From positions 1 through 64,000 of the IMG/VR virus record IMGVR_UViG_3300028376_000003: a DNA stretch of 64,000 bases; one strand, 5' to 3'. The position numbers and the translations under genes are program-made. The notes beneath the pieces were generated by a model. It saw nothing but the letters and a program-made list of their open reading frames with translations, was not told the origin of the DNA and ran no database searches. Shown piece after piece: positions 1 through 64,000 of this stretch. Position 1 is the stretch's first letter. The number at the start of each line of letters is the position of its first letter. Source of the stretch: a virus.

Positions 1-35
1 AATATATATGTTATATAAAAAATAGATAAAAAGCA

Positions 36-416
36 ATGAAGCACCTAAAAACATTTGAAAGTTTTGACCTTGGAAGATTTTCAGAAGAAGATGAAAACGA
101 ATGGATGGAAGATAGTGAAAATAACGAAGAGGGTGAAGAATCAGAACTAGAGGATGAACTTATGGATGATCAGTACTCAGATGAAGGTGAGGAAGATTTA
201 AATGACGAGAAAAGAGAAGAAATTAAAAAGAAGTTAAGTGATAAAGTAGTTGAATCTTTAACAGATAAACAAAAGAAGTTACCCAAGAAATTAAAGGCAG
301 AAATCATTAAAAAAGATGAAGATGAGTATTTAACTGCTAAACAAAAAAAATTACCAATACATTTGAAAGATTCTATAATCAAGAAAGCTAAGAAAAATAA
401 AAAAGATAAAAAATAA
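36..416 (+). CDS. Small charged protein with capsid-targeting-like N-terminal tag
   Basis: No enzymatic motif is visible. The 126-residue product begins MKHLKTFESF, nearly the same tag that opens the proteins at 9629-9991 and 33014-33472, and resembling the short capsid-targeting sequence of T4 internal proteins (family knowledge; function here inferred). Residues 18-55 are extremely acidic, and the C-terminal half is Lys-rich with two copies of a unit like TxKQKKLPxxLK about 23 residues apart. The gene stands alone on the plus strand, follows an AT-rich leader at the window edge, and ends in a hairpin shared with the convergent helicase gene. A packaged, DNA-associated or scaffold-like internal protein is possible. 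Confidence 0.75.
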   Translation: MKHLKTFESFDLGRFSEEDENEWMEDSENNEEGEESELEDELMDDQYSDEGEEDLNDEKREEIKKKLSDKVVESLTDKQKKLPKKLKAEIIKKDEDEYLTAKQKKLPIHLKDSIIKKAKKNKKDKK

Positions 417-441
417 AAAATGCCCTCTAAGGGCATTTTTT
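415..441. terminator. Bidirectional hairpin terminator
   Basis: The stem AAAAAATGCCC / GGGCATTTTTT with loop TCTAA lies between two convergent genes. It has A/T runs on both flanks, so it can serve both strands. Confidence 0.85.
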
Positions 442-2101
442 ATTTAACATTTATTGTTTTTATCGCATTTTGAAACCAATGTGGTAAGAATTTGCTAGAA
501 TATCTAATCACGTCTCCAAAAGAGGAATCTATTATTATAGTATCTCCATAATCTAACTTAGACCTAACTATTCTACCACAAGCTTGTTGTAGAAGTGCTG
601 ATGTCATCCATGAATACCAATCAGAGTTTTGCTTTTGTCTTAGTTTATTCTTTTTAGATGCCAATGATGGGTATGGTATTTTAGCAATTATCTGAAACCT
701 AGCATCATCATTATCAAACGAAACACCAGTACCAACAGATGGTGAAACTAATACAGTTGGTTCTTTTGATTCTTTGTGCATTTTAAGCATTTCATCCTTA
801 TTTGACGAGTCATGGAATATAAGTCTTGGATTTTCAATACTTTCTTGTATCCATCTTTGTAATTCAAAAGAATTTGTATGTATTATTCCTTTCTTACCTT
901 TATATTTATTAAGTATTTTTTTAATATAAGGTATGTAATTTTTAAAAGTTTGTTCTTTATTTTTAAATGACATTTTACCAAGTGGCATATAAAATATTGG
1001 CCTTGATTTAACATTGAATGGTGAAGGTATATTATAGTATGTAGCTCTTTTAACATCCAATCCATTTAGGTTGCAAAACAGTTCTTTATTTAAAATTGTC
1101 CCTGACATCAAAAACACCATATCATATTGACTAAATATGTATTTATCAAGGTAATCGTAAGCCCAGACAGGCTCTAATGATAATTCTCTCTTTTTAGTCT
1201 TCTCATTAAAAATTGCTTCAACTACCCAGTTATCAGGATTTATTTTATATTCTTTTAAAAAAAGTTCTATCTTTATAGCCAATTGTTTAAGATCTGTTAT
1301 TAAGTTCATTAATTTAACATCTGGGTTTTTATTACTGTTAAGAACTTTATCTAGTCTAAGATTTCTTTTTTCTTTTTTCTGGTCTCTTTTAACAGATGAT
1401 AAGTTCATTTCCATTCCCTCAATAGTATCTACTATTTCATTACTTAGGTATTGTAGAAAATCAACATATTTTTCAATACCTTTAACATATTCTAGTTCTC
1501 TTAATAGCTCTTTTTCTCGTGAAAACTTATATCGCTTGATCATAGCATGTGTCACTTTTACAGAGATAAAACTAGACATCACATCGTCAAACTGATGGCT
1601 TTCGTCAACAATCAAAACTTTAGAATTTCTCCTTTCCATTACTTTTGTGTTGTTCATAGCATAAAGAATATAAAGGTAAAAATTACTTAAAGATATGCCA
1701 CCATTTATAAAGTTTTCTCTTGCAGATGTATAAGGACATTCTTCACACTTGGTCTTGTTAAGTTTATTAAATTCAGATCCCTGTGCACATGAACAAGCAT
1801 AACTGGCACACTCATAATTATCTTTTCCTTTTAAGTTTGCTATTGATTCGTAAGTGTCTGAATACTGATCTTGTAATATTTTAGTATTTGTTATGACATC
1901 TACTCTAGTTGCTTTATTTACATTTTTCCTATACCAGTCAGTAATCATAAATGTTAGGTGTGATTTACCAGTACCAACTGGTAAATCTAATAGGAAAAAC
2001 TTCTTCAATGGATTAGACTTATACTCCGAATCTATAAACTCCATAGTTTCTCGTTGCTCTTTCCTTGGTTTAAATTTGGTTAAGTCTTTTTTAAATGACA
2101 T
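440..2101 (-). CDS. XPD/DinG-like SF2 DNA helicase with probable Fe-S cluster
   Basis: ATP-dependent DNA helicase of the Rad3/XPD/DinG type. Visible motifs: Walker A PVGTGKS at residues 41-47; five cysteines at about 98, 103, 105, 119 and 122 between motifs Ia and II, where this family ligates a 4Fe-4S cluster; motif II DESH at 166-169; a late GTGVSF segment; and motif VI QACGRIVR near the C-terminus. At 553 residues it is shorter than DinG (about 700). It is the last gene of a minus-strand series that starts with the GIY-YIG gene and includes a nuclease, a helicase and a methyltransferase; 57 bases separate it from the methyltransferase. A role in phage replication or repair is likely; a link with the restriction-like cassette is possible. 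Confidence 0.85.
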   Translation of the reverse strand: MSFKKDLTKFKPRKEQRETMEFIDSEYKSNPLKKFFLLDLPVGTGKSHLTFMITDWYRKNVNKATRVDVITNTKILQDQYSDTYESIANLKGKDNYECASYACSCAQGSEFNKLNKTKCEECPYTSARENFINGGISLSNFYLYILYAMNNTKVMERRNSKVLIVDESHQFDDVMSSFISVKVTHAMIKRYKFSREKELLRELEYVKGIEKYVDFLQYLSNEIVDTIEGMEMNLSSVKRDQKKEKRNLRLDKVLNSNKNPDVKLMNLITDLKQLAIKIELFLKEYKINPDNWVVEAIFNEKTKKRELSLEPVWAYDYLDKYIFSQYDMVFLMSGTILNKELFCNLNGLDVKRATYYNIPSPFNVKSRPIFYMPLGKMSFKNKEQTFKNYIPYIKKILNKYKGKKGIIHTNSFELQRWIQESIENPRLIFHDSSNKDEMLKMHKESKEPTVLVSPSVGTGVSFDNDDARFQIIAKIPYPSLASKKNKLRQKQNSDWYSWMTSALLQQACGRIVRSKLDYGDTIIIDSSFGDVIRYSSKFLPHWFQNAIKTINVK

Positions 2102-2158
2102 ATTTTTTATTATTTATATTTATAGTTATGTAAATTATTTAGTTTATTATTTTATCTA

Positions 2159-3781
2159 TTATTTTAAACTTAAATCTATATCTCTTGGTATGTCAAGTAA
2201 GTCTCTAAAATAGTTATTGTCTAGTTCTTTCCCATCTTTTATTATTTCTTTAATATTTATATCTGGGACCCACATAAAAACCTTTGAGTTTATGTGTTGC
2301 TTTATTTTACGAAGTCTTACTAAGTAAGAGAATATATCTGATTCTAAGTATTTCTTAAAAACCAATAATTCTTCTTCTGTATCAAAATCAAAGAATGTAA
2401 ATGATTGACTACAAATTTCTCCTGGTTTAGCTATCACGCTTCGGTTATAAAATTCTTGATCCATTCCTCCTTTTTTACTAGTTGCAGGTAGAAGTAACTT
2501 CCATCTACCAATCTTCTTTAAACGAACATCAACACCTGATATATATTTAATATTACCCTTATACCTAGAAACGTGGCATTTGTACTGCCCTACGTGATAC
2601 AACCTCTTATCATTAGTTATTATTCCAAAATGTATTTCAGAATTTAACCTATATGTTATATTTTTTTTATTTATTACTTTTTCTATTATTAAGAATGAAT
2701 TCTTAGAAGTATCATTTGGTATTATATCATATTTAGACAAATCAACATACTCACCATTTACAAGCACATCATCTTTTGGATTACTTTCACTATCAATCAT
2801 AGAAATAATTGCACCCCCTTTTAAATCAAAGTCTTCAAATACCTTGTTATCATCTACTTTGTATATTTCTCTAAGACCAAGCTTATTTATCATTCTATTT
2901 CTAAAATCACTTCTACCAACTTTACCAAGCCACTTACCAGGTGATGTACTAGTAGATAGTTTTGATATAGTGGTTGCTTTTTCTATAAAGTTATGATAAA
3001 CATCTTTAAATGAGTCTGTCTTTTCGTTTACTTTTTTAAACGGTGGGTCTTGTATTATAAGATCAAACCTTTTTATTCCCCAAACTTCTTCCATATGGTA
3101 TTCGAAGTTATCATCTATAAAATCTCCCCAATAAATATTTAGTCTATATTCACTTTTTATATCAACACAACAGAGCCAGACAAAACATGTTTTTAAATCT
3201 TTATCCCCAAAATATATACAGTTTTCAATAATCCATTTAAACCTATCTCTCTCGTTTGTAATAATATTTTTTAGACCTTCCATAAATTTCTTTATAGCTA
3301 GTATAAGCAGACTACCACTACCACCACATGGATCTAGTATTTTATGATATGGATTTTCCCAAAATGAATTATTGTATCTGCTTACCATATCAATCATAGG
3401 TATACCTAGCTTATCTAAAGGTGTTACTACTTTTGTATCTATCCTTTTCTCTAGGTCTGAAATATGAATATAAGAAGATAATATATTATATATTTTATCT
3501 AGCTTTTCTATTATTGATGTTTTCTCATACGAGATATTATTTATTAATGACCATTTATATCTATCATCGCCTAGAGTGCTTAGAATACCATGTCTTTTAT
3601 CTACAACGTCTTGTGTCTTTATATAGTCATTTAATTCTATATCATCAGAAAATCTATCTAATGCAACATCTTCTATACATGTAATAAATAAAGATGATTG
3701 TCTAGAAAGTAAGTAACTTTGGTAAACATCTGAGGAACATCTAAAATCTTCACTATGTGTGTTTTTAATATCTAATATCAT
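2159..3781 (-). CDS. Adenine-specific DNA methyltransferase (Type I/ISP/Eco57I-like)
   Basis: Predicted N6-adenine DNA methyltransferase of 540 residues. A motif X-like segment (VVTPLDKLGIPMIDMV) near residue 118-134 precedes motif I ILDPCGGSGSLL (about 148-159) for S-adenosylmethionine binding, and motif IV QDPPF is at 244-248 (the family usually has NPPY or NPPF). This order is that of gamma-class enzymes. The roughly 250 residues after the catalytic core could be a target-recognition region. The gene follows the SF2 helicase at 3794-5470 after 12 bases and the PD-(D/E)XK nuclease before it, matching the nuclease-helicase-methyltransferase-recognition order of single-chain Type ISP restriction enzymes such as LlaGI (inference). 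It could also be a solitary protective methylase. Confidence 0.85.
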   Translation of the reverse strand: MILDIKNTHSEDFRCSSDVYQSYLLSRQSSLFITCIEDVALDRFSDDIELNDYIKTQDVVDKRHGILSTLGDDRYKWSLINNISYEKTSIIEKLDKIYNILSSYIHISDLEKRIDTKVVTPLDKLGIPMIDMVSRYNNSFWENPYHKILDPCGGSGSLLILAIKKFMEGLKNIITNERDRFKWIIENCIYFGDKDLKTCFVWLCCVDIKSEYRLNIYWGDFIDDNFEYHMEEVWGIKRFDLIIQDPPFKKVNEKTDSFKDVYHNFIEKATTISKLSTSTSPGKWLGKVGRSDFRNRMINKLGLREIYKVDDNKVFEDFDLKGGAIISMIDSESNPKDDVLVNGEYVDLSKYDIIPNDTSKNSFLIIEKVINKKNITYRLNSEIHFGIITNDKRLYHVGQYKCHVSRYKGNIKYISGVDVRLKKIGRWKLLLPATSKKGGMDQEFYNRSVIAKPGEICSQSFTFFDFDTEEELLVFKKYLESDIFSYLVRLRKIKQHINSKVFMWVPDINIKEIIKDGKELDNNYFRDLLDIPRDIDLSLK

Positions 3782-3806
3782 TTGTTTATTTGTTTATTTG
3801 TTTTTA
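3782..3806. repeat. Short tandem repeat at helicase/methyltransferase junction
   Basis: Three near-perfect copies of an 8-base unit TTTATTTG/TTTGTTTA fill the gap between the methyltransferase start and the helicase stop. Slippage here would alter the spacing, and possibly the coupling, of the two genes. Confidence 0.6.
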
Positions 3807-5470
3807 TAGTTAGATATCCTATTTTGTTTAAGTAATTCTATTGGCGATAGAGAATTTAATAAAGCACGTTTCTTAGATTCGTTAGTTTGTTTGTCAATAA
3901 TTTCTATCTTATGTAAAATGGATTCTATAAAATAGGCTTTTTTATTTTTCCTATCAAGTCGGTTTAGTCCATCGTCTTGGTAGACTAGTTCTGACTCTGC
4001 CATATCTTCTCCTATTGAAACTTCAAATCTAGGATCAAATCCCCACCTATCTCTCATATCTTGTATAGTAAAAGCAAGTTGGTCTTTAGTAAATTCACTT
4101 CTACTATCCCAATATGGTAGAATTACTGCACAGTATGGCTTTACCCATTTAGACAAATCATTATTATTTATCAAGCCTTTTCTGATATTACTTCTATCCA
4201 TTTTATGAAGTCTAGTAGAACGACCAACGTTTTGTATTATTTTTGCCCTAGTTGGCATTTTGCCTTGTAAAAACATAACACCAGTTATACCTGGTACATT
4301 TATACCTTCGCTAAATATATCATACTGTAGTATAATTACTTTTTCATCATCTTTTATCTTTTGTATCTTATCCACAAATTCATCTCTACTCTTAATCCAT
4401 TCATTATTTATAGCATGGTTGCATTCTTTATCTTTGTTGTATGATGCACCAGCACATATAGTGACATCAGGCATAATTTCAGTTAGTACTTTATGCATAT
4501 CCCACATTCTGGGTACAGACTCACACCTAATTAATATTTTGGGTGATATGGTTTTTGGTTCGTTAGAATTCTTCTTTAACCATTCTTTATGTGATTTGAA
4601 TGTATCTTTTACAAACTTAGATTTATTTTCAATAGAGTCGTAGTTTTTATCCTCCAATATCTCGGAAGGTAGTGATATATGTATAATTGGCGTTGATATA
4701 TATGATTTCTGAATACATTTTTTGAAAGGAACTTGGTAGATGTCACCAAATATGTCCTTGTTGTTCATTAGGAATATTTCTGATGACTCATCCTCTTTTA
4801 TAAGTTCCTTGTCAACATCTTTTGGAGTGGCAGTGAAGAAGAAACGCCTCTTAGTATTTATTATTTCATAGGACTTTTTAAAATCAGAGTCTTCTTTTTC
4901 AGATGCTAATATATGAGCCTCGTCACAATATATAATATCTAGGTCTATGTCTTTTAATTTATTAAGGCTATTATAGGTTGATATAATAACTGTTTTAAAG
5001 CCATTATAGTCATTATCTCTAACTATCTGATTTATCTCTCCTGTGCTTAAAGATGATCTAAATATTCTATCTACTGTAAGCCTAGAACTTATATCTTGTG
5101 TTGTATTATAATCGAATAGTGAGTTATTAAAATTTCTAGCTAGTACTTTATCTTTTTGTAAGACTTTATTAATATCAAGCGACATAGATCCAACTGTTAG
5201 AAACTTTACTTTGCCTATTAGTTTTAACTCACAAAAAAAGTCTATCAAATCCTTTAGGTGTTGGTTATTTAAACTAAGACGATGGCTTGCTATTGCAACT
5301 TTTGTATCTCTTGTCTTTATCAACCTCCAAAGTATGTGCAAAATCATAACATAACCCTTTCCAACACCAGTAGGTACTCTGAATTGGTGTCTTGTATTAT
5401 TCTGTAAGAGTTTAAACATTTCCCTTTGATCATCATTAAGTGTTAATAGTATTTCTTTTATATCTCTCAT
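3794..5470 (-). CDS. SF2 (DEAH) helicase, restriction-subunit-like
   Basis: Predicted ATP-dependent DNA translocase of 558 residues. Motif I is RVPTGVGKG at about 31-39, motif II DEAH at 183-186, motif III TAT at 213-215, and motif VI QNVGRSTR at 413-420. This is the layout of type I/III restriction-subunit-like and UvsW-like helicases. Its ATG overlaps the stop of the upstream nuclease by 4 bases (translational coupling), and the methyltransferase starts 12 bases after its stop. The tight coupling suggests one complex: nuclease, DNA translocase and methylase. Taken alone, a UvsW-like recombination helicase would be an alternative. Confidence 0.85.
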   Translation of the reverse strand: MRDIKEILLTLNDDQREMFKLLQNNTRHQFRVPTGVGKGYVMILHILWRLIKTRDTKVAIASHRLSLNNQHLKDLIDFFCELKLIGKVKFLTVGSMSLDINKVLQKDKVLARNFNNSLFDYNTTQDISSRLTVDRIFRSSLSTGEINQIVRDNDYNGFKTVIISTYNSLNKLKDIDLDIIYCDEAHILASEKEDSDFKKSYEIINTKRRFFFTATPKDVDKELIKEDESSEIFLMNNKDIFGDIYQVPFKKCIQKSYISTPIIHISLPSEILEDKNYDSIENKSKFVKDTFKSHKEWLKKNSNEPKTISPKILIRCESVPRMWDMHKVLTEIMPDVTICAGASYNKDKECNHAINNEWIKSRDEFVDKIQKIKDDEKVIILQYDIFSEGINVPGITGVMFLQGKMPTRAKIIQNVGRSTRLHKMDRSNIRKGLINNNDLSKWVKPYCAVILPYWDSRSEFTKDQLAFTIQDMRDRWGFDPRFEVSIGEDMAESELVYQDDGLNRLDRKNKKAYFIESILHKIEIIDKQTNESKKRALLNSLSPIELLKQNRISNYKNK

Positions 5471-6159
5471 ATTTTATAGCTATAATTCTTTTTGGAATAC
5501 ATCTCAGTTAGTCTATCAGTTTCCATACTTTTTATGCTTTCATAAACAACCTCTTCATATGAATCCCAAAATGCTTGGTTGTTATCAATTAGCTTACATA
5601 TAGATTCTTGATTTATTATTCGGTAAAGACCATTGAATACTTGTGAGTTTGTATACCAGTGGAGACCTGCACAGTTTGTAAATATAACCATAGAGTCTTT
5701 CCTAGCATAGTCAACATTGAAATCTGTTATGCTTTTAAGACCAAATTGTTTTACATCTCTCTCTTTGAGTTCATACGTTGGATTATTTCTAAACTTTACT
5801 TGTACAGTACATGGACCACCTTCAATATTCTTACCATATCCGTCTACCCCATTATCATCTTCTGCTGGTACTGGTAAGTAGTCATATACACCTATTCTAT
5901 TGTCTTTGCCGTAAATTATGAAGAACACCTCTGCAAATATTTCAAATAAATCCCCTGCAAACTTCATAGTACCTAGTTTTAGAGCTTCTTCTATTTCTAA
6001 ATCACTATATCCATACTCTAATGAAGATTTACTAATTAAGCTTATTTGTTTACAAATATTTGAAAAATTACCAGCAGATGCCATCATTGAGAAGTATTGT
6101 CCAAAATCTTTCTGAACAATATTGTAAAAAGCTTCATGTTTTATTATATTATCTTTCAT
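5467..6159 (-). CDS. PD-(D/E)XK (Mrr-like) nuclease candidate
   Basis: A 230-residue protein with a plausible Mrr-type nuclease core: acidic residues in a helix (E73, E77), then NGVDGYG (D106), then CTVQVKFR (Q120-x-K122), the D...QxK variant used by Mrr and Type ISP nuclease domains. The remaining sequence has no recognised domain. It overlaps the helicase start by 4 bases and the upstream GIY-YIG gene by 11 bases. By position and fold it could be the cleavage module of a split restriction enzyme with the next two genes (inference). Confidence 0.6.
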   Translation of the reverse strand: MKDNIIKHEAFYNIVQKDFGQYFSMMASAGNFSNICKQISLISKSSLEYGYSDLEIEEALKLGTMKFAGDLFEIFAEVFFIIYGKDNRIGVYDYLPVPAEDDNGVDGYGKNIEGGPCTVQVKFRNNPTYELKERDVKQFGLKSITDFNVDYARKDSMVIFTNCAGLHWYTNSQVFNGLYRIINQESICKLIDNNQAFWDSYEEVVYESIKSMETDRLTEMYSKKNYSYKI

Positions 6160-7933
6160 AAGTAAATTTTAGTGATCCTATATCCCATATTCTATAATGG
6201 TGTTGTTCGTGCATTATGTCAACTTCAGTTTTATTTATATCATATCCATTCGAAACTAATATGTCTTTTCTAAAGTTGAACCTATTCTTTCTATTATAAT
6301 CTATTATATAGAAGTAATTTGATATTGTTTTGTTTAAATACTTGAAATTTAACTTTTTGTATAAATTACCCTCGCTCCAACGATAGTCAGCATAGCTTAG
6401 AATATAATTGGGATTGTATTTTTTTAAAAAATACTTAAATAATTTTGATGCACCACCCATTATAGAAAATCCTCTTTTGTTACAGAACCTAAGAAGTTCA
6501 TAATAGTCTTTTTTGCTCTTCTGTCCTAAATTCTTTCTAAGAGAACCAAATGTTATAAGCGATACTAATTCATCCTCATAGAATAATCCTATCTTTACTT
6601 TAGATCCAACAAATCCTTGTAGATGGTTATCGTTTAAAAATGTTCTAATTAGACTATTGTCCTTTATTTCTCGTATATCACATTTCCTTGCACCAATTTT
6701 TTTAGACTTCCCATACAAGTTAATTAATCTATATTTTATTATTTCTTTTTTATCTTTCCACTCATCGCTGAATATTATAACATCAAAGTCTTCCTTGGTC
6801 ATTTTATCTGAGCTAAATATTTCGCTATATTTTATGATATCACAATATTTTATCTTTAATTTTTTAGATGTTATGACATCATTTAATAATATTGCAGTAT
6901 TGTCCATGCTTCTAATAAACATAAATAGCTCAGTTATATTTGAGTTGTTTTCTGCCTTTTCGAATATATATTTAAAATCTTTTATATGTATAACTATCTC
7001 TTGGTTATCACTATCAAGGCAGATACATGTTTTTTTGTTTCTTTTTACAAGCTTATACTTTTCTTTTTTATAGTAGAAATACTCATTTTTATTTATCAGA
7101 AACTTGTTTTGTTTAATATTGTCAGAATCATTCTTATATTTAAAATAATACCTAGTGGGGTCTTTGATATCGCCTCTGCAACACTTAGATATTATAGACT
7201 CATTTATGTTAGTTTCTAGTGATGCAGATTTGACTGAATCAAATAGATTTATATAATTCATATCTAGGTCAAACATTTCAACTTCTTTATTAAATACTTG
7301 ACAAGCCTTTCTTATACTCTCATTTGAAACCTTATTTGCTCTGTGTTTTTTAAGTTTAGCTTTTACATCATCACTATGTGTCTTTCCATACATAGGGTGG
7401 TTATTTCCACTTATTAAATTAGAATGGTTGTCTTTGGTTTCTTCACTATGTTTCTTGCCATAAAAACCATTTCCCTTTCCCTTTTGCATGTCTGACATTT
7501 TGTTTAAAATTTCTTTTTTATGATTCCACTTTAGATTCTTAGCTAAATAGGTTTTTGATATTTTATTTTTTGTTATTTGAGAAGGTTTACTACTAAGCCT
7601 ACCATCACCACCATCAGTTAAATTTATTAATGTACCAGCTGATTTGTCTCTTCTTCCAATAACCTTAATATATTCCTTTTCATACAGAATAGCATCTTCG
7701 TTAGATAATTCTATTTTTATTTTAAAACTTATAATCTCAATACCTTCTTCTTTGAGCTTTGATATCTTGTTTCTTTTAAAGGGGGATTTATCATGTAGTG
7801 TTTCTTTTATTCTATTACCAATCCCCTTACCTATGTAAAAGGGTTCATAATTGAAAGTTATATTTTTATAAGCATAGTCACCAGGTTTAGACGAATCTAA
7901 TAGTGCATAAACATAGTAATTATCTTTCATCAT
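6149..7933 (-). CDS. GIY-YIG homing endonuclease with NUMOD3/NUMOD1-like region and Hef-like C-terminal domain
   Basis: Free-standing homing nuclease of 594 residues. The GIY-YIG core is at the N-terminus (YVYALL, then FYIGKGIGNR near residue 32-41). NUMOD3-type DNA-binding repeats follow (GKKHSEETK and YGKTHSDDVK at about 165-190), then a NUMOD1-like helix-turn-helix segment (about 200-265). The C-terminal 180 residues resemble a domain common in Hef-type phage homing proteins (NHLQG, LLRFCNK, SYADYRWSEGNLYKKLNF), which has a GNAT-like look at its end (inference). It lies directly downstream of a DNA polymerase gene that stops between catalytic motifs A and B, and carries its own promoter-like element. 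Confidence 0.85.
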   Translation of the reverse strand: MMKDNYYVYALLDSSKPGDYAYKNITFNYEPFYIGKGIGNRIKETLHDKSPFKRNKISKLKEEGIEIISFKIKIELSNEDAILYEKEYIKVIGRRDKSAGTLINLTDGGDGRLSSKPSQITKNKISKTYLAKNLKWNHKKEILNKMSDMQKGKGNGFYGKKHSEETKDNHSNLISGNNHPMYGKTHSDDVKAKLKKHRANKVSNESIRKACQVFNKEVEMFDLDMNYINLFDSVKSASLETNINESIISKCCRGDIKDPTRYYFKYKNDSDNIKQNKFLINKNEYFYYKKEKYKLVKRNKKTCICLDSDNQEIVIHIKDFKYIFEKAENNSNITELFMFIRSMDNTAILLNDVITSKKLKIKYCDIIKYSEIFSSDKMTKEDFDVIIFSDEWKDKKEIIKYRLINLYGKSKKIGARKCDIREIKDNSLIRTFLNDNHLQGFVGSKVKIGLFYEDELVSLITFGSLRKNLGQKSKKDYYELLRFCNKRGFSIMGGASKLFKYFLKKYNPNYILSYADYRWSEGNLYKKLNFKYLNKTISNYFYIIDYNRKNRFNFRKDILVSNGYDINKTEVDIMHEQHHYRIWDIGSLKFTYER

Positions 7934-7947
7934 CTGAATTATTTACT

Positions 7948-7958
7948 TATATATTATA
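7948..7958 (-). promoter_or_regulatory. TTTAATATATA-class promoter candidate (variant TATAATATATA)
   Basis: Lies 14 bases upstream of the GIY-YIG gene start, so the homing nuclease and the operon behind it may be transcribed apart from the polymerase fragment. Confidence 0.5.
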
Positions 7959-7971
7959 TGACTTCGCCTAC

Positions 7972-9498
7972 CTATATTTCAGATTCTAGCCTAGATATCT
8001 TATTAGTAAGGCGTTTAAGTTCTTCTTTTTTCTGCATCATAATTTTTTTATTCTTCTTTCTATCTGCATATACATCTTCTAACATTCTAAGTGTTGGTGA
8101 TAAACGCTTGTTAAACACTGTTCCATTGGCACACACGACATGATTTACACTATCTATTGGTTTTTCGTTGGTACATCTTGTTTTATCATTTGGTTTTTGG
8201 ATACCAACGAAGTTTTCTGGTGATATGAAAAATTGCCTTTGTGTTGTTGGATATAGAGAAGCAAAATCATAACAAACAACCCACTGATTAAGCCCCACAA
8301 CAGGATCTCTAACCCATCCACCTTTTATTGTGGACTGTACAGGTCCTCTATCTTCTTTAAACAAAACAGTATTATCTTGTTCCCTGAATCTGTTTCTAAG
8401 GACACCTTCTGTTATTGCTAATGATGCTAACGAGTTGTTCATATGAGATATAACATCCACAATTCTTATTCTTGATAATGATGATATAGCAAATATTATT
8501 GATATATAATTTCTAGATTCGTGTATTTTTTGTACTAAGACTGAATCAACTGCATTATAATACATAAAAGTTTCGAAGTCATCTTCATATAGCTTTTGTA
8601 AAGAACCATTGTATTTTATTTTCTCCACATCAACTAGCTTACTAGCTACAAAATCTAGAGAAGAACTTTCTTTAACTTTGATAGATGTGTCTGCTATTTC
8701 ATATAGTTGCATATAGTCAAATACCATTCTATGTGCAGGTAGTTCAAATTCAGCACCCCATTGTTTAGTTATTTTATTAGTAAGTGACGATACTTTAGGA
8801 TCTATGACATATTCTTTTCCGTTAATTGTTTTAGAAAGTTTTCTAGATCTATTTACTAGGTATAACCAGTCATACTTTAAAAAGTTCCAACCAGTTAAGA
8901 CTGGCATTTTTGGAATCATTTTATGAAAGAAGTTATACATCATATCAAACTCGTCATCGTATTTAACATATCTTAATTTGTATTCAACACCAAATTTTTC
9001 AAAATACTTGTTAGTGTTGTTTCTTATACGATCTTGCATGGCTTTAGGCATATCTTTAAGACCTAATAGGATAATTTTATCATCGTATACAATTGATATT
9101 GATAAGACTTTTGTTGCTGCTCCTTCTTTTACTAGATTTTCGTCATTATCATATACATCTGCTGCTTCTGGAAATCCATCTACAATTTCTGTCTCAATGT
9201 CAATAAAGAATATTTTAGGAGTATTGAATGCAAATATTTCATCCTTTTCTTCTTCTGGGAGAGCATCTAAAAATTCATATACAGTGTATCTATCGGGATA
9301 TGATACCTCTACTTGTTTAACTCTCTTATCATCCCACGATTTGTACTTTGGGTGTTGGTACGGGTCATCATCTTGACAAGTCTCATACTTCATTGGATTA
9401 TCCCAATTATAGTATTTTAATTTTATATCACCTGATTTATCAACATAACTAACAACTAATTTCTTTTTGTGTTTCAGATATTGTGTTTCTACTAGCAT
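7972..9498 (-). CDS. Family B DNA polymerase, N-terminal half (split gene)
   Basis: Replicative DNA polymerase fragment of about 508 residues with the complete 3'-5' exonuclease: Exo I FIDIETE, Exo II TGWNFLKYD, Exo III YNAVDSVLV. The first palm motif, Motif A (YDFASLYPTTQR), is also present. The frame then ends about 90 residues later in a helix (RKKNKKIMMQKKEELK) equivalent to the start of the fingers. Motif B (KxxxNSxYG) and motif C (DTDS) are missing and do not occur elsewhere in this window. The start is set at ATG 9498: the longer frame to 9540 needs a TTG, and an AT-rich promoter-like element lies between. Split gene 43 homologues are known in some T4-like Aeromonas phages. Confidence 0.9.
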   Translation of the reverse strand: MLVETQYLKHKKKLVVSYVDKSGDIKLKYYNWDNPMKYETCQDDDPYQHPKYKSWDDKRVKQVEVSYPDRYTVYEFLDALPEEEKDEIFAFNTPKIFFIDIETEIVDGFPEAADVYDNDENLVKEGAATKVLSISIVYDDKIILLGLKDMPKAMQDRIRNNTNKYFEKFGVEYKLRYVKYDDEFDMMYNFFHKMIPKMPVLTGWNFLKYDWLYLVNRSRKLSKTINGKEYVIDPKVSSLTNKITKQWGAEFELPAHRMVFDYMQLYEIADTSIKVKESSSLDFVASKLVDVEKIKYNGSLQKLYEDDFETFMYYNAVDSVLVQKIHESRNYISIIFAISSLSRIRIVDVISHMNNSLASLAITEGVLRNRFREQDNTVLFKEDRGPVQSTIKGGWVRDPVVGLNQWVVCYDFASLYPTTQRQFFISPENFVGIQKPNDKTRCTNEKPIDSVNHVVCANGTVFNKRLSPTLRMLEDVYADRKKNKKIMMQKKEELKRLTNKISRLESEI

Positions 9499-9510
9499 AA
9501 CTAAATTTTT

Positions 9511-9521
9511 TATATATCTCT
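9511..9521 (-). promoter_or_regulatory. Weak AT-rich promoter candidate for the polymerase fragment
   Basis: AGAGATATATA on the minus strand, 12 bases upstream of ATG 9498. It lies inside the longer reading frame and so supports the shorter start. Confidence 0.35.
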
Positions 9522-9564
9522 TATAGTAGAAGTAAACCAAAAAGTTATAAATTATTTTAAAAAT

Positions 9565-9598
9565 AAAAAATCACTCCATTTACATAGAGTGATTTTTT
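9565..9598 (-). terminator. Hairpin terminator
   Basis: The stem AAAAAATCACTC / GAGTGATTTTTT with a 10-base loop lies 30 bases after the stop of the 9629-9991 gene and before the polymerase gene. Confidence 0.85.
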
Positions 9599-9628
9599 GT
9601 TTAATTTAATATAGACTATGTGTCCGTT

Positions 9629-9991
9629 TTACCTTCTTACACCACTAGCATCACTTGCTAATCTTTTAAAATCTGTTGTTCCCTTGTCATATACAACATA
9701 AGTGATTTTCTTATTACGGCCACCCTTTCTCATATCTAATTTTCCTAGATAATCATTCTCTTTAGCTTGCTCTTGTAAGCCTTTCTTATCAAATGAAAAA
9801 GAATCCTCATCTTTTTTGACTTTGGCTTCAGCATCAGATAGTTCTTTCATAAAAGCTTTTTTTGCTTTATTAAAATCTTCCTTACTTTCATGGCCTTTAA
9901 AGAATTTTTTAACAGCTTTTTTACCTTTGTTAAAACTATCTTTCATACCTTCATTAGTAGAGAAGCTTTCAAATGTTTTTAAATTTTTCAT
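9629..9991 (-). CDS. Small basic protein with capsid-targeting-like tag
   Basis: A 120-residue product, Lys-rich and predicted largely helical. It starts MKNLKTFESFSTNEG, almost identical to the start of the protein at 36-416. Pieces such as KKAVKKFFKGHESKEDFNKA suggest a packaged, DNA-binding internal protein by analogy with T4 internal proteins (inference). It is a single-gene transcription unit with a consensus promoter-like element upstream (10024-10034) and a strong hairpin downstream. A 20-base leader segment is identical to one before the structural gene at 49560, hinting at shared late timing. Confidence 0.75.
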   Translation of the reverse strand: MKNLKTFESFSTNEGMKDSFNKGKKAVKKFFKGHESKEDFNKAKKAFMKELSDAEAKVKKDEDSFSFDKKGLQEQAKENDYLGKLDMRKGGRNKKITYVVYDKGTTDFKRLASDASGVRR

Positions 9992-10023
9992 ACAATATTT
10001 TATTTTGTTTTGTTTTTATAATG

Positions 10024-10034
10024 TATATATTAAA
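10024..10034 (-). promoter_or_regulatory. TTTAATATATA-class promoter candidate
   Basis: Exact consensus on the minus strand, 32 bases upstream of ATG 9991. The bases at 10011-10030 are identical, in the same orientation to the gene, to those at 49528-49547. Confidence 0.6.
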
Positions 10035-10058
10035 TAAAAAACTCTTTTTTTACCTTTT

Positions 10059-10547
10059 CTAGAAATCTATATCATAATAATCAATTAGTATATCTTCCTC
10101 ATCTTTGTAGAAGATGAGTTCGTCCCTTTTTATAAGTTGGTCTTCATAGTGATACCCAGTTCTAAATAAAGTTCTTATGAATGGGATATCTTTGCTATAA
10201 TTAATCTTTTCACTATCGACCATTAGACACAGTATTCTATTATCATCTTCTTTACTTTCTGTTATACCATCTTCATCTTTCTCCAATCCTTTTTTACCAT
10301 AGGCAGTAAATATAGTATCTAGGCTTTCGCCACTTCTTAACCACTTTATATTGATTTTATTACCAATCTTTATATCATTATTTTCTTCTTTCATGTAGAG
10401 GCGTATCCAAAAATATACTTTTTGTTTATTTACTATCTCTACTTTTGTATCTTGATTAACATCGTCATCTAAATCTTCTGTGTCAATTTTTCTAATACTT
10501 TCAACTAGAGTTGTTTTATAATCCCTTTCTTCTATGTTATTATCCAT
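10059..10547 (-). CDS. Hypothetical acidic protein downstream of thyA
   Basis: I do not recognise this family. The product is 162 residues, soluble and acidic, with a DEEDILIDYYDIDF-like C-terminal end. The start is placed at ATG 10547 rather than the TTG at 10574, which would overlap thyA and add an Asn-rich stretch. It lies 16 bases downstream of the thymidylate synthase stop on the same strand, so the two are probably co-transcribed. Confidence 0.65.
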   Translation of the reverse strand: MDNNIEERDYKTTLVESIRKIDTEDLDDDVNQDTKVEIVNKQKVYFWIRLYMKEENNDIKIGNKINIKWLRSGESLDTIFTAYGKKGLEKDEDGITESKEDDNRILCLMVDSEKINYSKDIPFIRTLFRTGYHYEDQLIKRDELIFYKDEEDILIDYYDIDF

Positions 10548-10563
10548 GTTGTTGTTATTATTT

Positions 10564-11400
10564 TTAGATTGCAATTTCTAGATTACTCTTTATTTTCTTA
10601 GTACCTGTTGTGTTTAATACTTTGAAGTGTTGTAATGAAAAGCTATAAAAATCTGTGTTTTCTTCTGTATTAAGTTCTAGGATTGGATGGTTATCTAGGG
10701 GAGTTCTATCTAGTATTTCTTTTAAAGCATCCATATGTCTATCATATACATGTAAATTTTGAACCAAATGACAGAATTTGCCCACTCTATATCCACAATG
10801 TTTAGCAACCATCATTTGAAAGGCTACATATTGTATCTTATTTATATACCCAGCCATTATGTAATCATTAGAACGTTGGTTTAGTGTCATATCTAAGTAA
10901 TAAAATCCTTGATAATTTCTTACTGACCAAGAGGTTGAATAGGCACAAGGAAATAATCCCTCTGTTTCGTTCAAGTCTTGATATTGGAACATATCTATTA
11001 TGTGCCTTCTTGAAAATGGATTATTTTTTAGGTTATAGAGTAGATTATCCATTAAATTATACTTTTTAATAGTAGCACCATATCTCTGGCCTATAGTGCC
11101 ATCACCAACATCCCATTCGTCCCACCATTTTATACCCAATTCTCTAGCTACTTCTAATGAACTAGTCTGTTTTTGGTATATCCATAATATTTCTTTAATA
11201 CCAGTTTTTGTTGCAGTATTTCTTAATGTTGTTATCGGAAATTCATTCTTAGATAGGTCATATTCTTCGAATACTCCTGTAATAAATTTACAATAGGCAG
11301 GTGTACTATCTTTATATCTAGGTCTAGGATTTTCATCCCAAGTCCCTTCGTTAATTATTTTATTTAAATTGTCTAAATAATATTTATCTGCTTTTATCAT
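10564..11400 (-). CDS. thyA: Thymidylate synthase (ThyA type)
   Basis: Folate-dependent conversion of dUMP to dTMP, supplying dTTP for an AT-rich phage genome. Visible signatures in the 278 residues: GTIGQRYG (101-108); the paired arginines of the partner-subunit phosphate site in SRRH (130-133); the catalytic cysteine in FPCAYSTSW (C152; the family usually reads PCH); QRSNDY (175-180); the pyrimidine-binding Asn in GYINKIQY (N187); and HVYDRHMDAL. The Asn argues against a dCMP hydroxymethylase, which has Asp there; a dUMP hydroxymethylase cannot be excluded. The ATG is preceded by a long leader containing one copy of a 24-base repeat. Confidence 0.93.
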   Translation of the reverse strand: MIKADKYYLDNLNKIINEGTWDENPRPRYKDSTPAYCKFITGVFEEYDLSKNEFPITTLRNTATKTGIKEILWIYQKQTSSLEVARELGIKWWDEWDVGDGTIGQRYGATIKKYNLMDNLLYNLKNNPFSRRHIIDMFQYQDLNETEGLFPCAYSTSWSVRNYQGFYYLDMTLNQRSNDYIMAGYINKIQYVAFQMMVAKHCGYRVGKFCHLVQNLHVYDRHMDALKEILDRTPLDNHPILELNTEENTDFYSFSLQHFKVLNTTGTKKIKSNLEIAI

Positions 11401-11536
11401 ATTAACATCTTATTTGGACATTATATATGATTTAGCAGAAAAGTTGATGTTGTATATTTTTAAATCGACAAAAACATGCAACATCATGATATATAAATAA
11501 ATAATATATAATTTTTTTTAATTTAGGATAAAAATA
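11401..11536. other. Intergenic leader upstream of thyA
   Basis: A 136-base AT-rich gap between the 2H phosphoesterase stop and the thyA start. It holds a 24-base sequence found again at 53854-53877 and no open frame of note. Confidence 0.6.
11470..11493 (-). promoter_or_regulatory. 24-base repeated upstream element, copy 1
   Basis: On the minus strand it reads TATATCATGATGTTGC followed by ATGTTTTT, about 70 bases before thyA. It is identical, in the same orientation to the downstream gene, to 53854-53877. It contains the palindrome ATCATGAT. Candidate operator, promoter or recombination scar. Confidence 0.55.
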
Positions 11537-12004
11537 CTAGATATTATGCCTCATAATTACCTTTCTTATATAGTTAGAGTGTTCTAATTGTAAATGTGTT
11601 GCTCTACCCAAAGTCAGATGTAATCCAAAATAAGGTTTTCCTAACCCCATTGCACTTCTTATGTTATCAATATCATTTGAATAAACTTTTATCCACCAAT
11701 GACCCTTATCATTGCATCTTATGAATGTGGGATCATACTCTATACTTATTTCCTTCTTATGGAATATAGACCTAGACTGCTCATATATGCTACTATCTAT
11801 AACATCATTAATAACGGTAACATGTGAACCTCTAAGGGGTTTGTTGAGTTGTAAATTAAACCTATTCTTCAGAAACCAAGAATAATACTCTGGTAAGTCA
11901 TCATCTATCTTCATAACAGCCACACTCTTCCACGAAGATTGTTTTAAATGTTTTTTAGTAACATTTATTGGATTAAAATATAATATACCTTTTGATTTAA
12001 ACAT
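11537..12004 (-). CDS. 2H phosphoesterase, candidate anti-CBASS (Acb1-like)
   Basis: A 155-residue protein with the two H-x-T motifs of the 2H phosphoesterase superfamily: SHVTVI (H61, T63) and LHLTLG (H129, T131). The 68-residue separation is almost that of the catalytic pair in T4 Acb1 (gp57B; H44 and H113 as I recall), and the overall size is close (about 152 residues). Acb1 cleaves cyclic di- and trinucleotide signals of the bacterial CBASS defence. A general RNA-repair or cyclic phosphodiesterase role is the alternative. It is a single minus-strand gene, with a TAnnTTTG match only a few bases before its ATG. Confidence 0.7.
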   Translation of the reverse strand: MFKSKGILYFNPINVTKKHLKQSSWKSVAVMKIDDDLPEYYSWFLKNRFNLQLNKPLRGSHVTVINDVIDSSIYEQSRSIFHKKEISIEYDPTFIRCNDKGHWWIKVYSNDIDNIRSAMGLGKPYFGLHLTLGRATHLQLEHSNYIRKVIMRHNI

Positions 12005-12007
12005 TTA

Positions 12008-12015
12008 CAAAGGTA
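12008..12015 (-). promoter_or_regulatory. TAnnTTTG (Bacteroidota -7) candidate
   Basis: TACCTTTG on the minus strand, 3 bases before ATG 12004. If used, the transcript would be almost leaderless. No convincing -33 element was found. Confidence 0.3.
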
Positions 12016-12024
12016 CAAAAATAT

Positions 12025-12035
12025 TTTAATATATA
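12025..12035 (+). promoter_or_regulatory. TTTAATATATA-class promoter candidate
   Basis: Exact consensus, 20 bases before the membrane-protein gene at 12056. Confidence 0.55.
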
Positions 12036-12055
12036 GATTAACAATAAAAAATAAT

Positions 12056-12451
12056 ATGAACTACTTGTTAATCATACTTTTAGCTAATATATTTTGGCTC
12101 GCTTACTGCTTTTTTGAAGGAGTAAGGGAAGGTATGGTTCAAGTTTACGAAGAAAACACAAGGAGAGAGATATCAATTGATTATCGAAAAATATTCAAAA
12201 TACAAGCTATATTATTTCTCACTCTAATGGCTTATATTACATTTAAATACATAGATTTTTATGCTATACCACTTATCATATCATACATTCTATTGTTCAG
12301 GTATTTAACAACGTTATCTTCTGATTGTGCTGTTAAAAATATAAAGTACTCAACTACAAAATATACTCAAAAAAAAAATATTAATAGTATGGTAATCGGA
12401 ATCTCAGTTCAAATCTTATTAATAGTAATAATAATATTTACAAAATTATGA
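12056..12451 (+). CDS. Small integral membrane protein
   Basis: Unrecognised family, 131 residues with four predicted membrane segments (about 2-20, 50-66, 70-88 and 112-129) and a short charged loop after the first. A role at the host envelope such as lysis, exclusion or transport is conceivable but not shown. It has its own promoter-like element, and its stop overlaps the start of a 42-residue gene (ATGA). Confidence 0.7.
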   Translation: MNYLLIILLANIFWLAYCFFEGVREGMVQVYEENTRREISIDYRKIFKIQAILFLTLMAYITFKYIDFYAIPLIISYILLFRYLTTLSSDCAVKNIKYSTTKYTQKKNINSMVIGISVQILLIVIIIFTKL

Positions 12452-12576
12452 AAAATATAAATATATACAAGAAAGAAGTAGCAATAAATAAAATTTGCAA
12501 AGAGAAGAATTGGAATCCCAACAACCTAACACCACAACAGAGGCTATTCATAGTCAAATCGACAGAATTTAAATAG
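12448..12576 (+). CDS. 42-residue conserved-looking small protein
   Basis: A short gene starting in an ATGA overlap with the membrane-protein stop. The product begins MKNINIYKKEVAINK and continues with a WNPNNLTPQQRLFIVKS-like C-terminal half. The overlap, same strand, and exact abutment with the convergent gene ending at 12577 support it as real. The NLTPQQRLFI-type motif resembles small helical modules in other phage proteins (recollection only). Function unknown. Confidence 0.6.
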   Translation: MKNINIYKKEVAINKICKEKNWNPNNLTPQQRLFIVKSTEFK

Positions 12577-13101
12577 TTATCCTAATATATTTTTAATTTT
12601 AACACCCCTTTTATAGGCTTTTAAATATTCATCAAACGAATAACTATTTTTGTTAATAAGATCTGTCACAACGTATGTAGTATCTGTATTATAATCAATA
12701 TTATTCGACTTTATATACACCCTTCTAGATATATTATACACGTTTATATTATCATTATGGGAGTAAGAGTAATCCCTTGATAGTATTACAAACTTAATAT
12801 TTGTACTAGTAAGACATTCCTTTATGTATAAAATTTGGTCAATAGAGTAATTAAATAGATTTATAACAATTAAATCTATTCTAAATAAGTTTGATTCATC
12901 ACTTAAAATTTTACATACGTCATCTTCTGATTTAAAATCTATTTGAGAAATTTTATATACTTGCTTAGAAGATAAATTAATATCATTCATATACAAGCAA
13001 TTGAGTCCAGATAACTCAAAAAAGTCAAATATTTTGTAGAATGACATTTCTATATCGAAACGGAATCCAGTTATAAAGTTCTTTTGATTTAATTGTACCA
13101 T
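12577..13101 (-). CDS. Hypothetical protein
   Basis: 174 residues of mixed alpha/beta character with hydrophobic strands such as IDLIVINLF and KFVILSRD separated by helices, compatible with a Rossmann- or receiver-like fold, but no defining motif is present. The start is set at ATG 13101; the longer frame to 13110 would need a TTG. It lies between the small plus-strand gene and the pyruvyl-transferase gene. Confidence 0.6.
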   Translation of the reverse strand: MVQLNQKNFITGFRFDIEMSFYKIFDFFELSGLNCLYMNDINLSSKQVYKISQIDFKSEDDVCKILSDESNLFRIDLIVINLFNYSIDQILYIKECLTSTNIKFVILSRDYSYSHNDNINVYNISRRVYIKSNNIDYNTDTTYVVTDLINKNSYSFDEYLKAYKRGVKIKNILG

Positions 13102-13173
13102 AAGTATCAAGTCTTAATATAATTTGTAGTTATAGATTTTATATATTTAAATGTTTGAAAGTAAATATAAATA

Positions 13174-13221
13174 ATGTTAGTTTCAGCACCAATACCAATA
13201 CCAATACCATTTAATATATGA
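13174..13221 (+). CDS. Possible 15-residue peptide with Pro-Ile repeats
   Basis: A tiny frame encoding MLVSAPIPIPIPFNI, built on three copies of ACCAAT. It has no recognisable ribosome-binding site and may be chance. Confidence 0.12.
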   Translation: MLVSAPIPIPIPFNI

Positions 13222-13230
13222 TATGAATAG

Positions 13231-13983
13231 CTAATCAAAGAAAGGACAAGCATCAGCAAGTTTTTCCAAATCTATATTAACAGAATAAGGTATATATTTA
13301 TTTAAAACTTGCTTTATGGTTGTATCTCTCTTAACAACTAAAGGTTGTTTAATCCCTTGACCAATCGACAAAAAATAATCATTAAATTTAAAGCTACCAC
13401 CTTCTATATCATTAGATATTTTTATCCATATACTTTTAACACCATATGTATCTGCACATATTATACCATGTAGAGAACTAGTTATTATATAATCACATGA
13501 TTTAACTTGGTTAATAACTTTTTCTAAACCACCTTTTATATCAATAAATAAAACATCTTTCTCAGTTTTATTTTTAACTACCCAATATGACTCCTTGTCC
13601 ACATAGTGTGGTAAAATACCGACTTTGAATTTTTTATCTATATTAACGTCATAAAAATGTGACATAAGAAGTGCTGGATCTCCATAAACTTCTGGGCATT
13701 TATATCCTTGTTTTAGTATTAAATCTCTAGTCAATGGTCCTCTTACTGCTCTTATATCAGGCTGAGATATAATATTACTATTGCTAGATATCAATCCTGA
13801 TCCCCACACGATTGTTTTATCATTTGAATGTGATAATATACTTCCTATACAACTATATTTATCTTCGTACTTATTAGGAGCAGAGTATACAACATTTTTA
13901 CCACTTATGAACCTAACCATGTGTGGACTCAATGCATCTCCCCAGTTATCACTAGGAAACCACAATAATTTTATATTATTCAT
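13231..13983 (-). CDS. Polysaccharide pyruvyl transferase family protein
   Basis: A 250-residue member of the polysaccharide pyruvyl transferase family, which adds pyruvate ketals to sugars of surface polysaccharides. Characteristic segments: SDNWGDALSP near the N-terminus, IVWGSGLI, IRAVRGPLTRDLI, VYGDPALLMS, the ITSSLHGIICADTYG segment, and FKFNDYFLSIG. The start is ATG 13983; the frame to 13989 would need a TTG. A divergent glycosyltransferase gene lies 70 bases away. Together they could modify virion glycans, host capsule or lipopolysaccharide (exclusion of other phages), or hypermodified bases (inference). Confidence 0.85.
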   Translation of the reverse strand: MNNIKLLWFPSDNWGDALSPHMVRFISGKNVVYSAPNKYEDKYSCIGSILSHSNDKTIVWGSGLISSNSNIISQPDIRAVRGPLTRDLILKQGYKCPEVYGDPALLMSHFYDVNIDKKFKVGILPHYVDKESYWVVKNKTEKDVLFIDIKGGLEKVINQVKSCDYIITSSLHGIICADTYGVKSIWIKISNDIEGGSFKFNDYFLSIGQGIKQPLVVKRDTTIKQVLNKYIPYSVNIDLEKLADACPFFD

Positions 13984-14055
13984 GTACAATAGCTTTATTT
14001 ATTATATAATTTTAAACATTTAAGTTTAATTTAATACAAACATAAATATATCAAC

Positions 14056-14811
14056 ATGAAAAACAATTACAAATTTTCGTTTATAATATGCTACAGACAC
14101 AGAACTGATAGGTTAAATCCATTAAAAAAGGTTATTGATTGGATTAATTCATTTGCGGGTGCAGAAATTATTCTAGTCGAACAAGACACTAATTCAAAAA
14201 TATCAGAATTAAACTTAGATGCTAAGCATATCTTTATAGAATCTAGTGAATTATTTAATAAATCATGGGGATTTAACGTTGGTCTTAAATATTCTACTAC
14301 CAATAAAATTATATTTTCTGATACTGATATAGTTATGAATCCCAATAAGTTTATAGAAAGTATAAACCTATTGGATAAATATGATATGGTTAGTCCATAC
14401 AATAAAGTCATAGACTTAAACGAGTGTGAATCAAATTTACCAATGAAAAACATTATGAGTATAAACAGACTAGGTAGAGGTGATGAAGATATACAGAAAA
14501 TAAATATATGCGGTGGGATAGCTATGTTTACTAGAAGTGCTATTGAAAAAATACATGGATGGAATGAACTATTTGTTGGATGGGGTGCAGAAGATGACTT
14601 CCAATCGATAAAAAGTAAACACTTCTTAAACCATATTGAACTAACAGGGAATTGCTATCACTTATATCATACAAGGGGTCTTACAGATGTTGATGCTTAT
14701 AAGAGGAATCTAAATCTATTCAACAAATACAGATTAATGAGTAAAGGTGAATTAAGTGTAAATATTAAACATTTAAATAATAAAGGTTTAAAAAACAAAT
14801 ACCAATTATGA
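14056..14811 (+). CDS. GT-A family glycosyltransferase (GT2/GT7-like)
   Basis: A 251-residue sugar transferase. The N-terminal strand KFSFIICYRHRTDR and the metal/nucleotide-sugar motif SDTDIVM (about 93-99) mark a GT-A fold. The C-terminal segment GGIAMFTR, then GWNELFVGWGAEDDFQS, matches the galactosyltransferase-type C-terminal domain of the GT7/GT2 group. Acceptor unknown. It is followed in an ATGA overlap by a gene of unknown function and is divergent to the pyruvyl transferase, suggesting a small glycan-modifying unit. Confidence 0.85.
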   Translation: MKNNYKFSFIICYRHRTDRLNPLKKVIDWINSFAGAEIILVEQDTNSKISELNLDAKHIFIESSELFNKSWGFNVGLKYSTTNKIIFSDTDIVMNPNKFIESINLLDKYDMVSPYNKVIDLNECESNLPMKNIMSINRLGRGDEDIQKINICGGIAMFTRSAIEKIHGWNELFVGWGAEDDFQSIKSKHFLNHIELTGNCYHLYHTRGLTDVDAYKRNLNLFNKYRLMSKGELSVNIKHLNNKGLKNKYQL

Positions 14812-15578
14812 TAGAAAAAGCAAAATTATTAACAATGTATAAAGAAGTTAATAATGAAGGTAGAGACTTAAGAATAAGTTATGTTCAACATAAAAAACTA
14901 TCAAGAGAAGAAAGCATTAATAAAGCAAAAAAAGAATTAAGAGAAATCAGTATTTTCTATATAAATGATGAGTGTTGTGAAGAGGCTTATAAAGCAAAAA
15001 AAAGGGAAGTAGATATGTTATACACAGATACAAGATTTTGGACAGAAACTTCTTACTTTGAAACTATTGAAAAAGTGATTAGACCTAATAGGATAATAAA
15101 TGATTTAGTTACTTACGAAGATATTGTAAGCACTATAGATAACAAGACTAAATATAAAAAAACTATAGGGAAAACACAGCTCAATGATATTTCTTTGAAG
15201 AATGATATAAGAAACACAAACTATGATAATATGATAGATAATGCTAACAAAATATATTTTTCAATACAAAATTATGATATGCAAATGAGTTATGATATTG
15301 ATTGGTCATCAATTGGGGACAATGAACACTTTACTGGTAAAAAAACTTTATTAGTAGGAACACGTGTTATGGATATATTATCCCTTCTAAACTTAGAATA
15401 TCCTATAGATAAAAATTATAATTTTATTTATGACCAAAGAATTAATCCCAATAAAATAATAATAGTTAATAATAGTAATAATGGTTTGAAGTTAATGATT
15501 GACAAAACTAATAATTGCTACTATTTAGATGAAGGGTTATCTTTAGAGAACAATCTTTGTTGGTTTAATATTATTTAA
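14808..15578 (+). CDS. Hypothetical protein coupled to glycosyltransferase
   Basis: 256 residues with no recognised domain. The first 70 residues are charged and helical; the C-terminal half contains strands such as KKTLLVGTRVMDIL and KIIIVNNSNNG. The ATG overlaps the glycosyltransferase stop, indicating co-translation. The end overlaps the convergent gene by 4 bases. It could be an accessory to glycosylation, but nothing in the sequence proves this. Confidence 0.65.
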   Translation: MIEKAKLLTMYKEVNNEGRDLRISYVQHKKLSREESINKAKKELREISIFYINDECCEEAYKAKKREVDMLYTDTRFWTETSYFETIEKVIRPNRIINDLVTYEDIVSTIDNKTKYKKTIGKTQLNDISLKNDIRNTNYDNMIDNANKIYFSIQNYDMQMSYDIDWSSIGDNEHFTGKKTLLVGTRVMDILSLLNLEYPIDKNYNFIYDQRINPNKIIIVNNSNNGLKLMIDKTNNCYYLDEGLSLENNLCWFNII

Positions 15579-16114
15579 GGCCTTGATTTCACTCTGACCT
15601 TATCATATTTCATAAGAAGCTTAAAAAAGTTATCATAATCCTCATTTACATTAGTTATTTTCTTCTCATACCAAATACTATTGTTCATATATTCAACTAT
15701 CATACCATCTCTTAAATCATCCTTATTAACAGGATTCCAGTATCTATCTATATCTACAAAAGAAAATGAGACACCGTTTAGTAAATAACATGTTCTGTCG
15801 TTATCAGTATTAAACATAGATACTTCTAATAGGCTCTCTGAGCCATCAAATCTTATTTGTTTTACAACTTCCTCCCCCAAGTATTTAATAACCATTGAAG
15901 GCTCTTTAAAGTGGTCTAGTATAAAAATAGCATCATCTCTAAGGCAGTCATTACCAGTGTTGCTATATGCAATAATACTAGGCTTATGATGGCCCCTATA
16001 ATATTGCTTCAATTCTATTATTTTATACTCCTTAGCGTATAAAACAGATATTATATCTTCTATTTTATCACATGTTATAAGTATAAAAGACGATTTCTTG
16101 TTTTCTAAGTCCAT
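15575..16114 (-). CDS. Hypothetical protein
   Basis: 179 residues with no recognised domain. The N-terminal part has strands ending in FILITCDK and KIIELKQYY; the C-terminus has a GMIVEYMNNSIWYEKKI-like beta segment. It is the first gene after a consensus promoter-like element 5 bases upstream; the longer minus-strand genes at 16126-19438 precede it. Confidence 0.6.
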   Translation of the reverse strand: MDLENKKSSFILITCDKIEDIISVLYAKEYKIIELKQYYRGHHKPSIIAYSNTGNDCLRDDAIFILDHFKEPSMVIKYLGEEVVKQIRFDGSESLLEVSMFNTDNDRTCYLLNGVSFSFVDIDRYWNPVNKDDLRDGMIVEYMNNSIWYEKKITNVNEDYDNFFKLLMKYDKVRVKSRP

Positions 16115-16119
16115 TTTAC

Positions 16120-16130
16120 TATATATTAAA
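16120..16130 (-). promoter_or_regulatory. TTTAATATATA-class promoter candidate
   Basis: Exact consensus on the minus strand, 5 bases before ATG 16114 in the short gap after the polymerase-like gene. Confidence 0.55.
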
Positions 16131-17364
16131 AAGAGAACTCTGATAATAAGATTTTTTGGAAGATATCATTAACATAGTCATAATGCTCTATTGGAACAAT
16201 GATACTATCGTGTACTGTTATCATTTTGATACTAGGATTACGCTCCATTACTGTTTTAACTATTCTATTAAATATAACATTAGATTCCATTCTCTGTAAG
16301 TCACATGATAATTTTTTATAATTACCACAATCCCTTTTATATAGATTTATAAAATTAAATATAGTTGGAAATAATTTTTGAAACATTTTATCACTTTTTG
16401 ACTTATAAATATGATTTCCAAATAAAACACTATATGTCATAGTTTTTGCTTTTTTTCTATCTCTAATATCTAGTTTAGTCATAAGGTATTTATAGAAATT
16501 ACCATTTTTTGTCAACGCCTTAAAAATATCAAATTCTTCTTTATTAACCCATTTAGTCCCAGATTCTTCAATAAGCTTAGTCAAAAATAAAGGTTGGGAA
16601 TTTGATATATCAATCTCTCTAACATCACTACCATTAATTTTCAAGCAGTTTTTTCTTATAAATGACTTAAGTATTGTAAAGTTAGTATGCATCCTACCAT
16701 ACTTATCAAAGTGGTAGAATATATGATTATTTCTAACACATTCAACTGCATAGCTATTCTTATTATAAGATTCCGTTCCATCTCCTTTGATTGTGTTTAG
16801 GAAAGACATAGACATTTGTTCATCTATTTCAACCGAAAATAAGTCTTCTATAAGTTTTTCCCTAACAAAAAACTCTATAAGGCTTCCATCTTTTTTACAT
16901 ATTTCATAATCTTCCAAAACACGTTTTGCATACTTTTTTAATATAAAACTATCTTTGTTCTCATAGCGTGTCATCTTCTTCTTAAATACAACAGGCTTTA
17001 AAGAATATATTCTAGAAGATACAGTTTTTAGATAATCCTTATCTAAGTTAATAACTTTTATATCAACTAAGTAATCGATATAATAATTATAATTCATACC
17101 ATACCTCTCTTTTAAAACACTCGAATTTAATGGAAATCCATTAGTTTTATTTATATAATATTTAAGTATAAGGTTATTAATTATATCAACTAAGTAATCT
17201 ACTTTTAAATTCTTTTCTTTATAACGTATCTTTCTCTGATCTATCACATCATTAAAGAAATGGGGTAGGAATTGATATACGAATTTTTTATTATTTAAGT
17301 TTTTTTGTAATCCAGATAGCTTCTTCTCGCTTTTAGCATAAATACTAGATTCTTTTTTTACCAT
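16126..17364 (-). CDS. Protein with family-A-polymerase-like palm domain
   Basis: A 412-residue protein whose last 170 residues carry three motifs in the order of family A DNA polymerases: VREIDISNSQP (D252; like motif A DYSQIE), RDRKKAKTMTYSVLFGN (301-317; like motif B with its R, K, Y and G) and ITVHDSIIVP (H385-D386; like motif C VHDE). There is no 3'-5' exonuclease, and the N-terminal 200 residues are Lys-rich and unrecognised. It could be a primase-polymerase, a repair polymerase, or an RNA-synthesising relative. Catalytic residues appear intact, but the overall assignment rests on motif order and spacing. Confidence 0.6.
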   Translation of the reverse strand: MVKKESSIYAKSEKKLSGLQKNLNNKKFVYQFLPHFFNDVIDQRKIRYKEKNLKVDYLVDIINNLILKYYINKTNGFPLNSSVLKERYGMNYNYYIDYLVDIKVINLDKDYLKTVSSRIYSLKPVVFKKKMTRYENKDSFILKKYAKRVLEDYEICKKDGSLIEFFVREKLIEDLFSVEIDEQMSMSFLNTIKGDGTESYNKNSYAVECVRNNHIFYHFDKYGRMHTNFTILKSFIRKNCLKINGSDVREIDISNSQPLFLTKLIEESGTKWVNKEEFDIFKALTKNGNFYKYLMTKLDIRDRKKAKTMTYSVLFGNHIYKSKSDKMFQKLFPTIFNFINLYKRDCGNYKKLSCDLQRMESNVIFNRIVKTVMERNPSIKMITVHDSIIVPIEHYDYVNDIFQKILLSEFSF

Positions 17365-17405
17365 AGCTATATAATGTGGTTGATTTTTTAAATTTTGTTA
17401 GATTT

Positions 17406-18734
17406 CTATTTAAGGTCATCTTTAGAAGGCATATCAAACTTACCACCTTTACCTTTCTTACCTTTCTTACTATTATCTTGTCCCTTCTCGAATTCATTAT
17501 AAACATCTGGGTATACTTGACCTTCTGCATCTGTATCATATTTTATATCAAAGAAATCCCCAAAATCTAGAAGACCTGACTTATTCAATTCAACTTCATG
17601 TATTTTACCAAGGTGCCTCTCTATTATTTTACCAATGTCGTCAACAAATTTATTGAATAATATGACGGTATTCTCAGTAAATATACCAATTGGTTTCTTC
17701 CTCTTTGATTTAAAAGATCCAAGTATAACTTTGAAGATATACTCTAATTTACGGTCTTGACTTATATAATCTTTGGTCAATTTGTTGTCAATTAATTCAG
17801 TATTTATTTTAAATTTATCTTTATCAAAGAATTCTGGAACAATAAAATCGAATTTTAATAAATCTTCTTTAACTTGAGAAACATATATGTTAAATAGTTT
17901 GGACATAAGATATATATAAGCTTCGTCCTTACTATCCTCTTTAATTTTAATTTCCTCAATATTTACCGACTGACAAAAATTAAGGAAATTAACAAGTATA
18001 AGTGTATATATTTCAACAAACTCAGTATTATTAGTATTATCAACCCTTGTGTATAATGGATTTAAAAGTTCAAATGATATATCATTATTTATTGTATTTA
18101 TTATAAGCTTTTCTATATTTTCTTGAAAGTAATCACTATCCATCAGAAAAGAATTATTCAAAGATGGATTTAATATCTTATAAAAAAAGTATGCAAAAGA
18201 TTTCTCACCAAATATATATTCTAAATCATCCTCACTTGTATTTAAAAAGTACTTTATTGCTTCCTTCATACTTTCAGTTAACTTACCTTGAAATATAACA
18301 GGTATTACATCAACATTAAATAGCCTGGCATATTCTTCTAATTCTTCAATGTTAAAGTCATATTTACCAGATTTGTTAATTGAAGTAAGAACCATATTAT
18401 TTCTAGGTGTATCATTATACTCAATATTAGCTGGTTGGTTATCTGGGAAATATTCAAAACAAAACCACCATTTTTTATTAAGAAGGGATTGAACTCTTTT
18501 ATCTAGTGTATTAAAATAATCAATAGCAGCATTATAATAATTTTGCATTGCTAAATCTATAAGATTTATAGGTTCGCTAGATATAGATTTTGGCTTTATG
18601 GTAAATTCTTTACCATCCCAATTAACCCATATTTTACTACCTTGCACATCCTCATATACTAGTATTTCCGTACTAAGCATATCGCTTATTAAATCAGCCT
18701 CGTCCAATCCATTTAGTGTTATTAATTTACTCAT
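17406..18734 (-). CDS. Unknown protein, possible nucleotidyltransferase/ligase-like fold
   Basis: 442 residues. The N-terminal 150 residues faintly recall covalent nucleotidyltransferases: YEDVQGSKIWV could align with ligase motif I (K-x-D-G), then FTIKPKS, WWFCFEYF and NNMVLTSI in the places of motifs Ia, III and IIIa. The catalytic Lys position would be Asp, so an inactive relative or a wrong assignment are both possible. The remainder is helical, and the C-terminus is a Gly/Lys tail (KKGKKGKGGK). It is transcribed between the 18763-19035 gene and the polymerase-like gene; the spacing suggests an operon of four or five genes from 19438. Confidence 0.6.
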   Translation of the reverse strand: MSKLITLNGLDEADLISDMLSTEILVYEDVQGSKIWVNWDGKEFTIKPKSISSEPINLIDLAMQNYYNAAIDYFNTLDKRVQSLLNKKWWFCFEYFPDNQPANIEYNDTPRNNMVLTSINKSGKYDFNIEELEEYARLFNVDVIPVIFQGKLTESMKEAIKYFLNTSEDDLEYIFGEKSFAYFFYKILNPSLNNSFLMDSDYFQENIEKLIINTINNDISFELLNPLYTRVDNTNNTEFVEIYTLILVNFLNFCQSVNIEEIKIKEDSKDEAYIYLMSKLFNIYVSQVKEDLLKFDFIVPEFFDKDKFKINTELIDNKLTKDYISQDRKLEYIFKVILGSFKSKRKKPIGIFTENTVILFNKFVDDIGKIIERHLGKIHEVELNKSGLLDFGDFFDIKYDTDAEGQVYPDVYNEFEKGQDNSKKGKKGKGGKFDMPSKDDLK

Positions 18735-18762
18735 TTATTCTTGATTTTTGTTTTTATCAATG

Positions 18763-19035
18763 TTATTCACTTTCTAAAAATGAAATTATAGTATGTATAT
18801 TTTCTAAGTTAAATCCATATAATGGACTCCCACCCTCTTTTAAATAATCTGCATATAAATTATTATACTCATCAATAGTGTAAAAGTTATTATTTATATC
18901 ACAAAATATTACATTAGTATCATGTGAATTAACAGTTTTATTCTGTAATCCAGTCTCTCCATAAGCTGGTCCAATTGGTCCAACTAACTCTGTACCAGAT
19001 ATTTCTTCGTTGAATTGTTTAAACTTTTTAATCAT
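18763..19035 (-). CDS. Small protein with capsid-targeting-like tag
   Basis: A 90-residue product starting MIKKFKQFNEEISG, the form of tag closest to the T4 capsid-targeting sequence, followed by a Gly/Pro-rich stretch (ELVGPIGPAYGETG) and an acidic C-terminus. No domain recognised. Its start overlaps the end of the upstream gene by 8 bases. Confidence 0.7.
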   Translation of the reverse strand: MIKKFKQFNEEISGTELVGPIGPAYGETGLQNKTVNSHDTNVIFCDINNNFYTIDEYNNLYADYLKEGGSPLYGFNLENIHTIISFLESE

Positions 19036-19438
19036 TATTTATTTTTATTTTTTCAAAATACTCACTATGCTCTTCCAAGGAATAATATTTCTTCTTCTCA
19101 TTATATTTTATATTATAAAGAAAACGGTCTTCTAATTTACAAGGCGTATTTTTTGATAATAATAAATCATAACTAGTATCTATATTAGATATTATATTCA
19201 AAACTCTTTCACCTATCTTACCATTTCTGTCTTTTAAGTTACAAACTATCTTAACTTTCTTATCAAGCATATCTTTTAACCTATAAAACGTAATATTTTT
19301 AGATAACATCATATAGTTCTTTTCATTACTATATATTGTACTATATAACTCATTCTTCTCGTTTCTAGATATTCTGTCCTTTATTTTATTAAATCTGACT
19401 AAACTTTTTAATATCTCTTTGTTTATAATAGTTTTCAT
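19028..19438 (-). CDS. Hypothetical protein
   Basis: 136 residues, basic at the N-terminus (KEILKSLVRFNKIKDRISR), with no recognised domain. It is the first gene of the minus-strand unit running to about 16126 and is divergent from the tape-measure candidate at 19500. A promoter-like element lies 4 bases before its ATG. Confidence 0.6.
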   Translation of the reverse strand: MKTIINKEILKSLVRFNKIKDRISRNEKNELYSTIYSNEKNYMMLSKNITFYRLKDMLDKKVKIVCNLKDRNGKIGERVLNIISNIDTSYDLLLSKNTPCKLEDRFLYNIKYNEKKKYYSLEEHSEYFEKIKINND

Positions 19439-19442
19439 ATGG

Positions 19443-19453
19443 TATATATTTAA
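19443..19453 (-). promoter_or_regulatory. TTTAATATATA-class promoter candidate (variant TTAAATATATA)
   Basis: On the minus strand before ATG 19438. With 19469-19479 it forms a divergent promoter pair in a 61-base gap. Confidence 0.5.
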
Positions 19454-19468
19454 TAAGAATACTTACAT

Positions 19469-19479
19469 TTTTATATATA
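19469..19479 (+). promoter_or_regulatory. TTTAATATATA-class promoter candidate (variant TTTTATATATA)
   Basis: Lies 20 bases before ATG 19500 of the tape-measure candidate, facing away from the minus-strand element. Confidence 0.5.
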
Positions 19480-19499
19480 GTTATAACTAAAAGTTTTAT

Positions 19500-22388
19500 A
19501 TGGATAAGAGATTATTAGATGCACTAGATAATATAAGTTATGGCTTAGAGGAATTAGCAAGATCCTTAGAAAGTAAGGATACTCCTAAATCTGCTACTGC
19601 ACAAGCCATACAAAGTGGTGATTTTGGTAAACAATTACAAACCATATCTATTAGTATAAATGAGATAAAGGCTAATACACAAGACATACTAAAAAATCAA
19701 GAGACTATTATAGAACTCTCTAAACAAAAAGAGGGTGAAAAAACAGAAGGTATCCAAGTTGGTGAAGATAAAAAGGAAAAAATAGAGAGGGGTGTTGGTA
19801 CAATCCTTATGATTGCAGTTGCTGTCTTAGCCATTGGATCAGCATTTAATTTAGTTGGTTCAGTAGATGTTATGTCAGTTATTGGACTTTCTCTAGCAAT
19901 CACAATATTATCTATTGCCTTTGAAAAGGTCGCTAGTTTAAATCTAAGTCTAGAAAGTGCCGCAATAGCATCTGGTGCGTTAGTACTAGCATCTATTGCA
20001 CTTACTATATCTAGCTATTTTTTATCACAGTCTAAGCCAATATCAGGCGAACAGTTCGCAAGCCTTATAGTAATGTCATCAGCATTTGCAATACTGTCAT
20101 ATGGTGTTAAGAATATGATAGATGCGTTTAGAGGTGCATCATTTACAGATATAATAACTGCATCTTTATTCATACCAATTATATTACCAGTAATATCTTG
20201 GGCAGTATCAAAATCCTCGGAATATTTAGCAAATACTCAACCGTTAGGCTTAGTGTCATTCTTTGGTGCTATAATGACTATGGGAATATTTGTAGTAATG
20301 TCATATGGTCTTAGGAATATAATATCAGCATTTAAAGGAATGGACTTAGGAACTGCTGCTTTGGCAGCTGGTTTGTCATCAGTTATCTTCATTGGGTTTT
20401 CTATGGCTATTATGGCTTCCTCTCACTTTTTAAAAGATGTACAACCTCTAGGTCTAACACAATTCTTTTCAGCGGCTATGGTAAGTGGTATATTTGTTTT
20501 ACTGTCATTTGGTCTAAGACAAATAATCACATCGTTTAAAGGAATGGACTTTAAAACTGCTATTGTTGCATCATTGGCAGCACCTGCTATATTTACTGGA
20601 CTATCCCTAGCTATTATGGCTTCTTCGCATTTTTTGAAAGAAACTGCTGATATAGATTCTTCTAAAATGCTTAATATATTATTATTAGGATCAACAATGG
20701 CTATAGTTGTCTCTCTTATGGTATTACCTATAAAATTGATTGATAAATTAAAACTATCACCTGGTGCTATTGCAAAAGGTGGCTTGTCTATTATAGCACT
20801 TGCTGGTGTGATTGCGGCATCTTCTCAATTACTTAACCTAGGTAATTATGAAGATTTCCCAGATATGGATTGGATAACTGGTGTTGGTTTGTCACTCTTG
20901 GGTTTTGGTGCTGCCGCAATTGGACTAGGATTGTTTGTTGCTGGTCCACAAGCACTTGTTTTTGCAGCAGGTTTAGTTGCTATACTTGGTGTGGCTGGAA
21001 CTATAGTGGCTACATCTAAAATACTTAGAGAGGGTAATTATAACATTCCCAATATGACAGAATGGGCAAAATCAACTGCATTGTTATTCTCCACGTTTGC
21101 ACCAATAATGGTTGCATTAGGTGCAGTTGGATTAGCATCATCTGTTGTTAAGTTTTTTGGTGCAGAAAGCCCTTGGGATAAAGCTAAAGCAATGATGTTA
21201 AGCATTGGAGATACAATTGTTGCATTGTCTTTTAAATTACAAAAAGGGAGTTATGCTGGTGGTCCAGATGAAAGTTGGGCAAAGGGAACTGCATTAGCAA
21301 TTGGTGCATTCTCAATAGTTTATGAGGCTATCTCTAAGAATAACAGTTTTTTTGGTGGAGGTGTTTCTCTTTCTGATATGAATGATGCTATTACTACCAT
21401 TTCTAAGAGTATAGTCAGTTCTGCTGATTTTTTTGCTAGCAACGCATCTAAATTTACTGGATCTTATCCTAGTGAGCAATGGTCGGCTGGTGTTGGGGCG
21501 GCAATTGGTGCATTTGCACCAGTCTATGATTTATTAATGGAAAAGTCTGGATTTTGGAAATCAGGGAAGTCTGTTATAAACGATATAAAAGCTGGTATAA
21601 GTGGCATAGCAGAAACCATTGTTAGTGTTGCTAAGATATTTTCAAGTGATGGTGTAACATGGGAAAGCTACCCAGATAAAAAGTGGAGTAGTAGTATTGA
21701 GAACGTTGTAAAGGATTTTACAATGTTAGCAAATTATATAGACGAAGAAGATGTTAATTATAAAAAAGTATTATACACTGCTAACAAAATATCATCGGTT
21801 GCAAAAATATTACATGATAAAGATGGTATGTTCACAACTAGTATAAGTCCAGACTATATGCAGAGTTTATCTAAAAACATGATAGATTTTAACGAAATGG
21901 TCAAAGAACTAACATCAGATGATGAAGGTGGGATGTTTAGTGGGTTAAGAGATAGTGCTAGTGCTATATTTGAAACCGATCCTATTGTACAGATAGCTAA
22001 GAGAATATCTGTATTGTCAGAAAGTTATGATAAATTAGCATCTTCACTTATAAATCTTAGTTCATCAATGAAATCATTAAACATAACTGATTTCAGAGAT
22101 ATGGTTAGATTTACTGGACAAATGAGTAATCCAGAGTCTTTTCAATTACAAAATGAACAAACTGTTGGTGGTGATTCAACTAACCAATCGGGTATTATCG
22201 AGACAAGAACACAAATCCAATCAGTTGATAATAGCCAACTAGAGGAAAAATTAGATAGAGTTATAGAATTACTTACTAATATAGATAGGTCTACATCTTC
22301 TTTGAATAGTGTTTTAATGGAATTTTCAGGTGATTCAGAGGATGATCCAGAGGGAACTTATAATAAAATGATAAATAAAGCAAAATAA
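19500..22388 (+). CDS. Probable tail tape measure protein
   Basis: A 962-residue protein with a helical N-terminus (1-95), a long strongly hydrophobic centre (about 98-560) and a helical C-terminus with a coiled-coil-like end. The centre holds three 68-residue tandem repeats starting at about 171, 239 and 307, each beginning S-S-x-(Y/F)-L. Four or five copies of a second unit (G-x-Y...P...W..G...AIGAF) follow between about 440 and 740. Hydrophobic repeats with helical ends fit tape measure proteins, which fix tail length and insert into the host membrane on infection. Small genes follow on the same strand. A virion membrane protein is the alternative. Confidence 0.6.
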   Translation: MDKRLLDALDNISYGLEELARSLESKDTPKSATAQAIQSGDFGKQLQTISISINEIKANTQDILKNQETIIELSKQKEGEKTEGIQVGEDKKEKIERGVGTILMIAVAVLAIGSAFNLVGSVDVMSVIGLSLAITILSIAFEKVASLNLSLESAAIASGALVLASIALTISSYFLSQSKPISGEQFASLIVMSSAFAILSYGVKNMIDAFRGASFTDIITASLFIPIILPVISWAVSKSSEYLANTQPLGLVSFFGAIMTMGIFVVMSYGLRNIISAFKGMDLGTAALAAGLSSVIFIGFSMAIMASSHFLKDVQPLGLTQFFSAAMVSGIFVLLSFGLRQIITSFKGMDFKTAIVASLAAPAIFTGLSLAIMASSHFLKETADIDSSKMLNILLLGSTMAIVVSLMVLPIKLIDKLKLSPGAIAKGGLSIIALAGVIAASSQLLNLGNYEDFPDMDWITGVGLSLLGFGAAAIGLGLFVAGPQALVFAAGLVAILGVAGTIVATSKILREGNYNIPNMTEWAKSTALLFSTFAPIMVALGAVGLASSVVKFFGAESPWDKAKAMMLSIGDTIVALSFKLQKGSYAGGPDESWAKGTALAIGAFSIVYEAISKNNSFFGGGVSLSDMNDAITTISKSIVSSADFFASNASKFTGSYPSEQWSAGVGAAIGAFAPVYDLLMEKSGFWKSGKSVINDIKAGISGIAETIVSVAKIFSSDGVTWESYPDKKWSSSIENVVKDFTMLANYIDEEDVNYKKVLYTANKISSVAKILHDKDGMFTTSISPDYMQSLSKNMIDFNEMVKELTSDDEGGMFSGLRDSASAIFETDPIVQIAKRISVLSESYDKLASSLINLSSSMKSLNITDFRDMVRFTGQMSNPESFQLQNEQTVGGDSTNQSGIIETRTQIQSVDNSQLEEKLDRVIELLTNIDRSTSSLNSVLMEFSGDSEDDPEGTYNKMINKAK

Positions 22389-22417
22389 TTTAAAACATTT
22401 TACTTTATAACAGTATA

Positions 22418-22846
22418 ATGTTTATGAGTAATGTATTTAAAAATATAAAACTATTTAATTTCTATAAAAAGAGAATTAAGACTGTACAAGACACCTTAAA
22501 GCTAAAATACAATGTACGCATTGATAAAGCCGATAGAATGTATACTGTTCTAAATATACCAGAAAATTTAATTGGTGAAGCATATTCTTTAAAGAGGTCT
22601 GATATTGAAAGAATATCACAGACTTATCTTAAAGAGTATGTTACAGAATTAGGCATTTATCTAGATTCAATAGAATTAAAAGAATTACACAAGACATACA
22701 CAGTAGAAAAGGTTGGTAAATATTCTTTCTTATTAGTATTTGGATTTTCTTTGTTCAAAAGCCACAAGTACTATAACTTCATGTATTATGTGTTTACACC
22801 TTTAGTTATTTTAGGAACAGCTACATTATTTTACATTTATATTTAA
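22418..22846 (+). CDS. Hypothetical protein with C-terminal membrane hairpin
   Basis: 142 residues; basic N-terminal two thirds, then two hydrophobic segments (about 104-112 and 121-141) that could form a membrane anchor. No recognised domain. It lies 29 bases after the tape-measure candidate and may belong to the tail unit. Confidence 0.65.
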   Translation: MFMSNVFKNIKLFNFYKKRIKTVQDTLKLKYNVRIDKADRMYTVLNIPENLIGEAYSLKRSDIERISQTYLKEYVTELGIYLDSIELKELHKTYTVEKVGKYSFLLVFGFSLFKSHKYYNFMYYVFTPLVILGTATLFYIYI

Positions 22847-22885
22847 ACTTTTACAGAATTAATAATACAAATAAAAACAAAAATT

Positions 22886-23311
22886 ATGGACAGATACACA
22901 GAATTATCAGAAGACACTATTAAAGACTTTTATGACGTTTTTAATAAGAAATCATTTCCTATTGACATCAAATTTCAATTCATAGGAGATTACAAACAAA
23001 AAACAATTATCAAAATCTCTAGAATCCCCGAAGATATTTCTTTTATATTGGATAAAGAAGTAAAGATAATTATGAATGAAGAATTAATGGATGTGTTTGA
23101 TGAAGAATCAATTCAAATATTAATTGAACAAGAGCTAGATAAGTTAGAATGTAACTTAGAAACTGGTAAAATTAAGTTGAGAAAAACAGACTTAAATACA
23201 TTTTCATCAATAGTTAATAAGTATGGTGTTGAAAAAGTAGCTAAGGCTAATCAAGTTGAAGATTTATATCAAGAACAAAAAGCAGATGGACAAACCGCAG
23301 ATTTAATATAA
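22886..23311 (+). CDS. Hypothetical protein of tail-gene cluster
   Basis: 141 residues, acidic, with beta strands (FQFIGDYKQKTIIKISRI) then a helical C-terminus ending QEQKADGQTADLI. No domain recognised. It is followed after one base by the next gene, so the two are probably translated together. Its position behind the tape measure suggests a tail assembly role. Confidence 0.65.
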   Translation: MDRYTELSEDTIKDFYDVFNKKSFPIDIKFQFIGDYKQKTIIKISRIPEDISFILDKEVKIIMNEELMDVFDEESIQILIEQELDKLECNLETGKIKLRKTDLNTFSSIVNKYGVEKVAKANQVEDLYQEQKADGQTADLI

Positions 23312-23312
23312 T

Positions 23313-23561
23313 ATGGGAAAGATAAAGGCAGAAGGAGTTGGGAAAGAGTATTTAGATGCTCTAGTACTAAGATACGAATCAGAGATTAAAACAGCAGTAG
23401 CAACATTAAGATTATACACATCTGATAGATTAACTGCAATTGGGGAACACTCTGATTTACAAGATGAGCAAGATAAGTGGTTACAAAAATACCAAGACTC
23501 TAAGGGAAAACTAGAATCTATCAAAGAGATTTTTGATAGAGAAGATAAAATTAATGGATAA
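23313..23561 (+). CDS. Small helical protein
   Basis: 82 residues, predicted almost fully helical (heptad-like pattern around KEYLDALVLRYESEIK), no recognised domain. It starts one base after the previous stop; the next gene starts 19 bases on. Confidence 0.65.
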   Translation: MGKIKAEGVGKEYLDALVLRYESEIKTAVATLRLYTSDRLTAIGEHSDLQDEQDKWLQKYQDSKGKLESIKEIFDREDKING

Positions 23562-23580
23562 ATAAAAAAAACATAAACAA

Positions 23581-24234
23581 ATGAATAATAAAGAGAATAT
23601 ACAAACAAATGTAGTAAAACCAAGATTAAGCTTTAATGAAAATAAATTAGAGCATGTAATTTTAGATAAAAAGTATGAGGTCGCATTAGATAAAAGCGAG
23701 GCTACAATTCTAAAATATATGTCAGAAAATGAGGGTTTTGGAAAAACTTCTGATGAAAAAGATGAACTTTATAAACAAGCACAAATCCTATGGGGTGATT
23801 ATGCAACAGAACTAAGAAATGCTAAATATGTTTTCTATTTAAACAGACAACAATATAACTTTTTAACAGACACTATAACAAAGAAAATGGAATATGATGT
23901 AAATACTGTATTTCTAGCTATTGAACTTACTAACACTATGGGTAATATGAAGCTAAAAAGCAACTTCCCTGATGATAAAGTACTAGAAGGGTTTGAAGTT
24001 GATGCAACAGAAATTACCTATATCTACCATTTGATATCTAAATACAAAGTAAAGGGTCTTGATAAAAGTGCTTATAACTTTGGTAATGTATTAAAAAGAA
24101 TTGGTGATATTAGTAAAATTGTAAACTATTATGATAATACTGGTAAAACACTTTCTGGTGACATTCAAGACTGGGTGGCCAAATTTGAGCCTAATGTTAC
24201 AAAGGATACTGATGCTAAAGTAGAACAGGCATAA
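23581..24234 (+). CDS. Hypothetical protein of tail-gene cluster
   Basis: 217 residues, mostly helical, no recognised motif. A conserved-looking core (NAKYVFYLNRQQYNFL) lies in the middle. It is the last gene before a strong terminator, closing the unit that starts with the tape-measure candidate. Tail chaperone or structural roles are possible. Confidence 0.65.
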   Translation: MNNKENIQTNVVKPRLSFNENKLEHVILDKKYEVALDKSEATILKYMSENEGFGKTSDEKDELYKQAQILWGDYATELRNAKYVFYLNRQQYNFLTDTITKKMEYDVNTVFLAIELTNTMGNMKLKSNFPDDKVLEGFEVDATEITYIYHLISKYKVKGLDKSAYNFGNVLKRIGDISKIVNYYDNTGKTLSGDIQDWVAKFEPNVTKDTDAKVEQA

Positions 24235-24252
24235 TCTATTTTATAAAAAAAT

Positions 24253-24286
24253 AAAAACCCCCTCTTATTTATAAGAGGGGGTTTTT
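24253..24286 (+). terminator. Strong hairpin terminator
   Basis: The stem AAAAACCCCCTCTTAT / ATAAGAGGGGGTTTTT ends the tape-measure unit. Its final T run merges with the next gene's promoter-like element. Confidence 0.9.
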
Positions 24287-24293
24287 ATATATA
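24283..24293 (+). promoter_or_regulatory. TTTAATATATA-class promoter candidate (variant TTTTATATATA)
   Basis: Overlaps the T run of the terminator and lies 12 bases before ATG 24306, so terminator and promoter are directly joined. Confidence 0.5.
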
Positions 24294-24305
24294 GCTTAAA
24301 AACTT

Positions 24306-24635
24306 ATGAGTATTATATCAATAGTAGGAATAGTTGCAGCATCAATGACCGTCATGGGTTTCATTATAGCATTCTATAGAAAATTAAGAAATTACCTAAA
24401 AGATTTATCTACCAGAATTGATTTTATAGAACTAAGCCTTAACTCAAAGCAAAGGTTTAATTTGTTAAAAGGAACGAAAGTCAATATCATGAACTCTGAT
24501 AGAGTTATAATATTAGACCGAGACGAAGAAATTATAGTACATACCATCGACAGAAGTCTAGTTATTGGTAATATATTTAACAACACAACAAAAGTGTCAC
24601 TTACGTTAAATATACTAGGTGAAGAAATTATTTAA
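24306..24635 (+). CDS. Membrane-anchored small protein
   Basis: 109 residues with one N-terminal hydrophobic segment (about 2-24), then a helical stretch and a beta-rich C-terminal half. No recognised domain. It stands between a terminator and a convergent giant gene, with its own promoter-like element. A spanin-like or tail-associated role is possible but unproven. Confidence 0.65.
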   Translation: MSIISIVGIVAASMTVMGFIIAFYRKLRNYLKDLSTRIDFIELSLNSKQRFNLLKGTKVNIMNSDRVIILDRDEEIIVHTIDRSLVIGNIFNNTTKVSLTLNILGEEII

Positions 24636-24650
24636 AATATAATAAATATT

Positions 24651-27600
24651 TTAAGTATTATCAGTTGGGACATCAAATATTGGTGTAAGTGGAGACCTAA
24701 GAGTTGGTAAATTTACTTGATTAACGCTCATTAAACCTAAGTCATTAGCACCTTTTAATTCATAATTTTTTCTATCCCTATAAATCTCACCATACCCATT
24801 ATCAGATGTAACCTCAATAGTTATAAAAGGATCAATGTTGGAATCAATTGTGAAACTATATGGCAATAAGTTACTACCTTTTCTAAATTCTTGTACTGTT
24901 TGAACTGGTTCTAAGCTTATCCTAATCCATTGTGAAATCTTTAACCAGTTAACAGAATCAGATAAAGGGGGTGTTGATGACATCAAAGCACTAGTTCTTA
25001 AAGAATAATAGTTATTATTGTATAATACTATACTTCCTACTTTATAATTTATGTTTGGTGACCATGGTAAAGCAGTATTATATTTAGAAGGATTATTAGT
25101 CCTATTAAAATCTATTACTGATTCATACAAAAAATCTAAATATCTAACTTTATCACCTCTATTATATGTTGAAAATGGCTCCCATTCTTTATAAGTTTTA
25201 TATGTTCGAATTTCTATGTCAAAACTATCGGGGATTTCTAGTTTAAACCCATCATATGCTTTAACACCCTCTGTTGTATAATCACTTTTTCCAATACCCT
25301 CTACTATTGAATAGAAGTCAATTGCACAATTATATACAGTCGATCCAGAATTTATAGGCATCAGATATGCCTCATTCATTTTACACGAAATAGGTGTCAT
25401 ATTTTCCTTAATATTTATTATCCTTATATCATGCAATCTGTGTTGTATATAGTTCGAAGTTTTTACATAAGCAAGTCCTGTTATATCTTCTATTTTATGA
25501 GTAAGTGGTATAATATTATTTTTAAGCCAATACTTCAATCCTTGTAATTTTATAATTACTTCATCAAGTGTATAGTTTATAACTCTATTACCTTCTTTAT
25601 CAGTTATCTTATAGGTTAGGTTGAATAACTTAGTTTCTTCAAAGTTAGTATTGGGATATGTGTTTTTAATGAAATCATTATCATCCCATCCTTCTGTTGA
25701 ATTATCAAAAATATCTGGTATTTCTACCTTAAATAATTTAGAAAAACTCTCGGACTCTGGATTTACGTTTCTATAATACTCGTTTAATTGTAAGTCGTTA
25801 TATCCAAAAAAATTGATAGCATTTATTATTGATTTATAAGCACCTATATAAGGATATATAAGTTGTTTCATCATAAGCATCTCCTTTCTCTTTTTATTTA
25901 AAAATGTCCAATCAATACCACCTTCTTGTATATCATATTGTTTGAATATAAATACCTCATCTGGTCCAATAAGCTTACCTTCGTTTGCTAGGTTTATCTT
26001 AAACCTCTCGTCTTCATCTTCAGTTTGTCCATAAACATTAAATCTACCTATTTCCTTATCAATAATTTTGAAGGTTGTTGATAGATAAGTAGTATCACCA
26101 ACGCTTGGGTAATTATCAATAACTGTATTTTCGTCAGAAATAAAATCATTTGAGTTTATAAAGTCTATTATTATACTTTTACTAAAAACTTGTCTTATCT
26201 TAAACACCGAGGCATTGTTTACTGATGTATATTGATTAGATTCATTAGATATGTCATTTAGATATAAAACAAGTAATTGTTCAGGTTTTAAGCCTCTATT
26301 TGATAAACTAACTGGAGAAGTATTATTTAGATATATTATACCTCTTCTATCACTACCCTCTATTATTTCTAATGTTATATCTGTCATAGAATCTGATTCG
26401 ATATCAAATCTAACACTTTCTTTTTTATATAATTTTAAAATAGATTGATATGCCCCCTCTAGCGTAGACTTATATCCTAAAAAGAGTTCCAAAGGCTCAA
26501 CATCAGTAGATACGTTTCTTTGGTCATCTATAAATGGTAATTCATATGATATCTTATCAAATATAGTTTGTTGAAACTCTGGTTGATTAATTCTATTTAT
26601 ATCTTTATTAGGCGATTTATTAAGAACAATCTTATCAAATGGTTTAATACCCGTGTATGAATAAGAGCCATTATTTTCTAGCTGATCACCAGTAAAATCA
26701 TATATGAAAAATTCTGGTGTTTGATTATCTTCCCATTTCCAGTACAAGCTAACTTGTGTATCTCCTTCAAAATTTTCCCTAGGCTTTCTTATATAATCCT
26801 TGGTCTTTAACCACATAGATTCTCTTTTAACATAATCAGGATTTAGTGTACCATAAAGGTTCTCGCCTACTACTTCTGGCTCTTGTTCGAATGGTGTGAT
26901 CGTAGTGTTCACTTCAACTGACATTTCTATTATTCGTTTATTACTAGGTTGTATAGCCCACATCGAATTTCGTTCGGGGTTATTGATTATTTGAGTTGCC
27001 CCACTAGTTAAGTTCTGTGTGTGTAGTATAGTTCCGTTGATAGGATTTATAACATAAACAACATCTAGTGTTTGTGATGTTAAATAAACATCACCATCAA
27101 ACTGATTTATGCCCAAAAATCCATAAGTATCTATATCATAGCTTTCTACGGAATCACTTATTATATCGACTTTTAAGAAATCTCCATCATTAGAACTACC
27201 AGTAGATATATTCATATTACCCGTTAAGTTATTAAATAAAATTTCATTAAAGTCATTACTATATTCTTCTATATCCTCTAACACACCATTATCTATCTTA
27301 CTCAAATGTGTATCTGTGAAAAAATAAATAGATTCCTCGACTGGTTCATAGAATAGTTCTGATTTTAACACACCAGCATCATATACATTTTGTATAGTTC
27401 TGTTGGAGTTTATTCTAATTATAAATCCATTATCTGTTGATACATACATATCTCCTTCAAAGTCGTTAAATACTATGTTTTTAGTATTACTAACATTTAA
27501 TGGAAATTCATTTATATTGCTATCTATTGTCCTAGATGGTATGTTTGATAAGTTTATACTCCCCCATATTGATATTTCTGGTAGATTATAAAATGTTACA

Positions 27601-30452
27601 TAAACATCACCATTCAATGGATTAAAGTCTATATCAAAAGCTTCTCCATTATTTTGAAATTCTACAATCCCAATTACCATATTTGTTAAGGGATTTATAA
27701 TATACATGCTATTAATAGTTAGTGCATACAAATAATTATTAATATTATTATATTTAAGTTTTATACTTCCGTTGTTATTTATTAGGTCAATTATTGTAAC
27801 AATATTTGATGTTGATGCATTGTGAACTATAAGAGAGTCTGCTAGTGTGTATATAGAGTTAGAGTTCTGTATATAGATTATATCAACCATATTATCAGCA
27901 CCAGAAAATCTATTTAAATCAAATTCGATAACTTCATAGTCATTAGCATTAAAATCAATCTTAAACTGACTATTACTTTTATCTAGATTTAAATTATTAT
28001 CTGGCTCTAAGTTTCTAAATTCAGTATTAAACGGACTTGTAATTGTTCTATCTGGGGATAACGGTTCACCACATCCAGTTAAACCATAACCATTATCAAA
28101 TGCCAATGTTACAAATGCAGATGAATTACAAATACTAGATGTAAGACCCCAAAATGGGCCTTCATAACTTATATTCATTATGAGTGGGTCTAGGTATTGG
28201 ATAGTATATTCTTGATTAACTAAAGAATATATAGTATTGTTTATACTCAAAGCCATACCAGTTGCAAATCCATATTCTTCAAAATCTTCTAAACTCTCAT
28301 CTCTATCTCTTGGTAATAGGATTTCATTTGATGATATTATAACACCCTCATTGCCCTTTATTAAGTTATTTATCTCAAAGTCTTTTAACCCAGGTATATT
28401 AACCTTACCAGTTGTTATAGTATAATCTAATCTTCTCTTTAGGTCTTTTATATCAAATATCAAAAGTTGATTTATGTTTTTGACAATTATACCAAAATCA
28501 TTCAATCTATTATTGTGTTCTCTAACCCATTTGCTTATTGTTGATATCACATCTGGTGTGTTAGTACTACTATTATAAATAGTTTGTACACCATATGATA
28601 TACCATTTATTCTTATATCTAGATACCCACCCAAGTCTCTAAATAATACTCTTGAATGTTCTATATAATAATTAGCAGTTGTCCCAACTAATACATCATC
28701 CACGCTAACAGGTACATTTGGATATTGTGATAATACTCTGATTGAATTATAGAAAAGAGAAGTAGTGTTTCCAGAAAATCTAAGTTGAATATCTATACCT
28801 AGTTTAAATAATTCGATATAATTTCTACTCAACCAGTTTCTAAGTGTTCTATCTATTGTTCTTTCTACATCAATAGAGTTTTTTCCCGAAAATATAAAGC
28901 TAACTTCTTCTTCATATATCATACCATTTATATTTACCTTTATACCAAATTCATCTATGTCTGTAAAAACTATTTTAAAATCAAAAAGTTCTGAATTATT
29001 ATAATTAAGTTCGTAATCTAAATCTTCTCCAACACCAACTAGTCTTTCTATGGCTTTAAAAAACCCTCCAATTTTATTGGTATTTATAGCCTCAGTGTGA
29101 TAAAAATTGACATTAGCATACTGGCTTGGATAAACCAAATCAGCATTAACCTGATTATTCTCATAATATAGGTCTATGTTAAATAAATTTAAATCATCTT
29201 TATATTTTTCTATTGCAGATGCTAGTGTTATTTCTTTGTTAGTATCCCAACTATAAGTGAAATAAAATCTATCTGTAGTAAGGTATAACTGACCTAATGA
29301 TATATTATCTGGTTGTAATATTTGTTCTATTTTTATATAATCGGGTCTACCCCATTTTTCGCTATTACTAGGTGTGATTGATGATGTTTCAATATTTGAA
29401 AAAGATTGTACATAATTCTCTTTACACTGAAATATTCTGTTGTTGAATGTAACTTGGTCACCCACTATAAAATCGGTTGTTGTTAATATCCCATCCCAAT
29501 TTCTCAAATCAGATACTCTTAAAAACACATCACTGTTTATACTTCCCTCTATTTTGAACTCAGTACCAGGTTTTATGATAGCTGGATAAAAGTTTGGATC
29601 TATGTTTATCCTACTATCACTATCTATAACTATTCCCCCATTATATATCCTTGGTAAATCGGTTTTTGATATCACCTCAATAATAAAGTCTTTATCATCT
29701 GGTAATTCATCCTTATGTAATAAATATTCATAGTGGATTAAGTCAATAAGTTTTGTGTTATCAACAGTAACTACTTTGTCGTTTAATTTAGAATTTATTA
29801 TATTCAATTTTTTGCCTATAAAATATTTATCATAAAATTCTGGTTCGCTCCAATCTGATAACTTTTCTTTATAAGTTTCTATATCTATATAATCATAAAC
29901 ACCAATACAATTGACACCAGATAATTTTTGGTTTATATAAGAGTTTTCATTTTCATAGAGTTGTTGATAATCTATTTCAAAGCTTTTATTATCTACTTGT
30001 GATAGTATAAGTATAGCATTGCTTTTATTACCAGAAACTACGTAGGTCTTATTAGGGTTATTGAACTCCAAGAAAGGATTATCGAATGATACAATAGTTC
30101 CAATTGGAAACTTAGCTTGGAAATCATCACCATATATCCATTTAGAATAAAATCCGACATCGTTGTTTACTGGTTCTATTTTAGTTATGTCTTGGCTTTT
30201 TAAGTCAGTGCCATAAAAGTGTATTCCCCTCTCATTAAACAACTGAAACTTTCTTGTAGTTAATTCATTAGGTCTTTCAAAGTCAAATGATGGTACGTCT
30301 TCAAACATATAAAGTCCGTATGTTTTATATATATCAGTAGAGCTCTCATGGAAGAGTATATCTCCCTCGAATCTATTAACTGATTCATTATAATTGAAAT
30401 TAAGGAAATCTCCTTCTTTATTAAACCAAATTAGATTTTCGTGATTAGACAT
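24651..30452 (-). CDS. Giant tail/baseplate or adhesin protein with beta-propeller
   Basis: 1,933 residues. The N-terminal part holds short W/Y/G modules (about 315-370: NWDGILTTTDFIVGDQVTF, then a WGRPDYIKI end) like chitin-binding CBM5/12 folds. Residues about 855-1175 contain repeated blades such as FDIDFNPLNGDVYVT, FNDFEGDMYVST and INQFDGDVYLTS, a YVTN/NHL-like beta-propeller. The C-terminal 180 residues carry two more CBM5/12-like modules (STYNRGDKVRYLDFLYES; YKVGSIVLYNNNYYSLR). Such a composition fits a virion surface or baseplate protein that touches host glycans. It is a single-gene unit with its own promoter-like element. Confidence 0.7.
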   Translation of the reverse strand: MSNHENLIWFNKEGDFLNFNYNESVNRFEGDILFHESSTDIYKTYGLYMFEDVPSFDFERPNELTTRKFQLFNERGIHFYGTDLKSQDITKIEPVNNDVGFYSKWIYGDDFQAKFPIGTIVSFDNPFLEFNNPNKTYVVSGNKSNAILILSQVDNKSFEIDYQQLYENENSYINQKLSGVNCIGVYDYIDIETYKEKLSDWSEPEFYDKYFIGKKLNIINSKLNDKVVTVDNTKLIDLIHYEYLLHKDELPDDKDFIIEVISKTDLPRIYNGGIVIDSDSRINIDPNFYPAIIKPGTEFKIEGSINSDVFLRVSDLRNWDGILTTTDFIVGDQVTFNNRIFQCKENYVQSFSNIETSSITPSNSEKWGRPDYIKIEQILQPDNISLGQLYLTTDRFYFTYSWDTNKEITLASAIEKYKDDLNLFNIDLYYENNQVNADLVYPSQYANVNFYHTEAINTNKIGGFFKAIERLVGVGEDLDYELNYNNSELFDFKIVFTDIDEFGIKVNINGMIYEEEVSFIFSGKNSIDVERTIDRTLRNWLSRNYIELFKLGIDIQLRFSGNTTSLFYNSIRVLSQYPNVPVSVDDVLVGTTANYYIEHSRVLFRDLGGYLDIRINGISYGVQTIYNSSTNTPDVISTISKWVREHNNRLNDFGIIVKNINQLLIFDIKDLKRRLDYTITTGKVNIPGLKDFEINNLIKGNEGVIISSNEILLPRDRDESLEDFEEYGFATGMALSINNTIYSLVNQEYTIQYLDPLIMNISYEGPFWGLTSSICNSSAFVTLAFDNGYGLTGCGEPLSPDRTITSPFNTEFRNLEPDNNLNLDKSNSQFKIDFNANDYEVIEFDLNRFSGADNMVDIIYIQNSNSIYTLADSLIVHNASTSNIVTIIDLINNNGSIKLKYNNINNYLYALTINSMYIINPLTNMVIGIVEFQNNGEAFDIDFNPLNGDVYVTFYNLPEISIWGSINLSNIPSRTIDSNINEFPLNVSNTKNIVFNDFEGDMYVSTDNGFIIRINSNRTIQNVYDAGVLKSELFYEPVEESIYFFTDTHLSKIDNGVLEDIEEYSNDFNEILFNNLTGNMNISTGSSNDGDFLKVDIISDSVESYDIDTYGFLGINQFDGDVYLTSQTLDVVYVINPINGTILHTQNLTSGATQIINNPERNSMWAIQPSNKRIIEMSVEVNTTITPFEQEPEVVGENLYGTLNPDYVKRESMWLKTKDYIRKPRENFEGDTQVSLYWKWEDNQTPEFFIYDFTGDQLENNGSYSYTGIKPFDKIVLNKSPNKDINRINQPEFQQTIFDKISYELPFIDDQRNVSTDVEPLELFLGYKSTLEGAYQSILKLYKKESVRFDIESDSMTDITLEIIEGSDRRGIIYLNNTSPVSLSNRGLKPEQLLVLYLNDISNESNQYTSVNNASVFKIRQVFSKSIIIDFINSNDFISDENTVIDNYPSVGDTTYLSTTFKIIDKEIGRFNVYGQTEDEDERFKINLANEGKLIGPDEVFIFKQYDIQEGGIDWTFLNKKRKEMLMMKQLIYPYIGAYKSIINAINFFGYNDLQLNEYYRNVNPESESFSKLFKVEIPDIFDNSTEGWDDNDFIKNTYPNTNFEETKLFNLTYKITDKEGNRVINYTLDEVIIKLQGLKYWLKNNIIPLTHKIEDITGLAYVKTSNYIQHRLHDIRIINIKENMTPISCKMNEAYLMPINSGSTVYNCAIDFYSIVEGIGKSDYTTEGVKAYDGFKLEIPDSFDIEIRTYKTYKEWEPFSTYNRGDKVRYLDFLYESVIDFNRTNNPSKYNTALPWSPNINYKVGSIVLYNNNYYSLRTSALMSSTPPLSDSVNWLKISQWIRISLEPVQTVQEFRKGSNLLPYSFTIDSNIDPFITIEVTSDNGYGEIYRDRKNYELKGANDLGLMSVNQVNLPTLRSPLTPIFDVPTDNT

Positions 30453-30472
30453 TCAAGATATTATATTTGATT

Positions 30473-30483
30473 TATATATTAAT
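30473..30483 (-). promoter_or_regulatory. TTTAATATATA-class promoter candidate (variant ATTAATATATA)
   Basis: On the minus strand, 20 bases before ATG 30452 of the giant tail gene. Confidence 0.5.
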
Positions 30484-30506
30484 TTTAGTCTTTCTTGCTA
30501 GTGTGT

Positions 30507-30517
30507 TTTAATATATA
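30507..30517 (+). promoter_or_regulatory. TTTAATATATA-class promoter candidate
   Basis: Exact consensus, 4 bases before ATG 30522. It falls inside the longer TTG frame from 30495 and so favours the shorter start. Confidence 0.55.
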
Positions 30518-30521
30518 TAGT

Positions 30522-30893
30522 ATGAATATTAGGAGATACATCAAATATTTAAATGATAGTTTTCTACGGAGAGTGTTTAGTAAAAAATATAAAAGATGTG
30601 TTAGGTCTAAACTAATATCTAAAGAAATACTTAAATTAATAAAAGATAAAGGAATAAATGATTGGAACTCTTATAATAACATGAAAGATATAGACCAAGA
30701 TATAGTCAATTCTATAATATTTACTAAATCCGAAGATATAGACCAGATAATGGAAATAAAGTTCTTAATAAGGTATATGTTATCTGATAAAAGGGAATTA
30801 ATGGTATATTTGAAAACATTGGAATTAAACGAAGAATATGAAAAATGTCAAATGGTTTTTGATAAAATAATAAACAAACATGGGGATAATTAA
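30522..30893 (+). CDS. Hypothetical basic protein
   Basis: 123 residues starting MNIRRYIKYLNDSF, helical and Lys/Arg-rich in the first half, no recognised domain. The N-terminus weakly resembles the tag family. A longer frame from TTG 30495 exists, but the promoter-like element lies inside it. It overlaps the next gene by 14 bases. Confidence 0.6.
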   Translation: MNIRRYIKYLNDSFLRRVFSKKYKRCVRSKLISKEILKLIKDKGINDWNSYNNMKDIDQDIVNSIIFTKSEDIDQIMEIKFLIRYMLSDKRELMVYLKTLELNEEYEKCQMVFDKIINKHGDN

Positions 30894-31473
30894 AAAATTT
30901 AGTGATTATAGATTAGTATCAGAAAATATAAAATATCACATTGATAATAGTATAAGTTTTACAAATAATATATTTAGAACTGGTTCTGAGTCATTTTACA
31001 TACTTCTAGAAGAAGTTAGAAATCTATACGAAGATGGTGTTATAGAATTGGTTGATTTAGATATGGAACTCTATGAAAATACTGATATAGGCAGATATGG
31101 GATTTATAAAGGTATAAAAGTACCATTAGATATACCTTCTGAATCAGATGAGTACATAATAGAAGAGAAGAAACACGAATATAAAGGTGGTAAAAAAGTA
31201 GAAATAAACAAACCAACTCGGTCAAGTGGTCCAAAGAAATATAAAGTATATGTTAAAAATCCAGATACTGGGAATATAATAAAGATAAACTTTGGTGATA
31301 AAAAAGGTGGACTTAGTGTTAAATTAGATGATAAAGAAGCTAGTAAAAACTTTGCGGCTAGACATGACTGTAAGAATAAAAAAGATAAGACAACTGCTGG
31401 ATATTGGTCATGTAGGTTGCCAAGATATGCAGATTCTTTAGGTATTAGTGGTCAATCAAATAGCTATTGGTGA
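30880..31473 (+). CDS. Virion-associated-type protein with Cys/His C-terminal module
   Basis: 197 residues starting MGIIKKFSDYRLVSEN, a capsid-targeting-like tag. The last 75 residues form a module I recall from many marine T4-like phages: KVYVKNPDTGNI, FGDKKGG, then FAARHDCKNKKDKTTAGYWS and CRLPRYADSLGIS. The H and two C residues could bind a metal (inference). No biochemical function is known to me. It is followed by a cupin-like gene, a neighbour or fusion partner seen in such phages (recollection). Confidence 0.7.
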   Translation: MGIIKKFSDYRLVSENIKYHIDNSISFTNNIFRTGSESFYILLEEVRNLYEDGVIELVDLDMELYENTDIGRYGIYKGIKVPLDIPSESDEYIIEEKKHEYKGGKKVEINKPTRSSGPKKYKVYVKNPDTGNIIKINFGDKKGGLSVKLDDKEASKNFAARHDCKNKKDKTTAGYWSCRLPRYADSLGISGQSNSYW

Positions 31474-31475
31474 AT

Positions 31476-31739
31476 ATGGAGAATCCTTATACAGAAAATA
31501 AGATAAGTAAAAACACTTTCATAAGAGAGTTTTCACAAGCTATTCCATCTAATGAAATGGTTTGGCATCGTGATGAAGAGGATAGATATATTACATGTAT
31601 AAATGAGTGTAATTGGAAAATACAATTGGATAACGAATTACCTAAAAGCATAACAGAAAATACATTTATACCTAAAGAGACCTACCATAGGATAATAAAG
31701 GGTAATGGTAATCTAATAATAAGAATAATTAAAAAATAA
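31476..31739 (+). CDS. Cupin-like small protein
   Basis: 87 residues (start at ATG 31476; the longer frame begins at TTG 31467 and overlaps the previous stop). EMVWHRDEEDRYI, CNWKIQLDNELP and IPKETYHRIIKG follow a pattern widespread in T4-like phages of marine hosts, interpreted as a single cupin-like beta barrel with possible metal ligands at the two HR positions. Its substrate is unknown. Coupled to the previous gene (2-base gap). Confidence 0.6.
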   Translation: MENPYTENKISKNTFIREFSQAIPSNEMVWHRDEEDRYITCINECNWKIQLDNELPKSITENTFIPKETYHRIIKGNGNLIIRIIKK

Positions 31740-31991
31740 CTATTTCAAAACTCTCTTAATATTATAGTTTCGCTTAGCAACCTTATCAACAGGCTCTATT
31801 ATTAGTTCACCATCATATATCTTTATACACCATTCACTTCCATCTTTTTCATCTTTGAGGGTTATTGAAGTAGCAGTGACACAATTAGTGAAAGTATTAT
31901 TATCACTAAATACTAAACTCGTATTGTTTGTAAGATTAGATGATATAAGATTAGATGATATAAGATTGGTTGATGTAGGAATTTTGCTCAT
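31740..31991 (-). CDS. Small hypothetical protein with repeat-encoded N-terminus
   Basis: 83 residues; the N-terminus contains NLISSNLISSNL encoded by a 15-base tandem repeat, and the rest is a small beta-rich domain (GSEWCIKIYDGELIIEP). No recognised family. It abuts the stop of the convergent cupin-like gene. Confidence 0.55.
   Translation of the reverse strand: MSKIPTSTNLISSNLISSNLTNNTSLVFSDNNTFTNCVTATSITLKDEKDGSEWCIKIYDGELIIEPVDKVAKRNYNIKRVLK
31931..31975. repeat. 15-base tandem repeat, three copies
   Basis: Unit TAAGATTAGATGATA, twice exact and once with three changes, inside the N-terminal coding part of the 31740-31991 gene. Confidence 0.85.
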
Positions 31992-32017
31992 TTTACTATT
32001 ATATACTAAAATATTAA

Positions 32018-32311
32018 TTAGTTTATATATTTATCATATATAAACTCACAAATTAATTTAATTCTTTTATCTTGTCTATGCATATCCATAGCCTCTTGTA
32101 CTAATTCTTTAGTAATCAATTTATCTACTTGTTCTATAACTTCATCAATTTCTTTAAAAGCTTTTTCTGAAATCTCTCCTTCTTCCATCATAATATGGGT
32201 AATGCCAGATTTTAACATTTTGATAAAATCTTTTTCTGGACTCACTTTATTACCAAAGAAATCTGTATAACCCAACTCCTTACCTTCTAATACTTTTGTA
32301 AATTTTTTCAT
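32018..32311 (-). CDS. Small helical protein with capsid-targeting-like tag
   Basis: 97 residues beginning MKKFTKVLEGKELG, of the tag family, followed by a helical acidic domain. No recognised enzymatic motif. A promoter-like element sits 4 bases before its start, and the metallophosphoesterase gene diverges from it. Confidence 0.65.
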   Translation of the reverse strand: MKKFTKVLEGKELGYTDFFGNKVSPEKDFIKMLKSGITHIMMEEGEISEKAFKEIDEVIEQVDKLITKELVQEAMDMHRQDKRIKLICEFIYDKYIN

Positions 32312-32315
32312 AGAT

Positions 32316-32326
32316 TATATATTATA
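32316..32326 (-). promoter_or_regulatory. TTTAATATATA-class promoter candidate (variant TATAATATATA)
   Basis: On the minus strand, 4 bases before ATG 32311. Confidence 0.5.
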
Positions 32327-32341
32327 TTGAACCATTTACCC

Positions 32342-32349
32342 TATATTTG
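32342..32349 (+). promoter_or_regulatory. TAnnTTTG (Bacteroidota -7) candidate
   Basis: TATATTTG, 16 bases before ATG 32366. A TTG lies at 32327-32329, closer than the usual -33 spacing. It may be a host-polymerase promoter for an early gene. Confidence 0.45.
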
Positions 32350-32365
32350 TACAAAAACTAAATAG

Positions 32366-32968
32366 ATGAAACATTTTAAACAAAATATATTTTTTATAAG
32401 TGATTTACATTTTTGTCACAAAAAAATATTAGATTTTGACAAGAGACCATTTCCAAACATTGATGATATGAATGAATGTTTAATAAATAACTGGAACTCA
32501 GTGGTAAAAGATGGTGATATAGTATACTTTTTAGGTGATTTTAGCTTTAGTGGCACAGCTATAAGAAAAGAAATAGCAGATTCCTTAAATGGTACTATTT
32601 ATTTTATACTAGGAAACCACGATAGTTATAAAAACATCTTAAAAACTAATAGATTTGAAGATATAATAAGTTATGGTACTGAGATTTATGTAAAGGATGA
32701 AAGTATTGTAGATACTGAAAGAAATGGTGGCTTTCAAATGATTGTATTATCGCATTATCCTATTATAGTATGGAACAAATGCCATGTAGGGTCTTGGATG
32801 CTACACGGACATACACATGGGTCTTTATATGCTACACAGAAAGATATTCTATATAGAAGAAAAATTGAAGATGTAGGCTGTAATGTTATTAACTATACAC
32901 CAAAATCATATGTTGAAATAAGAGAAATAATGAATAATAGGATAATTACAGAAAATTATAAAAATTAA
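32366..32968 (+). CDS. Calcineurin-like metallophosphoesterase
   Basis: A 200-residue metal-dependent phosphoesterase. Motifs in order: FISDLHFCH (D and H ligands, about 10-18), FLGDFSF (GD; about 55), LGNHDS (GNHD; about 79-84), LSHYPI (H) and LHGHTHG (GHxH). These are the full set of the family, so it should be active. The substrate could be a nucleotide, cyclic nucleotide, protein or DNA end; phage members include protein phosphatases and Mre11/gp47-like nucleases, but this one is too short for gp47. It precedes other nucleotide-related genes. Confidence 0.88.
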   Translation: MKHFKQNIFFISDLHFCHKKILDFDKRPFPNIDDMNECLINNWNSVVKDGDIVYFLGDFSFSGTAIRKEIADSLNGTIYFILGNHDSYKNILKTNRFEDIISYGTEIYVKDESIVDTERNGGFQMIVLSHYPIIVWNKCHVGSWMLHGHTHGSLYATQKDILYRRKIEDVGCNVINYTPKSYVEIREIMNNRIITENYKN

Positions 32969-32988
32969 TATATTTATCATATAAAAAC

Positions 32989-32999
32989 TTTTATATATA
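32989..32999 (+). promoter_or_regulatory. TTTAATATATA-class promoter candidate (variant TTTTATATATA)
   Basis: Lies 14 bases before ATG 33014, followed by an ACTATAAAAAAG leader like those of other members. Confidence 0.5.
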
Positions 33000-33013
33000 A
33001 CTATAAAAAAGTT

Positions 33014-33472
33014 ATGAAGCATTTAAAAACATTTAATGAAAGCGTAGAAAGTGATATAGACACACTATGTGAAAAATTTGGCATAAAGAATTACACAGTA
33101 AATAGCAATGGTAGTATCGATGTAAAAGGCGATGTTAATTTAGCTAATAAAAATTTAGCCAAATTACCAATCACCTTTTCAATGGTCGGTGGGAGTTTCT
33201 ATTGTCAAGACAATAAATTAGAGTCATTAGTTGGGTCTCCTAAAGAGGTTGTAAAGGACTTTGACTGTAGTAAAAATAAATTGAAAAATTTGAAAGGATC
33301 CCCTTCACATGTTCGTGATTTTGATTGTTCATATAATAAATTAGAGACTTTGGTAGGATCTCCTTCACACGCTCGTAATTTCGATTGTAGAAATAATCAG
33401 TTAACTTCATTAAAAGGATTGAATCAAAAACAAATGAAAAAGGTACAATCTGATGGTAATAACATTAAATAA
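33014..33472 (+). CDS. Leucine-rich-repeat-like protein with capsid-targeting-like tag
   Basis: 152 residues starting MKHLKTFNESVES, of the tag family. After a 40-residue N-terminal domain come about four repeats of 20-21 residues such as DFDCSKNKLKNLKGSP and NFDCRNNQLTSLKGL, with a Cys-x-x-N-x-L pattern of leucine-rich-repeat-like solenoids. It is a shorter relative of the three clustered proteins at 39135-41588, which share the domain and tag order. Such solenoids bind proteins; a packaged factor acting on a host target is possible (inference). Confidence 0.75.
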   Translation: MKHLKTFNESVESDIDTLCEKFGIKNYTVNSNGSIDVKGDVNLANKNLAKLPITFSMVGGSFYCQDNKLESLVGSPKEVVKDFDCSKNKLKNLKGSPSHVRDFDCSYNKLETLVGSPSHARNFDCRNNQLTSLKGLNQKQMKKVQSDGNNIK

Positions 33473-33500
33473 AATTTAATTAATTAAGTTCTCTTATCAT

Positions 33501-33546
33501 AATAATTTAACCCCATATCTATAAAGAAATATGGGGTTAAATTATT
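33501..33546. terminator. Perfect 18-bp hairpin, terminator
   Basis: Arms AATAATTTAACCCCATAT and its complement with a 10-base loop, after the repeat-protein gene. The flanks are A/T but not long T runs, so a regulatory RNA hairpin is also possible. The remaining gap to 33635 shows no gene. Confidence 0.7.
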
Positions 33547-33634
33547 GCTAGTGTATTATAAATACACTATATTTGCTTATCAAAAAAATAAAACATAATA
33601 ACTAAATTTCAATTTAAAACTGATAAAAATTAAT

Positions 33635-33904
33635 ATGGTTAATATAGAAATGTATATAGAGAAGTGTAAAGATTCAAACAATCACATATTATTCAGTCAG
33701 AATATTATTAGATACAATACTAATAATTTAATGAATATGGATGATGCTAGATTGTTTATAATGTCTTATCTACCTAATAAATTAAAAGATATAGAATATA
33801 GCCTTGTTATTACATCAAATGGTGATGTAGTAAACATTAAGGTTATATTTAACTATAATAAAGGAATAACCAGAGAATGTAAAATAAAAGAGATAGTCGG
33901 ATGA
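33635..33904 (+). CDS. Small hypothetical protein
   Basis: 89 residues, no recognised domain; the C-terminal half is beta-rich (YSLVITSNGDVVNIKVIF). It begins a run of three closely spaced plus-strand genes. Confidence 0.6.
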   Translation: MVNIEMYIEKCKDSNNHILFSQNIIRYNTNNLMNMDDARLFIMSYLPNKLKDIEYSLVITSNGDVVNIKVIFNYNKGITRECKIKEIVG

Positions 33905-33920
33905 ATTTAATAGATAGATT

Positions 33921-34268
33921 ATGTGTTATGTATATAAAGTTTCGGATGAGAAAAGACACCAATCTTGTTTATCAGATGAGGTGTATTACAATAATTTAGA
34001 TTGTGATGATGACGCATTTTATAGATTCTTTTATAATGATGATTACTATGATGAACTTACCTATTTAGAAGAATTTAATTATGTAGAGTATGGCAAGCAT
34101 GAAAAAGCTTTAATTAAGGAATATAACATTAATGCAATACAAATAGATTTAAATTCTTTTAAGTCTTTATCAATGGAACGTCAGCGAAAAATGGATATTA
34201 TATTCAAAGGTGAGGTTGGTGTAAAAAGACCAACATTTTCAGATTTACCAAAACAAAAAATTAAATAA
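33921..34268 (+). CDS. Small acidic hypothetical protein
   Basis: 115 residues, rich in Asp and Tyr (DDDAFYRFFYNDDYYDE), no recognised domain. The stop overlaps the start of the next gene by one base. Confidence 0.55.
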   Translation: MCYVYKVSDEKRHQSCLSDEVYYNNLDCDDDAFYRFFYNDDYYDELTYLEEFNYVEYGKHEKALIKEYNINAIQIDLNSFKSLSMERQRKMDIIFKGEVGVKRPTFSDLPKQKIK

Positions 34269-35209
34269 TGAAGATAAAAATATTTGAGGGGAATTGGCAG
34301 AGGAAGGATGTACTTGGTAGTCGTGATATTTTTGTATTTGGTGATAATAACGCTAGGGTTGGGAAAGGTGGACAAGCTGTGATAAGAGGTCTGGATAATA
34401 CCTTTGGAATCAGAACTAAAATAGGACCTAATAATAAGCCACTATCTTTCTATAATGATAAAGATTTAAAATCTAATACTCAAAAAATTGATGATGATGT
34501 ATTAAGATTAAAAAAACTTGCACTAGAGGGAAACACAATCGTATTTTCTAGTGGTGGCTATGGTACTGGGTTGTCAAAGTTACCAGAGGTAGCCCCACAG
34601 ACATTTAACCACCTATGTAATATCTTGTTAAGGCATTTCAAATTTGATAATAGAAAAGGTACTAAATACAATAGAGTTCCTGGTTATGACGAACTTATGG
34701 ATGGTAAGTATTTAAACTTAATAAATAGTAATAAAGAAATAATACAACCTGTAAATAATGGCTTATTTATACCAGAGCATCTGAACGCTAAAATATACAC
34801 AGTAGAAAAGTTAATCCAGACAGAAAGAAAGACTGCATTTACCTCAAAAGTAAAATATAAAGAGGGAGAGGTTTTAAAGATTAAAACGTTCGGAAGCAAT
34901 AAATATATAGTAGCTAGAGTTATTAGTAATTATAGAATGGTTGATATAAGCAGAGAATTGTGGTCATTTTTTGATGGTTATAGACACGAACTACTGAATG
35001 GTGTTAATCTAAATCAATACTATCAAGTTCATTTTGAATACATATCAACTTTATCACAGGATGGGACTATTAACTTTAAAGGGGATTTATTTAGTACTAA
35101 CGCTAGTGAACTAAAAAGCAAAGAATCTAATAAAAATATTAACATAGATTCTGATGATAAAATTAAGAAGTTATTAAAAGAGATAGAAGATTTAAAAAAA
35201 AATGAATGA
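34268..35209 (+). CDS. Conserved phage FGDN/GKGGQA-domain protein
   Basis: 313 residues. The N-terminal 120 residues carry DIFVFGDNNARVGKGGQA, then VIRG..NTFGI..K and NTIVFSSGGYGTGLSKLPEV, a glycine-rich Rossmann-like pattern I recall from small phage and bacterial proteins of unknown function; the pattern suggests nucleotide or ADP-ribose binding (inference). The C-terminal 150 residues are unrecognised and end in a helix (KIKKLLKEIEDLKK). It lies among a phosphoesterase, a nucleotidyltransferase-like gene and a Nudix gene, so a nucleotide-metabolism or counter-defence role is plausible. Confidence 0.7.
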   Translation: MKIKIFEGNWQRKDVLGSRDIFVFGDNNARVGKGGQAVIRGLDNTFGIRTKIGPNNKPLSFYNDKDLKSNTQKIDDDVLRLKKLALEGNTIVFSSGGYGTGLSKLPEVAPQTFNHLCNILLRHFKFDNRKGTKYNRVPGYDELMDGKYLNLINSNKEIIQPVNNGLFIPEHLNAKIYTVEKLIQTERKTAFTSKVKYKEGEVLKIKTFGSNKYIVARVISNYRMVDISRELWSFFDGYRHELLNGVNLNQYYQVHFEYISTLSQDGTINFKGDLFSTNASELKSKESNKNINIDSDDKIKKLLKEIEDLKKNE

Positions 35210-35290
35210 TGTTTGTGTAGTTCATTTAACAGAGTTGATATACTAATTAGTTTAGAAAATACCTAGATAACACATATTAAAAATAAAATT

Positions 35291-35869
35291 ATGAGTAATA
35301 TTAAAGAGTGCTTCAGGAATTATAAAATATCTATAATTAATGACAAAACTATTTTAAAGCCTTCCTTGGATAGATTTAATATTCTTAAGGATAAATATAA
35401 TTCTATCGATGAAGAAATAGAAGATTATATAATAACTGGATCAGCTTGCTTATATATTTACGGAGTTATAGACAGACTTCCAAATGATTATGATATAATC
35501 ATTAAAAAAAGTTGTTCGCATAAATATAAAACCTTTGTTCTAAGAGATTGCTATGACAATGATATAGAGGTAAATAGACTAGGATATATTGAAATACCAC
35601 ATAAGCAAAAGGTTGTTAGGGGATTTATATCTAAATTAATAGGTAGAATAAGGGACAAGGAAGAGATATTATTAATTGATATTTTTACGAGAGATGATAA
35701 GCAAATAGGTTGTGAAAATGGTGAGATATGTGGTTATATTCTAGACAACCCACTCAATATAATAAATGAAAAAATAAGGATGGGTGGTTTAAAAAACCAT
35801 CAAGATTTAGGGCATATTTTTGGTGTTGATTACATCCATTTGTTCAGAGATCCTCCTTTTGAGTGTTAA
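35291..35869 (+). CDS. Nucleotidyltransferase-like protein
   Basis: 192 residues. TGSACLYIYGVIDRLPNDYD (49-68) fits the core of the Pol-beta-like nucleotidyltransferase fold: GS, then a helix, then D-x-D (D66, D68) for metal. A third acidic residue could be in LLIDIF. Related families include MNT/HEPN-type antitoxins, AbiEii-type toxins and tRNA nucleotidyltransferases; this one is unassigned. Together with the metallophosphoesterase and Nudix gene it makes a nucleotide-handling island. Confidence 0.6.
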   Translation: MSNIKECFRNYKISIINDKTILKPSLDRFNILKDKYNSIDEEIEDYIITGSACLYIYGVIDRLPNDYDIIIKKSCSHKYKTFVLRDCYDNDIEVNRLGYIEIPHKQKVVRGFISKLIGRIRDKEEILLIDIFTRDDKQIGCENGEICGYILDNPLNIINEKIRMGGLKNHQDLGHIFGVDYIHLFRDPPFEC

Positions 35870-35882
35870 GCAATGTATTGTT

Positions 35883-35893
35883 TTTAATATATA
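35883..35893 (+). promoter_or_regulatory. TTTAATATATA-class promoter candidate
   Basis: Exact consensus, 20 bases before ATG 35914. Confidence 0.55.
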
Positions 35894-35913
35894 AGTAAAA
35901 TTAATATCTAATA

Positions 35914-36483
35914 ATGGACAAATTTTCTAGCTTAAAAAAGAAACCTAAAGAAAAGAAAGATAATATTCTCTTTGATAACGAATATATTAAAGTAATTGAT
36001 TACGAAGGTTGGTCTATAATTGAAGAAAAGGATTTAGTTGTCTGTATACCTTATTTCATAGAGTCTAATCAATTTTTAATACGCCATGAGTACATACCGA
36101 CATATAAGTATAGAGAAGGGCAGGAGTACCATATAACAGTCCTTAGTGGTGGTGTAGAAGAGGGGGAGTCTAAAGAAGAAGCAGTGTTAAGAGAATTAGA
36201 AGAAGAAGCTGGTATAATAATAAAAGATGGTTACTTATTTGATGAACTAAAACCACTCTTTATAAATAAAGGTCATACTAATAAATATTATGGCTATATA
36301 ATTCCTTTGAGTGAGAGAGATTATGATGAAGGATTAGCTAGTGGTGATGGTTCTAAGGCTGAGTCTATGAGTAAATCTGTCAAGGTTGATGCTAAATTCG
36401 TAGATTCACTAAATACATCTGATTTGATAACTGACTATATGATTTTAAAGCTTAAAGAGTATTTAAATGTATCTGATTATTAG
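35914..36483 (+). CDS. Nudix hydrolase
   Basis: A 189-residue pyrophosphohydrolase. The complete Nudix box is at residues 79-101: GGVEEGE, SKEEAVL, then RELEEEAGI, matching G-x5-E-x7-R-E-U-x-E-E-x-G-U. The substrate could be ADP-ribose (similar length to ADP-ribose pyrophosphatases, T4 NudE-like), NAD or a capped RNA. Its own consensus promoter-like element precedes it. The stop overlaps the convergent gene by 4 bases. Confidence 0.92.
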   Translation: MDKFSSLKKKPKEKKDNILFDNEYIKVIDYEGWSIIEEKDLVVCIPYFIESNQFLIRHEYIPTYKYREGQEYHITVLSGGVEEGESKEEAVLRELEEEAGIIIKDGYLFDELKPLFINKGHTNKYYGYIIPLSERDYDEGLASGDGSKAESMSKSVKVDAKFVDSLNTSDLITDYMILKLKEYLNVSDY

Positions 36484-37718
36484 CTAATACCTTTCAAGAA
36501 TTCATTAATACCTTGGTTTAGTTCATCATTATTAATTGATGAAGATTCTGGTGCTGATATTTTTAAATCATATGACCAAGAATTTGACATATATTCCTCA
36601 AAAATTTCATCGATATCACGCTGTGTCATATCATTAACATCAAAATCTGATCCCTCTACCCATTCTTGCTTATATGGTACTCTAAAAAATTTATCACTAG
36701 ATTCTTTATTTTCTTTGGTAATAACTTCACCACCTATTGATTCTAAAATCTTTTTTTCAAATGCATTTTCTACTATCTTGAAATAATCAAATTCTAATCT
36801 TCTTAATTCCAAATCTCTAATAGTGTAATTTAAAGATATTATGGTATCATAATTATCAAATACTTCATCTGATGTATTATGGAATCTTTCATTATATAAG
36901 AAGCTTTTAAATTTATCAATAGAATCTATACCTTCTTCTATATTTAGTTCTTTAAACTCATTTTCATAATATGATTCCCATCCATTTTGCTCTTTTAAAA
37001 ATATATCTATTAACAAATAAAAGTTTTCTTGATTTAATAAAGAAAGTAAATCATGTAAATTCATATCATAGTCTCCATAATCTTCATATTCTGTATATCC
37101 ATTATTTAAAATATTCTCATAATCCTCATCATTCACATATTTTATAAGTTCGGTATATGCTATATCCACAAATACATTACCATCTTTCTCATAATCATAT
37201 TTAAAGTCATAATGTTGGAAGAGCTGCTTAGCTGTTATACTCCCTATTAAGTGATCAACTATTGTGATAATACACTCTTTTCCTAAATTAGATCCTGTTC
37301 TTTTATGTATAAATTCATTATTTTCATTAATGAATATCTCATCTACATCAACTATACCATTGTCTATTTTTATATCTATTTCATAACCAGTCTCTGACTT
37401 TGTATAGTTAGCAATAAACTCTATTGCAGATATTAAAGAAACATTATCACTTGATGTGTTTGAATTAGCACTAAACTCCACATCATATACTAGGTAATAT
37501 TCTTCATCTAATCCTATCATTAAGTCTCTTATATGATATTCTTCTCTTAGAAGAGCTGTCTCTATAATATCTTTATTTATATACATATCCCATTCATTAT
37601 CAGTAAAATCTAAGAAAAATTCCTCTATATCTTGTCTTGTGAATTTTTTCGGTATGTCTAATTTGACATTCGCCTCATTTGCCTCTTTTATGAATTCTAT
37701 ATATTTCTTAATGAACAT
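36480..37718 (-). CDS. Large acidic protein with capsid-targeting-like tag
   Basis: 412 residues beginning MFIKKYIEFIKEANEAN, a version of the tag, then a mostly acidic sequence with no recognised domain. Repeated Asp/Glu/Tyr-rich segments (YTEYEDYGDYDMNLHD) and alternating strands and helices suggest a soluble globular protein. It is the longest member of the tagged set and is transcribed alone from a consensus promoter-like element. Confidence 0.65.
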   Translation of the reverse strand: MFIKKYIEFIKEANEANVKLDIPKKFTRQDIEEFFLDFTDNEWDMYINKDIIETALLREEYHIRDLMIGLDEEYYLVYDVEFSANSNTSSDNVSLISAIEFIANYTKSETGYEIDIKIDNGIVDVDEIFINENNEFIHKRTGSNLGKECIITIVDHLIGSITAKQLFQHYDFKYDYEKDGNVFVDIAYTELIKYVNDEDYENILNNGYTEYEDYGDYDMNLHDLLSLLNQENFYLLIDIFLKEQNGWESYYENEFKELNIEEGIDSIDKFKSFLYNERFHNTSDEVFDNYDTIISLNYTIRDLELRRLEFDYFKIVENAFEKKILESIGGEVITKENKESSDKFFRVPYKQEWVEGSDFDVNDMTQRDIDEIFEEYMSNSWSYDLKISAPESSSINNDELNQGINEFLKGIS

Positions 37719-37736
37719 ATTTATGGTTATTTTTAT

Positions 37737-37747
37737 TATATATTAAA
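37737..37747 (-). promoter_or_regulatory. TTTAATATATA-class promoter candidate
   Basis: Exact consensus on the minus strand, 18 bases before ATG 37718, overlapping the terminator of the previous gene. Confidence 0.55.
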
Positions 37748-37775
37748 AAACCACTATGTGTTCATAGTGGTTTTT
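37746..37775 (-). terminator. Hairpin terminator
   Basis: AAAAACCACTATG / CATAGTGGTTTTT with a 4-base loop, 22 bases after the SHOCT-protein stop. Its T run on the minus strand leads straight into the next promoter-like element. Confidence 0.85.
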
Positions 37776-37796
37776 AATACCTGTTCGATTATTAAT

Positions 37797-38663
37797 TTAT
37801 ATTCTATTGAGGAGTTCTTTCTTTTTATTAGAAAATTCTTCTTCTGTTATAACATCACTTTCAAGTAAATTATGTAATTTGTTTATTAATTCTATAACAC
37901 CATCTGAATTTTTTGATTTACCTTTCTTTTTAATTATTTCAATAGGCTTTATACTCTCTGGTAATAGCATAATAGAAACAGAAGATATACAATAGCTTTC
38001 GAAATCCATTTCTACACTTTGAAAGTTTTGATTTGAAACATCACCCCTTTCAACTCTTCCAGTTTCAATACTACTACTTACATCTAATCCAAGAACATCA
38101 CTAGTTAACGTTGAACTATAAAAACTATTATTAGTTAATGTTGAATTAGATGAACTATTATTAGTTAATGTATAATTACCACTATTTAAATTAAAACTCG
38201 TTCCAGTATTAGTAGTGTATGTACACCAAGGATAGGGATGGGTGTAAGTAATTGGGTAGTTCTGATATCCACCATACCAATATTGGTTCAATGGTATGTT
38301 AAATTGCTTCACTTCTTCTTTATAGAAATATACATCAACCACACCATTATTAGAAATAGCTTCTTTGGCTTCTGGTGATTCCCCAATATTATATGTTTCA
38401 AATATAAACTTTTTTAAGTCGTCAATAAAGCAGTCTAAATATACTCTTTGTCCTGGTTTTACAATGAGTCCATTTTCTGAAATAGAAGTCTTATTTATCT
38501 TAATATCTGCTAAGATATTTTCACTTAGCGGATTAAATAATTCTATTTCAAAGTTTTCTTTATTTTTTAGATAAACTTTTCCATTTTTAATCGATTTTCT
38601 TCCTTTGTCTTTAGAAGATACGACCCAAGCATTAGGCTTAGGCTTTAAAATTTGTTTTTTCAT
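37797..38663 (-). CDS. SHOCT-domain protein with conserved phage N-terminal domain
   Basis: 288 residues. The N-terminal half (FEIELFNPLSENILADI, PGQRVYLDCFID, VVDVYFYKEE) looks like a beta-sandwich I recall from large viruses. A low-complexity Ser/Thr/Asn linker with internal repeats (TLTNNSS units) follows. The C-terminal 35 residues (ELINKLHNLLESDVITEEEF) match the SHOCT short C-terminal domain, often an oligomerisation tail in bacterial envelope proteins. Function unknown; a virion or scaffold role is possible. Confidence 0.7.
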   Translation of the reverse strand: MKKQILKPKPNAWVVSSKDKGRKSIKNGKVYLKNKENFEIELFNPLSENILADIKINKTSISENGLIVKPGQRVYLDCFIDDLKKFIFETYNIGESPEAKEAISNNGVVDVYFYKEEVKQFNIPLNQYWYGGYQNYPITYTHPYPWCTYTTNTGTSFNLNSGNYTLTNNSSSNSTLTNNSFYSSTLTSDVLGLDVSSSIETGRVERGDVSNQNFQSVEMDFESYCISSVSIMLLPESIKPIEIIKKKGKSKNSDGVIELINKLHNLLESDVITEEEFSNKKKELLNRI

Positions 38664-38858
38664 AGTTATTCTTTTTATTTTTAAACCTATATCTTTGATT
38701 CTTAATCAAATCTTTAAGACACCATAATGATATCCGACATAAGCAGTGAACAGCTAACGTATATATTAATATAAACACCTCCCTTTATATAATTATTATC
38801 TATATTTATTAGGTTTTCATATTATATGTTGTATATTTGTAGTGTAAACTTTTATATT
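38664..38858. other. Divergent regulatory gap
   Basis: 195 bases without a convincing gene. It holds a small palindrome (TTGATTCTTAATCAA), an AAGGGAGGTG-like strong ribosome-binding sequence on the minus strand (38777-38786) with no start codon nearby, and a TATATTTG box before the plus-strand gene. Confidence 0.5.
38832..38839 (+). promoter_or_regulatory. TAnnTTTG (Bacteroidota -7) candidate
   Basis: TATATTTG, 19 bases before ATG 38859, in the context TTGTATATTTGTA. It is inside the longer frame from 38826 and so supports the shorter start. Confidence 0.45.
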
Positions 38859-39131
38859 ATGGAAAATTTTAAGAGAATAATCGAAGGACATTCAGATGTA
38901 GAGTATGATTTTGAATGTTATGAAAACACTGATGTCATAGAAATTGGGGATGCTTATATATTTTTCTTTGCTGGTATTGCTGATGTCCAAAGATGTTCTA
39001 GTGATACTGAAAAGAATGAAATAAATAAAAATGATAGAATTAAATCAGATACTGTTATAGATTTTGTAACTGGGTTTTGGACAAATTGTTATAAAATAAA
39101 AACAACAAGTTTTGATTTAAGTGATATTTAA
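38859..39131 (+). CDS. Small acidic protein
   Basis: 90 residues from ATG 38859 (MENFKRIIEGHSDVEYD). The start is similar in shape to the tag of the 32018-32311 product (MKKFTKVLEGK). No recognised domain. The longer frame from 38826 would place a promoter-like TATATTTG inside the coding region. Confidence 0.6.
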   Translation: MENFKRIIEGHSDVEYDFECYENTDVIEIGDAYIFFFAGIADVQRCSSDTEKNEINKNDRIKSDTVIDFVTGFWTNCYKIKTTSFDLSDI

Positions 39132-39134
39132 TCA

Positions 39135-39929
39135 TTATTCTATTATTTTATAGTGTTTTTTAATACCTTCTAAGTCAGGCATTTTTAAATCATTATCATT
39201 AATTAAAGTTCGAAGCCTATCTAACATAACAGTATCGCCATTTCTAACTATTTCATAATCTATGAAATCTTCTATGAGAAAACTATCTGCGTTTTTGATA
39301 AAGGTAAATATTAAAGAGTTTACTGGATTCCCATCTATGATTATAGGACCATTTACTTCTGGGAAGTATTCCATATCAGTTAATTTATTATTATCGCATC
39401 CAAAATAACCACCTACTGTTTGTGGACCATCCTCTAATGATATTAATTTATTATATGAACAATCAAAGCTACCATCTACTGTTTGTGGACAACCTTTTAA
39501 TAGTTTCAAATAATTATCAGAGCAATTAAAACTACCACTAATCGTTTGTGGACTACCTTCTAATGATACTAACTCATTAAAATAACATTTAAAATCCCCC
39601 TCTACTGTTTGTGGACAACTCTCCAATGACTTTAATCCATTAGAAGAACATTTAAAATCCCCCTCTACTGTTTGTGGACTACCTTCTAACGATTTTAATT
39701 TATTATGATGACAATAAAAATTACCACTCACATAATTAAATTTAAGTGGTAAATATTCTAAGTATCTTCTGTTTAAATATACACCACCATCAACATCAAT
39801 GCTCAAATCATCATTAATAGTATAATCTATTATTTTATACTTTTTACACACTTGTATAACTTCCTCTCTTGTAGTTGGAAATTTAGGACCATTGCTTTCG
39901 AATATCTTATAAGGTTTTATATGTTTCAT
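39135..39929 (-). CDS. Leucine-rich-repeat-like protein, copy 1 of 3
   Basis: 264 residues. Tag MKHIKPYKIFESNGPKFP, then a 45-residue conserved head (TREEVIQVCKKYKI), then about six repeats of 20-21 residues with the frame F-x-C-x-x-N-x-L-x-x-L-E-x-x-P-Q-T-V, then a 60-residue conserved tail ending KKHYKIIE. The DNA of the first repeats is nearly identical to that of the neighbouring copy, showing recent duplication or gene conversion. Head, repeats and tail match the next two genes. A protein-binding solenoid, possibly packaged, is inferred. Confidence 0.75.
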   Translation of the reverse strand: MKHIKPYKIFESNGPKFPTTREEVIQVCKKYKIIDYTINDDLSIDVDGGVYLNRRYLEYLPLKFNYVSGNFYCHHNKLKSLEGSPQTVEGDFKCSSNGLKSLESCPQTVEGDFKCYFNELVSLEGSPQTISGSFNCSDNYLKLLKGCPQTVDGSFDCSYNKLISLEDGPQTVGGYFGCDNNKLTDMEYFPEVNGPIIIDGNPVNSLIFTFIKNADSFLIEDFIDYEIVRNGDTVMLDRLRTLINDNDLKMPDLEGIKKHYKIIE

Positions 39930-39931
39930 GT

Positions 39932-40663
39932 CTATTCTATTATTTTATATTTTTTTTTAATTTCTTCTAAGTCAGGCATTTCTAAATCGTTATCTCTAAT
40001 GAATGTTTGAAGCCTATCTAACATAACAGTATCTCTATTTCTAACTATTTCATAATCTATAAAATCTTCTATCATAAAGATATCAGCATTTTCAATAAAA
40101 GTATATACTAATAGATTTACTAGATTTGCCCCCATATCTATAGTTCCATTTACTTCTGGGAAATGTTCTAAGTCCTTTAATTCATTACTATAACAATCAA
40201 AATTACCATTTACTGTTTGTGAACCACCCTCTAGTGTTTCTAATTCATTATAGGAACAATCAAAATCACCATCTACTGTTTGTGGACTACCTTCTAATGA
40301 TACTAACTCATTAAAATAACAAATAAAACGCCCACCTACTGTTTGTGGACAACTCTCCAATGACTTTAATCCATTAGAAGAACATTTAAAATCCCCCTCT
40401 ACTGTTTGTGGACTACCTTCTAACGATTTTAATTTATTATCATAACAATAAAAATTACCACTCACATAATTAAATTTAAGTGGTAAGTATTCTAATTTTT
40501 CCTTCTCTAAATATACACTACCATCAACACCAATACTTAAATCATCGTTTATGGTATAATTTTCTATTTCATACTTTTCACACACTTGTATAACTTCCTC
40601 TCTTGTAGTTGGGAAGTTAGGACTTTTATTCTCGAATATTTTATAAGGTTTTATATGTTTCAT
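39932..40663 (-). CDS. Leucine-rich-repeat-like protein, copy 2 of 3
   Basis: 243 residues with the same head (tag MKHIKPYKIFEN), about five repeats and the same tail (ending EIKKKYKIIE). It lies 2 bases from copy 1 and 1 base from copy 3, so all three are one operon. It is the shortest copy, one or two repeats fewer than copy 1. Confidence 0.75.
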   Translation of the reverse strand: MKHIKPYKIFENKSPNFPTTREEVIQVCEKYEIENYTINDDLSIGVDGSVYLEKEKLEYLPLKFNYVSGNFYCYDNKLKSLEGSPQTVEGDFKCSSNGLKSLESCPQTVGGRFICYFNELVSLEGSPQTVDGDFDCSYNELETLEGGSQTVNGNFDCYSNELKDLEHFPEVNGTIDMGANLVNLLVYTFIENADIFMIEDFIDYEIVRNRDTVMLDRLQTFIRDNDLEMPDLEEIKKKYKIIE

Positions 40664-40664
40664 T

Positions 40665-41588
40665 TTATTCTATTATTTTATATTTTTTTTTAATTTTATC
40701 CAAATTAGGCATCTCTAAATCGTTATCTCTAATGAATGTTTGAAGTCTATCTAACATAACAGTATCTCTGTTTCTAACTATTTCATAGTCTATAAAATCT
40801 TCTATCATAAAAGTATCCGCTTTATTAATAAAAGTGTTTAGTAATAGATGTACTGGATTCCTGTATATATATATTGTTCCATTTACTTCTGATATGTGTT
40901 CTAAATCTTTTAATTTATTAAAAGAACAATTAAAATTACCACCCACTGTCTGTGGGCCACTTTCTAATGTTTTTAAGTTATTTCCACTACAATTAAAATC
41001 CCCCTCTACTTTTTGTGGGCTACCATTCAATGATTTTAATTTTTTATTATAAGAGCAATCAAAATACTTACCTGCTGTTTGTGGACAACCTTCTAATGTT
41101 GTTAATTCATTGCTAGAACAACCAAAACCCCCAGTTACTGTTTGTGGACAACCTTCTAATGATTGTAGTTCATTATGGCTACAATTAAAATTCCCCTCTA
41201 TTGTTTGTGGACAACCTTCTAATGATTGTAGTTCATTATGGCTACAATTAAAATTCCCCTCTATTGTTTGTGGACAACCTTCTAATGATACTAGTTTATT
41301 ATATTCACAATCAAAAACACCACCTACTGTATGTGGACAACCTTCTAATGTCTTTAATTTATTATGAGAACAATCAAAATTACCACTCACATAATTAAAT
41401 TTAAGAGGTAGATATTTTAAGCCTTTTTTATCTAAATATACATAACTACCAACATCAATACTTAAATCATCATTAATGGTATATCTTGTTATATGATACT
41501 TTTCACACACTTGCATAACTTCTTCCCTAGTAGTTGGAAATTTAGGACTATTGCTCTCGAATATTTTATAAGTTTTTATATGTTTCAT
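40665..41588 (-). CDS. Leucine-rich-repeat-like protein, copy 3 of 3
   Basis: 307 residues, the longest of the three, with tag MKHIKTYKIFES, about eight repeats and the shared tail. Two consecutive repeats are identical at the DNA level (63 bases each), so this gene is still changing length. It is the first of the three in transcription order, right after the small gene at 41591. Confidence 0.75.
   Translation of the reverse strand: MKHIKTYKIFESNSPKFPTTREEVMQVCEKYHITRYTINDDLSIDVGSYVYLDKKGLKYLPLKFNYVSGNFDCSHNKLKTLEGCPHTVGGVFDCEYNKLVSLEGCPQTIEGNFNCSHNELQSLEGCPQTIEGNFNCSHNELQSLEGCPQTVTGGFGCSSNELTTLEGCPQTAGKYFDCSYNKKLKSLNGSPQKVEGDFNCSGNNLKTLESGPQTVGGNFNCSFNKLKDLEHISEVNGTIYIYRNPVHLLLNTFINKADTFMIEDFIDYEIVRNRDTVMLDRLQTFIRDNDLEMPNLDKIKKKYKIIE
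41158..41283. repeat. Perfect 63-bp tandem duplication within the LRR gene
   Basis: 41158-41220 and 41221-41283 are identical and encode one 21-residue repeat each. With no silent differences, the duplication must be recent. Confidence 0.95.
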
Positions 41589-41590
41589 GT

Positions 41591-41812
41591 TTATTTGGTT
41601 GTTTTATACAAATCTATTACTTGAGTTGATTTAACAACCTCATCAGGAGCATTCCTTATTTTTGATTCTTTTATATCATGTGAAATCCTAAGTTTTCTTT
41701 TAGTTATTTCCTCTAATATTTTAACTGGTGTTACCATATCATTGTACCAATATTCAATCAGTACAATGTCTCCAACTTTATAGAATGATTTGTATTCTAA
41801 GATATATTTCAT
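41591..41812 (-). CDS. Small beta-rich protein with tag-like N-terminus
   Basis: 73 residues starting MKYILEYKSFYKVGDIV, the tag-like start running straight into a small SH3-like beta domain (GDIVLIEYWYNDMVTPVKIL). First gene of the minus-strand unit with the three repeat proteins. A promoter-like element is 4 bases upstream. Confidence 0.6.
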   Translation of the reverse strand: MKYILEYKSFYKVGDIVLIEYWYNDMVTPVKILEEITKRKLRISHDIKESKIRNAPDEVVKSTQVIDLYKTTK

Positions 41813-41816
41813 GTAC

Positions 41817-41827
41817 TATATATAAAA
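41817..41827 (-). promoter_or_regulatory. TTTAATATATA-class promoter candidate (variant TTTTATATATA)
   Basis: On the minus strand, 4 bases before ATG 41812. It overlaps the T run of the PhoH terminator. Confidence 0.5.
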
Positions 41828-41851
41828 ATCCCAATACAATGATTGGGATTT
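41826..41851 (-). terminator. Hairpin terminator after PhoH gene
   Basis: AAATCCCAAT / ATTGGGATTT with a 6-base loop and a T run on the minus strand, 4 bases after the PhoH stop. Confidence 0.8.
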
Positions 41852-41855
41852 CCTA

Positions 41856-43631
41856 CTAAATGTCTTTTTTAAATCTATACTTATCATAGCGATTAGTTAG
41901 TTCAATTAAGAATTTATTCCTAACAATATCTTCGTTTAAAAATTCGAATGGGAATAGGTTACTCATACCACTAATCATTTCCATAAAATCATTATATCCA
42001 GAATCTCTTTTCCTAACATCATACTGTGAAGTATCTCCCATCATAACTGCCTTAGAATCAGTTCCTAATCTAGTTACCCATAGCATAAGTTGTTTTATCG
42101 TAACATTCTGACACTCATCTAATAACATTATACAATTATCATATGTTGATCCTCTCATATATGCTAATGGTTCAAATATAATCTCATCATTTTCAAATAA
42201 TTCATCTGTTGTTTCTTTACCTATTATCTTGACGAATGTTGTATAATAAGATTGCTTATAAGGTTGTAGCTTCTCATCCTTATCACCAGGCAAAGCACCT
42301 AAGTTTTCACCACTCTCTTGTATGGGTTTAGTGATTATAATGGTCTCTATTTTCTTATCAGCTAGAAGTCCTAATGCTGCATAACAGGTGGTAAATGTAT
42401 TGTGTGTGACTATATAATCATTGGTTAGATATAGACTTGACTCGCTATCGACCTTTATACACTGTGCTTCTTTTTTGCCTATTAACTTAGCACCAACGAT
42501 GTGCCTACGTGGTATGTATTTAGTTTTAGGAACTACCAAATCCTTCTTTCTTTTAAGTTTAAAAGGATTTATATTTGGATTCATTTTTATTGAAATTGTA
42601 TAAGCCAATCTACCTGTTTTTAGTTCCCCATTGTATGTATATTTATTATAAACTGGTGTGTGGTAAGTCCCTGTACCACCTAGTGATTGAACTAATTCAA
42701 TAACATCAGCGGTTAACTTTTTAGATGTTGATGTAAATGATACATAAAATCCATCTTTACTCACTGTTCCATCAGTATCCATAAGACCTCTTAATAGTTC
42801 TATTCTATTGGTTATAGAGTTAAATTTATAGCAATTAGGTATAAATTTTTGATAACTTAATTTACCAAATAATCCTATCTTAATGAGATACTGCTTATAT
42901 CTATTCTTATATTCAGATATGTTTTTAGTAATACAATAATCAATATCATTTCTCTTAACTAAATTCATGCCATCATCAATAGAATTTTTTATAGTTTCTA
43001 TTATTTCTGAATCCACAGAAGTAAATCCTATACTTCCTCTTAGACAACCATCTCCAATTAAACATCCAATAACATATGGATCAATATCAATATCTATCTT
43101 GTTAAATTCTACTGGCTCAGTTATAGGTATAGTGTGGTTTATTCTATTTCTCTTTGTATATAATGTCTCCACAATTTCAGTTGTCGTTTTTACAGTACCA
43201 TCTAACGGTGATTTATACCTTTTCCTTATACCATTTGTTGTTTTTGTCCACTTCCTATAGCTTCTATCTTTTTCAGTTTGGGTTAACCATAAATGATCTC
43301 CACAACATTCAGTTTTAGTTCCATCAGAAAATGATATTTCCCATATTTCCTTTTTACCTTGTGGGAATATACCAATAACTCTAGTAGGTTTCCCATCCTT
43401 AGAAATAACATTATCATTTAATTTTAAATCTCCCATTCTAGACCACCCATTTGGTGTTAGTACAGGAGTTTCCATAGGTTGTGCTTTACTAGTACCTGCT
43501 GGACCGTGTACTGTAGTAAGTATATTATTTCTAATACCTTTGTATAATTTGTCTTGTTTAATACTTAACTCTACACCACTTTTAGTAAACTGTTGTTTGT
43601 TTAATGAATTCTTTTTTTTAGATTTTCCCAT
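41856..43631 (-). CDS. phoH: PhoH-like ATPase interrupted by an intein
   Basis: 591-residue precursor; about 229 residues after splicing, close to the usual size of phage PhoH. The P-loop GPAGTSK|T is split at residues 49/412 by a 362-residue intein. Exteins: HGPAGTSK before the intein; TFTTCYAALGLLA, IIITKPIQESGENLGALPG, AYMRGSTYDNCIMLLDECQN (Walker B) and VMMGDTSQYD after it. PhoH-like ATPases are nucleic-acid-associated and often phosphate- or stress-linked; the exact phage role is unknown. Without splicing the ATPase cannot bind ATP, so splicing must work for activity. A consensus promoter-like element lies 14 bases upstream. Confidence 0.92.
   Translation of the reverse strand: MGKSKKKNSLNKQQFTKSGVELSIKQDKLYKGIRNNILTTVHGPAGTSKAQPMETPVLTPNGWSRMGDLKLNDNVISKDGKPTRVIGIFPQGKKEIWEISFSDGTKTECCGDHLWLTQTEKDRSYRKWTKTTNGIRKRYKSPLDGTVKTTTEIVETLYTKRNRINHTIPITEPVEFNKIDIDIDPYVIGCLIGDGCLRGSIGFTSVDSEIIETIKNSIDDGMNLVKRNDIDYCITKNISEYKNRYKQYLIKIGLFGKLSYQKFIPNCYKFNSITNRIELLRGLMDTDGTVSKDGFYVSFTSTSKKLTADVIELVQSLGGTGTYHTPVYNKYTYNGELKTGRLAYTISIKMNPNINPFKLKRKKDLVVPKTKYIPRRHIVGAKLIGKKEAQCIKVDSESSLYLTNDYIVTHNTFTTCYAALGLLADKKIETIIITKPIQESGENLGALPGDKDEKLQPYKQSYYTTFVKIIGKETTDELFENDEIIFEPLAYMRGSTYDNCIMLLDECQNVTIKQLMLWVTRLGTDSKAVMMGDTSQYDVRKRDSGYNDFMEMISGMSNLFPFEFLNEDIVRNKFLIELTNRYDKYRFKKDI
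42399..43484 (-). mobile_element. Intein with LAGLIDADG homing endonuclease
   Basis: Residues 50-411. It starts AQPMETPVLTPNGWSRMGD, an Ala1-type intein start, and ends YLTNDYIVTHN with the block G His-Asn, followed by Thr as +1 residue. The centre holds two LAGLIDADG-type motifs (VIGCLIGDGCL near 188-197 and LLRGLMDTDGTV near 279-290), so the homing endonuclease looks complete. Ala1 inteins splice by a route that skips the first acyl shift. Confidence 0.9.
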
Positions 43632-43645
43632 TCACCTTTTATTTT

Positions 43646-43656
43646 TATATATTAAA
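43646..43656 (-). promoter_or_regulatory. TTTAATATATA-class promoter candidate
   Basis: Exact consensus on the minus strand, 14 bases before ATG 43631 of phoH. Confidence 0.55.
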
Positions 43657-43690
43657 AATGTTACTCATCACTAACCTAGAACTAACTCTA

Positions 43691-43701
43691 TTTAATATAT
43701 A
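43691..43701 (+). promoter_or_regulatory. TTTAATATATA-class promoter candidate
   Basis: Exact consensus, 30 bases before ATG 43732. It forms a divergent pair with 43646-43656. Confidence 0.55.
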
Positions 43702-43731
43702 ATAACAATAAAAGTACTATAAATTCTATAA

Positions 43732-43956
43732 ATGGAAACAACAGAACAAATAGAAGATTTAATTTATGATTTGGTTTTCTCTAGAAATCAAGAATATAAA
43801 ATTGATGTGTCCGAATATATTTATGATATATACGAATATGATATTTTTATAAAAAGTATCAAAGAAATATTAAAAAAATCTAAAGTTTCTATTATAAATA
43901 GTAATATCAACCTTAATAGCAAAACAGTTATATGGGAATTAAAAGTTAAAAGATAA
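43732..43956 (+). CDS. Small hypothetical protein leading a structural operon
   Basis: 74 residues, no recognised domain. It precedes the 1,700-residue structural gene by one base and is thus its likely co-translated partner. First gene after a consensus promoter-like element. Confidence 0.65.
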   Translation: METTEQIEDLIYDLVFSRNQEYKIDVSEYIYDIYEYDIFIKSIKEILKKSKVSIINSNINLNSKTVIWELKVKR

Positions 43957-43957
43957 T

Positions 43958-46900
43958 ATGTGGGAATATAACAAAATAGAAGATAAATGGTTTAGTAAGA
44001 AAGATACTTTAATTCATGACAATTATGAATTTTTAAAACAAGAACAAGAAAGTGTTAGGTTTTATTCAAATTGTCTAAGTGGTGCTACTTATATACCATT
44101 TAATGATGAAGATAATATATATGATATACTATCAAATAGAAGATATAAGACATGGTATATTGATCCAAGTGTTTCTGATTATGTTAGCACATTAGTACCA
44201 CCTAGGTATCCCATGCCTATAAATAGGGATACTGCATATGAATTTTATACAAAGAATTTATCAGAATATGGACTTACTCTAAAAAACCTTTTCACACCAG
44301 AGAAAATAATAGGAGAATCTTTTAATAGCTTCATATATGTTGACTTGGCAACAACAGATGATATACTAGACTTAAGTGCAAATCTTGGAGATACTAAAAT
44401 AGATGGTGTTAGAGTTTTAGAAGGACATAGAGTACTTGTAAAAGACCAAAAGAAAACTATTATATTACAAATAACAACAAATCCAGATGATTTCTTCGAA
44501 GGAAATTATACTGTAGTAGATACATTGGGTACTAATACTACTTATGAGTATTTTGATGAAAGGAATGGTATATATTTGGTAAAAAATGATAGGCTTGTTA
44601 AAGAAGATGATTTAGACGATTATCAGAAGTGTATTAGATATAGTGTAAGTGTTAAATTAGGTTTAGTGAATAAAGATAAACAGTTTCATCTGTCTAGGTT
44701 ATCTAATGGATATTATCCAACAACTAGATTTAATGAGCCTATTGAATTTGTTCAAAAAGAAAATAAACTACTTAGAAATCAATTAGATTATAATAACATA
44801 GCCGATTTAAATTATTACGACCTTTTAAAACACGGAACACAATCGTATGAGTTTAACGAAACCAATTACTCAATACCAGAGAGGATAATATCTGTTGGAG
44901 AATTTGGATCTATTATAAATAATCAAGACGGTAGAAGCAATATAATAAGAAATAAGTTTAAAGTAGATTTGAAAAGTATATCACAGACTACATTATATTA
45001 TTGGATAGTGGGTAATAAGGGTAATCTATTAAGAACTAGGAAACACGATTTTGAAGTAGATAAAATAGAGTTAATAAAATCTAATACACAAGTCGTGAGT
45101 AATTTAAATTCTATATCATTCTTTAATGATCTTAATGGTGTTTTGGTTGGTGATAATAATACAATATTTATAACATCTAATGGTGGCAAGGATTGGATAC
45201 CATTTGATGTTAAGGCTTTTCAATCATTTAATTTTAACAAAGTTATCTTTTATAATACAAATAAGATATTTATAGGTGGGGATAATGGCGTGTTTTTAGA
45301 GATTAAGAACGATGGTGATAAATGGACGGCATTCAAGAGGAGGATATCCAAATTTTTAGATGAAGATGATGAGTTTTTATTAGTTGATAATATAAATGAT
45401 ATAATCATAACAACCGTTGATAATTGGAATCCATTTTATACATCGTTCAATGCTTCTGAGTCTAATATAACTATAACTGATAGTCCGAAGGAACTAGTTA
45501 TAATAGTTACCAATGATAGTAATATAATATTTTATGATATAAATGAATCTATACCACTTGATACTGATTTTTTATTTATGGAGTTTAAGGACAAAAACTA
45601 CGGGGATATAGTAAATATTGAGAGAAAGGAAGGTACTAATACTTTTTATTTTGTTGGTTTTAATCAAGAAACAGATAGTAATGGTATATTTTCATTCAGT
45701 TTAGATGATTTCAATTCTATAGGAGTTGGAACACGCTTTGATAATAGGTCTATAACTGCAACTAATGCTAACTTTGTTTCTGAACTATATCCAAATAAGT
45801 TATTTGACTTTGGGGGTAACGAAATAGTTATATGTGGTAATAATTCTTTACTTAGTAGTTCTGATTATAATACCTTAGTATTTGAGGATATAGATGATAC
45901 ATTCTTGAACAAGTTAAAGTCAAAGATGTTATTCCTAGATTATGATATTGCTAGTAAATTAAACTTTTTCACAGACGATGGTGAATACAGACTACCAGAA
46001 TCTATAGAAATAAGCTATGATTCTATCAGTGGTAGTATAGAGTTTTCGTCCTTTGAAAATGAGACTAACTGGATAGATTATTGGAAAGATAGTACATCAA
46101 CATTCGAACACTATACTAACTCACCAATGACAGACACAACCAAAGTGGAATTTTCGTCTAAATTTACTAAAACAGAAGAAAATGTACAAAGGTTTATAAA
46201 AGGGATTTCTACATCAGATGATGATTTATTAAAATTATCACCAAGTCTATACAATGATAAATTTAGTAGATTTAGTTCAATTTCACAACCACAAGTGTCT
46301 AGACCACTTGATTCTGCTATAAACATATATCTTGGTAGTTATTTAATGGTTATAAAATATAGTAATTTAAGTGATATACCAAGTAAGGGCGATATCATAA
46401 ATGTAGAAACAAATTTTCTAAATGAAAACTTTATGGTTAATAAAACTGTTGTGTTTTTAGATAATACATTTGTATATCTATATACAGAGTTTAACCAATC
46501 TATTATTAATATGTTTAAAAATTCAGAGATTAAAATAACTAATTTAAACAGATTTAATTCTAGAGATTCACTTGTATCTAATTTTAAAAAACATCCATTA
46601 TATAAGGGATATGATATAATACTTAACAATAATGGTGTAATAAATTTTAGACCTAAATTCAATAACATAACATCATATTATAATATGACTACATCACTTA
46701 ATCTTAATGATGGTGAGGAAACATTTACAATGGAATATAAAAATTCATTTTTGAAATTTGGTTACACACCAACTTATAATTTATTAGACTATTTAGAGTC
46801 TATTAATGATATAAATACAGTAAATCCTAGATTCTTCCCAACAAAGGAATATTACTCTATGCCCGTTTATAGTAACATACCAGTCTCTGCAAATGATATA

Positions 46901-49060
46901 AATTCTATTTATATTGACTATAATATAAAGAAGAATAATAAATTAGTTTTTGGCTCTAATTTAGAATTTGAATGGAAGAGTATTTTTTTAAATACCTTTG
47001 TTAATATAAATTTATACCAAGACGAAGATTTATCTTCAAATGAACAGATGTTGGTTTTTGATAAATATTATGAACAAAGCACGGATACGTATATTATAGA
47101 GTTCCACAAAGAATTTATTTACCCAAATGAAAACCAAGTTAATCCACTAACCTCAATTGATATAGAGTCAAGAAGATCACTAGAGGTTATAAGTAGTGAT
47201 TTACAGTTATTGAATAATATACAAAGGTCATATTCTACTAAGAAGTATAAATCTGGGACTTTTGATTCTGGTCAGATTTGGGATGTAGAATATGAAAATC
47301 TAAATAAAAAATTAAATTTCAAAGTAAATACTGATTCCTATGCTAAAATATTATTATCAGACTTTACGACTAATAATTCTATAAGTGGTATAGTCTATAC
47401 TGATTTTAAAAATGAATTAGCACTCAATATAACTAGATTAGAGGAAAGAGTAACTGTTCCAATATTGAATACAAGTGAGTTTCAGAATAAATTATATGTT
47501 TCTTGTTCACAAAAGCACGAACTTTCAAATGGGGATGGTGTTATATTAGATTTTAATGGTGGTGATGGATCATCAGAAGAACTTAATCCTCAGTATTTTG
47601 GATATAGAGTTGTTAATGTAATAAACGAATTTGACTTAGTCACTGATATAAATTATGGAAATAGGCCTTTAATTGGAACAGATACTGGGACTGTTAGATA
47701 TATTAGGAAAGATCCCTTTTTAAATTATCAACCAACAGACCTTATAGATGTTGGTGTTGATAAACTAGGTAAGGTGTCTATAGAATTGAATCCACAGAAC
47801 ACCACACTAGTTGGTAGTTTATATTCTCTATCAAACGTAGATTATAATAGATTCAGATTTAGATTAGTTGATGGTCTTGATGTTGAGACTTTAGCAAGAA
47901 ACTATTCATGGATTTATGAGAGTGAGATAAGCGATGCTGTTATTGGTCTTGATAATAATGGTCTAGTATGGTATAAAGGAAGATGGGAATGTGGTAGATG
48001 GTTTGGTGGTACGTGGATAAGTGGTACTTGGTTATCTGGAGATTGGTTTGATGGTATATGGAAGTCAAAAAATATAAAGGATAATTTTATAAATGTAACC
48101 ATTGATGCAAACTCTGATAACAATATTAGTTCGGTATGGAATACTGGTAGATGGTTTGGTGGTACTTGGGAAAATGGTACTTGGAATACTGGTAGATGGT
48201 ATGATGGAAAGTGGATAAACGGACAATGGTTTGACGGTCTCTGGAATGGTGGTACTTGGGAAAATGGTATATTTACAAGTGGTATATGGATAGATGGTAC
48301 TTGGAATAATGGAAGGTTTAGCACAGATAACGGACCAGCTTATTGGTTAGGTGGTACTTGGAATGGTGGAGATTTTGATAATGGAATTTGGTTTAATGGT
48401 GTTTTTGATGAAAAAAACGGTGTTGAGTCAAGATTTGGTGTTAAATCATATAATAGTAGAGCCTCTATTTGGAAGTCTGGTAAATTTATCAATGGAACCT
48501 TTCATTCTAGATTAAATATTGACACTAATGGTAATTATGATGTATCAGAAGTACATAAATACTCTATATGGGAGACAGGAACTTGGTTTAGTGGGGGATT
48601 TTATGGTGGCGTTGCTTATAATATAGACTTTAGGTCTGGTGTGTGGTATGGTGGAATTGTAGAGGATATTAACATTGTTGGTATTAATATAGAAAATAAC
48701 TACATAACTATTGATAAGCCTTATAGTTATAATATAGGGGATCAAATAACTATTATTGCAGATAAAACATCATCTTTTAGTAGTATATCTAGAAAAATTG
48801 ATATATATAATCTAGGAACTAATGAAGAGCCTGGTATATATTCTGTTGTAAATACTATTCAAAATGAAAATACCAGTGATATATATCTTGATATAAATAT
48901 ACAAGACACTGTAAATGAACAAAACTTAGATTTTAGGTCGGTTAGTAGGTTTAGGAATGCAGATTGGAGAAGTGGTCTTTGGTTTAATGGATTATTTGAG
49001 AACGGTATATGGAAAGGTGGTGTGTGGTATGATGGTGTATTTAGTGCAGACTGGTCATAA
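43958..49060 (+). CDS. Giant structural protein with BNR-like propeller and W-x-x-G repeats
   Basis: 1,700 residues. N-terminal 300 residues unrecognised. About residues 300-640 contain propeller-like blades with a BNR/Ycf48-type motif (GVLVGDNNTIFITSNGGKDW). A long beta-rich middle follows. About residues 1,333-1,550 and 1,665-1,698 carry dense repeats of about 5 residues, W-x-x-G-x (GRWFGGTWENGTWNTGRWYD). The same repeat type occurs in the adhesin at 58806-63284. The protein probably belongs to the tail, baseplate or fibre. Another minus-strand giant gene, at 24651, also has a propeller. Confidence 0.7.
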   Translation: MWEYNKIEDKWFSKKDTLIHDNYEFLKQEQESVRFYSNCLSGATYIPFNDEDNIYDILSNRRYKTWYIDPSVSDYVSTLVPPRYPMPINRDTAYEFYTKNLSEYGLTLKNLFTPEKIIGESFNSFIYVDLATTDDILDLSANLGDTKIDGVRVLEGHRVLVKDQKKTIILQITTNPDDFFEGNYTVVDTLGTNTTYEYFDERNGIYLVKNDRLVKEDDLDDYQKCIRYSVSVKLGLVNKDKQFHLSRLSNGYYPTTRFNEPIEFVQKENKLLRNQLDYNNIADLNYYDLLKHGTQSYEFNETNYSIPERIISVGEFGSIINNQDGRSNIIRNKFKVDLKSISQTTLYYWIVGNKGNLLRTRKHDFEVDKIELIKSNTQVVSNLNSISFFNDLNGVLVGDNNTIFITSNGGKDWIPFDVKAFQSFNFNKVIFYNTNKIFIGGDNGVFLEIKNDGDKWTAFKRRISKFLDEDDEFLLVDNINDIIITTVDNWNPFYTSFNASESNITITDSPKELVIIVTNDSNIIFYDINESIPLDTDFLFMEFKDKNYGDIVNIERKEGTNTFYFVGFNQETDSNGIFSFSLDDFNSIGVGTRFDNRSITATNANFVSELYPNKLFDFGGNEIVICGNNSLLSSSDYNTLVFEDIDDTFLNKLKSKMLFLDYDIASKLNFFTDDGEYRLPESIEISYDSISGSIEFSSFENETNWIDYWKDSTSTFEHYTNSPMTDTTKVEFSSKFTKTEENVQRFIKGISTSDDDLLKLSPSLYNDKFSRFSSISQPQVSRPLDSAINIYLGSYLMVIKYSNLSDIPSKGDIINVETNFLNENFMVNKTVVFLDNTFVYLYTEFNQSIINMFKNSEIKITNLNRFNSRDSLVSNFKKHPLYKGYDIILNNNGVINFRPKFNNITSYYNMTTSLNLNDGEETFTMEYKNSFLKFGYTPTYNLLDYLESINDINTVNPRFFPTKEYYSMPVYSNIPVSANDINSIYIDYNIKKNNKLVFGSNLEFEWKSIFLNTFVNINLYQDEDLSSNEQMLVFDKYYEQSTDTYIIEFHKEFIYPNENQVNPLTSIDIESRRSLEVISSDLQLLNNIQRSYSTKKYKSGTFDSGQIWDVEYENLNKKLNFKVNTDSYAKILLSDFTTNNSISGIVYTDFKNELALNITRLEERVTVPILNTSEFQNKLYVSCSQKHELSNGDGVILDFNGGDGSSEELNPQYFGYRVVNVINEFDLVTDINYGNRPLIGTDTGTVRYIRKDPFLNYQPTDLIDVGVDKLGKVSIELNPQNTTLVGSLYSLSNVDYNRFRFRLVDGLDVETLARNYSWIYESEISDAVIGLDNNGLVWYKGRWECGRWFGGTWISGTWLSGDWFDGIWKSKNIKDNFINVTIDANSDNNISSVWNTGRWFGGTWENGTWNTGRWYDGKWINGQWFDGLWNGGTWENGIFTSGIWIDGTWNNGRFSTDNGPAYWLGGTWNGGDFDNGIWFNGVFDEKNGVESRFGVKSYNSRASIWKSGKFINGTFHSRLNIDTNGNYDVSEVHKYSIWETGTWFSGGFYGGVAYNIDFRSGVWYGGIVEDINIVGINIENNYITIDKPYSYNIGDQITIIADKTSSFSSISRKIDIYNLGTNEEPGIYSVVNTIQNENTSDIYLDINIQDTVNEQNLDFRSVSRFRNADWRSGLWFNGLFENGIWKGGVWYDGVFSADWS

Positions 49061-49073
49061 ACTAATTTTAAAA

Positions 49074-49084
49074 AATAATATATA
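49074..49084 (+). promoter_or_regulatory. TTTAATATATA-class promoter candidate (variant AATAATATATA)
   Basis: Lies 4 bases before ATG 49089. Confidence 0.45.
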
Positions 49085-49088
49085 GTAT

Positions 49089-49460
49089 ATGATAAAAAAA
49101 TGGACAGACTACATAAAGGAAGACATCAAACCAGACTTTGTTGCTGAAGATGATAAGTATTTAGAATTGATTGATAAAATAAAGGATATGATAGAGATAA
49201 CTGTTGAAAACAATGGTGGTGAGTATAGTACTTTTGTAGATTCGTACAATAAATCTCCCGAAGATTTTCAAATAGAAGGACTTATTAATGATTCTGATAT
49301 ATATGATTTTTATTTAATGTATAGAAATGATATAGATGAGGTTCTTAATGATATAAAATACTTTGATGAGATACCTACTGAAAATAACTCTTTCGGGTTG
49401 TATGAATATACATTAAATGGAACTAAAAGGACGATAACGGAAATAATTAAAATGTTGTAA
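49089..49460 (+). CDS. Small protein with capsid-targeting-like tag
   Basis: 123 residues beginning MIKKWTDYIKEDIKPDF, one of the clearest tag examples, followed by an acidic domain with no recognised motif (DKYLELIDKIKDMIEITVENN). It sits between structural genes, as expected for a virion protein. Confidence 0.7.
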   Translation: MIKKWTDYIKEDIKPDFVAEDDKYLELIDKIKDMIEITVENNGGEYSTFVDSYNKSPEDFQIEGLINDSDIYDFYLMYRNDIDEVLNDIKYFDEIPTENNSFGLYEYTLNGTKRTITEIIKML

Positions 49461-49523
49461 GTGAATATTTTTATGAGCAGTGTCGTAAGTATGTAAAGTT
49501 TTGTGAGTAAAGAGGTACTAAAG

Positions 49524-49534
49524 AAATATATATA
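49524..49534 (+). promoter_or_regulatory. TTTAATATATA-class promoter candidate (variant AAATATATATA)
   Basis: Lies before ATG 49560; followed by CATTATAAAAACA exactly as upstream of the 9629-9991 gene. Confidence 0.5.
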
Positions 49535-49559
49535 CATTATAAAAACACAATTTAACTAA

Positions 49560-52244
49560 ATGGCTAAAACACCTCTTTATAAATCATTAAAACAAAATGG
49601 TACAACATTTTATGCTTTTCCTGGAGCAGCAGAAGACATAAGTGCTGCATACCAAAACAGTAATTATAAAATGTACTTTTCTAAGTATACTTTGCTTAAT
49701 CTACCAAAACAAGATACTACATCCACATCTAGTCCTAATTATTTTGACTTTGATGTGTTTTCAAAATCCACTGGTGCTAACCCACCTGCCACATATGGTG
49801 AGTCAATTGTTGAATCTCTAAGAAATTATGTTGCTAATCAAGAGGTAACTATAAGAGAGTCAAGACTCAATAATACAGAATACTATTATAATAATGAATC
49901 ATTGGAGACTACCTCTGAAAAGATATTCTGGAAATGGTGTAAAAAATTGAATATACTACAATTAGAACCAGCCTTACCAAGTGATGAATATTTTAGTAAT
50001 TTAACAGAATTTGAATCTAGGGATATAAATAATGATGAATACTTTCCAGAGTATTTGTGGAAAGAAAGAGAAATAATAGATTGGGACACAGTCACATATA
50101 GACAAACAGAAGATACAGATTTTAACTTACCACCAAGGTTAGAAATACAATTTAATGGTACGACTAATTTAATAGAAGGTGATGTTATAAACATATACAA
50201 TGTGTCTAATTCTGAAATACTAAATGAAGTAAGCCTATCTGATGCTGACACAGAGCAAGGTGTTAATACAAAAATATTAAAAAGTTTTCCTAGCACTGGT
50301 ACTGTTGGACAAAGAATAATTGTTGATTTAGAGTCTACTTTAAGTGATACATTAGAAACTACTGGTCAAGCTAGATTAGTTTATAATAGGCTTGTTCAAT
50401 ATGTTGGAGAAATAAATGGAGTATCCAATGTACAAGAAGCTAATAGGTCTTATACAGAGGTTTATGCTCATATACCAGACCACACAGGAAAGACTCCCGA
50501 TGTTTTATTCAGAACTCTATCTGATGAGAATTATAAACCAAATGTAACTTTTCCAATAATACCTAATCAGTACCAACCAGAGATAAGAGGTGCCGAACTT
50601 TTCAACTCACCAATAGTAAGTTCTAACCAAAACTACCCAGGTGGATATTTTGGACAATTTGATACACTAGATTTTACATACAGAACATCAAATGGTGATT
50701 CTCTAAGAAGGAATGGAGATTACTATGGTGTTAAGGGTGATATAAATAATCCAGTTATTGATAATACTAAAATTGACGGTGTTACTTTGGACTTTGACAC
50801 TAGTCATTATGTCAAAATGAATATACCCAACAGAACTGTTAGTAATTTTGATCAGTTTAATGCACTTAATGTTAATAACGAACCACCTAGAGATTTTGAA
50901 TTTAATGCAATTTTATGGTACTATTCAGTAGAGGATAATAATGGTAATACAACTACCAACTTATACGGTATATCATTTTTAGATAATCCTAGCAATAGCT
51001 TGAGTGGTGATAAGGATATTAAGTTCCCTGCTATTAAAAAATTAGTAGCTAATGGGGAGCAAGATGGTACATCATATGCATTTAACTTAAGTCTTAATTT
51101 TAATATAATAAATGATAACCCAACCGAAACTTATAATCCAGAAGCTATAAATTCTATGTTTAGTATGAATTTATTCAATAAAGCTATGCAATCCTTATCA
51201 TCTACTAATGATAGCTTCTTAAAGACAATTGCAGAACAATCTTTTGTTAGAGATGAACTAAATTCATTGAAAGGTCTTTTATATACACAGACTGATTTGA
51301 ATACTATAAATACAAAAATAAGTAGTTTAGAAAAGTTATTAAGTTTATATACTACGAACCAAATCGAAAACAGTAGTAGTATTGAGGTTGTTGAGATGCC
51401 TGGTAATCCCCCAACGTTTCAATTAATAAATGTTGATAATAAATACGATAAAGTAGACAATATATTATCTAGTGAATTATACACACAAGATGGTATAGTT
51501 TCAACAAGTTTATTAGTTCCTAGAAATAGAGACTTTCTTATAAATATTAAAAATGATGACAAAATACAACTAAACCTAGATAATAATGATAAACTTACTA
51601 TTATCTTAGATAAAGATTTATCACTTATGCAAACTTTAGATATTAATATTACAGGGACTGTAGAATCTACACAAAATAAAAAGCTAGATATATTTATGGT
51701 ATCAAATGCTGGATCTAATAATAATGAACAAACTGAGACACTTTTAATTGGGGGTATTAATTTACCAGTATATTATAATTCTAATACAGAACTTCCGAAT
51801 TCTTCTTATCTATGGGATGGATTTGATTTTAATATAGATTTTAGTAAACCCATAACACTTATATCAGATAACCTTATTCAACTATCATTAGAAGAAAATC
51901 CTATATTAGTGAAAAATTCTTTAAATACTGGTGATTCATTACTTCTTAATAATTTATTTTTTGGAGAGGAATCTATTTTTGATTACTCTGGTCAGTATAT
52001 TTTAAATTCAATATCTGGTAATGAAATAGTTATTGATATTAGTTCTAATAATGATTTAGTAAGTACTTATATAGGTCAATCACCATTTGTAATACATAAT
52101 CCAACTCACGTTCCACCTTCTACTTTATTGAGTAATAAACCTTATTTTTCACTAAATAAAGGTTCTAGTATAAAAGTTACTAGAGTCAGTAACTCAGATG
52201 AATTAAATGAAAGGTATCAAATTAGCATCAATAGATTAAATTAA
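49560..52244 (+). CDS. Large virion structural protein
   Basis: 894 residues. The first 50 residues (LYKSLKQNGTTFYAFPGAAE, then DISAAYQNSN and KMYFSKYTLLNLP) match an N-terminal pattern I recall from structural proteins of large T4-like marine and Bacteroidota phages. The rest is beta-rich without catalytic motifs, consistent with a baseplate, tail or neck protein. It is followed by another structural-looking gene after 39 bases. Confidence 0.7.
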   Translation: MAKTPLYKSLKQNGTTFYAFPGAAEDISAAYQNSNYKMYFSKYTLLNLPKQDTTSTSSPNYFDFDVFSKSTGANPPATYGESIVESLRNYVANQEVTIRESRLNNTEYYYNNESLETTSEKIFWKWCKKLNILQLEPALPSDEYFSNLTEFESRDINNDEYFPEYLWKEREIIDWDTVTYRQTEDTDFNLPPRLEIQFNGTTNLIEGDVINIYNVSNSEILNEVSLSDADTEQGVNTKILKSFPSTGTVGQRIIVDLESTLSDTLETTGQARLVYNRLVQYVGEINGVSNVQEANRSYTEVYAHIPDHTGKTPDVLFRTLSDENYKPNVTFPIIPNQYQPEIRGAELFNSPIVSSNQNYPGGYFGQFDTLDFTYRTSNGDSLRRNGDYYGVKGDINNPVIDNTKIDGVTLDFDTSHYVKMNIPNRTVSNFDQFNALNVNNEPPRDFEFNAILWYYSVEDNNGNTTTNLYGISFLDNPSNSLSGDKDIKFPAIKKLVANGEQDGTSYAFNLSLNFNIINDNPTETYNPEAINSMFSMNLFNKAMQSLSSTNDSFLKTIAEQSFVRDELNSLKGLLYTQTDLNTINTKISSLEKLLSLYTTNQIENSSSIEVVEMPGNPPTFQLINVDNKYDKVDNILSSELYTQDGIVSTSLLVPRNRDFLINIKNDDKIQLNLDNNDKLTIILDKDLSLMQTLDINITGTVESTQNKKLDIFMVSNAGSNNNEQTETLLIGGINLPVYYNSNTELPNSSYLWDGFDFNIDFSKPITLISDNLIQLSLEENPILVKNSLNTGDSLLLNNLFFGEESIFDYSGQYILNSISGNEIVIDISSNNDLVSTYIGQSPFVIHNPTHVPPSTLLSNKPYFSLNKGSSIKVTRVSNSDELNERYQISINRLN

Positions 52245-52253
52245 GTTTCTGAT

Positions 52254-52264
52254 TTTAATATATA
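52254..52264 (+). promoter_or_regulatory. TTTAATATATA-class promoter candidate
   Basis: Exact consensus, 19 bases before ATG 52284. Confidence 0.55.
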
Positions 52265-52283
52265 AATAAACAAAAGTGATATT

Positions 52284-53108
52284 ATGAGTGTATGTGGAAA
52301 TTCTTTATTTGATAATGGCTTTAATTATATAAAGCTTAATAAAAGCGACTTTGTTGCTGTTGAAGAATCTAATACTATGGAACGCCTTATGTTATCTGGG
52401 TTAAGAATACCATATACACAAATATTGAAAGGTAAAATAATACTGAAAAAAGGAGAACAGAATTATTTACTCAATCATTTAGGATTGGGTGATAATGTTA
52501 CATTTTTAGCTATGAAAGTTATCTATGACTTCAAATCTGTAATAAAAGAAGATAACTACTTAACATGGAGTCCTTACGATAATTTGGAATATGAAGGTGT
52601 TGTTTCAGAGATGATGGTACTTACTGGTAATACAACTAAACGTATACCACAATTATTTATATCAAATCCAAATGAAAAATATAGTGTTAGGTTAGAAGTT
52701 ATGTTAGCCATTATTGATGATGAATCTTCTTTCTTTGATTATAGACCAGTTGTGTATTTCACAAATATAGTAGATGTTATAAACATGGAATATATAGATG
52801 CTAATAGTCCAGATGTTGTAAAACCTTATAATACAGCTGTTGCTGATGAATTCCAATATATTGACTCTTTTATTAGTGATGTCACTAAAGGAACATTAGT
52901 TAGTAATATTGTGAATGATGTTAGAGATTCTAATAACAATTCCTTTATCTACACAGATGATAATTTTATTCTTAAAAATAACATTGGAGAAGAAATAGAT
53001 ACAATAGATTCTGCTGGTGAATATTACCTTACATTTAATATTACTGATAGTCTAGGAAATTCTTTAAAACCAGTAAAGAGTGTAAAAATAACTTTTACTG
53101 ATGATTAA
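52284..53108 (+). CDS. Probable virion structural protein
   Basis: 274 residues, beta-rich with a likely Ig-like C-terminal domain (DSAGEYYLTFNITDSLGN). No catalytic motif. Between structural genes, and overlapping the next gene by 8 bases. Probably a tail or decoration protein. Confidence 0.65.
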   Translation: MSVCGNSLFDNGFNYIKLNKSDFVAVEESNTMERLMLSGLRIPYTQILKGKIILKKGEQNYLLNHLGLGDNVTFLAMKVIYDFKSVIKEDNYLTWSPYDNLEYEGVVSEMMVLTGNTTKRIPQLFISNPNEKYSVRLEVMLAIIDDESSFFDYRPVVYFTNIVDVINMEYIDANSPDVVKPYNTAVADEFQYIDSFISDVTKGTLVSNIVNDVRDSNNNSFIYTDDNFILKNNIGEEIDTIDSAGEYYLTFNITDSLGNSLKPVKSVKITFTDD

Positions 53109-53841
53109 AAAGTTTAACGAATATTATAAGTACAAAGGATTATCAGAATCTTTAGTACAGACAGAAATAAGTAAAGCTGGTAAAGGCGTTTTTAAGTCGT
53201 TTTTAAAGACTTTAACTGCTTTAGGTTACAAAGACATATCTCAAGACTATAAACACTCTAAGGATGGCTTTATAGCCTATTTTGAACAAGAAGAAGTAAG
53301 TTCTTTTGAGGCAAGGACTATATTTAAAAGATTTAAGTCATTAACACAGTATATCGGTTTAATTGATGGTTCTAAGGATAAATTAAAAATGTTCTTTGGT
53401 ATTAAAAATTCGGCTAAATTGGAATACGGCATATCTTATGAGGATAAACTATTACCAATAGGTAGTTTTAAATTGTCTAATTCCACTATAAAATGGGTGC
53501 TTGGTCTAGACTCCAAGTCTTCAAGTTCTTTTAAAAAACTAATTGTTAATATATCATATAATGATTTACTTACTTTTGGTAGAATAAAAGAAGATATGAG
53601 GGATTATAAGCCTGGATTCTATAGCAAAAGGTCTTATCCAACTATAAGTGATAATGTTATAACATTTGGATATAAAGGTTTTGGTGAATGGGTTAATGGT
53701 AATTTTAGTGATGAACAGTTGAAAGAATTAAAGTCTAATCTAAAAAAATGGATGTCTAATAAAAAATGGAAGAGCAAGGTAATGATTAAATTAGATACTA
53801 GTAATTTCTGGATTAACATTCATTTTAAGACAAAAAATTAA
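53101..53841 (+). CDS. Protein with capsid-targeting-like tag in structural operon
   Basis: 246 residues beginning MIKKFNEYYKYKGLSESL, of the tag family, followed by a domain with no motif known to me (KAGKGVFKSFLKTLTAL; WKSKVMIKLDTSNFWINIHF). Its start is inside the previous gene's end. Confidence 0.65.
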   Translation: MIKKFNEYYKYKGLSESLVQTEISKAGKGVFKSFLKTLTALGYKDISQDYKHSKDGFIAYFEQEEVSSFEARTIFKRFKSLTQYIGLIDGSKDKLKMFFGIKNSAKLEYGISYEDKLLPIGSFKLSNSTIKWVLGLDSKSSSSFKKLIVNISYNDLLTFGRIKEDMRDYKPGFYSKRSYPTISDNVITFGYKGFGEWVNGNFSDEQLKELKSNLKKWMSNKKWKSKVMIKLDTSNFWINIHFKTKN

Positions 53842-53853
53842 TTATATTATTAT

Positions 53854-53877
53854 TATATCATGATGTTGCATGTTTTT
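53854..53877 (+). promoter_or_regulatory. 24-base repeated upstream element, copy 2
   Basis: Identical to the minus-strand sequence at 11470-11493 and in the same orientation to the gene downstream (here the T5orf172-type nuclease, ATG 53933, about 55 bases away). Confidence 0.55.
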
Positions 53878-53932
53878 AAACTATTTCTAACTAAAACATT
53901 AAAAGGAGATGTGTATAGAAAATATATAATAC

Positions 53933-54259
53933 ATGTACGTATATTTAATATCATCCGAAATAAATAATGAAAAATTATATAAAATAGGAATCACTCGTAG
54001 AGAAGTCAAAAAAAGGTTGAAAGAACTAAAAACTGGTAATCCAGCTAGTTTAAAAATAGTTGAAATATTTGAATCAGAGTATGGTACTAAGATAGAATCG
54101 CAAATACATAGATTATACTCATTTAAAAAAATAGGTGGGGAATGGTTTGAACTAGAAAATGAAGACATTGTTAATTTTATATCTATTTGTAAGAAAATTG
54201 AACATAATTTAAAACTTTTAAGTAATAATACATATATAGTAGACAGAGGATATATTTAA
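53933..54259 (+). CDS. T5orf172/GIY-YIG-type nuclease-like protein
   Basis: 108 residues matching the T5orf172 (Mug113-like) branch of the GIY-YIG superfamily: MYVYLISSE, then LYKIGITRREVKKRLKELKT, GNPASLKIVEIFE, IESQIHRLYS and GGEWFEL. A free-standing homing or recombination-type nuclease. A GGAGAT sequence lies about 25 bases upstream, too far to serve as an ordinary ribosome-binding site. It begins a run of small genes preceding the gp46-like gene. Confidence 0.82.
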   Translation: MYVYLISSEINNEKLYKIGITRREVKKRLKELKTGNPASLKIVEIFESEYGTKIESQIHRLYSFKKIGGEWFELENEDIVNFISICKKIEHNLKLLSNNTYIVDRGYI

Positions 54260-54273
54260 AAACAAATGTAAAT

Positions 54274-54534
54274 ATGCAAACAATTAAAGAAAATGCAATA
54301 AGGAATTACGTATCCGACATAGATTTCAAGTCAGAAAACTGGTCTTTGAAATCTATAAAAGAAGATTTAAGAAAATTTCTAGGAGAAGAACCTGCTATAG
54401 ATGTAATATACGTAAAAGATGTAATGATTAACGAAGCTACAAACAAATCAGTTGAGTTCTTGAATGTAGATAAGGTAGAAATAATATTCTATGATACGGA
54501 TGAAAAGTTTAAAAAAATAACAATAAAACCTTAA
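54274..54534 (+). CDS. Small hypothetical protein
   Basis: 86 residues, alpha/beta, no recognised domain (AIDVIYVKDVMINEATNK; VEFLNVDKVEIIFYD). Same strand and close spacing to the following genes. Confidence 0.6.
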   Translation: MQTIKENAIRNYVSDIDFKSENWSLKSIKEDLRKFLGEEPAIDVIYVKDVMINEATNKSVEFLNVDKVEIIFYDTDEKFKKITIKP

Positions 54535-54538
54535 ATAC

Positions 54539-54778
54539 ATGACATCATTCAATAACAACCATAGCGACTATTATCTAGATATTAAAAAAGTATTAAAAAT
54601 AAGAAATATTAAAAAGTTTGAAATGATAAACACTTATTATAGAGATGCTTTAATGTGTTATGACCAAGGCCTTAATAAACAGGCAGACTCCTTGTTTAAA
54701 ACTTTGATTATAGGGGGCTATCTAAGAAGTTATGATAAAGATGTTAGGGATGAAAAATTAAAAACATTAAAAGAGTGA
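54539..54778 (+). CDS. Small helical protein
   Basis: 79 residues, mostly helical, with a TPR-like segment (YRDALMCYDQGLNKQADSLF). No firm family. The stop overlaps the GTG start of the next gene. Confidence 0.6.
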   Translation: MTSFNNNHSDYYLDIKKVLKIRNIKKFEMINTYYRDALMCYDQGLNKQADSLFKTLIIGGYLRSYDKDVRDEKLKTLKE

Positions 54779-55110
54779 GTGATATAAAAAATAAAATATC
54801 AATAAATATAATAGATTATCTAGGAAAACATGAGGGTGGAGTAATAACTTTGCTATCTTTGGGTCTTGATGGAACATTCTATGAAGCTACCTTTTTCTAT
54901 ACAGAAGATTTATTAGTATTAACACCAGATAAAGAATTAGAGAAAGAGCTTGAATGTGATATAGAAGATTATGAAGGCTACACTGAACTTATGATTAGTA
55001 TTATTAAGAAAGTAGTACCGTATGATGAGATAATAAATATAGTTGATGATTTCGAACCTAACAAATACGACATCTATTTAGATAAAAACAACAAAGAAGA
55101 TAAAAAGTAA
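54775..55110 (+). CDS. Small acidic protein, GTG start
   Basis: 111 residues starting at GTG in a GTGA overlap with the previous stop. No recognised domain; acidic (ELEKELECDIEDYEG). It ends 19 bases before the gp46-like gene. Confidence 0.6.
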   Translation: MSDIKNKISINIIDYLGKHEGGVITLLSLGLDGTFYEATFFYTEDLLVLTPDKELEKELECDIEDYEGYTELMISIIKKVVPYDEIINIVDDFEPNKYDIYLDKNNKEDKK

Positions 55111-55129
55111 TAATTTAAAATTTTAAAAA

Positions 55130-56827
55130 ATGCTTATAAGCGAAATTGGTATAAAGGGTTATAAATCTTTTGGTAATAATGAACAAGTTCTAAATCTATC
55201 AACTGATGAGGGAAAATTAATCCTATTGACAGGGAACAACGGACATGGTAAATCATCTCTTTTGGAGAGTTTTGAATATACATTATATGGAAAAGTTAAA
55301 TCAAACAAAGCTAAGAAATGGTACAAGTTAGGGACATTACCAAATAGAATAAATGGTGAGTTATTGAACAGAATAAAATTCAAATCAGAAGGAGTTGATG
55401 TTGAAGTCAAAAGAGGTATATCACCAAATAAATTAGAGTTGTGGGAAAATGGTGTCTTAAATGAGAGGGCTGGAAAGGGAAATATAAACGATAAAATAGA
55501 AGAATATGTTGGGGTTGATATAGAAACTTTTAAATCATTTATTTCAATGTCTATCAATGATTTTAAAAACTTCATATCTTTAACAAAGGAAGAAAAGCAA
55601 CTATTATTAGATAAACTATTTAACCTAGAAGTTATTAATATCCTAAATGGTATCCTAAAGGAACTAAATAAGGTTAATAAAAATAAAATAACGTCCTTAG
55701 ATTCTGAAATATCTACATTAGAACAGTCTATAGATTCCATAAAAAAGTCAATAAAAAAATCATTGGAACGAGAGAAAGAAAATTTACAATCAGATATTGA
55801 TAGCATCACAAATGAAGCAAACTCTAAGAAGGAAGAATATACTTTATTAAAATCTAAAGTATCTAAAATACAAGATAAAGATTCTATTTTGTCTAAAGAA
55901 TTAGATTCTGAAAATAGACAACTTATAAATACAAACAATGACATCAGAAACGTCCAGAAAGAAATAAACTTATATAACTCTGGAAAATGCCCAACATGTG
56001 CCACTGATTTTAACTCTGAGAAATTTCTAGATCTTAAATCATCTTTATTAGAGAAAAAGAAAGGATATGATGCCATTGCTATTGAAATAAAAGAAAATAT
56101 ACAATCTTTAAAAAATAAGAAAACTAAATTAGATGGCATATCCAATTCAACTAGTGAGTCTTTTAATGATTTGAAATACCTTCTTAAAAATTATAAAACA
56201 AAGATTGATGATTTTAAATCTAAACAAAAGGCAAACTTAAAAGAAGAAGACACATCTAACATATCTGAGTTTAAAGAAACCATTAAGGAACTTAGTAAGA
56301 AGAAAGAAAAGAGTTCAGAAGAAATAACTAGTAATAAAGAAAAAGAACTTTATTACAAAGAGTTAAATAGAATACTTAGCGAAGATGGTGTTAAGAAATC
56401 TATAATAACAAATATAATAAAACCTATAAATCATTTCATAGGAGAGAATATTAAAAAAATGAATCTAAACTTTGAAGTTAGATTAGATGAAACATTTACA
56501 GCAGAGATAAAATCATTGGGAGCAATTGTTGATCACGATTCTCTATCTACTGGGGAAACAAAGAAAATAAATATATGTATTTTAATTGCTTACTTAAAAC
56601 TTATAAGAACTAAAAAACATATTAACATTCTTTTCCTAGATGAGGTGTTCTCTTCATTAGACTTAGAGGGCATAGATTCTATACTACTATTGCTTAAATC
56701 GTTTGCAAATGACTATAACATTAATATATTCGTAGTCCACCATGCTATACTAAGCCAAGAAATGTTTGATAATATAATACAAATAAATAAAGACATTTTT
56801 TCTAGTATAGAAGAACTAGAATATTAA
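55130..56827 (+). CDS. SbcC/Rad50-like recombination exonuclease subunit (T4 gp46-like)
   Basis: 565 residues; ATPase subunit of the gp46/gp47 (Rad50/Mre11-type) complex that resects DNA ends for recombination-dependent replication. Walker A GNNGHGKS (35-42), long coiled coil with zinc-hook CPTC (about 288-291), signature LSTGETKK (about 471-478), Walker B ILFLDEVFSSLD (about 500-511) and a switch histidine in FVVHHA. This is a complete set, in a compact protein like T4 gp46 (560 residues). The nuclease partner gp47 is not in this window. Confidence 0.93.
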   Translation: MLISEIGIKGYKSFGNNEQVLNLSTDEGKLILLTGNNGHGKSSLLESFEYTLYGKVKSNKAKKWYKLGTLPNRINGELLNRIKFKSEGVDVEVKRGISPNKLELWENGVLNERAGKGNINDKIEEYVGVDIETFKSFISMSINDFKNFISLTKEEKQLLLDKLFNLEVINILNGILKELNKVNKNKITSLDSEISTLEQSIDSIKKSIKKSLEREKENLQSDIDSITNEANSKKEEYTLLKSKVSKIQDKDSILSKELDSENRQLINTNNDIRNVQKEINLYNSGKCPTCATDFNSEKFLDLKSSLLEKKKGYDAIAIEIKENIQSLKNKKTKLDGISNSTSESFNDLKYLLKNYKTKIDDFKSKQKANLKEEDTSNISEFKETIKELSKKKEKSSEEITSNKEKELYYKELNRILSEDGVKKSIITNIIKPINHFIGENIKKMNLNFEVRLDETFTAEIKSLGAIVDHDSLSTGETKKINICILIAYLKLIRTKKHINILFLDEVFSSLDLEGIDSILLLLKSFANDYNINIFVVHHAILSQEMFDNIIQINKDIFSSIEELEY

Positions 56828-56838
56828 ATAGATAAGTA
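56818..56838 (+). repeat. Direct repeat, left copy, flanking the methyltransferase gene
   Basis: 21 bases at the end of the gp46-like gene, identical to 57662-57682. The similarity continues for a further 11 bases with two mismatches. It contains the gp46-like stop. Confidence 0.85.
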
Positions 56839-56895
56839 TTGAGTAACTATACATTGTTGTATGTCTAGTATGATTTAATAATAAAAAAACTTTGG

Positions 56896-57675
56896 ATGAA
56901 GACGAATAATAATATCTTCTTGAATGATGACAAAATGGTTGATGATGGGAAGACAAATAACCTATTATGGTTTGGTAACTGCTTGGAAGAAATGAAACGA
57001 ATACCAGACAAGAGTATTGATTTTATTTGTTGTGATTTACCTTATGGTATGACCGCACCTAAATGGGATGAGATAATACCCTCTGATAAACTTTGGGAGC
57101 AATACAATAGAATTATATCCAAAAACGGTACAATAGCCTTATTTGCTTCCCAGCCCTTTACAACGAAAATAATAAGTAGCAACGAAAAGGATTATAGATA
57201 TGTTTGGTATTGGGTAAAAAATCAAGCAACAAACTTTTTTCACGCAAAACGTATGCCTACAAGAAAAGTTGAAGAGATTGTTATTTTCAAAAAGGGAAAA
57301 TATTACCCACAAATAACAGAAGGACACGAACCGACAAATAGTGCGAAAGGATGCTCTAATGGAACAGCCTATCACGGGACTAATAAGAGAGATTATAAAG
57401 GTGGAAAAACAACAAGATATCCAACTAATTTACTTGAATTTAAGTGTGTTGATAATTATAGTAGAATACACTCTTCCCAAAAACCAATAGACTTGATAAA
57501 ATACTTAATTGAAACATATACTGATAAAAAAGATACTGTTTTAGACAATACTTGTGGAAGTGATACAACAGGAATTGCAAGCTTTGAACTTGGTAGGAAT
57601 AGTATAAGTATTGAGAATAATTTGTCTATTTATAACCTTGCTATAAAAAGAAGGAAAGAAAAGAATATTAAATAG
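56896..57675 (+). CDS. DNA methyltransferase (D12/N4-N6 beta-class order)
   Basis: A 259-residue DNA amino-methyltransferase. CCDLPYGM (D47-Y50) is the catalytic DPPY-type motif IV; the SAM-binding motif I near the C-terminus reads VLDNTCGSDTTG (usually VLDPFxGSGTT), so one glycine is Asp; ISIENN follows in the place of motif II. The IV-before-I order fits the beta class. It is flanked by 21-bp direct repeats, suggesting acquisition as a cassette between the gp46-like gene and 57683. Self-protection from host restriction is the likely role. Confidence 0.87.
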   Translation: MKTNNNIFLNDDKMVDDGKTNNLLWFGNCLEEMKRIPDKSIDFICCDLPYGMTAPKWDEIIPSDKLWEQYNRIISKNGTIALFASQPFTTKIISSNEKDYRYVWYWVKNQATNFFHAKRMPTRKVEEIVIFKKGKYYPQITEGHEPTNSAKGCSNGTAYHGTNKRDYKGGKTTRYPTNLLEFKCVDNYSRIHSSQKPIDLIKYLIETYTDKKDTVLDNTCGSDTTGIASFELGRNSISIENNLSIYNLAIKRRKEKNIK

Positions 57676-57682
57676 ATAAGTA
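57662..57682 (+). repeat. Direct repeat, right copy
   Basis: Same 21 bases as 56818-56838, covering the end of the methyltransferase and the gap to the next start. Confidence 0.85.
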
Positions 57683-58093
57683 ATGAGTGACTACAAATAT
57701 ATAAATAAGATAATGATTACAGATAATCTATATAATCTAGATTATCTCAATACTTTACACACAGGAGAAGGTATATCTATGGACTTTTGGTCAAAATCGT
57801 TTTATAATAATTATAATAACAAATATAAACAATATAACTTATTAAGAGACAAGGTTATAAGAGAAACAAATGATTCATCTGATAAGACAATTATTATTCA
57901 GAACAAAAATACAAAAGGATTAAAATATATAAGCAATTTGTATATTAATCTTAAAAAAAATCCTAGATGGGTAGATAATATTGTTAGTATAGAGATGTTA
58001 TCGTTAAATGTTCCTAGTGAAGTATTAAGTGATTTTGTTGCTTTAACTAATTATACAATTAAGAAAATAGAAAACTATTTATATCAGGCATGA
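57683..58093 (+). CDS. Hypothetical protein
   Basis: 136 residues, basic, no recognised domain (a WVDNIVSIEMLSLNVPSEVL segment is the most structured-looking). Its start begins right after the right direct repeat; a decayed copy of its first codons seems to lie at the left repeat. ATGA-like overlap with the DnaJ-like gene. Confidence 0.6.
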   Translation: MSDYKYINKIMITDNLYNLDYLNTLHTGEGISMDFWSKSFYNNYNNKYKQYNLLRDKVIRETNDSSDKTIIIQNKNTKGLKYISNLYINLKKNPRWVDNIVSIEMLSLNVPSEVLSDFVALTNYTIKKIENYLYQA

Positions 58094-58800
58094 ATAAACA
58101 CTTAAACTATTATTCTGTATTAGAAGTAAGTCATTTATCGAGTGATAAGGAAATAAAAAAAAGCTATCATAAACTTTCATTTAAATATCATCCTGATAGG
58201 AACAAGGATATTGATCCCACTCTTTTTAATGCAATAACAGATGCTTATAAAGTACTTTCTGATAATAACAAGAGAGTGGAATATGATAATCAATCAATAT
58301 ATGGCAAAGACTATAATGAGGAACTTGAAATGTTCGATGTTGATTATGACTTTGATTATGACAAGAGTAAGCAGAAATTAGAAGATTTTAAAAACAACCA
58401 AGTAAATAATATACAAATAGAGGTTGATGATAGTTTTAGTGGTAATCTAAAATATGAGAGATGGATTAGATGTAAGACTTGTGATGGTAATGGCAAAGAT
58501 TTGAATTCTAAGATAGAAATAAAAGATAATAAAGGAAAGGTCATTAGAACATTCGATCCTGATGATGGTTGTGATTTCTGTGAAGGTACTGGGAAAGAAT
58601 ATAATGGACAACCATGTTCTTTTTGTTTTGGTAAAGGTCAAGTTGGTCTAAATAGATGTGGAAAGTGTAAAGGTGAAGGAAGAATTTTTGGTCTACAAAA
58701 AGCCAATATTAAACTAAGTGGTGAAATAACTAAATTTAACTCTATGGGTCATTTTTCTAAATCTGGTAAAGTTGGATATTTATTAGTTATCAAAAAGTAA
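58090..58800 (+). CDS. DnaJ-like co-chaperone
   Basis: 236 residues. J-domain at 1-65 with the HPD tripeptide at 34-36 (KYHPDRNKD), then a spacer, then a zinc-finger region with CxxCxGxG-type repeats (CKTCDGNGK, CDFCEGTGK, CSFCFGKGQ, CGKCKGEG) and a short C-terminal beta part. The last client-binding and dimerisation domains of full DnaJ (about 375 residues) are largely missing. It would recruit host DnaK to a phage client, for example in replication or virion assembly (inference). Confidence 0.9.
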   Translation: MNKHLNYYSVLEVSHLSSDKEIKKSYHKLSFKYHPDRNKDIDPTLFNAITDAYKVLSDNNKRVEYDNQSIYGKDYNEELEMFDVDYDFDYDKSKQKLEDFKNNQVNNIQIEVDDSFSGNLKYERWIRCKTCDGNGKDLNSKIEIKDNKGKVIRTFDPDDGCDFCEGTGKEYNGQPCSFCFGKGQVGLNRCGKCKGEGRIFGLQKANIKLSGEITKFNSMGHFSKSGKVGYLLVIKK

Positions 58801-58805
58801 TAAAA

Positions 58806-61800
58806 TTATCTTCCACAAGGTAATACACCACTAATTACAGTACCATTATCTACTTCTAATGATCCAAATCCATTAGACACAAATCCATTAGCACCTATAC
58901 TTCCAATAAAGTTAGCATATACTTTTGTAGAACGTTCAAATATATCATTATTTGTATAATAGGATAATGTAGACTGGCTTTGACATGCCAAAGCTGATGT
59001 ACTACCTGAACTTAAATTATGAAGAAATAATGTCTCTTCATCATTTCCACTAGATGTTTGTGTTACTTCTTGTGTAACACTTAAATTTCCATTATCCTCA
59101 CTAGCCGTTATAATACCTACTCTAGGACCAGATGTGGTGTTCTGTAAGCGTGAAACAACCACATCTTTAGTACCAAATGAACTGAGTGGTGATACACTTA
59201 ACCAAGAAGGAGCATTAGTATCAATAGACCAATTAGTATTACTAGCTACTTCAATAGTATAATTTCCCCCATTAGAACTAACTTCTCTGGTAGCACTAGA
59301 GACTTGACCTTCGTTAGAAATAACCAAATAAGGTTGATCACCAGGTTGTGTAAGTGTATAAGTTGCTTGGAGGTTACCACCAACTTGTGACACAGTAATA
59401 GTACCATCTCTCTCACCAACTCTAGAATTTCCTTGATAACTAAAGCTATAATTAGCATTGCCCTCTCCACTCTCTACTGTTAAATCATTAATCCAAGGTG
59501 CTGACTTACTAACTGTCCAAGTTCCATTAGAAACTATTATAAAACTACCATTACCACTATTATTATTAGGTAGTGTAAGACTTTCTGGTGTCACACTTAA
59601 CGAAGGTTCATTCGGCTCATTTGGTATATTTCCATAGACCTCTACTGATGCTGTAGTATCTGTATTTATATAAGAATATCTTTCTGTTATGCCATCAGTA
59701 GTAGTAAATCTTGTATTAGGTAAAAATAATATAATTGAATTATTTATAACACGATCAATTTCAAAAGAGTTTGGTCCTATTGTATAAGTATCAGAATATT
59801 CATCAACTGAATTACTAAAGACAGAATCTCTAAAGCTGATTAAACCATTCACAAATGAATCAGAATCTGCTATTCCCTGTGCATCTATTACACCAGTCCC
59901 ATTAAAGTTTATAGATAGTGTTTCTGAAAATGTTATATTTTCACCATTGACACCTAATTCAAAATTTATATTTAATCTAATAGGCATATACGCATTTTCT
60001 AAGAATTCTATTCCTGAAAAGTCTAGTCTTATACGATGATTATCACTTCCTAAAATTCTAGGAACAAACAAAACAGGTATTTCTATAATCAAATTAGGAT
60101 CATCTCCTGGTGATGGATCATCTGGCTCATCATCACTTGGTGGTTCGGGTACATCAATTATTCCTATATCTATCCCAGAGTTACCAAAATCTATATCACC
60201 CGTGTTCAAACTTATAGTTCCTAAATTTATATCGATATTATCAATAAAATCAAAGTCATTATCTGTATAATCTATATATGGTGAAACACCAGTAAATGGT
60301 ATCTGAATGCTTTTATTTATATTATCATCTCTAAAATACTTGAAGAAAGGTACCATGTTTATTTCAAGTAACTTCAAGTTATCTATTATAGTGGAAGTTT
60401 CTAACTCTCCTAATAATCCACTACCCCTTATATTCATAGATAAATGCCTTTTGTTGAAAAAGTATTCAACCTTTCTCTTTCTGGGTGTTATTATGTGGTT
60501 TATGTTCTTATAAATTGGTAAGTAGGTAGATGGTCTTAATTGTATAATTTCTTGCGTTTCACCACTTTGTAACTCAACATTTTCTAACCTAGATGTTTTG
60601 TTTATGTTATCAAAATGTATTGTAGGCTCAGGTGATAAACTAGAAGAGAAAGTATTTCCACCAAATTGAGAATCTATCGGAAACCTATATTCATTTTCCC
60701 CAGAGTTATATTCAACCAAATCGAATTCAACAAGAGTATATCTATTTCTAGCTATATCTGCCCTATCCCTTCCTAATACATCAACAAGTGGTTCGTCTAA
60801 GTCCAAAACACCACCTTGTCCACTAGACATCATTTTAAGTTCTTCGCCTTGTATAACTGTAAATCCACCTAAACTTTCTGTCCTATCAAATGTTAGACTA
60901 GGGGTAATAGAACTTGTTGAGTTCTGTGGTATAGAGAATGACCATCCTTTTTCTAAAAATAAGTCTAAATCATCACCTGATGGTCCAAAGAAATCCTTAA
61001 ATTCGGAAGATTCACCAATGTAATCACTAAATATCTTAAACTTTGTACCAAGACTATATAGTCTTTTGTTTAAAGAGAAAGAATCCCTAAAATTAGAACT
61101 ACTAGATAATACATCATTCGTTGGATAACCATATAAGTTATTCTCTGAAAAATACTTTCTAGACACCTTATTCAATACTGTTTGTGGTTTGCCGATATTA
61201 ACAGCAGTATCTTCATAGTAGGTAACATCCAACCAAGAGTTATAGTTAAAAACTGCTAGAGAGTTAAGCGTTTTATTGGAAGTTAGTCTAGATACATTAT
61301 TGCTTTTAAAATCCATATTTTGTATAAGACCAGTTGAATAACCAGTTTTGTAAGTCCCACTTTCATCAGTAACACTCTGCCCCCATTCTTGATCTAATAT
61401 AACTTCAAAAGAATTTTTTATCTTTATTACACGATGTTCTCCATTATATTCAGTGTTAACTGTTATATCATCGTCTAATATAATTTCTATTATATCATTT
61501 ACCGCTAGATTGTGTTTTAAATCTGTTTTAATAGATAGTAAACCATCTTCATAAGATGTAGATATAAAATTTCCTGTCAAATACTCAACGCCCTTAAAGT
61601 GTCCACCATCGTAAATACCATCAATCCAATGTGTGTCTAACATTTCAGTTATAAGTGGATATCCTTTAAATAGTCCATAATTCCATATACCTTTAAAATA
61701 CCCATTTAGAAAACCACCTGATAGCCACACATTTCTAGTTATCATAATTCTATGATTTTTGGAATCTCTTTCTATTCTTCTCAGTGGGAATGTTGTTTCT

Positions 61801-63284
61801 ATATCTATATCTATAAACTCATCACCAATTCTAATTATTGTATACAATCCCCTTAGTATCTTCCTATTGTCGTTTATGTCTACACCAACTATATTACTTA
61901 TTGATATCTTATCACCAATTTTTAAACTTTCTTTTGTTGATAGAGCCTCGCCAACTAAACCCAAACCTATACCAGATATACTTGATGCGTTTATTGATTC
62001 ACTCGGACCAGATATTCTAACTACCCACTTTATATCAGAAAATGTTTTTACAGAAAATAACACATCGTGCATCTCTCTCATATCATCATCATTCCTATAT
62101 CCACTATTCCATACACCATTCTCCCATATTCCTGACTTAAAATAGGAATTTCCTATTTTAGATGTTAATTCACTCGGTATTAAATTGCTACCAGGAAGGG
62201 TTTTTATGTTATCAGGATCTGTATTATTTCGTATTATTTTACCAGTTCCCACAATTGTTGAAAACAAACTATTTCCCAAGTCACTAACCACTATGTTTGG
62301 TAATGTTACATCAAATAATTTATTATTATTATCTGAATATCCACCTCTTATTTCTATGTTAGATATTGCAATTACTACGTCTTTGTTGAGAGCTGCCGTG
62401 TCGCCTACAAAAACCACATACTTATTACCAACTAAACCTATATAATCAGCACTGTAGCTACCTTCACCACTTAAATAAGCTATTAGTGTAGAACTATCTA
62501 AGTATCTATCAAACCCATCCACTAGTGGTCTTTGTGGTGGTTCTATATCAGATAAATAAACTCTAATACCAGCATTTTCATCAGTTGTTATACCATTATC
62601 AACTCCTTTAGTATATTGGAATGATAAATTAAAGTCTTGAAAGCCAATATATCTAGACAAGTGATTAACATAATTATATTCCCTTTTTTCCTCCTTGGGT
62701 ATTCCTCCAGCTGGTGAAAACGCTTTATTAACATTGGCTTCCCTCTGATGATACCATATAAATGCAGAACTGTTATTATCATACCTCCATCCGTTACAAT
62801 ATAAATTTTTATTACCTAATCCTCTGCTATTTAACAGACTAATATCTGGATTATCATTTATCCAAGATAAACCACACATAATCCACTCTAGTTCAAAGAG
62901 TTCCAAATCTTTTATCCCAAAATCACTACCAAAGCTATTATTTGCAACTATATTTATATAATTATTAGTTGTTGCATTATTTATTGGTGAAGAGTTGAAA
63001 TATATATATCCATCTTGGTTACCAAAGCTAGACTGTCCATTTGTCTCATCGAATTTTAATCTAAAGCTATCCTCCCATAGAACACTCATTATTACATTTT
63101 GTGAAATAGACATATCTGTTAAGTTAGAAATGTGTATCTTGTAGTAGTAAGATTTGTTTTGCTTAAGTTCGCTGGGTTTGTTTAAGTATATTAAAGGACT
63201 AGCACCAGATACCTTAAATATCTTATCAGTATTAAAATCCCAACCTGGTCCAAACCATATAACATCTTGTTGCTGTATTGTCAT
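58806..63284 (-). CDS. Adhesin/tail-fibre-like protein with W-x-x-G repeats and BACON-type domains
   Basis: 1,492 residues. The first 1,100 residues are beta-rich with W-x-x-G clusters (SGIWENGVWNSG; NVWLSGGFLNGYFKGIWNYG), then a Pro/Asp-rich linker. Residues about 1,228-1,313 and 1,318-1,409 are two BACON-like beta-sandwiches (LSVTPESL, TYTLTQ; WLSVSPLSS, VTQEVTQ) of a family found mainly in Bacteroidota and their phages and thought to bind carbohydrate or mucin. A Cys-containing C-terminal module (ALACQS through VLPCGR) resembles the end of the next gene. Predicted virion receptor-binding protein. Confidence 0.8.
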   Translation of the reverse strand: MTIQQQDVIWFGPGWDFNTDKIFKVSGASPLIYLNKPSELKQNKSYYYKIHISNLTDMSISQNVIMSVLWEDSFRLKFDETNGQSSFGNQDGYIYFNSSPINNATTNNYINIVANNSFGSDFGIKDLELFELEWIMCGLSWINDNPDISLLNSRGLGNKNLYCNGWRYDNNSSAFIWYHQREANVNKAFSPAGGIPKEEKREYNYVNHLSRYIGFQDFNLSFQYTKGVDNGITTDENAGIRVYLSDIEPPQRPLVDGFDRYLDSSTLIAYLSGEGSYSADYIGLVGNKYVVFVGDTAALNKDVVIAISNIEIRGGYSDNNNKLFDVTLPNIVVSDLGNSLFSTIVGTGKIIRNNTDPDNIKTLPGSNLIPSELTSKIGNSYFKSGIWENGVWNSGYRNDDDMREMHDVLFSVKTFSDIKWVVRISGPSESINASSISGIGLGLVGEALSTKESLKIGDKISISNIVGVDINDNRKILRGLYTIIRIGDEFIDIDIETTFPLRRIERDSKNHRIMITRNVWLSGGFLNGYFKGIWNYGLFKGYPLITEMLDTHWIDGIYDGGHFKGVEYLTGNFISTSYEDGLLSIKTDLKHNLAVNDIIEIILDDDITVNTEYNGEHRVIKIKNSFEVILDQEWGQSVTDESGTYKTGYSTGLIQNMDFKSNNVSRLTSNKTLNSLAVFNYNSWLDVTYYEDTAVNIGKPQTVLNKVSRKYFSENNLYGYPTNDVLSSSSNFRDSFSLNKRLYSLGTKFKIFSDYIGESSEFKDFFGPSGDDLDLFLEKGWSFSIPQNSTSSITPSLTFDRTESLGGFTVIQGEELKMMSSGQGGVLDLDEPLVDVLGRDRADIARNRYTLVEFDLVEYNSGENEYRFPIDSQFGGNTFSSSLSPEPTIHFDNINKTSRLENVELQSGETQEIIQLRPSTYLPIYKNINHIITPRKRKVEYFFNKRHLSMNIRGSGLLGELETSTIIDNLKLLEINMVPFFKYFRDDNINKSIQIPFTGVSPYIDYTDNDFDFIDNIDINLGTISLNTGDIDFGNSGIDIGIIDVPEPPSDDEPDDPSPGDDPNLIIEIPVLFVPRILGSDNHRIRLDFSGIEFLENAYMPIRLNINFELGVNGENITFSETLSINFNGTGVIDAQGIADSDSFVNGLISFRDSVFSNSVDEYSDTYTIGPNSFEIDRVINNSIILFLPNTRFTTTDGITERYSYINTDTTASVEVYGNIPNEPNEPSLSVTPESLTLPNNNSGNGSFIIVSNGTWTVSKSAPWINDLTVESGEGNANYSFSYQGNSRVGERDGTITVSQVGGNLQATYTLTQPGDQPYLVISNEGQVSSATREVSSNGGNYTIEVASNTNWSIDTNAPSWLSVSPLSSFGTKDVVVSRLQNTTSGPRVGIITASEDNGNLSVTQEVTQTSSGNDEETLFLHNLSSGSTSALACQSQSTLSYYTNNDIFERSTKVYANFIGSIGANGFVSNGFGSLEVDNGTVISGVLPCGR

Positions 63285-63288
63285 GCTC

Positions 63289-63299
63289 TATATATTATT
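63289..63299 (-). promoter_or_regulatory. TTTAATATATA-class promoter candidate (variant AATAATATATA)
   Basis: On the minus strand, 4 bases before ATG 63284 of the adhesin-like gene. Confidence 0.45.
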
Positions 63300-63333
63300 T
63301 ATCTACAGTTGGTTATCTATATTCTCAAATTAA

Positions 63334-64000
63334 TTATTGAGGGTTTGTTAAATCACATAGACCAGCTACACCATTGAATTGTCCGTCCACGACCCTTTTC
63401 CAATAAAATTCTTTAATGTAGATACCAGTTAGTGCAGGTGTGTTTCCAAATTCATCTGTAAATATTACATTACCAAATGTCCAAGTTTGATTATCTGTCC
63501 AAACATTAATAGTTGTTCCACCATTTCCAGCACAGGCGTTGTTAGATGTGTCATAACGACCCACTAAATGTGGGAACAGTTCTATATTATTACCACTCTC
63601 TTGTGTTAGTCTTTGTATTCTTTCTATATTTGTTCCAATTATATTAATATCAGTAAATCTTTCAGCACCACTATTAGACCCATACTCAACCAATATTGTA
63701 CCACTTCCATTACCATTAGTAGGTGATATATTTTCAACCCAACTACTACCAGCTGAAACATTCCAAGAAACATTACTTGTTAATACTAGATTATAACTAC
63801 CAGGGTTACTACCGACTGTCTTGTTACCTTCTATTAGTATGAAAGGTGGTTGTGTACCATTTTGATTCAAAGTAAATGTTCTTACAATACCAAAGCCACT
63901 TATCACTATCGTTGCTGTTCTAGGTGAACTTTGTGTGTTTCTTACAAATTCAATATTTACACTTTCATTCAATCTTCCAGATGATGGATTTGTACTAACC
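63334..64000 (-). CDS. Partial BACON-domain adhesin (5' end beyond window)
   Basis: The frame is open to the window edge, so the true start lies beyond 64000; only the C-terminal 222 residues or so are visible. It contains the end of one BACON-like domain (NPSSGRLNESVNIEFV, SPRTATIVISG, FTLNQNG), a second one (GSYNLVLTSNVSWNVSAGSS; RIQRLTQES) and a C-terminal module with NNACAG near its beginning and GVAGLCD near its end. The latter parallels the end of the 58806-63284 product, so both may present the same receptor-contact unit. Confidence 0.75.
   Translation of the reverse strand, partial: VSTNPSSGRLNESVNIEFVRNTQSSPRTATIVISGFGIVRTFTLNQNGTQPPFILIEGNKTVGSNPGSYNLVLTSNVSWNVSAGSSWVENISPTNGNGSGTILVEYGSNSGAERFTDINIIGTNIERIQRLTQESGNNIELFPHLVGRYDTSNNACAGNGGTTINVWTDNQTWTFGNVIFTDEFGNTPALTGIYIKEFYWKRVVDGQFNGVAGLCDLTNPQ

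What the first reader, a model, noticed from the sequence alone, without database searches (positions are those of the whole stretch)
2159..6159. Phage-borne split Type ISP-like restriction cassette
Three coupled minus-strand genes encode, in order, an Mrr-like PD-(D/E)XK nuclease (NGVDGYG...VQVKF), an SF2 helicase (PTGVGKG, DEAH, QNVGRSTR) and a gamma-class adenine methyltransferase with a long C-terminal region. This is the exact domain order of single-chain Type ISP enzymes such as LlaGI and LlaBIII. Nuclease and helicase overlap by 4 bases, and the methylase follows after 12. A three-subunit, phage-encoded version could act against competing phages or host mobile DNA, and I know of no description of it.
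Basis: partly seen in the sequence, partly recalled or inferred. Interest (0 to 1): 0.82.

Follow-up and report, generated by a model that had tools for sequence, protein, structure and literature searches.

The report
Phage-encoded three-part DNA-cutting restriction system
A very large bacterial virus carries three adjacent genes for a DNA cutter, a DNA motor and a DNA-marking enzyme that together look like a restriction system; relatives of the set recur in other viruses, including cultured ocean cyanophages, with the target-choosing part swapped, which suggests that these viruses mark their own DNA and cut everyone else's.

Summary
Window 2159-6159 (minus strand) encodes a PD-(D/E)XK/Mrr-like nuclease, an SF2 helicase and a gamma-class adenine methyltransferase, tightly coupled. 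The three genes form a real unit. In a distant search, 19 of 20 viral loci with the nuclease also carry the methyltransferase beside it, and 18 carry both partners, in several gene orders; cultured T4-like cyanophages (S-CAM7, Bellamy, ACG-2014f) have the set too. All three genes, with the neighbouring homing endonuclease, are absent from the same site in the closest complete huge phages (634 and 642 kb). The helicase is not UvsW: it groups with the module helicases, whose profile hits the Type ISP enzymes LlaGI and LlaBIII best in the whole PDB. Between relatives the methyltransferase gene, or its part after the catalytic motif, is swapped while nuclease and helicase stay conserved, as expected for exchangeable sequence specificity. 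In cyanophages the methyltransferase itself appears split into two proteins. Strict Type ISP membership fails: three chains, no Type_ISP_C domain. Best reading: a multi-subunit, ISP-like ATP-dependent restriction-modification module that marks phage DNA and cuts unmarked host or rival DNA. No activity has been shown.

The parts
5467..6159 (-). PD-(D/E)XK / Mrr-like nuclease, 230 aa; invariant E73, E77, D102, G104, D106, Q120, K122
   Evidence: ORF; phrog_7683 8.5e-28; invariant residues in 19 relatives; AlphaFold pLDDT 82; Foldseek best PDB matches EcoO109I, Ecl18kI, with EndoMS and Hjc further down; family members hit Mrr_cat_2 (best 0.0017)
3794..5470 (-). SF2 helicase-like ATPase, 558 aa (PTGVGKG, DEAH, TATP, QNVGRSTR)
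   Evidence: Pfam ResIII/Helicase_C; groups with module helicases and not with UvsW; family profile best PDB hits LlaGI 2.8e-20 and LlaBIII 3.7e-20
2159..3781 (-). gamma-class N6-adenine DNA methyltransferase, 540 aa; motif I at residue 149, motif IV QDPPF at 244; variable segments about 1-120 and 280-330; conserved C-terminal end RLRKIKQH..WVPDI
   Evidence: Pfam Eco57I and N6_Mtase; TIGR02987 1.3e-8; motif positions; sliding identity
6149..7933 (-). GIY-YIG/NUMOD homing endonuclease immediately upstream (overlaps nuclease start by 11 bases); gained or lost together with the cassette
   Evidence: Pfam NUMOD3 1e-13, LEM-3_GIY-YIG 6.3e-6; absent with the cassette in the two closest phages
440..2101 (-). 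DinG/XPD-like helicase: downstream border of the islet, present in relatives without the cassette; not part of the module
   Evidence: phrog_2488 3.7e-96; synteny
7972..9540 (-). N-terminal half of family-B DNA polymerase: upstream border of the islet; not part of the module
   Evidence: phrog_2062/262; synteny

Best explanation
The three genes encode a multi-subunit, ATP-dependent restriction-modification module that works like a Type ISP enzyme taken apart. The methyltransferase recognises a short DNA sequence and methylates adenine in phage DNA. On unmethylated sites it hands over to the SF2 motor, which moves along DNA and brings the Mrr-like nuclease to make double-strand breaks. In a lytic huge phage the unmethylated DNA is the host chromosome and co-infecting elements, so the module would attack these while progeny DNA is marked as self. 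The specificity part of the methyltransferase gene is exchanged between relatives. The module is an accessory islet next to a homing endonuclease that may have helped to move it. Shown: genes, motifs, predicted nuclease fold, conserved co-occurrence, swapping pattern, joint absence from relatives. Inferred: methylation, translocation, cleavage, complex formation, targets, mobilisation.
For: Co-occurrence: 19 of 20 viral loci found by the nuclease also carry the methyltransferase beside it and 18 carry both partners; of the two without a visible helicase, L024 is cut by a contig end and L028 has the nuclease near a contig start. Orders differ (Nuc-Hel-MT, Hel-MT-Nuc, Nuc-MT-Hel, MotI-Nuc-MT-Hel), so adjacency is kept through rearrangement. 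All three genes are absent as a set from the complete 634- and 642-kb relatives whose polymerase is 77% and 72% identical; the polymerase and DinG genes that border the cassette are there separated by only about 0.7-0.9 kb holding an unrelated HAD-like ORF. Nuclease: predicted fold and fully conserved catalytic positions. Helicase: module profile hits LlaGI and LlaBIII first in the whole PDB, about ten orders of magnitude ahead of UvsW. Fusions link the functions: helicase-methyltransferase in L010 and phage MA01, nuclease-helicase in bacteria (L053, L054). Specificity swapping: window versus L006 nuclease 83%, helicase 81%, methyltransferase 53%, with similar third-position identity; L019/L020 nuclease 97%, helicase 92%, MotI 92%, MT 32%, with DNA homology lost over the MT gene; in L004/L018 DNA homology breaks just after the NPPF motif of the MT gene and resumes at the helicase. 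MT is the least conserved gene in 42 of 45 pairs of one group.
Against: No activity, complex or methylome data. The LlaGI/LlaBIII affinity is seen with a profile dominated by cyanophage module helicases; a profile of the window lineage alone does not retrieve them. The nuclease did not retrieve Type ISP nucleases by sequence and its TM-scores to known structures are modest. The methyltransferase model was too poor to show a recognition domain (pLDDT 45). Swapping shows variable specificity of the methyltransferase, not that cutting depends on it. Related cyanophage helicases also occur beside methylases without this nuclease.
Confidence: 0.7

Rival explanations
1. Modification-only counter-defence: the methyltransferase protects phage DNA from host restriction, while helicase and nuclease serve replication, recombination or repair and do not depend on methylation.
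For: Phage methylases are usually read as anti-restriction (PMC7824862). The cassette lies in the replication gene cluster. Related cyanophage helicases occur beside Dam-type methylases without the nuclease.
Against: The helicase is not UvsW and cyanophages keep a separate UvsW. The nuclease is nearly always beside helicase and methyltransferase, and all three are missing together from close relatives, which is odd for housekeeping repair genes.
Confidence: 0.17
2. A nuclease-helicase effector that senses damaged, replicating or modified DNA (Hachiman-like or Type IV-like), for which the methyltransferase sets self versus non-self without classic sequence-specific restriction.
For: Bacterial relatives are nuclease-SF2 helicase fusions without a methyltransferase domain (L053, L054). 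Hachiman is a known nuclease-helicase complex (PMC12278908).
Against: Repeated swapping of the methyltransferase gene or its part after motif IV, with nuclease and helicase conserved, points to sequence specificity. PADLOC found no match for nuclease or helicase.
Confidence: 0.08
3. Unrelated phage genes that happen to be neighbours, carried by homing-endonuclease activity.
For: A GIY-YIG homing endonuclease is adjacent and overlaps the nuclease start; the cassette is an accessory insertion.
Against: The same functions are linked in distant phages with different gene orders and different flanks.
Confidence: 0.03

Closest known systems
Type ISP restriction-modification enzymes (LlaGI, LlaBIII)
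   Same: Mrr-like nuclease, SF2 motor and gamma-class adenine methyltransferase, in that order in the window; module helicase profile hits LlaGI and LlaBIII best in the PDB.
   Different: Separate polypeptides, no Type_ISP_C specificity domain, methyltransferase split in cyanophage relatives, encoded by phages.
CglI / NgoAVII three-gene ATP-dependent R-M systems
   Same: Separate methyltransferase, nuclease and DEAD-family ATPase genes; cleavage needs the nuclease-ATPase complex and ATP (PMC4267653).
   Different: Their nuclease belongs to another family and their methyltransferase to another class (own knowledge, not tested here); not phage-borne.
Bacterial nuclease-SF2 helicase-HA repeat proteins (L053 Ferrigenium, L054 Malikia)
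   Same: Homologous nuclease fused to an SF2 helicase.
   Different: No methyltransferase domain; helicase falls outside the module helicases.
Chlorovirus restriction-modification systems
   Same: Virus-encoded methyltransferase plus endonuclease genes side by side; the endonucleases are thought to degrade host DNA early in infection (PMC7019647).
   Different: Infect eukaryotic algae; no helicase motor is described for them in the passages read.
Jumbo-phage Mom-REase modification systems
   Same: Predicted phage self-modification with an attached nuclease for host or rival DNA (PMC7824862).
   Different: Acyl modification by a GNAT enzyme, no methyltransferase and no helicase.

Membership tests
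Type ISP restriction-modification | all activities in one polypeptide | tested here: not met
   Three separate ORFs with own starts and stops
Type ISP restriction-modification | Mrr-family PD-(D/E)XK nuclease | tested here: met
   Predicted fold, invariant E73/D106/Q120/K122, weak Mrr_cat_2 hits of family members
Type ISP restriction-modification | SF2 helicase-like ATPase of the ISP kind | tested here: inconclusive
   Module profile best PDB hits LlaGI/LlaBIII; window-lineage profile alone does not retrieve them
Type ISP restriction-modification | gamma-class N6-adenine methyltransferase | tested here: met
   Eco57I and N6_Mtase hits, motif I before motif IV
Type ISP restriction-modification | C-terminal specificity domain (Pfam Type_ISP_C) | tested here: not met
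   No match to PF18135 in the genome even at E 10; control genomes ring
Type ISP restriction-modification | all-helical coupler domain between motor and methyltransferase | tested here: inconclusive
   Methyltransferase N-terminus predicted helical but at very low confidence
Type ISP restriction-modification | cleavage after convergence of two translocating enzymes | not testable with these tools
   needs biochemistry
UvsW-type phage helicases | clusters with T4 and cyanophage UvsW | tested here: not met
   Separate clade; UvsW profile retrieves all five UvsW at E <= 1.4e-216 but not the window helicase at E 10
Type I R-M | separate HsdS specificity subunit | tested here: not met
   None among the neighbouring ORFs of the cassette
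Type III R-M | beta-class Mod with Res carrying its own nuclease domain | tested here: not met
   Methyltransferase is gamma order and the nuclease is a separate gene
Known defence systems in PADLOC (DISARM, BREX, MADS and others) | hits of nuclease and helicase to system models | tested here: not met
   No hits for nuclease or helicase; only weak generic MTase hits

The most novel reading that the evidence does not exclude
Large T4-like cyanophages and huge phages carry a previously undescribed class of multi-subunit translocating restriction-modification systems. They have an interchangeable methyltransferase/specificity subunit and, in cyanophages, an AdoMet-motif subunit encoded apart from the catalytic subunit, and are used offensively to destroy unmarked host or rival DNA.
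Probability: 0.4. Interest if true: 0.82.

Novelty: new variant of a known kind. Interest (0 to 1): 0.64.

Why it matters
Virulent phages are usually seen as victims of restriction that at most carry protective methylases. A complete motor-driven restriction module, conserved in cultured marine cyanophages and in huge phages and with swapped specificity parts, would mean that such phages wage sequence-specific DNA warfare on hosts or rivals. It names several 'hypothetical' genes in isolates such as S-CAM7, Bellamy and ACG-2014f, so the idea can be tested with existing phages. A methyltransferase split between its AdoMet-binding and catalytic halves would also be an unusual enzyme.

Tried and rejected
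UvsW identity of the helicase: rejected by tree and profiles. Chance neighbourhood: rejected by co-occurrence and joint absence. Membership in named PADLOC defence systems: no hits for nuclease or helicase. Single-sequence PDB searches with helicase and methyltransferase found nothing; nuclease profiles found only chance hits; methyltransferase profiles gave only sub-threshold M.TaqI hits. Structure of the methyltransferase was unusable. Literature searches found no description of this module, but the held library lacks most subscription journals. NCBIfam gave only a partial Alw26I-type methyltransferase match for the methyltransferase. A first attempt to align the L010 fusion and the motif-I part by guessed coordinates failed for frame reasons and was redone.
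Full report
What is there. The helicase has Pfam ResIII and Helicase_C, the methyltransferase Eco57I and N6_Mtase, and the nuclease only the PHROG family of unknown function phrog_7683. GC content of the cassette matches the window.

The nuclease. An alignment of 19 sequences (window plus relatives 24-82% identical to it) keeps E73, E77, D102, G104, D106, Q120 and K122 without exception. AlphaFold with this alignment gives pLDDT 82 and an order of elements (long helix, three strands, helix, strand) that fits PD-(D/E)XK enzymes. The best PDB matches are EcoO109I and Ecl18kI, with EndoMS and Hjc-type resolvases further down the list, at E-values from 1e-3 upward and with low TM-scores, so the fold class is supported but not a close relative. 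Three family members hit Mrr_cat_2, best 0.0017.

The helicase. Cyanophages that carry the module also carry a separate UvsW. In a tree the window helicase sits with module helicases and far from T4 and cyanophage UvsW. A profile of seven module and related helicases has LlaGI (2.8e-20) and LlaBIII (3.7e-20) as its best hits among all PDB sequences, ahead of XPB (4.9e-11) and UvsW (2.6e-10). A profile of the window lineage alone does not find them, so this link rests on the wider family, to which the window helicase belongs (1.1e-47 to the cyanophage module profile).

The unit. A distant search with the nuclease alignment found 20 viral loci. Scanning their ORFs showed a methyltransferase gene beside the nuclease in 19 and both helicase and methyltransferase in 18; in L024 the contig begins inside the methyltransferase gene and in L028 the nuclease lies near a contig start. 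Orders vary: Nuc-Hel-MT in the window, L013 and L016; Hel-Nuc-MT, with two other genes before MT, in L014; Nuc-Hel-MT-MotI in L017; Nuc-MT-Hel-MotI in L004, L018 and S-CAM7; Hel-MT-Nuc-MotI in Bellamy and several contigs; MotI-Nuc-MT-Hel in ACG-2014f. In bacteria the nuclease is fused to an SF2 helicase (L053, L054). In L010 and phage MA01 the helicase is fused to the methyltransferase catalytic half.

A split methyltransferase. Cyanophage modules carry a 132-146 aa protein with the motif-I half of an adenine methyltransferase (TGEVFTP...DPSAGSGNFL) and a separate protein with the catalytic NPPY motif. The window enzyme has both halves in one chain: the motif-I profile matches its N-terminal half (9.6e-6; 4.8e-9 for L006). 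That the two cyanophage proteins form one enzyme is inference; the NPPY protein also has its own degenerate motif-I-like segment.

Swapped specificity. Between the window phage and L006 the nuclease is 83%, the helicase 81% and the polymerase 86% identical, but the methyltransferase 53%, with similar third-codon-position identity in all. In cyanophage contigs L019 and L020 the nuclease is 97%, helicase 92% and MotI 92% identical while the MT protein is 32% identical, and DNA similarity is lost over the MT gene only. In L004 and L018 DNA similarity breaks inside the MT gene just after the NPPF motif and resumes at the helicase. In the largest group MT is the least conserved of the four genes in 42 of 45 pairs. 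This is the pattern expected of a target-recognition part that is exchanged while motor and nuclease are kept.

Where it sits. The polymerase half next to the cassette is 77% and 72% identical to those of huge phages LR745206 (634 kb) and LR756502 (642 kb); genomes of 634, 636, 642 and 735 kb are reported as the largest of the Mahaphage clade, with predicted Bacteroidetes hosts (PMC7162821). In both close relatives the polymerase half and DinG genes are separated by only about 0.7-0.9 kb containing a HAD-like ORF on the other strand, without homing endonuclease, nuclease, helicase or methyltransferase, and no nuclease, methyltransferase or module helicase was found elsewhere in those complete genomes (with nuclease and helicase searches validated on G000, G003 or G004). 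The cassette is therefore an accessory islet gained or lost as a set, possibly moved with the adjacent GIY-YIG/NUMOD homing endonuclease (inference).

How it most likely works. Inference from the anatomy: the methyltransferase recognises a short sequence, methylates adenine on phage DNA and, on unmethylated sites, loads the motor, which translocates and lets the nuclease cut, as described for Type ISP enzymes (PMC4872093, PMC4666363). Because the phage, not the host, carries it, host chromosome and rival DNA are the unmarked targets. Chlorovirus restriction enzymes are thought to degrade host DNA in this way (PMC7019647). None of these activities was shown here.

What it is and is not. It works like a Type ISP enzyme in parts, but fails two tested membership criteria (single chain, Type_ISP_C domain) and so is not filed as Type ISP. 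Three-gene ATP-dependent systems such as CglI and NgoAVII are known (PMC4267653), and jumbo-phage R-M and Mom-nuclease systems have been noted (PMC7824862). I found no description of this module in the papers held. I rate it a new variant of a known kind, with fair confidence in restriction-modification and low confidence about the biological target.

Noticed in passing
G000 contig 117158-119407 (-), locus L055 1159-3408: The same phage contig encodes a 749-aa Cas3-like HD + DEAD helicase (Cas3-like_C_2 1.8e-13, HD 1e-4). A simple repeat script found nothing clearly CRISPR-like; near 119.6 kb there are dense repeats spaced about 66 bases.
   Followed up: partly
window 41856-43631 (-): One 591-aa ORF matches terminase large subunits in its N-terminal part and PhoH in its C-terminal part.
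   Followed up: no
window 7972-9540 (-): Only the N-terminal half of a family-B DNA polymerase is encoded here; no C-terminal half was found with phrog_262 in three related contigs. Related huge phages also have a polymerase ORF of only about 510 aa at this place.
   Followed up: partly
L006 11329-12165: The close relative carries an extra Dam-like methyltransferase between DinG and the next gene that the window phage lacks there.
   Followed up: no
L006 13459-15411: Replicative helicase gene appears interrupted by an intein-like insert; only inspected by eye, while relatives L064/L065 have an uninterrupted 444-aa version.
   Followed up: no
L049 5436-6396 (P-SSM2), L050 4659-6396 (S-SKS1), L051 2121-6432 (MA01): Cyanophages without the nuclease still carry the motif-I mini-protein next to a catalytic-half or helicase-methyltransferase fusion protein, so split methyltransferases occur beyond this module.
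   Followed up: partly
window 41076-41285 approx.: Tandem-like array of a 63-base repeat.
   Followed up: no
window 56896-57675 (+): A second DNA methyltransferase (phrog_67, 4.5e-61).
   Followed up: no
L019 about 7329-7370 and L020 about 4315-4356: Short near-identical elements (32-42 bases) recur at different borders of the cyanophage module in two contigs; possible promoter or recombination elements.
   Followed up: no
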